From the NCBI RefSeq assembly GCF_000817785.2, contig NZ_JTCM02000009.1:1-33247 (forward strand): a stretch of 33,247 bases of DNA, read 5' to 3'. A program made the position numbers and the translations under genes. The notes under the pieces are model-generated. The model worked only from the letters and a program-made list of their open reading frames with translations, was not told the origin of the DNA and searched no databases. Below are positions 1-33,247 of this stretch, in pieces (the stretch's first letter is position 1; the number at the start of each line of letters is the position of its first letter). This stretch comes from Hassallia byssoidea VB512170. Lineage in GTDB: Bacteria; Cyanobacteriota; Cyanobacteriia; Cyanobacteriales; Nostocaceae.

Positions 1-99
1 GGCATTGTATCGGGATGCATTGGCATTGCATCGGGATGCATTGGCATTGCATCGGGATGCATTGGCATTGCATCGGGATGCATTGGCATTGCACTCTGA
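1..99. repeat. 21-bp tandem repeat, about 4.5 copies
   Basis: Four nearly identical 21-nt units run from 1 to 84, with a partial fifth to about 94. The first copy differs from the others by one base (T for C at position 8). Each unit contains the self-complementary TGCATCGGGATGCA. Because 21 is a multiple of three, every frame reads as a heptapeptide repeat. The + frame starting at base 1 gives GIASGCI units and stops at 97-99, so this could be the tail of a gene lying outside the window, or plain non-coding repeat DNA. The sequence alone cannot decide. Confidence 0.85.
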
Positions 100-221
100 T
101 TGTGAAATTTAATTTGCTACGAATTAATGAAATGCTGTACTTAGTTTGGGCACGCGCATTATAACTTGTTTTGGCAAGAATAAAGCTATAAAAGTGTAGG
201 CGATCGCGCTTTGATAAAGTT

Positions 222-314
222 AGGACTTACGCAAAAATAATAGCCAAAGCCTATTATCCCGTAGCGGTAATTCATGAATTACCGCTACTTACGACATCGG
301 ATTGCGTAAGTCCT
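222..314. mobile_element. MITE-like inverted-repeat element
   Basis: The 12-bp ends AGGACTTACGCA (222-233) and TGCGTAAGTCCT (303-314) are perfect inverted repeats. Between them lies a perfect 28-nt palindrome (261-288) built on GTAGCGGTAATTCA. The 93-bp element has no coding capacity. Short terminal inverted repeats plus an internal palindrome fit a non-autonomous MITE mobilised by a transposase elsewhere. No clean target-site duplication is visible. The rest of 1-421 shows nothing beyond the tandem repeat and one HIP1 site near 199. Confidence 0.6.
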
Positions 315-421
315 GAAAGTAAGGAACCAACCATACAATCGTTGCCACCAACTCATCACTCCCGGAAAAATTCCCAATTCCTTAGTGCTAGGCTACAGTT
401 AGCATTCTTCAAAAAGCAACT

Positions 422-997
422 ATGACTGCCCTAATCGTTAACTTACATCCTGTCATTGAGCTAACAGATGAGCAATTCTTCCAACTATGCCAGAATAATC
501 GAGATTTGCGCTTTGAGCGCACCGCTCTTGGAGAATTAATTATTATGCCGCCAACAGGCTGGGAAAGTGGGAATCGAAATATTAAACTATCAGCTCGCCT
601 AGAGCTATGGGCAGATGCTGATGGTACAGGATTGGCTTTTGACTCGTCAACAGGTTTTAAACTTCCTAATGGTGCAAACCGTTCTCCGGATGCATCCTGG
701 GTTAAACGATCGCGAATCGAAACTCTCAACCCAAATCCGGCACGATTTATGCCACTTGCGCCTGATTTTGCCGTAGAATTACGCTCTGCTAGTGATACTT
801 TACAGACGTTACGACAAAAAATGCAGGAGTATATTAACTGCGGTGTGCGTTTGGGTTGGCTTATCGACCCTCAAAACCAACGGGTAGAAATTTACCGTCC
901 AGGACAAGATGTGGAAATTTTGCAATCTCCTGCTAGCTTATCAGGTGAAGATGTTCTGCCGGGATTTGTATTGGATTTGACACAAATTTTAAGTTAG
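422..997 (+). CDS. Uma2 family endonuclease (DUF820)
   Basis: This 191-aa protein matches the Uma2/DUF820 family, a PD-(D/E)XK nuclease fold that is greatly expanded in cyanobacteria and whose biological role is mostly unknown. Visible hallmarks are the acidic residue in RSPDASWV (D90), the second acidic residue in FAVELRS (E119), and the following helix and strand ending in GVRLGWLIDPQ (141-151). Length is normal for the family (about 185-195 aa). The ATG at 422 is the first possible start and gives a typical N-terminus; no good Shine-Dalgarno is seen. It stands alone between the MITE-like element and the DUF2079 gene. It is the first of four Uma2 genes in the window. Family assignment is firm; nuclease activity is inferred. 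Confidence 0.9.
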   Translation: MTALIVNLHPVIELTDEQFFQLCQNNRDLRFERTALGELIIMPPTGWESGNRNIKLSARLELWADADGTGLAFDSSTGFKLPNGANRSPDASWVKRSRIETLNPNPARFMPLAPDFAVELRSASDTLQTLRQKMQEYINCGVRLGWLIDPQNQRVEIYRPGQDVEILQSPASLSGEDVLPGFVLDLTQILS

Positions 998-1109
998 GCA
1001 ATGTTTAACTAACAGACTCCGTGCCTTTACGATTATCGCAGCTGAAGTGAGGTATTCACGTTCTACAATAAATATTTCCCCCGTTTGCCAAAATCAGCGT
1101 GAGTGAGTG

Positions 1110-2934
<1,825 letters not shown>

Positions 2935-2976
2935 TTATATTTTTGGATATTTGTAAAGAATCGGGGAGTTTAATTG

Positions 2977-4164
2977 ATGAAGATATTAGTACTAAGTTGG
3001 GAGTTTCCACCTCGCATCGTCGGAGGAATTGCGCGTCATGTGGCAGAGTTGTACCCGGAAATAGTCAAGTTAGGGCATGAAGTCCACCTGATTACGGCGG
3101 AGTTTGGTCATGCACCGATGTATGAGATAGTCGATGGAGTGCATGTGCATCGCGTGCCGGTGGCTGGTGGTCACGACTTTTTCCACTGGATAGTAAACTT
3201 AAATGACAGCATGGGGGATCACGGCGGTAAGTTGATGCTGGAAGATGGTCCGTTTGATATTATCCATGCTCATGATTGGTTAGTGGGCGATGCTGCGATC
3301 GCTCTCAAGAATACCTTTAAAGTGCCGTTAATTGCTACAGTCCACGCGACCGAATTCGGACGCTATAACGGTATTCACACTGATACTCAACATTATATTA
3401 GTGGCAAAGAAAACCTACTTGCTTTTAACGCTTGGCGGATTATCGTTTGTACCGACTACATGCGGCGAGAAGTTGAACGAGCGCTTCACAGTCCTTGGGA
3501 TAAAATCGATGTTATCTACAACGGTATTAGACCAGAAAAGAAACAACACCATCAAGATTTTCATGCCCACGATTTTCGCCGTCAATTTGCCGAAGATGGT
3601 GAAAAAATCGTTTATTACGTCGGTCGCATGACTTATGAAAAAAACGTTTCCGGATTGCTAAATGCAGCACCAAAGATACTTGCAGAAATGGGTGGTTACG
3701 TCAAGTTTGTGATTATTGGTGGTGGCAATACCGACCATCTTAAACGTCAAGCTTGGGATTTGGGAATTGCCCACAAGTGCTATTTTACCGGCTTTATGTC
3801 CGATGAATACTTAGATAAATTTCAAACTATCGCTGACTGTGCCGTTTTTCCCAGTCTCTACGAACCCTTTGGTATTGTTGCCTTAGAAAGCTTTGCCTCT
3901 CGCGTTCCCGTAGTCGTTTCTGATACAGGCGGATTTCCGGAAGTAGTGCAACACACGAAAACAGGTATTGTGACCTGGGTTAACAATCCAGATTCTCTAG
4001 CTTGGGGAATATTAGAAGTGTTGAAAAATCCAGGTTATCGGCAATGGTTAGTTGATAATGCTTATGAGGATTTAGAAAGACGCTTTAGCTGGTCTAAAAT
4101 AGGCAAGCAAACAGAAGATGTATATCAGCGGACAGTCAAAGAGCGATCGCACGTTGTATGGTAA
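2977..4164 (+). CDS. Glycosyltransferase family 4/5-like, starch-synthase-like
   Basis: This 395-aa protein is a GT-B fold retaining glycosyltransferase. The N-terminus MKILVLSWEFPPRIVGG resembles the start of glycogen/starch synthases. The C-terminal donor domain carries GRMTYEKN (R217/K222) and the EX7E motif E296-PFGIVAL-E304. It would transfer a sugar from a nucleotide donor in the cytosol, possibly in alpha-glucan or exopolysaccharide synthesis; the acceptor cannot be read from sequence. A TTG at 2974 precedes the ATG at 2977. The ATG is preferred because GGGGAG lies 8 nt upstream. The stop codon TAA (4162-4164) is also the start of the first TAATGGG unit of the following repeat. Family is sure, substrate is not. 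Confidence 0.9.
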   Translation: MKILVLSWEFPPRIVGGIARHVAELYPEIVKLGHEVHLITAEFGHAPMYEIVDGVHVHRVPVAGGHDFFHWIVNLNDSMGDHGGKLMLEDGPFDIIHAHDWLVGDAAIALKNTFKVPLIATVHATEFGRYNGIHTDTQHYISGKENLLAFNAWRIIVCTDYMRREVERALHSPWDKIDVIYNGIRPEKKQHHQDFHAHDFRRQFAEDGEKIVYYVGRMTYEKNVSGLLNAAPKILAEMGGYVKFVIIGGGNTDHLKRQAWDLGIAHKCYFTGFMSDEYLDKFQTIADCAVFPSLYEPFGIVALESFASRVPVVVSDTGGFPEVVQHTKTGIVTWVNNPDSLAWGILEVLKNPGYRQWLVDNAYEDLERRFSWSKIGKQTEDVYQRTVKERSHVVW

Positions 4165-4350
4165 TGGGGAATGGGTAATGGGTAATGGGTAATGGGTAAT
4201 GGGTAATGGGTAATGGGTAATGGGTAATGGGTAATGGAATAAAAATTTTTCCCTTTCCCTTCTTGATATGTCCAATTCCCAATTCACTATTACCTATTAC
4301 CAATTACCCATTCCCAATTACCCATTCCCAATTCCCAATTCCCAATTCCT
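4162..4350. repeat. STRR block: TAATGGG heptamers with inverted CCCATTA arm
   Basis: About ten TAATGGG/GAATGGG heptamers run from 4162 to 4236. After a short AT-rich centre, CCCAATT/CCCATTA heptamers of opposite sense run from about 4271 to 4350. The two arms are complementary and could form a long imperfect stem. The first unit overlaps the glycosyltransferase stop codon, and the right arm ends a few nt before the probable TTG start of the next gene, so the whole spacer is repeat. Confidence 0.9.
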
Positions 4351-4355
4351 ATACA

Positions 4356-5336
4356 TTGTTTAAAATTGCGCTCAAGCTGGTTTGGATAATAGCGATCGCC
4401 TTAATATTGCCTGTTGAAGCGAAGGTAACGCCCAATTTAAAGGGCAACGCTGCCAATGTCAATCCTCCTTTGCAAGGTCCTGTCTTTGATTTGGGTGGAG
4501 GTGGTTCGGATGTGGATGAAGCTATCCAGTGGATGATTAACCGAGTCAGGGGATGTACTAATTGCACCACCAAGGTTGATGTAGTTGTCCTCCGCGCTTC
4601 TGGAGATGACAGCTACAATCAGCCAATTTATGATATGAAAGGCGTGGACTCGGTGCAGACTTTCGTCATTACCAACCGCAAAGACGCAAACAACGCTGAT
4701 ATTGTCAATAAAGTTAAAAATGCCGAAGTGATTTTCTTTGCAGGTGGCGACCAGTGCAAATACATTCGCAACTGGAAAAACACCAAGCTGGAAACTGCTG
4801 TAAAGTCTGTTTACGCAAGGAAAGGCGGTATTGGGGGAACTAGTGCGGGAGCGATGATTCAAAGTGATTTTGTTTACAACGCTTGTGCAAACAGAGTTGA
4901 AACTGAAGACGCACTCGCAGATCCTTATCGAGATGTAAACTTCACCTATAACTTTTTTTCCTGGGCAAATCTGAGGGGAACCATTGTAGACACGCACTTT
5001 GACAGACGCGAACGAATGGGTAGGATAATGGCTTTCATAGCCCGTCAAATCAAAGATGGTGTAGCTAAAAGTGCTTTGGGAATAGCAGTTAGCGAAGATA
5101 CATCGGTAGTTGTCGAGAAAAACGGCAAAGCGAAAGTTATGGGTAAAGGTCCAGCATACTTTATATTAGGCGATCGCACTCCTGAAGTCTGCGAAAAGCA
5201 AACTCCTCTAACCTACTCCAACTACAAAATCTGGAAAGTCCACAGCGGTGACACATTCAACTTGAAAAACAGACCAACAACAGGATATTATTTGAGGAGC
5301 GTCAAAAGAGGACGAATAAATTCAAATCCATATTAG
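4356..5336 (+). CDS. Cyanophycinase-like S51 family peptidase, probably exported
   Basis: The protein belongs to peptidase family S51 (cyanophycinase, which releases beta-Asp-Arg dipeptides from cyanophycin). Family motifs, numbered from the TTG at 4356, are FAGGDQCKY (GGDQ 130-133), the nucleophile elbow GGTSAGAM (Ser163) and DTHFDRRERMGR (from 212). Start choice is uncertain: the only in-frame ATG (4227) lies inside the repeat arm and would give a 43-residue Pro/Ile-rich extension read from repeat DNA. TTG at 4356 gives a 326-aa protein beginning with a clean signal-peptide-like helix (LFKIALKLVWIIAIALILPVEA, here about 22 residues). Intracellular CphB has no signal peptide, so this paralogue may act outside the cytosol or on another substrate. 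No cyanophycin synthetase is nearby. The gene is convergent with the desulfurase gene. Confidence 0.82.
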   Translation: MFKIALKLVWIIAIALILPVEAKVTPNLKGNAANVNPPLQGPVFDLGGGGSDVDEAIQWMINRVRGCTNCTTKVDVVVLRASGDDSYNQPIYDMKGVDSVQTFVITNRKDANNADIVNKVKNAEVIFFAGGDQCKYIRNWKNTKLETAVKSVYARKGGIGGTSAGAMIQSDFVYNACANRVETEDALADPYRDVNFTYNFFSWANLRGTIVDTHFDRRERMGRIMAFIARQIKDGVAKSALGIAVSEDTSVVVEKNGKAKVMGKGPAYFILGDRTPEVCEKQTPLTYSNYKIWKVHSGDTFNLKNRPTTGYYLRSVKRGRINSNPY

Positions 5337-5390
5337 ATTTGAGCACAAGCAGACAACGAAGACCAAAAAGTAACTTCTCTCTCTTCCTTC

Positions 5391-5426
5391 TCTCCTCTGC
5401 GTCCTCCGCGCCTCTGCGGTTCGTTT
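5391..5426. repeat. Dispersed repeat CTCTGCG...GCGGTTCGTT, copy 1
   Basis: This short GC-rich repeat has internal CTCTGCG/CCTCCGCG units and ends GCGGTTCGTT. A related copy lies at 8836-8873 (CTTGGCG units, same ending). It fills part of the spacer between the convergent cyanophycinase-like and cysteine desulfurase genes and ends on the first base of the desulfurase stop codon (5426-5428, minus strand). Confidence 0.6.
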
Positions 5427-6592
5427 CACACAAACGTCGCCTGCTGACGCAAACTTTGCACCGTAGAAATAAAATATTCCGCTACCTTGTCAATCTCCTC
5501 TTGCGTATTAAACCTGCCAATTCCAAACCGCACCGATGCATAAGCTAACTGTTCCGAATGTCCCAGCGCTGTGAGAACATGAGAAGGTGCAGTTGTAACT
5601 GAAGAACAAGCAGATCCAGAAGAAACAGCCATTACAGGTTGCAATCCTAGCAGCAAAGCAGCACCATCTACCCCTTCAACGCTGATATTTAAATTTCCCG
5701 CTAGTCGTTGGGTAGGATGTCCGTTGAGGTGAATTCCTGGCAATTGCGAAAGTTGTTCCCACAATCTTTCTCTTAATTGTGTCAAGCGATCGCATTCTAT
5801 CTTTTGTTCTTCCAAAGCGATTTCTACAGCTTTGCCAAATCCGACAATTTGTGGTGTATATAGTGTACCAGAACGCATTCCCCGTTCATGTCCGCCACCA
5901 TGTTGTTGCGCTGCGAGTTGTACTCTCGGATTGCGACGACGCACATATATAGCACCGATACCCTTGGGACCGTATACTTTGTGTGCAGTTAGCGACATCA
6001 AGTCAATTTTCATCGCTTGCACATCAAGGGGAATTTTGGCGATCGCTTGTGCTGCATCGGTGTGAAAAATAATTTCCTGACTGCGACATAATTCGCCAAT
6101 TTCTGCTAACGGTTGCAACACCCCAATTTCATTATTAGCAGCCATCACCGAAACTAAAATTGTATCAGGGCGTAAAGCTTTTTCTAACTGATTTAAATTA
6201 ATTATCCCGTCTTTTTCAACTGGCAGAATTGTCACTTCAAAACCAAGACTTTTTAGATAATTGCAAGGGTCAATAACTGCGCTATGTTCGGTTGCAACAG
6301 TAATAATATGTTGCCCTTTTTGATAATAAGCTTCAGCCACACCTTTAATCGCTAAATTATTCGCTTCTGTCGCACCACTGGTAAAGACAATTTCTTCCGG
6401 AGTAGCATTAATTGCTTCAGCTAAAATTGACCGCGTTTGTTTAACAGCCGCTTCTGCTTCCCAACCATAAACATGACTAATACTAGAGGGATTTCCAAAG
6501 TGTTGAGTGAAGTAAGGTAGCATTGCTGCTAGTACCCTTTCATCTACAGGAGTGGTAGCGTGACAATCGAGATATATAGGGCGATCGGACAT
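5426..6592 (-). CDS. Cysteine desulfurase (NifS/IscS type)
   Basis: This 388-aa PLP enzyme converts L-cysteine to alanine and leaves a persulfide on its active-site cysteine for Fe-S cluster or other sulfur-carrier assembly. Visible features are the N-terminal IYLDCHATTPVD, the His that stacks on PLP (TEHSAV, H103), the Schiff-base lysine in LTAHKVYGPKG (K205), RSGTLYTPQ (240-248), and the catalytic cysteine in SSGSACSS (C329). Length and motifs match the group I (IscS/NifS) class. The gene begins 5 nt after the stop of the nuclease-fold gene upstream, so the two are probably co-transcribed. No nitrogenase or isc/suf genes are near, so a housekeeping role is more likely than a nif-specific one. 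An Nfu-type scaffold is encoded about 16 kb away in this window. Confidence 0.95.
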   Translation of the reverse strand: MSDRPIYLDCHATTPVDERVLAAMLPYFTQHFGNPSSISHVYGWEAEAAVKQTRSILAEAINATPEEIVFTSGATEANNLAIKGVAEAYYQKGQHIITVATEHSAVIDPCNYLKSLGFEVTILPVEKDGIINLNQLEKALRPDTILVSVMAANNEIGVLQPLAEIGELCRSQEIIFHTDAAQAIAKIPLDVQAMKIDLMSLTAHKVYGPKGIGAIYVRRRNPRVQLAAQQHGGGHERGMRSGTLYTPQIVGFGKAVEIALEEQKIECDRLTQLRERLWEQLSQLPGIHLNGHPTQRLAGNLNISVEGVDGAALLLGLQPVMAVSSGSACSSVTTAPSHVLTALGHSEQLAYASVRFGIGRFNTQEEIDKVAEYFISTVQSLRQQATFV

Positions 6593-6597
6593 AATTA

Positions 6598-7248
6598 TTA
6601 AATCAAAATTTGACCAAGATTTTTTAATATACTAAGAACTTTATACAGTTCATTTTCTCGCTTCAACAGCGTCAATTCATCAGAGAAAGCATACTTTGGT
6701 ACATCTTGCTTAGTTAATTTAATAAAAATAAAATTACTGCCATTCATTACTAAACCAAAAGCAGGTTTTTCTGGGTTAGGATTAGCCAACATATAAGCTA
6801 GAACTTGGGGTATACCCATTATTAGAGAAAATCCAGCCCTTTTAGATTCGATAGTTAACAACCACAATTGTTGTTTTAGAACCAGCACATCAATGCGACC
6901 TCGTATAATTTCTTCCTCATCTTCTAAAGCAATTTGTATAGATTCTTCGGTTTCAATATCAAAAGGAAGACGATAAAATCCTGCTAAATCTAACAAGGGA
7001 GCTAGCACAACCAGTTTTACCAATTCTTCCAAAATAGGGCGGCGCTCAACTAAGCTAAGATAATTAGCTTTAACTCGGTCTAAAGCCTGCTTTTCTGACT
7101 CAGTAATTTCTGGTAAATTATCAAACCACTCTGTAAAAAAATCGTCGCTCTCAGCTAGCTGTAGACCAAATTTTTCTTTTAAGTCAATGATGTTAACGGT
7201 TTGTGCTTGGATAACTTGAACCATAGTTGATATACGAGCTTTATTCAT
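6598..7248 (-). CDS. HsdR-N-like PD-(D/E)XK nuclease-fold protein
   Basis: This 216-aa protein looks like the cyanobacterial proteins annotated as type I restriction R-subunit-like. The core GRIDVLVL (D120), followed by TIESKRA (E134, K136) and the helix around IPQVLAY (Q148), is the D...ExK...Q pattern of a PD-(D/E)XK nuclease of HsdR N-terminal type. There is no helicase/ATPase domain and no HsdM or HsdS gene nearby, so it is not a restriction system subunit in the usual sense. ATG at 7248 is used; ATG at 7224 (M9) is an alternative. It lies 5 nt upstream of the cysteine desulfurase and is divergent from the second Uma2 gene. Fold is likely; function is unknown. Confidence 0.75.
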   Translation of the reverse strand: MNKARISTMVQVIQAQTVNIIDLKEKFGLQLAESDDFFTEWFDNLPEITESEKQALDRVKANYLSLVERRPILEELVKLVVLAPLLDLAGFYRLPFDIETEESIQIALEDEEEIIRGRIDVLVLKQQLWLLTIESKRAGFSLIMGIPQVLAYMLANPNPEKPAFGLVMNGSNFIFIKLTKQDVPKYAFSDELTLLKRENELYKVLSILKNLGQILI

Positions 7249-7328
7249 TATTGTATAGTGTATATTACTTCTCTAGCACCCCAATTGCAACGACGCTAAA
7301 ATAGGCACAGAACAATCTTAAGATTTGC

Positions 7329-7883
7329 ATGACTCTCACCATCCAGGATTTAGAAAGACTGCAAGAAAAGCTCAAAGAAGACCATTGCGACTATCAACTA
7401 GAACTACAATCGGGAAACATTGTCGTTATGGGTCCATCAGATATTGAATCGAGTGAAATAAAGGCTGAGTTTATCAGACTGCTGGGTAACTGGGTTAAGC
7501 CGCGTAAACTAGGACGTATATTTGATTCTAGTGGTGGGTTTATTATGCCTAACACTGAATTACGCGCACCTGATGTTTCCTTTGTGTCAGCCCAAAGATT
7601 GAAACGCACAATCCGCGACTTTGCTCAACTAGTTCCAGATTTAGTAGTAGAAATTAAATCAAAAACAGACCGCATCCGTCCCTTGGAAGATAAAATTAAA
7701 CTATTTTTGCAATTAGGGGCGCGAGTTGGGATATTAATTAATCCAGATGAATTGACTTTAACAATTTATCGCTTAAATAGTGAGGGTGAAGTGTTGGCGG
7801 GTGAAGATAAGCTAACAATTCCAGAGTTATTTCCTGGTTGGGAAATTTCGATTTCTCAAATATGGCCCCCAGTATTTGAATGA
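7329..7883 (+). CDS. Uma2 family endonuclease (DUF820)
   Basis: This 184-aa Uma2-family protein has its first acidic residue in RAPDVSFVS (D82) and then PDLVVEIKSKTDR, which gives E108-x-K110, a complete D...ExK nuclease motif. The ending GARVGILINPDELTLTIYR and ELFPGWEISI are typical of the family. Start is the ATG at 7329, 80 bp from the divergent HsdR-N-like gene. It is only distantly similar to the first Uma2 copy, so these are old paralogues rather than a recent duplication. Nuclease activity is inferred from the motif only. Confidence 0.9.
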   Translation: MTLTIQDLERLQEKLKEDHCDYQLELQSGNIVVMGPSDIESSEIKAEFIRLLGNWVKPRKLGRIFDSSGGFIMPNTELRAPDVSFVSAQRLKRTIRDFAQLVPDLVVEIKSKTDRIRPLEDKIKLFLQLGARVGILINPDELTLTIYRLNSEGEVLAGEDKLTIPELFPGWEISISQIWPPVFE

Positions 7884-7979
7884 AAAAATTATCTCATATG
7901 GTTGAGGGCGATCGCCTGCATTCATCCGCCATAATTAGAATGAGTGTAATTACGACTTAAGTCGTCAAATACTTTACAA

Positions 7980-8831
7980 ATGACTAATAACATGCAGCGC
8001 GACTTCACCAACCGCGAAGAGTTGGTAGCTTACCTCCGCGAACAATTCCCAGACGCAGCACAACGAGATAATCATATCAGCGAAATTGTCGGCGGACGCA
8101 AAGCCGCCGAGAAAGTGTTGCAAAAAGTAGATTCTGCACGCTACGCAAAAACACGTAACTTTTTCACAGGTGCAGTAACGCGACTTTCGCCTTATATTCG
8201 TTATGGCGTTCTCAGTCTGCGAGAAATTCGAGATTATGTCGTTGAGCGCGTACAAAACCCAGACGAAACAACTAAACTAATTAACGAACTAGGCTGGCGC
8301 GACTACTGGCAGCGTTTATACGCCAAACTAGGCGATAATATCTGGCAAGACCAAGAAGAATATAAAACAGGCTATACCCCAAAAGACTACGCACCTGAAT
8401 TACCAGAAGACATCGCACAAGGCACCACAGACAGAGTTTGCATCGACAGCTTCAGCCGTGACTTACGAGAAACAGGCTACTTGCACAACCATGCACGCAT
8501 GTGGATGGCAGCTTATATTGTCCACTGGCGGCGTATTCGTTGGCAAACCGGCGCAAAGTGGTTTTTAGAGCATTTATTAGATGGCGATCCTGCGAGCAAT
8601 AATATGTCATGGCAATGGGTAGCCAGCACCTTTAGTCACAAAGCTTATTTTTTCAACCGCGAAAATTTAGAACGTTACACCGAAGGCATTTATTGCAAAA
8701 AATGTCCCCTTTACGGTCATTGTGACTTTGAAGGTAGTTATGAAGAAATAGAACAGAAGCTTTTTCCCAAAGCCGAATTTAACAAACAAGCTAACAGCCA
8801 AAGTTGGCAAAAAGGCAAAAAACGCCGTTAA
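7980..8831 (+). CDS. Stand-alone FAD-binding domain of a photolyase/cryptochrome
   Basis: This 283-aa protein is the helical FAD-binding half of the photolyase/cryptochrome family without the N-terminal antenna domain. Seen are TRLSPYIRYGVLS (67-79, FAD phosphate binding), DLRETGYLHNHARM (161-174) and DGDPASNNMSWQWVAST (201-217). W188 and W211 are spaced 23 apart, as are the E. coli photolyase electron-transfer tryptophans W359 and W382, and N207 matches Asn378. Four cysteines (C154, C239, C242, C248) resemble the spacing of the cluster ligands of Fe-S bacterial photolyases. The missing N-terminal domain is encoded by the next gene, 55 nt downstream. DNA repair or blue-light sensing are both possible. 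Family is firm; activity is open. Confidence 0.85.
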   Translation: MTNNMQRDFTNREELVAYLREQFPDAAQRDNHISEIVGGRKAAEKVLQKVDSARYAKTRNFFTGAVTRLSPYIRYGVLSLREIRDYVVERVQNPDETTKLINELGWRDYWQRLYAKLGDNIWQDQEEYKTGYTPKDYAPELPEDIAQGTTDRVCIDSFSRDLRETGYLHNHARMWMAAYIVHWRRIRWQTGAKWFLEHLLDGDPASNNMSWQWVASTFSHKAYFFNRENLERYTEGIYCKKCPLYGHCDFEGSYEEIEQKLFPKAEFNKQANSQSWQKGKKRR

Positions 8832-8835
8832 AAAT

Positions 8836-8873
8836 CTTGGCGTCCTTGGCGCCCTTGGCGGTTCGTTATCCAA
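8836..8873. repeat. Dispersed repeat CTTGGCG...GCGGTTCGTT, copy 2
   Basis: This is the counterpart of the 5391-5426 repeat, with three CTTGGCG-type units and the shared ending GCGGTTCGTT. It starts 5 nt after the stop codon of the FAD-domain gene (8829-8831) and fills most of the 55-nt spacer to the second photolyase-half gene, within one probable transcript. Confidence 0.6.
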
Positions 8874-8886
8874 AATCTAAAAACCA

Positions 8887-9303
8887 ATGACTAAACCAAT
8901 TATTTGGGTACATGGAGACTGCCTCAGTCCCCAAAACCCCGCACTACAACAATACCCCGACGCCCCCGCAATTTGGGTTTGGGATGATGCTTTAATTAAA
9001 GAATGGCAACTAAGCCTCAAACGCCTTACCTTTATTTACGAATGCTTATTAGAATTACCCGTTGTCATTCGTCGTGGTGATGTGGTGCAAGAAGTTTTAG
9101 CTTTTGCCAAAGAGAATAATACTAACTTAGTTGTCACAGCAGAAAGTGTTAGTCCGCGTTTTGATATGATATGTGACGAAATTGAAAAAAATGTGGACTT
9201 GGAAATTTTTGAAGTAGAACCATTTTTTGAATACGACGGCTATATCGACTTGAAGCGCTTCTCTCGTTATTGGAAAGTAGCTGAAAAATATGTTTTTGAT
9301 TAA
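8887..9303 (+). CDS. Stand-alone photolyase N-terminal (alpha/beta antenna) domain
   Basis: The 138-aa product aligns by eye with the N-terminal Rossmann-like domain of photolyases. PIIWVHGDCLSPQNPAL (4-20) stands where family members have WFRRDLR...DNPAL. RLTFIYECLLEL (46-57) and IRRGDVVQEVLAFAKENN (61-78) match the usual arrangement of an L-rich helix followed by a GD-containing turn and a helix. The end DLKRFSRYWK looks like the start of the interdomain linker. In normal photolyases this domain precedes the FAD domain in one chain; here it is a separate gene downstream of it. It would bind an antenna chromophore or only support the fold. The tract before it is repeat-derived. A complex between the two products is an inference. 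Confidence 0.75.
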   Translation: MTKPIIWVHGDCLSPQNPALQQYPDAPAIWVWDDALIKEWQLSLKRLTFIYECLLELPVVIRRGDVVQEVLAFAKENNTNLVVTAESVSPRFDMICDEIEKNVDLEIFEVEPFFEYDGYIDLKRFSRYWKVAEKYVFD

Positions 9304-9344
9304 ATAAAGATATATTATTGGGTAGATAGGCATTTGTGTAACCT

Positions 9345-10238
9345 ATGCCCAAAGAAAAGCCCTTAGTCTTAACTGAAGAATATGAGGTATTGCAGCTTTA
9401 CCCACGTCCGCCAATTTTAACTAGCTTAGATGTTAATTGGCATGGGGTATCTTTTGGCTATATGTGTCAACCTGCTTATGAAGTCCCGGAAGTTTCTACT
9501 CCTCGTTGGCATTCTATCGCGATTTTTACTCATGGAAACCGTATAATTCATGCCGATCGCAAACTAGATGGACGCTTTCACCGTGACGCTGTAGTCGGAG
9601 GTGATATAGTTATTACTCCGGTCAACATCGGTCAAGGTGCTGCTTGGGAAGATGAAGGCGATTTTATCATTCTCGGTATAGAACCTGATGTTTTCGCTCG
9701 TACAATTGATGAAGCAGCAGATGCAAAAAATTTGGAATTATTACCGCACTTTGCCACACCCGATCCGCTAATTTACCAAATTGGATTAGCACTTAAAGGT
9801 GTGTTAGAAAATAATCCTACAAATAGTCGTCTTTATGCAGAGACAATGATAAATGCTTTGTCAGTTCACTTGATGCAACATTATTCAACACGCAAACCGA
9901 TTTTGCAAGAATATAAAGACGGTTTGTCAAAGTATAAATTTCATAAAGTAATTGACTACATCAACGCAAATTTAGACCATGATTTAAGTTTAACAGAATT
10001 GGCGGCTTTAGTGCAGATGAGTCCGCATTACTTTTCTCACTTATTCAAACAATCAATGGGAATCTCCGTGCATCAATATGTAATTCGCTGTCGGGTGGAA
10101 CGGGCAAAAAATTTACTTTTGCAAGGTAATGTGAGTATTGCAGAAGTTGCTTACAAAGTCGGTTTCGCTAACCAAAGTCATCTTAATAGACATTTTAAAA
10201 GGTTGCTGGGTATAACACCGAAACAAATATTAAGTTAA
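9345..10238 (+). CDS. AraC family transcriptional regulator
   Basis: This 297-aa protein has an N-terminal cupin-like sensor region (about 30-115; MCQPAYEVPEV, GRFHRDAVVGGDIVI) and a C-terminal AraC/XylS double helix-turn-helix. The first HTH is LSLTELAALVQMSPHYFSHL (214-233) and the second lies at about 264-285 (VSIAEVAYKVGFANQSHLNR), followed by the typical GITPKQ ending. It follows the split photolyase genes by 41 nt on the same strand, so it may be co-transcribed with or regulate them, but no operator is visible. The ligand is unknown. DNA binding is sure from the family; targets are not. Confidence 0.92.
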   Translation: MPKEKPLVLTEEYEVLQLYPRPPILTSLDVNWHGVSFGYMCQPAYEVPEVSTPRWHSIAIFTHGNRIIHADRKLDGRFHRDAVVGGDIVITPVNIGQGAAWEDEGDFIILGIEPDVFARTIDEAADAKNLELLPHFATPDPLIYQIGLALKGVLENNPTNSRLYAETMINALSVHLMQHYSTRKPILQEYKDGLSKYKFHKVIDYINANLDHDLSLTELAALVQMSPHYFSHLFKQSMGISVHQYVIRCRVERAKNLLLQGNVSIAEVAYKVGFANQSHLNRHFKRLLGITPKQILS

Positions 10239-10267
10239 TAATTTGTAGCCTTGGGGGTTTAAATTCC

Positions 10268-10846
10268 ATGATTATTGCAGAACGCTACTACTCACCGGAA
10301 GAATACCTAGAAATAGAGGTAAAATCTGAAGAACGGCACGAATATATTAATGGTCAAATTATCCCAATGACAGGTGGAACACCGAATCATAACCAAATTG
10401 CTGGCAATTTCTATGCAGCGCTCAATTTTGCTCTGAAACGTCAACCATTACGGGTTTTTGTGACAGACCAAAGATTATGGATTCCTCAAAAGCAAATTAA
10501 TACTTATCCGGATGTGATGGTTGTTGCAGGTGAATTGCAATTTCAAGAAGGAAGAAAAGACACTTTGACAAATCCGATAATGATTGCTGAGGTACTTTCA
10601 AAATCTACCAAAAGCTATGACCGGGATGAAAAATTTGCGGCTTATCGAACAATTCCCAGCTTTCAAGAATATCTGCTAATTGACCAGTATACAATGCACG
10701 TTGAACAATACAGCAAAACAGATAACAATCGCTGGATATTTACTGAATATGAAGATGCTGATGTAACTATATCCTTAGCTTCTGTTTCCTTTGAAATTTC
10801 CCTGGCAGATATTTACGATAAAGTGGACTTCGACACTCAAGATTAA
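10268..10846 (+). CDS. Uma2 family endonuclease (DUF820)
   Basis: This 192-aa Uma2 protein shows the family N-terminus YSPEEYLEIE...RHEYINGQIIPMTGG, the acidic residue in TYPDVMVV (D82), the EVLSKST motif (E108) and SFQEYLLIDQ (131-140). This is the most common Uma2 subtype in cyanobacteria. It lies 29 nt after the AraC gene on the same strand. A 7-bp inverted repeat (CAAGATT, 10838-10844, with AATCTTG, 10849-10855) overlaps its stop codon; it lacks a T-run, so it is at most a weak terminator. Confidence 0.92.
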   Translation: MIIAERYYSPEEYLEIEVKSEERHEYINGQIIPMTGGTPNHNQIAGNFYAALNFALKRQPLRVFVTDQRLWIPQKQINTYPDVMVVAGELQFQEGRKDTLTNPIMIAEVLSKSTKSYDRDEKFAAYRTIPSFQEYLLIDQYTMHVEQYSKTDNNRWIFTEYEDADVTISLASVSFEISLADIYDKVDFDTQD

Positions 10847-10952
10847 AAAATCTTGCAAATATAGCAAGAATGTACAAAAAATCGGATGAATATACAAGAC
10901 GTAAGGAAGTGCGATCGCCATACTAATAAATAAAAGTAAATTTTTAACTTTT

Positions 10953-12509
10953 ATGAATGCGATTATCAATTTAAGTGCTACTGAAATCGCTCAAGCGATC
11001 GCCAAAAATGAACTTTCCGCAAGCGAGGTTGTTGAAGCACACATTCAACGCATCGAAGCGGTAAACCCGCAATTAAATGCTGTAGTCGTACCTTTATTTG
11101 AACAAGCACGCGCTGAGGCGAAAATAAAAGATGCAGCTCGTCAACAAGGAGATAAACTCGGATTATTGCACGGCGTACCCATCACCATCAAAGAATCGTT
11201 TGATGTCGTTGGCACACCCACCACTGTGGGACTTACTGAACTTGCTCGCAGCAAAGCTACACATAACGCCGTCATGGTGGAACGCTTGCGACAAGCTGGG
11301 GCGATTATTCTAGGTAAAACCAACGTCCCGCATATGTGTTCGATGAACGAAACCGACAACCCGGTATACGGACGCACCAACAACCCTTGGAACCGAGAAC
11401 GCGCTCCTGGGGGTAGTAGTGGCGGTGAGGCGGCTATCATCGCCGCTGGTGGTTCACCGCTGGGGTTGGGAAGTGACATTGCTGGTAGTGTCCGTTTACC
11501 CGCGCAAGCCTGCGGAATTCACGGTTTCAAACCTACATCTAGAAGGCTAACTTTAGTTGGTCATGCGCCATTGTTTGCCGGACAGCAAGCGATAATTGCC
11601 CAACCGGGAGTGATGGCGCGTAGCGTTTGTGACCTCAGCCTAGCAATGAAAATTCTTGCCGCACCCGGTCAGGAAGCTTTTGATACTAATATTCCGCCCG
11701 TTCCCTGGTGCGAAGCAGACATCCAAATAGAAAAATTACGGATTGCTTTTTACACCGAAAATGGCATTATTACCCCCTCCCCAGCAATTAGGCGGGTAGT
11801 GCGAGAAGCAGCCGAAGCGTTAGAAAAGCGCGGTGCAATAGTTGAAGAATGGACACCACCAGATTTACTCAAAGCTTCGCAATTATACAACCAGTTGCTC
11901 ACCGCTGATGGTTTTGCCACACTTAAAAGGCAAGTAGGTAGAAGTAAATGGCATCCGCGAATTAAACAGTATTATCAACTAGCTGCAACGCCAAAAAAAT
12001 TACTAAATAGTGTAGCTGCAATTAGTGGATTTTTTGGGCTGGATGATATGGCAAATAGTCTAGGTGCGGTTGGTGAGTTATCTGTAACTGAGTACTGGCA
12101 AGTAATTCATGAACGCGATCGCTTTTGCACTCAATTTCTTACCGCGATGAATGCCAAGCAATACGACACCATTATCTCTCCGCCTACAGCTTTACCAGCT
12201 TTAACACATAATAGCGGCTTTTTCCTCAGCGATGATACTAATTATACAAATCTCTACAACCTCTTAGGAATGCCTGCCGGTGTAGTTGCGGCTACTTGCG
12301 TGCGTCAGGGAGAAGAAAGCGACAGAGAACCCAGTAAAAGCATAATTGAGCGCACAGCTTACAAAGTTGAACAGGGGAGTGTCGGTTTACCCGTTGGTGT
12401 GCAAATTGCAGCGCGTCATTGGCATGAAGATGTAGTTTTAGCTGTCATGTCAGCACTAGAAAAACATTTTAAAGCACAACCTGATTATCCTGCTCATCCG
12501 CCTGTGTGA
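10953..12509 (+). CDS. Amidase (amidase signature family)
   Basis: The 518-aa enzyme belongs to the amidase signature family, which hydrolyses carboxylic amides with a Ser-cisSer-Lys triad. The catalytic lysine is in PITIKESFDV (K80), the cis-serine in PGGSSGGEAA (S155), and the nucleophile in GSDIAGSVRLP (S179). Length fits single-domain amidases such as indole-acetamide or fatty-acid amide hydrolases; GatA is less likely because gatB/gatC are absent and the C-terminus differs. Start is the ATG at 10953. A Rieske oxygenase gene follows after a hairpin-containing 76-nt spacer, so the pair may act on related aromatic or amide compounds, which is only an inference. Substrate cannot be told from sequence. 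Confidence 0.93.
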   Translation: MNAIINLSATEIAQAIAKNELSASEVVEAHIQRIEAVNPQLNAVVVPLFEQARAEAKIKDAARQQGDKLGLLHGVPITIKESFDVVGTPTTVGLTELARSKATHNAVMVERLRQAGAIILGKTNVPHMCSMNETDNPVYGRTNNPWNRERAPGGSSGGEAAIIAAGGSPLGLGSDIAGSVRLPAQACGIHGFKPTSRRLTLVGHAPLFAGQQAIIAQPGVMARSVCDLSLAMKILAAPGQEAFDTNIPPVPWCEADIQIEKLRIAFYTENGIITPSPAIRRVVREAAEALEKRGAIVEEWTPPDLLKASQLYNQLLTADGFATLKRQVGRSKWHPRIKQYYQLAATPKKLLNSVAAISGFFGLDDMANSLGAVGELSVTEYWQVIHERDRFCTQFLTAMNAKQYDTIISPPTALPALTHNSGFFLSDDTNYTNLYNLLGMPAGVVAATCVRQGEESDREPSKSIIERTAYKVEQGSVGLPVGVQIAARHWHEDVVLAVMSALEKHFKAQPDYPAHPPV

Positions 12510-12581
12510 AATCCCAAATCCGTCTTGAAAAGCTTTGATCGCCGGACGCCGGCGCTCAAACTTTTCGCAAAATCCCAAATC
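12510..12581. repeat. Hairpin flanked by 11-bp direct repeats
   Basis: The spacer between amidase and Rieske genes holds an inverted repeat with arms 12525-12545 and 12549-12570 and a 3-nt loop. Sixteen of the 19 innermost positions can pair, counting one G-T. It is bordered by identical direct repeats AATCCCAAATC at 12510-12520 and 12571-12581. This looks like a tiny insertion with target duplication, although AATCCCAAATC is also a simple repeat type common in such genomes. It could act as an attenuating or RNA-processing hairpin between the two genes. Confidence 0.65.
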
Positions 12582-12585
12582 TAAA

Positions 12586-13533
12586 ATGATATTACCCGGT
12601 GCCCCTTGGTTAATTGCTCACAAATCTATGTTGAAAGTAAATAAACCTAAATTATTTACTATTTGTGGTCAAGATTATGTACTCTGGAAAAATGAAAAAG
12701 GTGAAATTTCCGCTTTAGAAAATATCTGCCCTCACATGGGTGCAAAGCTTTCTGATGGTTGGATTTGCCCGGAAACTAATACAATAGCTTGTCCTTTTCA
12801 TGCATTAGAATTTGACTCAGAAGGTAGAGCAATTTTACCAAATGAAAAAATTTCCAAACCTCTCGCCAAACAACTTAAGTTATTTTTGCAAGGTGATTTT
12901 ATCTGGACTTACGCCAATCAAGAACCAAAGCTGACCATTCCAGATATTCTGGAAAAGCTATCAACTCAGTTTCGGTTTATCGGTGTGGCTGGAGATGTAA
13001 CTATAAAAGCACCTTTTATTGATGCATTAGAAATCAATCATGATGTAAATCACGCTAAAGGCACTCATCGAGAACTTTTTAGAATCAAAGAAACAAAAGT
13101 TGATGATTTTCAAGATGATGGTTATTTTTCTGTTTCTACCATCAAACACTTTAGAGAAAAAAATACTTTTCAAGAATACCTAGAAAATATAGCTTTACTA
13201 TTTACACCCAATGAGGTGGAATTAATCCTAGAAAATTACTTTCCATCTCTTGTGGTTGTTTATAGTGATTCACCGTTGGGGAAACTTGTGCAAGTATTTA
13301 CCATATATCCACAAAACAAAAACACAACAAGGATATTTATCCCACTATTTACTGAAAAATCCTTTGGTATTTTCAACTCAATTCTTGAACCACCAACTAT
13401 TAAAGCTACTGAAGAAATAATTCGCCAAGATGTAGCAATGCTAGAAAATCTTTATCCAAGATTTGAACCGAAAATTAGGCTTTCTCATGAAGAACCTTTA
13501 CATTGGGTTCGTCAGCTTTATTACAATTGGTAA
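12586..13533 (+). CDS. Rieske non-heme iron oxygenase alpha-subunit-like protein
   Basis: This 315-aa protein has an N-terminal Rieske [2Fe-2S] domain with ICPHMGAK (C48-x-H50) and ACPFHALEF (C69-x2-H72). The C-terminal region has the mononuclear-iron motif HDVNHAKGTH (D153, H156, H161). Such enzymes insert oxygen into or demethylate aromatic substrates and need a separate reductase, none of which is nearby. It is shorter than ring-hydroxylating dioxygenase alpha subunits (about 450 aa) and closer in size to vanillate-demethylase or chlorophyllide-a-oxygenase-like proteins. A TTG at 12535 would extend the protein through the hairpin; the ATG at 12586 is chosen because MILPGAPWLIAHKS looks like a normal family start. 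Substrate is unknown. Confidence 0.88.
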   Translation: MILPGAPWLIAHKSMLKVNKPKLFTICGQDYVLWKNEKGEISALENICPHMGAKLSDGWICPETNTIACPFHALEFDSEGRAILPNEKISKPLAKQLKLFLQGDFIWTYANQEPKLTIPDILEKLSTQFRFIGVAGDVTIKAPFIDALEINHDVNHAKGTHRELFRIKETKVDDFQDDGYFSVSTIKHFREKNTFQEYLENIALLFTPNEVELILENYFPSLVVVYSDSPLGKLVQVFTIYPQNKNTTRIFIPLFTEKSFGIFNSILEPPTIKATEEIIRQDVAMLENLYPRFEPKIRLSHEEPLHWVRQLYYNW

Positions 13534-13557
13534 AGTAGAATTTGGCTGGTTAAGCTT

Positions 13558-13575
13558 TAAGCGCTTAAGCGCTTA
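13558..13575. promoter_or_regulatory. 18-bp perfect palindrome, possible operator
   Basis: TAAGCGCTTAAGCGCTTA is a perfect palindrome located 36 nt before the ATG of the fourth Uma2 gene and 25 nt after the Rieske stop. It could be a dimeric-repressor operator or a cruciform site. Nothing else supports a specific regulator. Confidence 0.4.
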
Positions 13576-13610
13576 CTACAATAAAAAATCATGGATGGTG
13601 CTATTTGTTT

Positions 13611-14405
13611 ATGATGTCATCCAACCTACGACAATATTTACCCAGCGGTGACGAACTTCCCTGTTCCGATGATACACCTGTGGATAACGAAGACCAGAAT
13701 TTTATCCCCAACTTTCTGCTGTTTTTACTAGAAGCGATTTGGAAAACTCGGCAAGATTGGTTTTTCGCTGTCGATATGGGAGTTTACCACACCACCGGAG
13801 TGAATCCCAGAGTCCCGATTGTCCCCGATGGTTTTTTGAGTTTGGGTGTGGAAAGACGCAAACAAGGAAAATCTCGCAGAAGCTATGTTGTGTGGGAAGA
13901 AAATGACATACCACCGACGCTTGTTTTAGAGGTGGTTTCCTGGACACCAGGAGAAGAGTACGACACCAAAGCCGCGATTTATGCGAATTTGGGAGTATTA
14001 TACTACGTCATTTATAATCCTGAATATTGGCAAAGAGACCGCCATCAACCATTTGAAGTTTATAAGCTGATTGATGGTTCTTACGAATTGCAAAAAAAAG
14101 AACCATGTTGGATGCCAGAGATAAATTTAGGAATTGGGCGATCGCCTGACCCTTCTGGAATCATTCAACGCGAAGTTTTATCTTGGTATGATGAGCAAGG
14201 AAATCGCTACCCAACCCCAGAAGAACAAGCTCAACAGGCTCAACAACAAGCTCAACAGGCTCAACAACAAGCTCAACAAGCTCAACAAGCGAGACTTGAT
14301 GCGATTCCTCGTTTACTGCAAATGGGGTTAGGTGTTGAGCAAGTAGCCGAGGTGTTGGGACTATCAATCGATATCGTCCGTGCAGAAGTTCAAAAATTAG
14401 GATAG
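13611..14405 (+). CDS. Uma2 family endonuclease with Gln/Ala-rich tail
   Basis: The 264-aa protein has a Uma2 core with VPDGFLSLG (D73), PPTLVLEVVSWTPGEEYDTK (E107) and VLYYVIYNPEYW (129-140). A C-terminal extension is built from AQQ/AQQQ repeats (about 205-227), probably a coiled coil, and ends in a helix-turn-helix-like segment (LGVEQVAEVLGLSIDIVRAEVQ). This extended type is known among cyanobacterial Uma2 proteins. A TTG at 13605 precedes ATG at 13611 and 13614; the first ATG is used. The DNA of the tail (14225-14290) is a GCTCAACAA-type repeat likely to vary in length by slippage. The S41 protease gene starts 9 nt after the stop, suggesting a shared transcript. Confidence 0.88.
   Translation: MMSSNLRQYLPSGDELPCSDDTPVDNEDQNFIPNFLLFLLEAIWKTRQDWFFAVDMGVYHTTGVNPRVPIVPDGFLSLGVERRKQGKSRRSYVVWEENDIPPTLVLEVVSWTPGEEYDTKAAIYANLGVLYYVIYNPEYWQRDRHQPFEVYKLIDGSYELQKKEPCWMPEINLGIGRSPDPSGIIQREVLSWYDEQGNRYPTPEEQAQQAQQQAQQAQQQAQQAQQARLDAIPRLLQMGLGVEQVAEVLGLSIDIVRAEVQKLG
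14225..14290 (+). repeat. In-frame GCTCAACAA-type repeat in Uma2 gene
   Basis: Units of GCTCAACAA and GCTCAACAGGCTCAACAA alternate in frame and encode AQQ and AQQQ. The whole array is coding and keeps a 3-nt phase, so length changes would leave the frame intact. Confidence 0.75.
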
Positions 14406-14414
14406 AATTTCCGG

Positions 14415-15677
14415 GTGCAAAAGCCTAAAATCGTGAATATACGTTTCTTTGTTGCAAATTTTTTCAAATTGTGCTTAGTCACTGCTGCTTTTAGCATTTC
14501 TGGCTGCACTTCTCAAAACAGCCAAAAGCATCTTGTGGATGAAGCTTGGCAAGTAATTAATAGCAAATTTATAGATATTACAAATAATAATCCTGAATGG
14601 TTGGAAACCAGGCGTGAATTTTTGGACAAAAATTACACTAGCAAAGAAGCAGCATACAACGCTATCCAGGCAATGCTGATGAAACTGAACGATCCGGAAA
14701 CCCGCTTTTTCGATTCTCAGCAGTTTGCCAATCTAGACATGGAATCTCGCGGGAAGTCGATAGGTGTCGGTTTGATAGATTTTTCGGTAGAAACCGATGA
14801 AAAAACTAAAGAACTTAAGGTAGTTACTGCTTTAGCTAACACACCAGCAGAAAGAGCGGGTCTTCAGGCTCAAGATATAATTCAAGCTATTAATAAAGTA
14901 CCTACAAAAAATCTCAGCCATAACGCAGCTATGAAGCTACTTCGAGGTGAAGCGGGTACTCAGTTAATTTTAACAGTACGCCGAGATGGTAGAACTTTTG
15001 ACGTACCCTTGAAGCGTGAAGCTATTTCTGTGCAACCAGTACAAACTTTGGTCAAGCAGGAAAAGGGAAAAATTATTGGTTATATTGCTTTAAATCAGTT
15101 TACACCTGATGCGCCCCAGAAAACGCTTGATGCTGTTAAAGAGTTATTGGGCAAAAATGCCGATGGGTTTATACTTGATTTACGTAACAATCCCGGTGGT
15201 GGGCTTCAAGCTAGCACGGAAATTGCCAGTATTTTCTTAGATAAAGAACGAGTAGGTTCTCTGCGCGATCGCACAGGCAATTTAGAAGAATTCAAAGCAA
15301 ATAATTCAAAGCTTACCAATAAACCGATAGTAATACTAGTTAATGGCGGTACTGCCAGTGCTAGCGAATTTTTAGCCGGCGCACTTCAAGATAACAAGCG
15401 TGCAGTTTTAGTGGGAACGCCTACTTCTCGTCGAGGAAGAGTGCATTCAGCTGAGGAATTGTCTGATAAATCGATCCTGCTAGTTACTATTGGTACTCTT
15501 TTAACCCCAGCCGGTCGTAACATTGACCGCGAAGGTATCAAGCCTGATTATCTAGTGGAAGTTCCTGCAACTTCGCTCTCTACACCCAAGCAAAAAAATA
15601 CGGCTACGCAGCAAGATGCTCAATATGTGAAAGCGATCGCCATTTTAACAGAGCGGCTCACCCAAACTAACAAATAA
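14415..15677 (+). CDS. S41 C-terminal-processing-protease-like lipoprotein with altered active site
   Basis: The 420-aa protein has a lipoprotein signal (hydrophobic helix 11-30, lipobox SISGC, Cys31), a PDZ domain (about 100-200; GIGxGL-like KSIGVGL, ANTPAERAGLQAQD) and an S41 peptidase core (ILDLRNNPGGG at 253-263). The serine in NGGTASASEF (S315) is present. The catalytic Lys, which in CtpA/Prc lies 25 residues later in a GKG motif, is Arg340 (SRRGRVH), and the conserved Gln four residues on is His344. It may therefore be inactive or altered. The GTG at 14415 is used; GTG at 14433 is an alternative and keeps the signal. CtpA-like proteases mature photosystem II D1 in the lumen, but this copy is not the canonical one. 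An IS element abuts its stop codon. Confidence 0.9.
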   Translation: MQKPKIVNIRFFVANFFKLCLVTAAFSISGCTSQNSQKHLVDEAWQVINSKFIDITNNNPEWLETRREFLDKNYTSKEAAYNAIQAMLMKLNDPETRFFDSQQFANLDMESRGKSIGVGLIDFSVETDEKTKELKVVTALANTPAERAGLQAQDIIQAINKVPTKNLSHNAAMKLLRGEAGTQLILTVRRDGRTFDVPLKREAISVQPVQTLVKQEKGKIIGYIALNQFTPDAPQKTLDAVKELLGKNADGFILDLRNNPGGGLQASTEIASIFLDKERVGSLRDRTGNLEEFKANNSKLTNKPIVILVNGGTASASEFLAGALQDNKRAVLVGTPTSRRGRVHSAEELSDKSILLVTIGTLLTPAGRNIDREGIKPDYLVEVPATSLSTPKQKNTATQQDAQYVKAIAILTERLTQTNK

Positions 15678-15760
15678 TTGATACTCCCCATCCATAAATG
15701 GAGGGGATTCTTAGGTCGCGGGGATTCCGACAAATTTACCCTCACTAAGCATCTTGACCG
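15660..15760 (-). ncRNA. Putative omega-RNA region at the tnpB right end
   Basis: By analogy with known TnpB systems, the guide RNA scaffold should span the 3' end of tnpB and the right-end hairpin (15686-15706), with the guide read from the flanking DNA. Here the flank would be about 15658-15677, the last codons of the S41 protease gene. Only the position and hairpin are seen; transcription is inferred. Confidence 0.4.
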
Positions 15761-17030
15761 TGTATCCCACGGCTGCAAGTCCTCGTTGACAGACTACTTG
15801 TGCTGCTGCCACATCTCGATTTGTGATATAGCCGCAAAAAGTACAAGCATGAACACGTTCTGACAAGTCCTTCTTTCCTGTTTGGGTTTGGCAGTTTGGG
15901 CAAATTTGACTTGTTTTTCTGCTATCAACTTTTTGGAAATAGACACCACGCTTAAAACAGCATTGCTCAAGTATTTGAAAGAACTGTCCCCATGCAGCAT
16001 CTAAGCAGTGCTTGCCTAGTATAGAGCGAGATAGTCCAACTAAATTCAAATCTTCTACAAATACCATTCCAACACCGTCGCATATTTGATGTGCTATTTT
16101 CCAGTGAAAGTCCTTTCTCGTATTAGCAATGTGTTCATGAAGTCTCGCTACTTTTATTTGAGCTTTACGCCAATTACTTGATCCTAACTTTTTGCGACTA
16201 ACTCGTTGTTGCAGCAATTTCAGCTTGCGTTGAAGTAAAGCAAGAAACTTAGGACGTTTGACATTCAGCCCGTTTGACATGGCAACAAAATCTATTAACC
16301 CAACATCAACGCCCAACGCTTCACCGTGAGGCACATGCGATGGTACGGATACATCCCATTGCAGGGTTAGCATCACATACCAACCCGAAGCCCGCTTAAC
16401 CACACGGGCTTGCTTAATTACTCCCCCGTCTGGAATTGAGCGTGAGGAGCGAATTTTAACTGCCCCAATAACAGGCAACTTGATACAACCCTCTTTTAAT
16501 GGATCTTTGCCTAATTGAGGAAAAGAAAAAGACCTCATTCTACCTGGCTTCTTAAACCTTGGGAACCCGTGATTCTGCTCCCACATACTTACAAAAGCCT
16601 TTTCTAGTCGCCTCAAAGTTTGTTGCAAAGACTGAGCGTTGACACGATTTAAATGCTCCGAATCTTTGCGTGCAACTGTCAAGGATTTGCATTGACTAGC
16701 AAATGTTGGGCGTGGTGCATCGGCGGGCATGATATAGCATTTGTTAAGACTGCAAACGTTTATCTGACAACTACGAGAGTTGTACCAATCCTTACGCTCT
16801 GCCAAAGCATAGTTATAAACTCGCCTATGAGTTTCTAACCATTCTTCAAATAGTGCTATTTGATTCTGAGTTGGCTTTAACTTAAATTCGTAAGTCAGGT
16901 TAAACAAATGCATCACCTCCTGACTATATTCTACTCTTAATCTAACAATCGTAGCAATGATTTTTAGGACAGCGACGCTCATTCGCAAGCGCACTATACC
17001 CCCATGCCTGAAGTCAGGGGCACTGTGCGC
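15678..17030 (-). mobile_element. IS200/IS605-type element, TnpB only
   Basis: The element carries one tnpB gene on the minus strand and no tnpA, like IS1341-type members. The right end has a hairpin CCCC-A-TCCAT/ATGGA-GGGG (15686-15706). The left end has an imperfect cruciform: outer arms GCGCAC (16989-16994) and GTGCGC (17025-17030), inner CCTGA/TCAGG (17007-17018). Subterminal hairpins without terminal inverted repeats are diagnostic of this family. The right end begins directly after the S41 protease stop codon (15675-15677). Exact termini are approximate because they need comparison with an empty site. Mobility would require a TnpA supplied in trans. Confidence 0.85.
15711..16913 (-). 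CDS. tnpB: TnpB RNA-guided nuclease (IS605 OrfB family)
   Basis: The 400-aa TnpB has an intact RuvC-like site: D203 in LGVDVGL, E287 in VFVEDLN and D367 in TNRDVAAAQ. It also has an intact zinc finger (C338, C341, C357, C360). TnpB proteins are RNA-guided DNA nucleases whose omega-RNA comes from the 3' end of the gene and the right end of the element. The frame is open upstream to 17114, but the start MHLFNLTYEFKLKPTQNQ at 16913 is the family N-terminus; AGGAGG lies directly upstream, with only 2 nt before this ATG. The extra upstream codons would cross the left-end hairpin and overlap the end of lepA, so they are rejected. The gene seems complete and possibly functional. Confidence 0.93.
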   Translation of the reverse strand: MHLFNLTYEFKLKPTQNQIALFEEWLETHRRVYNYALAERKDWYNSRSCQINVCSLNKCYIMPADAPRPTFASQCKSLTVARKDSEHLNRVNAQSLQQTLRRLEKAFVSMWEQNHGFPRFKKPGRMRSFSFPQLGKDPLKEGCIKLPVIGAVKIRSSRSIPDGGVIKQARVVKRASGWYVMLTLQWDVSVPSHVPHGEALGVDVGLIDFVAMSNGLNVKRPKFLALLQRKLKLLQQRVSRKKLGSSNWRKAQIKVARLHEHIANTRKDFHWKIAHQICDGVGMVFVEDLNLVGLSRSILGKHCLDAAWGQFFQILEQCCFKRGVYFQKVDSRKTSQICPNCQTQTGKKDLSERVHACTFCGYITNRDVAAAQVVCQRGLAAVGYTVKMLSEGKFVGIPAT

Positions 17031-17038
17031 GCTTTCCG

Positions 17039-17058
17039 GTAGGGCATATGCCCTACCG
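17039..17058. terminator. 20-bp perfect palindrome after lepA
   Basis: GGTAGGGCATATGCCCTACC is a perfect palindrome 3 nt beyond the lepA stop (minus strand) and 8 nt outside the outer stem of the TnpB element. It may work as a 3'-end hairpin for lepA. There is no T-run after it, so it is not a classical Rho-independent terminator, and it may belong to the element's left flank instead. Confidence 0.4.
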
Positions 17059-17061
17059 ATA

Positions 17062-18873
17062 TTAATCTTGATCCAAGCGCAGCACTGCCATAAAGGCTTC
17101 CTGTGGTACATCAACTGTACCCAAAGACTTCATCCGCTTTTTACCCTTTGCTTGCTTCTGCAAGAGTTTCTTCTTCCGGCTGATGTCACCACCGTAACAC
17201 TTGGCTAACACATCTTTCCGCAACGCGGGAATATGTTCGCTGGCGATAACCTTACTACCGATAGATGCTTGAATTGGCACTTTGAATTGATGCCGGGGAA
17301 TCAATTCTTTCAGTTTCTCAGCCATCGATCGCCCAACACCGTAAGCTTTATCTCTGTGGACAATCATCGCCAAAGAATCAACCGGATCGCCGTTAATCAT
17401 GATATCCAACTTCACCAAGGGATTTTCGCGATAACCGATGATGTGATATTCCATACTTGCGTAACCACGCGATCGCGATTTCATTTGGTCAAAGAAGTCG
17501 GTGACAACTTCCGCCAAAGGTATCTCGTAAGTCAGTGTAGTTCGCCCTTTGGTAAGATACTTCATATCTTTGAAGACACCGCGCCGATTTTGCGACAACT
17601 CCATCAAAGTACCTACATACGTTTCCGGCGTAATCATTTCTACCTGAACGTAAGGTTCTTCTATCTTTTCGCGGTCATTGGGCGCAGGTAAACGACTGGG
17701 GTTATCGATGTACAGCACTTCACCCTTATTTGTCGTTACTCGGTAAACTACTGAGGGCGCTGTAATAATTAAATCTAGATTATATTCCCGTTCCAAGCGT
17801 TCCTGGACAATTTCCATGTGCAGCAACCCCAAGAACCCGCAACGAAAGCCAAATCCCATTGCGCTAGAGGTTTCTGGTTCGTAGTGTAGCGCGGCATCGT
17901 TAAGTCGTAGCTTTTCTAAAGCTTCTCGCAAGTCTTCAAATTGGTCAGCATCGATGGGGAACATCCCACAAAAGACCATCGGTTTAGCTTCGGTGTAACC
18001 AGGCAAAGGTTCCGGAGCTTTTTTCGCACTGAGGGTAATTGTATCACCAACCCGTGCATCAGCTACAGCTCTAATCGATGCGGCTAAATAACCAACTTCC
18101 CCAGCGTGGAGTTCATCAACTTGCTTTTGAGTGGGAGAAAGTACACCTAATTCATCAATATCGTATTCTTTACCCGACACCATCAGATAAATGCGATCGC
18201 CTTTTTTCAGTGTGCCATCCATCACCCGAAAATAAACAATCACTCCCCGGTAGCTATCGTAGTAGCTATCAAAAATCAACGCCCTTAAAGGTTGATCTAT
18301 CGTATTCTGTGGGGGTGGTACACGCTCCACAATTGACTCTAAAATTTCATCAATGCCAATTCCCTCTTTCGCAGAGGCAAGAATCGCATTACTGCAATCT
18401 AGCCCGATAATTTCCTCAATTTCGCTAATTACCCTGTCTGGTTCTGCCCCAGGCAAGTCTATTTTATTCAAAACTGGGATAATTTCTAGATTATGCTCTA
18501 GTGCTAAATATACATTCGCCAAAGTTTGCGCTTCTACACCTTGGGAAGCGTCAACTACCAAAAGTGCGCCTTCACAAGCAACTAAACTGCGCGATACTTC
18601 ATACGAAAAATCCACATGTCCTGGAGTATCGATTAAATTAAGTATATACTCCTGACCGTCTTTTGCCTTATAATTCATCCGGGCAGCTTGCAGCTTAATT
18701 GTAATGCCGCGCTCCCGTTCTAAATCCATGTTGTCGAGAAACTGTTCCTTCATCTGCCGCTGTTCCACCGTACCAGTGGTTTGCAGCAAGCGGTCAGCAA
18801 GGGTAGATTTCCCGTGGTCGATATGAGCAATAATACAAAAATTGCGAATGCGAGCTGCGGGAACGTCAGTCAT
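17062..18873 (-). CDS. lepA: Elongation factor 4 (LepA) GTPase
   Basis: The 603-aa protein is full-length LepA/EF4, a ribosome-bound translational GTPase that assists translation and ribosome assembly under stress. GTPase motifs are AHIDHGKST (16-24), RGITIK (55-60), DTPGH (82-86) and NKID (136-139). The LepA-specific C-terminal part is recognisable by [43 protein letters not shown] and [19 protein letters not shown] (20 residues or fewer each in the key parts). Length equals the family norm. It stands alone on the minus strand, with the TnpB element behind it and a repeat block about 70 bp in front of it. No defects are seen. Confidence 0.98.
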
Positions 18874-18943
18874 ATACTTCTTTAATTAAGCGGCAACCGA
18901 GTAAGATATGCAATTTACTTCATGTATTGTAATGCTTTCTGAA

Positions 18944-19095
18944 CGGGGAATGGGGAATGGGTAATGGGTAATGGGTAATGGGTAATGGGTAATAATTCTT
19001 TTTCCAGTCCAAGCGTCCAAGCGTCCAAGCGTCCCCATGCCCCATGCCCCATGCCCCATGCCCCATTACCAATTCCCAATGCCCAATTCCCAATG
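18944..19095. repeat. STRR block: GGGTAAT / CCAAGCGT / CCCCATG arrays
   Basis: GGGGAAT/GGGTAAT heptamers (18944-18993) are followed by three or four CCAAGCGT octamers (about 19013-19036) and four CCCCATG heptamers plus CCCAATT units (to 19095). The outer arms are inverted relative to each other (GGGAATG against CATTCCC type). It lies in the spacer upstream of lepA. A stretch of ATGAAAT repeats follows at about 19092-19110. Confidence 0.9.
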
Positions 19096-19194
19096 AAATA
19101 TGAAATATGAAAGTCTATATCTATAGAATCTGGTATTGAACAACCATCGGCGTACAATAAACATGAAGAAGTGCAAAAAGTACACACTTGATCG

Positions 19195-19222
19195 GGGCGA
19201 TCGCACGAGCGTGCGATCGCCC
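19195..19222. promoter_or_regulatory. Perfect hairpin of two HIP1 octamers
   Basis: Arms GGGCGATCGCAC (19195-19206) and GTGCGATCGCCC (19211-19222) with a GAGC centre form a perfect 12-bp stem, and each arm holds one GCGATCGC. It lies in a gene-poor stretch (18874-19432) that otherwise contains the STRR block, so this spacer has no further gene that I can see. Function is unknown; an RNA or cruciform hairpin is possible. Confidence 0.5.
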
Positions 19223-19298
19223 GGAAATTGCTGATTGACAACAGAAAATTTCTAGAGCTATTGTTTTGTCAGGATTCTCTGAAAATTGTGAGTTCATT

Positions 19299-19330
19299 CG
19301 ACTAAACTGCTACTTTGGCAGTAGAAGTCG
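19299..19330 (+). promoter_or_regulatory. Possible 5'-UTR hairpin
   Basis: CGACT (19299-19303) pairs with AGTCG (19326-19330) around an inner CTACT/AGTAG stem. It sits about 100 nt before the preferred start of the small RHH-like gene. It argues that this stretch is leader rather than coding sequence. Confidence 0.3.
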
Positions 19331-19432
19331 AAAATGGAACTCCAAGAAACGAAGACTTGTCAAATCAACTACTTGTGTGTCAGCCTTCTTCAGAAAGCCT
19401 TTGACAAGATGAATTTCTCCTTATACAAAGCT

Positions 19433-19669
19433 ATGAATATCAAACAAAAAGCTACCGATGCGGATAATAGACAAGCCGATAAGGTAGAAATCGCTATCCA
19501 CCTTGACTCTGAGTTAGTAGAGCAAATTCAACATTTGACCAACGATCCCAGTAAAGTGATTGAGGTGGCAATTCGCCAGTGGTTGCGCGGAGAAGTTCCC
19601 AGAGATGATGAACTGACGCGTACTCCTTACCGCACACCTGTTCCACCACGCGGGGAATGGAATGATTGA
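19433..19669 (+). CDS. Small ribbon-helix-helix-like protein
   Basis: I do not recognise a named family. The 78-aa product from ATG 19433 contains KVEIAIHLDSELVEQIQHL followed by PSKVIEVAIRQWLRG, the strand-helix-helix layout of RHH (CopG/CcdA-like) DNA-binding proteins or antitoxins. The tail is Pro/Arg-rich (RTPYRTPVPPRGEWND). The frame opens upstream, with ATGs at 19334 and 19409, but those residues look unstructured and overlap a leader hairpin, so 19433 is preferred. No toxin gene is adjacent: the next gene is a histidine kinase 120 nt downstream. An autoregulating small DNA-binding protein is a reasonable guess. Confidence in coding is moderate to good, in function low. Confidence 0.6.
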   Translation: MNIKQKATDADNRQADKVEIAIHLDSELVEQIQHLTNDPSKVIEVAIRQWLRGEVPRDDELTRTPYRTPVPPRGEWND

Positions 19670-19789
19670 CTTATCCTTTGATAAATTATAAACAGAGGAT
19701 GAATTTATGTAAATAAATGTAAATTTTTTTGTCGAAGATAACAGATTGGCGAAAAAAACATTGCGAGTCTGGCACAGCTGTAATAATTT

Positions 19790-21607
19790 ATGCCAAACTT
19801 TAAGCAGCTTTTGCTAAACTCTTGCGGAGTCTCGTTTGTTTATCTAGCTCAAGTCATGAGTATTACTGCCAACTCCCAACTGACGAATCTATTGTCGAAG
19901 AATCTGAAATCGATTACAAGTATTGCTGATAACTCAGTACCAACTCTGGGATCGGAGTTGGTGTACACCCAAGACACCACAGGAGATTACCTGACATTTT
20001 ATTGGAGTGCAGGCGATCGCTTGGGGATAAATTCTGAAGCTATGATAGGCGATCTCAATCGGGATGAAATTTTCGCCCCGGTGGAAAAGGTTGCCTATTT
20101 GCAACGTTTAGGGCGAATTGTGAAAAATTTGGTACCGGAAAGGTGTCAGTGCTGGTTTAGCTATCGTCAGGAATTATTTGAGTTGGAGTTGGTAATCAGC
20201 CCAATTATGCCGACCTTAGGCACACCCGCGACAACAGTTTTAGTAATGGGACGATTGCTACAAACAAAAAGCAACAAAAAAGCAGTACATCTGCCAGCAC
20301 CACAACCAACAGAGTTAGAGTTAGCTTTAAGTTCGCATCAATACCAAAAGCTGATAAGTCAAATTACCAGAAACATCCGGCGGACATTAGATTTAGATAT
20401 TATTTGGCAACAAACAGTTGACAGTTTAGGAAAAGCACTGCGGTTAGAGCGCTGTATTATCTGTCCATACCAAAAAGAAAGCGCAAAGGTATCGATAATA
20501 GCAGAGTATCACAAGCCAGATTTTGACTCAATGCTAGGCTTAGAAATAGATTTAGCAACTGAAGGTGCATTTGCTCAAGCTTTAGCAACCCTAGAACCAA
20601 TTGTGGAAAATAAGCCCAAGCATATACTGTTTGGGCAAGAGAAAATTTTAGTAGTTGCGACTTGCCATCAAGACCAACCGAATGCTTTAATTGCCGTCAG
20701 TTTGCGCTCAGAGTGCAACAAGTTGACTTCATTAGAATTAGACTTGGCAAAAGAAGTAGCAGATCAATTAGGAACAGCGATCGCTCACGCCACATTATAT
20801 AAAGAATTAGAAGCAGCGCGTCAAAAAGCAGAAGAAGCCTCGCGTCTGAAAACCGAATTTCTCACCAATGTATCTCACGAAATTCGCACCCCCCTAAATG
20901 GGATGATCGGCTTTCAACGGCTGATTTTGGACGGTATGGCAGATGATGTTGAAGAACAAAACCAATTTTTGCTAGAAGCGCATAAATTATCTCTACACCT
21001 ACTCGATATCATCCAAGACATCTTAGACTTTGCCAAAATCGAAGCCGGCAAAATGGATCTCGAACTGCGTTCAGTAAATATGGACGAGTTATTGAGTGAT
21101 GTGGGAAACTCCATGCACATGCAAGCCGAACAGAAAAACCTCAGCTTCGAGATGCAAACCCCCGATACCTCCGATGAAATTATTGTCTACGGTGACTATC
21201 TACGCCTCAAGCAAGTAATCATCAATTTAGTTGGCAACGCCATAAAATTCACTCATGAAGGTGGTATAACTCTCAGCGCTGACGTAGTTCGCAAAAAAGT
21301 AGTATTTCAAGACCAGCAATTTCCTGGTATGGTCAGAGTGCGTGTAGCAGACACCGGTATTGGCGTTTCTTTAGATAAACAAGACAAACTCTTCCAATTA
21401 TTCTCGCAAGTCGATGGCTCCCGTACTCGCCAATATGGTGGTACAGGTTTAGGATTGGCAATATCTCAAAAGCTAGTAGAAGCAATGGGTGGTGAAGTCA
21501 ATTTTTACAGCTTAGGCGAAGGACTTGGTTCAACCGTCACATTCACAGTACCTTTATATCAACAGCCAGTTATGGTTTTACCGAGTGAAATTGACACCCC
21601 AGATTAA
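19790..21607 (+). CDS. GAF-domain sensor histidine kinase
   Basis: The 605-aa soluble-looking sensor kinase has a PAS-like N-terminal region (about 50-160), a GAF domain (about 195-335; includes LRLERCIICPYQ), a short coiled coil (340-355), HisKA with the phospho-acceptor H363 in NVSHEIRTPLNG, and HATPase_c with NLVGNAIKF (N483), DTGIG (521-525) and GTGLGL (551-556). It autophosphorylates and passes phosphate to a response regulator. No receiver domain is fused and no regulator is adjacent; the single-receiver protein at 27978 is a distant candidate only. GAF cysteines C222/C225 are present, but no bilin-binding motif is clear. An ATG at 19856 is an alternative start. No transmembrane helix is obvious. 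Confidence 0.92.
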   Translation: MPNFKQLLLNSCGVSFVYLAQVMSITANSQLTNLLSKNLKSITSIADNSVPTLGSELVYTQDTTGDYLTFYWSAGDRLGINSEAMIGDLNRDEIFAPVEKVAYLQRLGRIVKNLVPERCQCWFSYRQELFELELVISPIMPTLGTPATTVLVMGRLLQTKSNKKAVHLPAPQPTELELALSSHQYQKLISQITRNIRRTLDLDIIWQQTVDSLGKALRLERCIICPYQKESAKVSIIAEYHKPDFDSMLGLEIDLATEGAFAQALATLEPIVENKPKHILFGQEKILVVATCHQDQPNALIAVSLRSECNKLTSLELDLAKEVADQLGTAIAHATLYKELEAARQKAEEASRLKTEFLTNVSHEIRTPLNGMIGFQRLILDGMADDVEEQNQFLLEAHKLSLHLLDIIQDILDFAKIEAGKMDLELRSVNMDELLSDVGNSMHMQAEQKNLSFEMQTPDTSDEIIVYGDYLRLKQVIINLVGNAIKFTHEGGITLSADVVRKKVVFQDQQFPGMVRVRVADTGIGVSLDKQDKLFQLFSQVDGSRTRQYGGTGLGLAISQKLVEAMGGEVNFYSLGEGLGSTVTFTVPLYQQPVMVLPSEIDTPD

Positions 21608-22044
21608 CTAAATGGGCGTAATTAACATAAAATCTACTCTTTCTTCGTAGTGAGCGGTTTACCGCTCATGCAAAATTTTAGTAATTTGTCAAGAGTTTAT
21701 AGCAAAGGATAACCGACAAACAACGAAAAGCAATTCAGCAGCAATTGGATCTACGATCAATTTAATAAAGCGAGAAAATAAAATCCTGAGATTATGAGTT
21801 AGGAGTTAGGAGTTAGGAGTTAGGAGTTAGGAGTTAGGAGTTAGGAGTTGGGAGGTAAAAGGGAAAAGTGACAATTTATACTCTTGACTCTGCACTTTAG
21901 TATTAATTTCTGCATGGCACTCTTAAAGAGTGCCCCTACCAACTTTTAACTTTCGTACAGACGTTCCGGCAAAACGTCTCTACCTAATTCCTAACTCATA
22001 ACTTTTAACTCCTAACTTTTCGTTAACTTACGAGGTCTAAACTC
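21608..22044. repeat. Repeat-filled spacer: GAGTTAG heptamers and several hairpins
   Basis: No gene is seen in this spacer. It contains a perfect 8-bp hairpin TGAGCGGT/ACCGCTCA (21651-21668), a GAGTTAG heptamer array (about 21797-21850), a hairpin GGCACTCTT/AAGAGTGCC (21916-21934), a hairpin AGACGT/ACGTCT (21959-21979), and an opposite-sense CTAACTC/TAACTCC arm (about 21983-22018). The outer heptamer arms are complementary. The first hairpin lies 44 nt after the histidine kinase stop and may mark its 3' end, though no T-run follows. Confidence 0.8.
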
Positions 22045-22287
22045 ATGCAACAGACACTGACACTGACAACTGATAACGTAGAAACAGTCTTGGATGAATT
22101 ACGCCCATATCTAATCTCTGATGGCGGCAACGTCGAACTCGTAGAACTCGATGGTCCTGTTGTTAAGCTGCGACTGCAAGGTGCTTGTGGTTCTTGCCCA
22201 AGCTCCACAATGACACTGAGAATGGGTATTGAGCGCCGTCTGCGCGAAATGATTCCAGAAATTGCCGAAGTCGAGCAAGTAATGTAA
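22045..22287 (+). CDS. Nfu-type Fe-S scaffold (NifU C-terminal domain)
   Basis: The 80-aa protein consists only of the NifU C-terminal (Nfu) domain, with the cluster-binding motif GACGSCPSS (C48-x2-C51). Short one-domain Nfu proteins are the main Fe-S scaffold or carrier in cyanobacteria and plastids, passing [4Fe-4S] or [2Fe-2S] clusters to apo-proteins such as photosystem I subunits. The start ATG at 22045 gives the usual N-terminus. The stop is followed after 2 nt by a repeat block. It may work with the cysteine desulfurase encoded at 5426-6592, although the two are not linked in an operon. Confidence 0.95.
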
Positions 22288-22289
22288 AA

Positions 22290-22415
22290 GTTAGGAGTCA
22301 ATAGTCAAAAGTCCAAAGTCAAAAGTCCACAGTCTAGAGTTGATTGACCATTGGCTATTGACGATTGACTATTGACTATTGACTATTGACCATTGACTAT
22401 TGACCATTGACTATT
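22290..22415. repeat. STRR block: AGTCAAA / TTGACTA heptamers
   Basis: GTCAAAA/GTCCAAA-type units (22295-22335) are followed by an opposite-sense TTGACTA/TTGACCA heptamer array (about 22342-22415). The arms are complementary (AGTCAA against TTGACT). The block fills the whole gap from the Nfu stop to 3 nt before the GH57 ATG, so it must be in the leader of that gene. Confidence 0.88.
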
Positions 22416-22418
22416 CTT

Positions 22419-24653
22419 ATGTCTCAACCCCTTTACGTCGCCTTTATCTGGCATCAACATCAGCCGCTGTACAAATCTCCCGACAGCGGCGTTTCTGTGA
22501 AAAGTAGTCAGCATTACCGTCTGCCTTGGGTGCGTTTGCATGGCACTAAGGATTATCTCGATCTGGTGCTACTTTTAGAAAGGTATCCTAAGTTACACCA
22601 AACGGTGAATTTAGTTCCATCGCTGATATTGCAATTAGAAGATTACATTGCTGGCACTGCTTTTGACCCTTATTTAGAAGCGAGTTTGACACCTGCTGAA
22701 CAACTGACGACTCAACAGCGGGAATTTATTATCGAACATTTTTTTGATGCCAATCACCACAATTTGATCGATCCGCATCCTCGCTATGCTCAGTTGTATC
22801 AGCAAAGGCAGGAACAAGGACAAGATTGGTGTTTAGCAAATTGGCAATTGCCAGATTACGGCGATTTGCTGGCTTGGCACAACTTGGCGTGGATCGATCC
22901 GCTGTTTTGGGACGATCCGGAAATTGCCACTTGGTTAAAGCAGGGTAAGGATTTTAGTTTAGGCGATCGCCAACGCATTTACTCTAAACAGCGGCAAATC
23001 CTCAGCCAAATCATCCCGCAACACCGCAAAATGCAAGACGCTGGGCAATTGGAAGTAACCACCACGCCTTACACTCACCCGATTTTGCCTCTACTTGCCG
23101 ATACCAACTCCGGACGTGTTGCAGTGCCAAATATGACATTGCCCCAAACCCGCTTTCAATGGGCAGAAGACATTCCCAGGCACTTGCGGAAATCGTGGGA
23201 TTTATATCAAGATCGCTTTGGGCAAGAACCGCGTGGATTGTGGCCCTCAGAACAATCAGTCAGTCCGGCGATTCTACCGGATATTATTAAACAAGGATAT
23301 AAGTGGATTTGCTCAGATGAAGCTGTATTAGGGTGGACAATAAAACACTTCTTCCACCGTGATGGGGCGGGGAACGTGTTGCAACCAGAGTTACTTTACC
23401 GACCGTATCGTTTGGAAACGACCGCTGGTGATTTAGCGATCGTCTTTCGCGACCACAGATTATCAGACTTGATCGGCTTTACCTACGGGGCAATGCAGCC
23501 AAAACAAGCCGCTGCCGACTTAGTGGGACATTTACAGGCGATCGCCAGAATGCAAAAAGACCGCCCAACCGAACAACCTTGGTTAGTTACCATTGCCCTA
23601 GACGGCGAAAATTGCTGGGAATTTTATCCTCAAGATGGCAAACCTTTCTTAGAAGCCTTATATCAAACTTTAAGTAACGAACCGAACCTGAAACTTGTTA
23701 CCGTCTCCGAATTTATCGAACAGTTTCCCCCCACAGCAATTATCCCCCAACAACAACTGCATAGCGGTTCTTGGGTAGATGGTAGCTTCACCACCTGGAT
23801 TGGCGATCCCGCCAAAAATCGCGCTTGGGATTACCTCACACATGCTAGACTTACCCTCGCCAATCATCCCGAAGCGACCGAAGAAAACAACCCCGAAGCC
23901 TGGGAAGCTTTATACGCTGCCGAAGGTTCCGACTGGTTCTGGTGGTTTGGTGAGGGACATTCCTCAAATCAAGATGCCATGTTTGACCAGTTGTTTCGCG
24001 AACATCTGTATGGCATTTACAAAGCGTTAAATGAACCTATACCCTCGTATTTGAAAAAAGAAGTAGAAAACCACACGGCAAAGACAGATCATCGCCCACA
24101 AAGCTTTATTCATCCAGTAATTGACGGCAAAGGCGATGAACAAGACTGGGACAAAGCCGGACGCATAGAAATCGGCGGAGCGCGGGGGACAATGCATAAT
24201 AGCAGCGTCATCCAGCGACTTTGGTATGGAGTAGATCACCTGAATTTCTATCTACGGGTAGATTTAAAAAGTGGCGCTGTACCAGGGCGAGATTTGCCAG
24301 CAGAGTTAAATTTGCTTTGGTATTATCCTGATAAAACAATGCACAACAGCCCGATTCCCTTAGCGGATGTGCCGGATGCAGCACCAGTTAATTATCACTA
24401 CCACCATCATTTAGCAATTAATTTGCTGACGCAATCGATTCAGTTTCGCGAAGCTGGGGAAAATTATCAATGGCTTCCCCGTTTCAGTCGCGCTCAAGTA
24501 GCTTTAGATACTTGTTTAGAAGTGGCGGTACCGTGGGCAGATTTGCAAGTTCCACCAGATTATCCCGTGCGCTTGATTTTGGTACTTTCAGATGAAGGAC
24601 GTTTCAGTAACTATTTGCCGGAAAATGCTTTGATTCCGATTGAAGTACCTTGA
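22419..24653 (+). CDS. Glycoside hydrolase family 57 (alpha-amylase/amylopullulanase type)
   Basis: The 744-aa protein is a GH57 enzyme acting on alpha-glucans such as glycogen. Family regions are WHQHQPLY (11-18), GLWPSEQSVS (273-282, probable nucleophile E278), YKWICSDEAVLGW (294-306), FRDHRLSDLIGF (343-354) and ALDGENCWEFY (393-403, probable acid/base D395). The C-terminal part (about 575-744) looks like the beta-sandwich domain found in glucodextranase/amylopullulanase relatives. No signal peptide is seen, so it should act in the cytosol. TTG at 22407 lies inside the repeat; ATG at 22419 (MSQPLYVAFIWHQHQP) is the right start. It could act in glycogen turnover; the glycosyltransferase at 2977 is in the same broad pathway but not linked. 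Confidence 0.93.
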   Translation: MSQPLYVAFIWHQHQPLYKSPDSGVSVKSSQHYRLPWVRLHGTKDYLDLVLLLERYPKLHQTVNLVPSLILQLEDYIAGTAFDPYLEASLTPAEQLTTQQREFIIEHFFDANHHNLIDPHPRYAQLYQQRQEQGQDWCLANWQLPDYGDLLAWHNLAWIDPLFWDDPEIATWLKQGKDFSLGDRQRIYSKQRQILSQIIPQHRKMQDAGQLEVTTTPYTHPILPLLADTNSGRVAVPNMTLPQTRFQWAEDIPRHLRKSWDLYQDRFGQEPRGLWPSEQSVSPAILPDIIKQGYKWICSDEAVLGWTIKHFFHRDGAGNVLQPELLYRPYRLETTAGDLAIVFRDHRLSDLIGFTYGAMQPKQAAADLVGHLQAIARMQKDRPTEQPWLVTIALDGENCWEFYPQDGKPFLEALYQTLSNEPNLKLVTVSEFIEQFPPTAIIPQQQLHSGSWVDGSFTTWIGDPAKNRAWDYLTHARLTLANHPEATEENNPEAWEALYAAEGSDWFWWFGEGHSSNQDAMFDQLFREHLYGIYKALNEPIPSYLKKEVENHTAKTDHRPQSFIHPVIDGKGDEQDWDKAGRIEIGGARGTMHNSSVIQRLWYGVDHLNFYLRVDLKSGAVPGRDLPAELNLLWYYPDKTMHNSPIPLADVPDAAPVNYHYHHHLAINLLTQSIQFREAGENYQWLPRFSRAQVALDTCLEVAVPWADLQVPPDYPVRLILVLSDEGRFSNYLPENALIPIEVP

Positions 24654-24657
24654 TTAT

Positions 24658-24783
24658 GAGGGAGTGGGGAGTGGGGAGTAGGGAGTAGGGAGTAGGGAGG
24701 AGGGAGTAGGGAGTAGGGAGAAGGTGATAATTTTTTCCTATTCCCCACTCCCCACTCCCCATTCCCCATTCCCCACTCCCCGT
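24658..24783. repeat. STRR block: GGGAGTA heptamers with inverted ACTCCCC arm
   Basis: GGGGAGT/GGGAGTA heptamers (24658-24722) and an opposite-sense CCCCACT/CCCCATT arm (about 24739-24783) form a potential long hairpin. The block begins 4 nt after the GH57 stop. Its motifs match the blocks at 2721 and 30839. Confidence 0.9.
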
Positions 24784-24892
24784 CCCCCGGAGGATTTTGC
24801 AAAGAAACGGTAATGCTATTGGCGTAAAAGAATCTTTATCGTTAAATTAAAGACATTTAGCAGCTTTTCACCAAAACACCCCTAATAGCCTG

Positions 24893-25978
24893 ATGAATAG
24901 CTTTCCTCCGAAAACGTCAAATTTTCATGTGGATATTTTAAAGCAGACTCAGCTTGGTCAATTGTGCGGTCAAGCGCAGTTATTTCGCGATCGCTATGCA
25001 ATATTGAAAATATTGGGCAGAGGTGGTTTTGGCATCACGTTTCTCGCCAAAAACATGGTGTTACCGGGAAATCCCCTGTGTGTGATTAAACAGCTTTGTC
25101 CCAAGGTGAGTAGTCCGAAAAGCTGGGAAAGAGCGTGTTCGCGCTTTGAAAAAGAAGCAAAAACCTTAGGTCAGCTTGGCAGTCATTCTCAGATTCCCAT
25201 GCTTTTAGATTACTTTCAAGCAAATGGGGAATTTTATTTAGTTCAAGAATACGTGCGCGGTTCTACTTTGGCAGGAGAAATCAAACGCACCGGTCCCAAA
25301 AGCGAAGCCGCAGTTAAACAGTTTTTGCACGAATTACTGCCAGTATTGCAATACGTTCATAAACATCATGTAATTCATCGCGATATTAAGCCCCAGAACT
25401 TGCTACGCTGTGAAGATGATGGACGGGTAGTGTTAATTGATTTCGGCGCAGTTAAAGAGAAATTAATCGAAACTAGTGACAGCGAAGAACATAAAAGCGT
25501 CTCAACAAATTTTGTCGGGACTATGGGATTTGCCCCACCAGAACAGTTTTCCCTGCGTCCAGTTTATGCTAGTGATATTTACGCAGTCGGAGTGACTTGT
25601 CTTTATCTGTTAACTGGGAAAGCACCTTTTGAATTTGAGTATGACTCGAATACCGGTGATATCTGTTGGCAAAAACATGTAGACATCAGTGACCACTTTG
25701 CTCAAGTTTTGGGCAAAATGGTGAAGGTGTCGCTATCAGAGCGTTTTCAGACAACTAATGATGTCATGTCTTCTTTAGGTTTGGAAAGCTATTTGCCGAC
25801 TTTGACGAATTGTTTAACTACCCAACCCAAGAAAGGTAAAAGTAGTGGAAACGCAGAATCCTCTGATTACCTGTCACCTGTAGCACGCACCGCTAGCGCT
25901 ATTCGCGAATGGAAAGCAAAGCTGAATGCCAAAAATCATCCGAAATTTAGGGGTTGCTTATCTCAAATCTCAAATTAA
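24893..25978 (+). CDS. Serine/threonine protein kinase
   Basis: The 361-aa Hanks-type kinase has a glycine loop LGRGGFGITF (41-50), the ATP-binding lysine in CVIKQL (K66), an alphaC glutamate near E88, the catalytic loop VIHRDIKPQNLL (160-171, D164), DFG (183-185) and an activation-segment GTMGFAPPEQ. This is the GGFG-type kinase group abundant in filamentous cyanobacteria. The C-terminal about 60 residues are low-complexity with no recognised domain, and there is no transmembrane helix, so it is probably cytosolic. It stands alone: repeat DNA lies upstream and a 590-bp gene-poor spacer downstream. Substrate and signal are unknown. Confidence 0.93.
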   Translation: MNSFPPKTSNFHVDILKQTQLGQLCGQAQLFRDRYAILKILGRGGFGITFLAKNMVLPGNPLCVIKQLCPKVSSPKSWERACSRFEKEAKTLGQLGSHSQIPMLLDYFQANGEFYLVQEYVRGSTLAGEIKRTGPKSEAAVKQFLHELLPVLQYVHKHHVIHRDIKPQNLLRCEDDGRVVLIDFGAVKEKLIETSDSEEHKSVSTNFVGTMGFAPPEQFSLRPVYASDIYAVGVTCLYLLTGKAPFEFEYDSNTGDICWQKHVDISDHFAQVLGKMVKVSLSERFQTTNDVMSSLGLESYLPTLTNCLTTQPKKGKSSGNAESSDYLSPVARTASAIREWKAKLNAKNHPKFRGCLSQISN

Positions 25979-26568
25979 AATATGTTTTAAGATCCGTTAC
26001 CTTAAAGCTGGAGTTTAGACTAAGCAACAAGAAACGACCTAGCAGTGCTGAGTTGATAAAACGCAATCTTCAAAGATGAAAATCTTTGAGATTAAGCAGA
26101 TTTTGCTTTCTCTTTACGGGGCTTTGTTGTATTTTTTTTACTATCGGATAAATAATTCTACGTTGTCGTGGTTGCCCTGGTTTCCAGCGGGCGTGACTTT
26201 CCGCTCTTGTTTGGGCGAACGTTGTTTCAATGCCCTCAAACGTCTTAATTTTTTCAGGTGGAGTATTTTTATACATAATTTTGGCGATCGCCTTAATATG
26301 GTCTGCTAAAAGTTTTTTGTCATAAGAGTGTCATTGTTATAAAGATGCTGTCGCTCCTACGATCATTCACTTAAAATATTGAAAGTTGTCGGTTTGCTGT
26401 TAATTGGATAGCTCGCGCTTGCGGGCTTTATTTTTTTAGCTCCTAGCTTCGGTATGTATGGGAAAATGGTGCATTAAATAATGTGGATTTGTGATGATTT
26501 GAAAAAGTGAAAATTAATAGAAATAAAATTTACATATAGCTACAACAATAGCGTTGTGAGGAAAAATC
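25979..26568. other. Gene-poor spacer
   Basis: No convincing protein gene lies in these 590 bp. A 77-codon frame (26076-26309, +) has no family features. The spacer holds a small 7-bp hairpin CAAAGAT/ATCTTTG with a GAAA loop (26071-26088), a HIP1-like site near 26284, and a strong Rho-independent terminator at 26410-26437. The terminator suggests that a plus-strand transcript, possibly a small RNA, ends here. The last about 130 bp are AT-rich and should contain the promoter of the DUF928 gene. Confidence 0.6.
26410..26437 (+). terminator. Rho-independent terminator
   Basis: AGCTCGC and GCGGGCT form a 7-bp stem with one G-T pair and a GCTT loop, followed at once by TTATTTTTTT. This is a classical terminator on the plus strand. 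The nearest upstream gene on that strand, the kinase, ends 430 bp before it. Confidence 0.75.
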
Positions 26569-27354
26569 ATGCAACGAGTACTTGGGATGAAATCTGTAGT
26601 TGCAATTGTAGTTGCTATTTTCTTGTTATCTGTTGGTATAACAACGGCTCAAACACAATCTATACCTTTAGAGCAAAAGACACCCGTTACACCAGTATCA
26701 CGCTTAACGCCGATCAAATATCAAGGTACTAGCGACAGGAAGGATGGTAGGCGGATAGCACCAACAACCGGTACTGATTGTTTGTTCTACGGCAAACATA
26801 GATTAATAGCTCTAATGCCTGCCAATAATCTTGCACTTACCTCCTCCGAAAGGACAAAATTATTTTTCTATATTCCTAAAACACCTAAAACCTCTGTACA
26901 AGCATTGGAATTTGTTTTGATGGATGCAACTGGACAAAACCTTTACAAACAAACCTTTAAAGTAAATAATAAGCCTGGTATTTTTAGCCTCAGCTTACCT
27001 GTTAATTCAAAAAAGCCATTGCTCAAAATTGGTGAAGAGTATCAATGGTATTTTGCGGCAATTTGTAACCTTTCACGTCGGTATAGTAACATAATAATTA
27101 CGACAGGATGGCTCAAACAAATTGTCAGTAATGAAAACTTGACGACTGAGTTAAACAAAGCTTCACCGCGCGATCGCGCTGCTATTTACGCTGACGAAGG
27201 CATTTGGTCCGATAGCCTTACCACCTTGGCTGAACTACGTCAAAAGCGTCCTGATGATTGGCAATTAAAAAATGATTGGCAAAGTCTTTTAGAATCAGTA
27301 GACTTAGCTAAGATTGCCCAGGAGCCTTTAGTTGGAGAGTTAAAAGCTGAGTGA
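26569..27354 (+). CDS. DUF928 domain-containing exported protein
   Basis: The 261-aa protein has an N-terminal signal peptide (hydrophobic core about residues 9-22, likely cleavage near ITTAQ) and a DUF928 domain over most of the rest. Recognisable parts are LALMPANN-like LIALMPANNLALTSSE, TLFFYIP-like LFFYIPKTPK, the YQWYFAAIC segment (about 162-170) and the helical C-terminus with ARDRAAIYADEGIWSDSL-like sequence. DUF928 is widespread in cyanobacteria and often lies near CHASE2 or adhesin-type genes; its function is not known. A GAGG 8 nt before the ATG supports the start. Its neighbours here are kinases and a response regulator. Probably periplasmic or secreted. Confidence 0.88.
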   Translation: MQRVLGMKSVVAIVVAIFLLSVGITTAQTQSIPLEQKTPVTPVSRLTPIKYQGTSDRKDGRRIAPTTGTDCLFYGKHRLIALMPANNLALTSSERTKLFFYIPKTPKTSVQALEFVLMDATGQNLYKQTFKVNNKPGIFSLSLPVNSKKPLLKIGEEYQWYFAAICNLSRRYSNIIITTGWLKQIVSNENLTTELNKASPRDRAAIYADEGIWSDSLTTLAELRQKRPDDWQLKNDWQSLLESVDLAKIAQEPLVGELKAE

Positions 27355-27977
27355 CTAATATTTTTCATATCTATTCACAAATATCTAAAAATTAAGCCCG
27401 CGCAGGCGGTGAGTCCAGCGCCCTTTGTCGGGTTTCCCGACAGACTGGACTTTAGACTAAAAAAGAGCGAATTCAGGCAAGGGGAAACCAAGAGTACACA
27501 AAGATAAGTTTAAACGATGGCGATGCCAGTACCTGGTACAACCCACAACAAATAATTGAACAAGAAGATGCCAAAATGGGTAGAGTTAAAATTCGGATTT
27601 GGAGAAAAAAGCATTTTCGCCTTTCCCCGACAACTTATGCGAAGTCGGGGATATGAAACTTTATATTTGTCATCAGCCCAATTTTTTGGATAAATAAAAC
27701 TGCTATATGTAAAGAAAAGTAAAACCAATGCTGCCCCTAACTGATTCAGGCGATCGCCACCTGTAATGGTCGCTACATCAAGCAGATATAAAATTTTATT
27801 ACACAATCATTAGATAAATATTAAATTAAAAGTTTTTAGACTATATTTACACGAAAATAAGTCTAGTTTAGAAAAACTTAACTACTCTCTCATAAATATC
27901 TCTATAGGCAGATAGCGTTAACTATCTGCCTATTTCGACTTCCCAATCGCTTTCACCAACTCAAGGCGGTAATTAAT
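27355..27977. other. Gene-poor spacer with two strong hairpins
   Basis: I see no supported gene. A nested hairpin lies at 27411-27451: outer AGTCCAG/CTGGACT and inner GTCGGG/CCCGAC. It could end the DUF928 transcript, though no T-run follows. A minus-strand 98-codon frame (27510-27806) has a hydrophobic stretch but no recognisable family. A second hairpin at 27904-27933 precedes the response-regulator gene. The rest is AT-rich. Confidence 0.55.
27904..27933. promoter_or_regulatory. 12-bp perfect hairpin before response regulator
   Basis: ATAGGCAGATAG (27904-27915) and CTATCTGCCTAT (27922-27933) pair perfectly around a CGTTAA loop. The stem ends 44 nt before the start of the response-regulator gene, so it is either in its leader or acts as an operator. 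No T-run follows, so it is not a standard terminator. Confidence 0.5.
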
Positions 27978-28544
27978 GTGTCAAACAACTTTTGCGATTC
28001 ACATACTCAAGAAAGCACATCGCTAAAAACACCACAAGTTGACAAATCATCTCTTGGTAACTTGCGAATACTTGTAGTAGATGACAATATCGATTGCCTG
28101 TATCTGGTTAAAGTTATTTTTGAAGAATATCAGGCACAAGTGAAGACTGTAACATCGGTGGTTCAAGCCATTGAAGCGATAGAAGAATCAAAGCCAGATG
28201 TTTTAATCAGCGACATCTGTATGCAAGGCAAAGATGGTTATTCGCTGATTCGCTCTATCAGACGCAAAGAAGCTAAGATCGGAGGGTTTCTTCCTGCGCT
28301 TGCTTTGACGGGTTATGCACATCCGCAAGCGCGTGCGAAAGCTTTTGAAGCTGGCTTTCAGGAACTTATTTTTAAGCCTTTTGACCCCGATAAGCTAGTT
28401 GCAGAAGTGGCAAAACTTACACGAGTTTGCTATTCATCTATTAACAAACAAACATTTTTACTCAATTCAGTGTCAGTAATGGAAACTTATAAACAAGTTT
28501 CAATTAACACTAAAAAAGTTGTGAATTGCCAATGTATAAACTAA
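27978..28544 (+). CDS. Single-domain response regulator (receiver)
   Basis: The 188-aa protein has a CheY-like receiver domain at about 28-150: the acidic pair D35/D36 in VVDDN, phospho-acceptor D79 in LISDICMQGKDGY, T111 (LALTGYA) and K133 (FKPFDP). All residues for phosphorylation are present. The N-terminal 27 residues and the last about 38 residues (with CQC near the end) show no output domain, so it may work by protein contact. The start is the GTG at 27978, preceded by an AAGG-type site. An ATG two bases upstream opens another frame that stops after 16 codons, an unusual overlapping start. It lies between the DUF928 and kinase genes. Its partner kinase is unknown. Confidence 0.9.
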   Translation: MSNNFCDSHTQESTSLKTPQVDKSSLGNLRILVVDDNIDCLYLVKVIFEEYQAQVKTVTSVVQAIEAIEESKPDVLISDICMQGKDGYSLIRSIRRKEAKIGGFLPALALTGYAHPQARAKAFEAGFQELIFKPFDPDKLVAEVAKLTRVCYSSINKQTFLLNSVSVMETYKQVSINTKKVVNCQCIN

Positions 28545-28592
28545 TGATCGGAAAATTTTTAATCATAAAAAAATTTTTTGTTCAGATTATTG

Positions 28593-28598
28593 TATAAT
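28593..28598 (+). promoter_or_regulatory. Possible -10 box (TATAAT)
   Basis: A perfect TATAAT lies in an A/T-rich tract after the response-regulator gene. No good -35 box is found at 16-18 bp, so only the -10 is supported. A start near 28605 would make the transcript begin just before the structured segment 28620-28735. Confidence 0.4.
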
Positions 28599-28619
28599 CG
28601 GGAGAATAATAAATCAAAC

Positions 28620-28735
28620 GGCTCTCTTGGTTTTCCGGAGTTTAGGAAAACTGACTATTAATTGCATTCCGTATACTAATAAGTAATTCCCCACTCCCCA
28701 AAACCTGGGTTGTCTACCAAAAGAACACGAGAGCC
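28620..28735 (+). ncRNA. Candidate structured leader RNA or small RNA
   Basis: GGCTCTC (28620-28626) can pair with GAGAGCC (28729-28735), and the adjoining TTGGT with ACCAA, closing a domain of about 116 nt. Inside is a hairpin TTTTCC/GGAAAA (28631-28650), and near the 3' side AACC-TG-GGTT. It follows a perfect -10 box and lies 67 nt upstream of the kinase-WD40 start. It matches no RNA family I know. It may be a 5' UTR element or a free sRNA. Confidence 0.4.
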
Positions 28736-28802
28736 AATTTTATTAAGGGAAAATTTGGGGCAAACTTAGCATAATTTGTCACGCAGTCGCGCCCATCAGA
28801 TC

Positions 28803-30839
28803 ATGATCTGCTGCATAAATCCCGATTGCCCAAATCCCCTAAATCTTGAAGGAAAGAAGTTTTGTCAAACATGCAGCACTCCTCTCGTGCCACTGTTGCG
28901 AAATCGTTTCCGTGTAATTCGAGTACTTTCAGATGAGGGTGGATTCGGCAGAACCTATCTATCAGAAGATATCGATAAACTTAACGATCGCTGCGTCATC
29001 AAGCAATTAGCGCCAAAATTCCAAGGCAGTTGGGCGCAAAAAAAAGCAATGGAGTTGTTTCAAGCAGAAGCGAAACGACTGCAAGAACTCGGACAACATC
29101 CGCAAATTCCAACTCTATTAGCTTATTTTGAGCAAGACGGCTGTCTATATTTGGTGCAGCAGTTTATCGACGGACACAATTTATTAAAAGAGTTGCAGTT
29201 ACGGAAAGGTTATAACTATCAGGAAATTAAACAAATATTGATAGACTTATTACCGACTTTGAAGTTTATCCACGAACGCGGAGTCATTCACCGAGATATC
29301 AAACCGGAAAATATTATCCGATCTCAAAGTGACGGGCGATTAAATTTGATAGATTTTGGCTCTTCAAAACAGTTAACGGCAAGAGTACAAAATAAAATTG
29401 GCACTTCAATTGGTTCGCATGGCTATTCCCCGATTGAACAAATTAGGGATGGAAAGGCTTATCCATCTAGTGATTTGTTTGGTTTGGGTGCAACTTGCTT
29501 TCATCTGCTAACGGGAATTTCTCCTTTTCAGTTGTGGATGGAATATGGGTATGGCTGGGTTACAGATTGGCGGCAATATTTAAAAAGTCCGATTAATAAT
29601 GAATTGGATTGGATTCTCGACAAGCTGTTAAAAAAAGAGATTCAGCAGCGCTATCAATCAGTTGATGAAGTTCTCAGAGATTTCACAGAAAAACAGTTAC
29701 TGCAAGTACCAGCAACTCGATACTCGGCTGTCAAACCGCCACCAACTCAAGCACCATCTTTACCAAAACAGTATGCAGTACTGAGAAATTTATTTTTGAT
29801 AGGTGGTGTAATTATGTTGTTGGGATTAGGAGATGTTTGGTATAAGCAATCTCGCCGCTTAGAAACCAGCTTATCGTCTAGTTTGAATCAACCAAAGATT
29901 AATCCCGATCGCATAGAAGCGATTTTAAGACATCCTTCACCAATTAACTTTGGGAACTTTTCTAATTCCGAAACACTCAATGGTTTTCATAACTCTGTTT
30001 TGTCTGTCGCCATCAGTCCAGATGGTAACACTATTGCCAGTAACAGCGATCGCGCTATCAAAGTATGGAACCTGGCAACCGGAGAGGAAATTTATACCCT
30101 AAAAGGACACTCCAACAGGGTTAATGTCCTCGCTATCAGCCCAGACGGACAAAAACTGGTTAGTGGTAGTGAGGACAAAACAATCAAAATATGGAATCTC
30201 GATACAGGACGACAAATTCGCACTCTTGTAGGGCATTCTGATTCAGTTCATGCCCTTGCCATCACCGCCGACGGCAAGACTCTTGTTGATGGTAGTGATG
30301 ACAATACCATCAAAGTGTGGAATCTCGATACCGGCAGAAAAATTCGCACACTCAAAGGACATTCATTCTGGGTTCGGTCTGTCGCCATCAGCCCAAATGG
30401 AAAAATTCTTGCCAGTGGTAGTTTTGACAATACCATCAAACTCTGGCATCTGGCAACCGGTGAGGAAATTCGCACCCTTATGGGGCATTCCCAAACCGTG
30501 ACATCCGTCGCCATCAGCCCTGATGGTAAGATGCTTGCCAGTGGCAGTCGCGACCAAACGATCAAATTGTGGAATCTTACCACCGGTCAGCAACTTCGTA
30601 CACTCTCTGGGCATTCCAAAACAGTCACATCCCTCGCTTTTAGTGCCGATGGCAAAATTCTTGCTAGTGGCAGTCGCGACCAAACGATCAAATTGTGGAA
30701 TCTCGATACCGGAAAGCAAATCCGCACCCTTTTGGGGCATTCCCAAACTGTGACATCCCTTGCCCTTAGTCCCGATGGCAAAACCCTCGTCAGCGGTAGT
30801 GAGGACAATACCATCAAGATTTGGCGAGTGTCTAATTAG
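28803..30839 (+). CDS. Zinc-ribbon Ser/Thr kinase with C-terminal seven-blade WD40 propeller
   Basis: The 678-aa protein has four parts. An N-terminal cysteine motif (CCINPDC and FCQTC: C4, C9, C21, C24) is typical of 4-Cys cyanobacterial kinases. A kinase domain follows (about 35-300; K67, HRD 163-165, DFG 184-186), then one transmembrane helix (about 337-354), then seven WD40 repeats from about 395 to the end. The cysteine motif and kinase should face the cytosol and the propeller the other side of the membrane. The glycine loop reads LSDEGGFGRTY, one residue longer than usual and lacking the first Gly. TTG at 28776 is possible, but ATG at 28803 fits the family (MICCINPDCPNP). WD40 units 5 and 6 share an identical 38-nt stretch, a sign of recent internal duplication. 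Confidence 0.93.
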   Translation: MICCINPDCPNPLNLEGKKFCQTCSTPLVPLLRNRFRVIRVLSDEGGFGRTYLSEDIDKLNDRCVIKQLAPKFQGSWAQKKAMELFQAEAKRLQELGQHPQIPTLLAYFEQDGCLYLVQQFIDGHNLLKELQLRKGYNYQEIKQILIDLLPTLKFIHERGVIHRDIKPENIIRSQSDGRLNLIDFGSSKQLTARVQNKIGTSIGSHGYSPIEQIRDGKAYPSSDLFGLGATCFHLLTGISPFQLWMEYGYGWVTDWRQYLKSPINNELDWILDKLLKKEIQQRYQSVDEVLRDFTEKQLLQVPATRYSAVKPPPTQAPSLPKQYAVLRNLFLIGGVIMLLGLGDVWYKQSRRLETSLSSSLNQPKINPDRIEAILRHPSPINFGNFSNSETLNGFHNSVLSVAISPDGNTIASNSDRAIKVWNLATGEEIYTLKGHSNRVNVLAISPDGQKLVSGSEDKTIKIWNLDTGRQIRTLVGHSDSVHALAITADGKTLVDGSDDNTIKVWNLDTGRKIRTLKGHSFWVRSVAISPNGKILASGSFDNTIKLWHLATGEEIRTLMGHSQTVTSVAISPDGKMLASGSRDQTIKLWNLTTGQQLRTLSGHSKTVTSLAFSADGKILASGSRDQTIKLWNLDTGKQIRTLLGHSQTVTSLALSPDGKTLVSGSEDNTIKIWRVSN

Positions 30840-30980
30840 GGGAGTGGGGAGTGGGGAATGGGGAATGGGTAATGGGGAATGGGGAATGGGGAATGGTTTT
30901 TTCGCGTTTTCGATTACCGATTACCAATTACCAATTACCGATTACCAATTACCAATTACCAATTCCCAATTCCCAATGCC
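30839..30980. repeat. STRR block: GGGGAGT/GGGGAAT heptamers with inverted ATTACCA arm
   Basis: GGGGAGT and GGGGAAT heptamers (30839-30895) are followed by opposite-sense ATTACCA/ATTACCG and CCCAATT units (30911-30977). The block begins on the last base of the kinase-WD40 stop codon TAG (30837-30839). The remaining spacer to 31154 contains a hairpin CAATGCTG/CAGCATTG (31081-31116) and no gene. Confidence 0.9.
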
Positions 30981-31154
30981 TAATTTTTAGCGATTAAGAA
31001 AAAAAAGATAACAAAATGTGGCAGAAAATTAGGAATGCGATCGCTTTAATGAGTAGATAAAGGTATTTCCATAACACCTCCAATGCTGAGTTCGCTACTG
31101 TCGGGGCACAGCATTGAAGTTGTTTAACTGCGGAATCTGTAAGGTCTGTAAACC

Positions 31155-32186
31155 ATGACTTACTTCAAAATTAAACTTTTCACTGGTGCAGCGATCGCGC
31201 TTTTGGGATTTGGCGCAATTTTCTATTGGGAGTTTCCCTTAGCTGCATCTGGTGCTGCCTCCGGTTCCAATCAGCCTTTAAAGACACTTGGGGAAACCTT
31301 TTCGCCCAACTTGACTTTGAAAGGACATTCCGATTCAGTTTGGGCTGTCGCTATTAGCCCTGATGGGCGGACGCTTGCTAGTGTTAGTACTGACAAGACC
31401 ATCAAACTGTGGAATCTGGCGACAGGACAGGAACTCCGTACCCTGAAAGGGCATTCTGACTGGGTTAATTCCGTCGCTTTCAGTCCCGATGGCAAAACTC
31501 TTGCCAGTGGCAGTAGTGATAAGACTGTCAAACTGTGGGATTTGGCTACCGGACAAGAAATCCGCACTTTCAGGGGACATTCAGTTTCAGTTCAGGCGAT
31601 CGCCTTCAGCCCAGATGGTCAAAGTTTAGTTAGTGGCAGTTGGGATCAGAGTATCAAACTGTGGAATGTTACTACCGGAGTGGTTATCCGTACGCTGAAA
31701 GCGAATTGTGATGTAGTTACATCTGTCGCTATCAGTCCTGACGGCAAAACTCTTGCCAGTGGTAATAATTTTGACAGTACCATAAAACTGTGGAATTTGG
31801 CAACAGGAAAAGAAATCCGCTCATTAAAGGGTCATGATGCCGCTGTTAATTCTGTCGCCTTCAGTCCAGATGGACAGACTCTTGCCAGTGGCAGTTGGGA
31901 CGACACAATTAAATTGTGGAATTTACCTACCGGAGAAGAAATTCGCACCCTAACAGGTCATAGCGATAAAGTTTGGTCTGTTGCCTTTAGCCCCGATAGC
32001 AAAACTTTAGCTAGTGCTAGTTGGGACGACACTATCAAATTGTGGAATCTAACTACGGGAGAGCAAATCAGCACTCTAACTGGACATGTCAACAGAGTTT
32101 GGTCTGTCGTTTTTAGTCCCGATGGACAAACTCTTGCCAGTGGTAGTAAGGACAAAACTATCAAGATTTGGCGGATGTCTCATTAA
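31155..32186 (+). CDS. WD40 repeat protein with N-terminal membrane anchor or signal
   Basis: The 343-aa protein starts with a hydrophobic helix (about 8-25) that is a signal peptide or membrane anchor, then a short Ala/Ser linker, then seven WD40 repeats (about 54-343) ending TIKIWRMSH. Repeats follow the LKGHxxxVxSVAFSPDGKTLASGSxDxTIKLWNLxTGxEIRT pattern in parts; repeat 4 is divergent (LKANCD in place of LKGHSD, and an extra Asn). Seven repeats form one closed propeller. It is clearly related to the propeller of the kinase upstream (same blade number, same final motif), so it may be a duplicate of that half without the kinase. It probably binds proteins outside the cytosol. Function is unknown. 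Confidence 0.93.
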   Translation: MTYFKIKLFTGAAIALLGFGAIFYWEFPLAASGAASGSNQPLKTLGETFSPNLTLKGHSDSVWAVAISPDGRTLASVSTDKTIKLWNLATGQELRTLKGHSDWVNSVAFSPDGKTLASGSSDKTVKLWDLATGQEIRTFRGHSVSVQAIAFSPDGQSLVSGSWDQSIKLWNVTTGVVIRTLKANCDVVTSVAISPDGKTLASGNNFDSTIKLWNLATGKEIRSLKGHDAAVNSVAFSPDGQTLASGSWDDTIKLWNLPTGEEIRTLTGHSDKVWSVAFSPDSKTLASASWDDTIKLWNLTTGEQISTLTGHVNRVWSVVFSPDGQTLASGSKDKTIKIWRMSH

Positions 32187-32188
32187 AA

Positions 32189-33247
32189 TTAGAAAACAGT
32201 CAATCGGTATTTACCGCGTTGAAGTGAATTACCAGAAATCACCACTACGTAGTAAGTTTCATCTTTAGGCAACCTAGCTCGGTCAATTAAAGCACTGTAC
32301 TTGCCATCTTTGGCATTATCAGCCGCGACTATTTTGCCTTGAGAATCCATCAACACTATATAAGGAGAAAATTCTTCATAGACACTATCTACACGAATAC
32401 TAACAAGTTGGTCTTTTTTGCCTTGAAACTTGGAAATATCGTAAACGCTGCCATCTTGCCTTCTTAGGCTTTGAGGTGTCAGTTCGCTTTCTGAGTCTAG
32501 ACTGTAGCTGGCTCGGTCATTTCTGAGTGCGAGACTGTAGCGACCTTTATCGCCAGGATTTTGGCTAGTGACTGCGATCGTGTAAGTACCGTTTGCAGGC
32601 AGTCGGACAAATACGAAAGCATCTTTAACTTCACTGTTTGCTCCCCCACTGCCTCTTTTTAACAGAACGTTGTTGTTGGGGTCAAGCAAAAACATGAACG
32701 GATCTAAACTGAGGTTGCTTGAGCGGCGTTGATCGACACTGCCACCTAGTCTAATTTGGATCAGTTGGTTTGCTCTGCCTTGAAACTGGTAGAAATGAAA
32801 ATATCTACCTTGAGACTTAAAGTCACCCTGCGCCAAAACACCAAAGGCGATATCTACAAAGTTAATTTGCTTGTAATTAAGTGTTCTAGATGGAGAAACA
32901 GGCGAACTTTCTATACTTCGATTAGTAGCTGGCTTGCGATCGCCCCGTCTTGAAGGAACACGACGCTGTGAAGGCTCCGGTGTCGGGTTGGAATATGTCG
33001 GTGTCGATGGTCTAGGTGTATATGTACGTGCTGGTGGTGTCGGTTCGGTATTTACAGGATTGGTTCGTCTAGGTGTAACTGCTGGCGTTGTCGGTTCGGT
33101 ATTTACAGGATTGGTTCGTCTCGGTGTAACTGCTGGCGTTGTCGGTTCGCTATTTACAGGATTGGTTCGTCTAGGTGTAACTGCTGGCGTTGTCGGTTCG
33201 GTATTTACAGGATTGGTTCGTCTAGGTGTAACTGCTGGCGTTGTCGG
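32189..33247 (-). CDS. PPC-domain protein, 5' part outside window
   Basis: The frame is open from the stop at 32189 to the window edge (352 codons), so the gene is truncated at its 5' end. The C-terminal about 210 residues hold two tandem bacterial pre-peptidase C-terminal-like (PPC) beta-sandwich domains, seen from paired PFMFLLDPNNNVL...GTYTIAVTS and PYIVLMDSQGKIV...ETYYVVVISG segments. Upstream is a Thr/Pro-rich linker with 17-residue repeats (NPVNTEPTTPAVTPRRT). PPC domains are usually found on secreted proteins or proteases; the catalytic or anchoring part would be outside the window. The stop lies 2 nt from the stop of the convergent WD40 gene. A TTG at 32836 is a possible start, but the continuing frame argues against it. 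Confidence 0.8.
   Translation of the reverse strand, partial: PTTPAVTPRRTNPVNTEPTTPAVTPRRTNPVNSEPTTPAVTPRRTNPVNTEPTTPAVTPRRTNPVNTEPTPPARTYTPRPSTPTYSNPTPEPSQRRVPSRRGDRKPATNRSIESSPVSPSRTLNYKQINFVDIAFGVLAQGDFKSQGRYFHFYQFQGRANQLIQIRLGGSVDQRRSSNLSLDPFMFLLDPNNNVLLKRGSGGANSEVKDAFVFVRLPANGTYTIAVTSQNPGDKGRYSLALRNDRASYSLDSESELTPQSLRRQDGSVYDISKFQGKKDQLVSIRVDSVYEEFSPYIVLMDSQGKIVAADNAKDGKYSALIDRARLPKDETYYVVVISGNSLQRGKYRLTVF
33057..33247 (-). repeat. 51-bp in-frame tandem repeat
   Basis: A 51-nt unit recurs at 33057, 33108, 33159 and 33210 and runs off the window. Copies differ by one or two bases (for example S for T in one copy). Fifty-one is 17 codons, so the repeat stays in frame and encodes the Thr/Pro/Arg linker of the PPC protein. 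The phase makes copy-number changes neutral to the frame. Confidence 0.9.

What the first reader, a model, noticed from the sequence alone, without database searches (positions are those of the whole stretch)
7980..9303. Photolyase/cryptochrome split into two genes in reversed domain order
The FAD-binding half (7980-8831) and a complete antenna-type N-terminal domain (8887-9303) are separate genes on the same strand, with the C-terminal half first. Normal family members are a single chain with the N-terminal domain first. Both halves keep family motifs and look undamaged, so this is not simple gene decay. It may be a two-subunit photolyase, or a short FAD-only enzyme with a separate accessory domain. 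An AraC regulator follows 41 nt later.
Basis: partly seen in the sequence, partly recalled or inferred. Interest (0 to 1): 0.72.

Follow-up and report, generated by a model that had tools for sequence, protein, structure and literature searches.

The report
Photolyase made as two separate proteins
A cyanobacterial light-driven DNA-repair enzyme is encoded as two separate proteins instead of one; the arrangement was already known, but the two genes are nearly always kept or lost together even when they sit far apart, which suggests that they work as partners.

Summary
ORF 7980-8831 is the FAD/DNA-binding half of a photolyase (PF03441, 80 bits). ORF 8887-9303 is a free-standing antenna domain: weak for PF00875 on its own (17 bits, below cut-off), but 81 of 81 relatives match it and its model's 50 listed PDB hits are all photolyases or cryptochromes.

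Not new in kind: this is the phr4/phr5 pair (Haney 2022, PMC9426592; "heterodimeric photolyase" suggested in 2012, PMC3441193). That work left frameshift fusion versus two subunits open. 

Evidence here favours two subunits. Of 291 cyanobacterial genomes, 58 have both genes, none the antenna gene alone, 1 the FAD gene alone. In 18 of the 58 they are over 0.4 Mb apart or on different contigs. In Nostocaceae, of four genomes that lack the FAD gene but hold antenna sequence, three hold only a ruin. Unlinked antenna genes stay under strong purifying selection. In three Deinococcus plasmids the domains are fused, FAD first.

The active site keeps CPD-contact residues, favouring a CPD over a (6-4) enzyme. 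AraC is not a conserved partner. Binding and chemistry are untested.

The parts
7980..8831 (+). phr4-type gene: photolyase FAD/DNA-binding half, 283 aa, with four conserved cysteines (C154, C239, C242, C248)
   Evidence: PF03441 80.3 bits; aligns with class I photolyases of the PDB over residues 53-218; all four cysteines invariant in the 44 aligned relatives; spacing 85/3/6 equals that given for RS9916 Phr4
8832..8886 (.). 55-nt spacer; the two ORFs are in different frames; it holds three CTTGGCG words; no terminator-like site
   Evidence: terminator scan 0 found
8887..9303 (+). phr5-type gene: stand-alone photolyase antenna (alpha/beta) domain, 138 aa

Best explanation
The two genes encode the two subunits of one photolyase of the phr4/phr5 type. 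The 283-aa subunit binds FAD (and probably a 4Fe-4S cluster) and the damaged DNA; the 138-aa subunit is the antenna domain made as a separate chain. It docks on the FAD subunit, where it helps stability, light harvesting or both, as the N-terminal domain does in ordinary photolyases. Shown here: homology of both halves, conservation, co-occurrence, co-loss, and natural FAD-first fusions. Inferred: the physical complex, the chromophores, light-driven repair, and that the substrate is a CPD rather than a (6-4) product.
For: Homology. Same 291-genome request twice: both genes in 58, antenna only 0, FAD half only 1, neither 232; loosening the FAD limit to 1e-30 in 116 genomes added nothing below G026. 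In 193 Nostocaceae-family genomes: both 180, neither 8, FAD only 0, antenna only 5. Those five: three ruins without a FAD gene (G301, G338, G425), one contig break (G371: FAD residues 1-99 at a contig end, antenna gene at another contig's start), one intact antenna gene without a FAD gene (G315). 18 of 58 are over 0.4 Mb apart (10) or on different contigs (8), so in those at least no frameshift can join them; within 5 kb the FAD gene is first in 40 of 40. Of 37 close relatives without the whole FAD gene on the fetched locus, 35 genomes have it elsewhere. Linkage changed at least 10 times on the antenna-gene tree, yet omega is 0.074 (248 pairs, apart) and 0.084 (327 pairs, adjacent). Fusions, FAD first: 3 of 4 Deinococcus plasmids, the fourth split with a 4-nt overlap, and G264. 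CPD-contact residues 5 of 5 identical (E103, W106, N170, M174, W213; their role in E. coli is recalled). FO synthase family CofG over its cut-off in the host genome, so 8-HDF may be available.
Against: No complex was modelled or measured; the FAD-half model was poor (pLDDT 46.7). G315 has an intact antenna gene and no FAD gene found (a 310-contig MAG). The PF00875 score of the window protein alone is below cut-off. Of 13 FAD contacts listed by Haney et al., 8 are identical and 5 changed in the window protein; the third Trp of the triad is not conserved in the alignment. G079 and QL22 depart at CPD-contact sites. In Haney et al. only phr4 was interrupted, not phr5, and in E. coli the phr4/phr5 protection after UV-C was not light-dependent.
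Confidence: 0.8

Rival explanations
1. The FAD half works alone as a short photolyase-like enzyme, and the antenna-fold protein has its own job, for instance as a blue-light sensor.
For: Short photolyase-like proteins exist; in many Nostocaceae the genes are unlinked; 46 of 81 antenna proteins also touch the Usp profile; G315 has the antenna gene alone.
Against: Co-occurrence 58/58 and 180/180 of FAD-pair genomes; ruin of the antenna gene in 3 of 4 genomes without the FAD gene; FAD-first fusions in a second phylum.
Confidence: 0.12
2. The two ORFs give one chain by programmed frameshifting, as Haney et al. considered for marine Synechococcus.
For: Adjacent pairs always FAD first; exact spacing in marine Synechococcus and fused phr6.
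Against: In the window a stop, a 55-nt spacer and a different frame lie between them; in 10 genomes they lie over 0.4 Mb apart on one contig. Not excluded for marine Synechococcus.
Confidence: 0.03
3. A (6-4) photolyase, as Haney et al. inferred from the Fe-S cysteines.
For: Four cysteines as in the FeS-BCP group; phr4 mutant sensitive to UV-C but not to UV-B at the doses used.
Against: CPD-contact residues kept 5 of 5; the nearest relatives by their tree, Phr7/SPL, act on CPDs in single-stranded DNA; the host's Fe-S photolyase group of (6-4) enzymes is a different branch (passages).
Confidence: 0.3

Closest known systems
phr4/phr5 of marine Synechococcus and Nostoc punctiforme (Haney et al. 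2022, PMC9426592)
   Same: FAD half first, photolyase domain second, two ORFs; four cysteines with spacing 85/3/6; FAD domain about the same length
   Different: Window spacer is 55 nt, not the fixed short junction; in Nostocaceae the genes are often unlinked, which I did not see stated in the sections read
phr6 of two Cyanobium strains; Deinococcus FAD-first proteins
   Same: Same two domains in the same reversed order
   Different: One chain, longer linker and tail
Short photolyase-like proteins (SPL, Phr7) with a C-terminal Z-domain
   Same: FAD domain first; CPD-contact residues kept in those aligned
   Different: One chain; Fe-S cysteines absent; C-terminal domain only remotely like the antenna subunit
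Class I CPD photolyase (A. nidulans 1owl, E. coli 1dnp)
   Same: Both domains homologous
   Different: One chain with the antenna domain first; no Fe-S cysteines
FeS-BCP, PhrB-type (6-4) photolyases
   Same: Four cysteines of Fe-S type
   Different: Single chain, different N-terminal domain; (6-4) activity (passages)

Membership tests
phr4/phr5 split photolyase | PF03441 FAD domain as a separate ORF upstream of a photolyase-domain ORF | tested here: met
phr4/phr5 split photolyase | Four cysteines spaced 85/3/6 | tested here: met
   (154, 239, 242, 248) against (169, 254, 257, 263)
phr4/phr5 split photolyase | Direct sequence orthology to RS9916 Phr4/Phr5 | tested here: inconclusive
   RS9916 sequences were not fetched; small-genome families f24 and f25 of the same class match both profiles
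phr4/phr5 split photolyase | UV survival phenotype | not testable with these tools
   published for phr4 of RS9916 only
CPD photolyase active site | Counterparts of E. coli E274, W277, N341, M345, W384 (numbers recalled) | tested here: met
   5 of 5 in the window protein
PF00875 antenna domain | Score over the Pfam cut-off | tested here: not met
   17.0 against 26.6 bits; fold and family evidence for
Programmed-frameshift photolyase | Overlapping or closely spaced ORFs that a single shift can join | tested here: not met
   stop codon and 55-nt spacer, different frames

The most novel reading that the evidence does not exclude
FAD-first photolyases form one old branch in which the antenna domain sits behind the FAD domain or on a separate gene: Phr4/Phr5, Phr6, the Deinococcus fusions, and also the short photolyase-like proteins, whose 'Z-domain' would be a worn antenna domain. 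Then SPLs are not antenna-less ancestors, and the antenna domain joined the FAD domain at least twice, in opposite orders, with a two-subunit enzyme as the intermediate that still lives in cyanobacteria.
Probability: 0.3. Interest if true: 0.65.

Novelty: new member of a known kind. Interest (0 to 1): 0.4.

Why it matters
Photolyases are taught as one chain. A natural two-subunit form with unlinked genes lets antenna and catalysis be studied apart, and settles in part a question left open in print (frameshift fusion or two subunits). It also bears on how the two photolyase domains first came together.

Tried and rejected
AlphaFold2 on the FAD half (44 rows) gave pLDDT 46.7 and was not used. 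The AraC gene as a partner: rejected, 6 of 80 loci. Viral origin: no relatives of either half in viral contigs; 10 phage records hold FAD-type matches of at most 31.5% identity, not followed. SPL C-terminal domain against the antenna profile: no signal with three SPLs (E 0.1), Persicobacter (0.11), weak with G026 (0.0055); with six SPLs score 37.8, E 2.9e-5, probability 74%, above 100 of 100 column shuffles (best 24.6) and the reversed profile (12.9); shuffles do not control for a shared alpha/beta pattern, and Pfam found PF00875 in none of four SPL-like proteins. One of the seven SPL-type records (Novosphingobium THN1, two pieces) and Persicobacter were left out of that profile. The FAD tree separates 25 FAD-first rows from canonical ones at 100/99, but only two long-branched canonical rows were in it, and Phr4 rows were not one clade (3 changes). 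Bifunctional photolyase operon of Synechococcus PCC 7335 (PMC9649867; outline and passages seen): a different system.

Literature: seven searches of the open PMC library. PMC9426592: abstract, sections 5, 8, 9 and part 1 of 2 of section 10 read, plus passages. PMC3441193, PMC9498864, PMC9178010: passages. Xu et al. 2021 on SPLs: not held, known only through others.

Full report
The window lies in contig C47 of a 7.5-Mb Nostocales-like genome. The first matches PF03441 well; the second matches PF00875 only weakly on its own, found nothing in the PDB by sequence up to E 10, and found nothing in NCBIfam. The genome also holds two full-length photolyase-family proteins of 485 and 516 aa open frame; the PF00875 genome search at its limit did not report the 138-aa ORF.

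That the 138-aa protein is a photolyase antenna domain rests on three results: 81 of 81 family members hit PF00875, best 1.7e-5, although 46 also touch Usp; the model, built from 81 rows, is good for residues 1-110 and weaker at 111-138; the 50 listed PDB hits are all photolyases or cryptochromes, class II first, at 12-22% identity. A profile comparison with the N-terminal domains of the host's own two photolyases scores 34.6 against at most 26.2 in 100 column shuffles.

The pair is known. Mella-Flores et al. 2012 (PMC3441193, passage) describe two neighbouring Synechococcus WH7803 genes for the two photolyase domains and suggest a heterodimeric photolyase. Haney et al. 2022 (PMC9426592) name them phr4 and phr5, report fused phr6 in two Cyanobium strains, the same gene set in Nostoc punctiforme, UV-C sensitivity of a phr4 mutant, and leave open frameshifting or two subunits.

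Co-occurrence. One phylum-wide request was run with each profile on 291 genomes: antenna (E <= 1e-5) in 58, FAD half (E <= 1e-50) in 59; both 58, FAD only 1 (G026, a 451-aa frame with its own C-terminal domain), neither 232. The Fisher value of 8e-61 ignores kinship; the 58 fall in eight family groups. Positions: 37 within 500 nt (one, G264, fused), 3 at 0.5-5 kb, 10 on one contig 0.48-4.9 Mb apart, 8 on different contigs, which in broken assemblies need not mean far apart. All 40 within 5 kb are FAD first.

In the host's family, 193 genomes: antenna 185, FAD half 180, both 180, neither 8, antenna only 5 (this sample overlaps the first). The 180 include genomes with a gene cut by a contig end or an insert (G428, G414, G429, G313). 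Of the five, G301 and G338 hold antenna pseudogenes with stops or frame breaks, G425 a 31-residue remnant, and none of the three has a FAD gene beyond ordinary photolyases; G371 is a contig break; G315 keeps an intact antenna gene without a FAD gene. G371 and G315 have the contig lengths and positions of L051 and L054, the only 2 of 37 genomes without the FAD gene.

Among the 80 nearest loci (of 225 confirmed), 44 hold the FAD gene on the fetched stretch, 39 within 700 nt. On a tree of the antenna genes linkage changed at least 10 times (40 adjacent, 35 apart, 6 unknown). Omega, by a script of my own, is 0.074 for 31 unlinked and 0.084 for 35 adjacent loci (pairs are not independent).

Outside cyanobacteria, four Deinococcus plasmids hold both: three as one FAD-first protein of 456-472 aa, one split with a 4-nt overlap. 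A fusion of two proteins that elsewhere are separate is classical evidence of joint action.

Chemistry. Against A. nidulans photolyase the window protein keeps 5 of 5 CPD-contact residues and 8 of the 13 FAD contacts listed by Haney et al.; two of the three triad tryptophans are kept. The four cysteines are kept in the pair members and fusions aligned except G223, which lacks all four at once. Cysteines alone do not make a (6-4) enzyme; I put CPD repair at about 0.65. CofG is present in the host (252.6 bits, cut-off 213; the family search rang in 11 of 14 controls, over cut-off in 3), so 8-HDF is possible; the chromophore is not known.

The AraC gene is found near 6 of 80 loci, in one by its HTH part only, and no promoter- or terminator-like excess was seen.

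Noticed in passing
L186 (G429:C3:5412500-5417300), about 1070-3310: The FAD gene of one Nostoc-group genome is interrupted by about 2.2 kb that ends in a group II intron match (RF00029, 50.5 bits) and holds a 537-aa ORF; the intron may be spliced, as both exon parts and the antenna gene look intact.
   Followed up: partly
L187 (G223:C159:24500-27000): A distant cyanobacterial pair has lost all four Fe-S-type cysteines together while keeping both genes side by side.
   Followed up: partly
L194, L195, L196, L203-L205, C-terminal 175-186 residues: The C-terminal domain of six alphaproteobacterial FAD-first (SPL-type) proteins resembles the antenna subunit by profile comparison (score 37.8 against at most 24.6 in 100 shuffles).
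   Followed up: partly
window 5426-6592 (-): An aminotransferase class V protein (PF00266) that looks like a NifS/IscS cysteine desulfurase lies 1.4 kb from the Fe-S-type FAD gene, with two ORFs between; probably chance.
   Followed up: no
window 7329-7883 (+) and 10268-10846 (+): Two Uma2-family (PF05685) genes flank the photolyase-AraC group.
   Followed up: no
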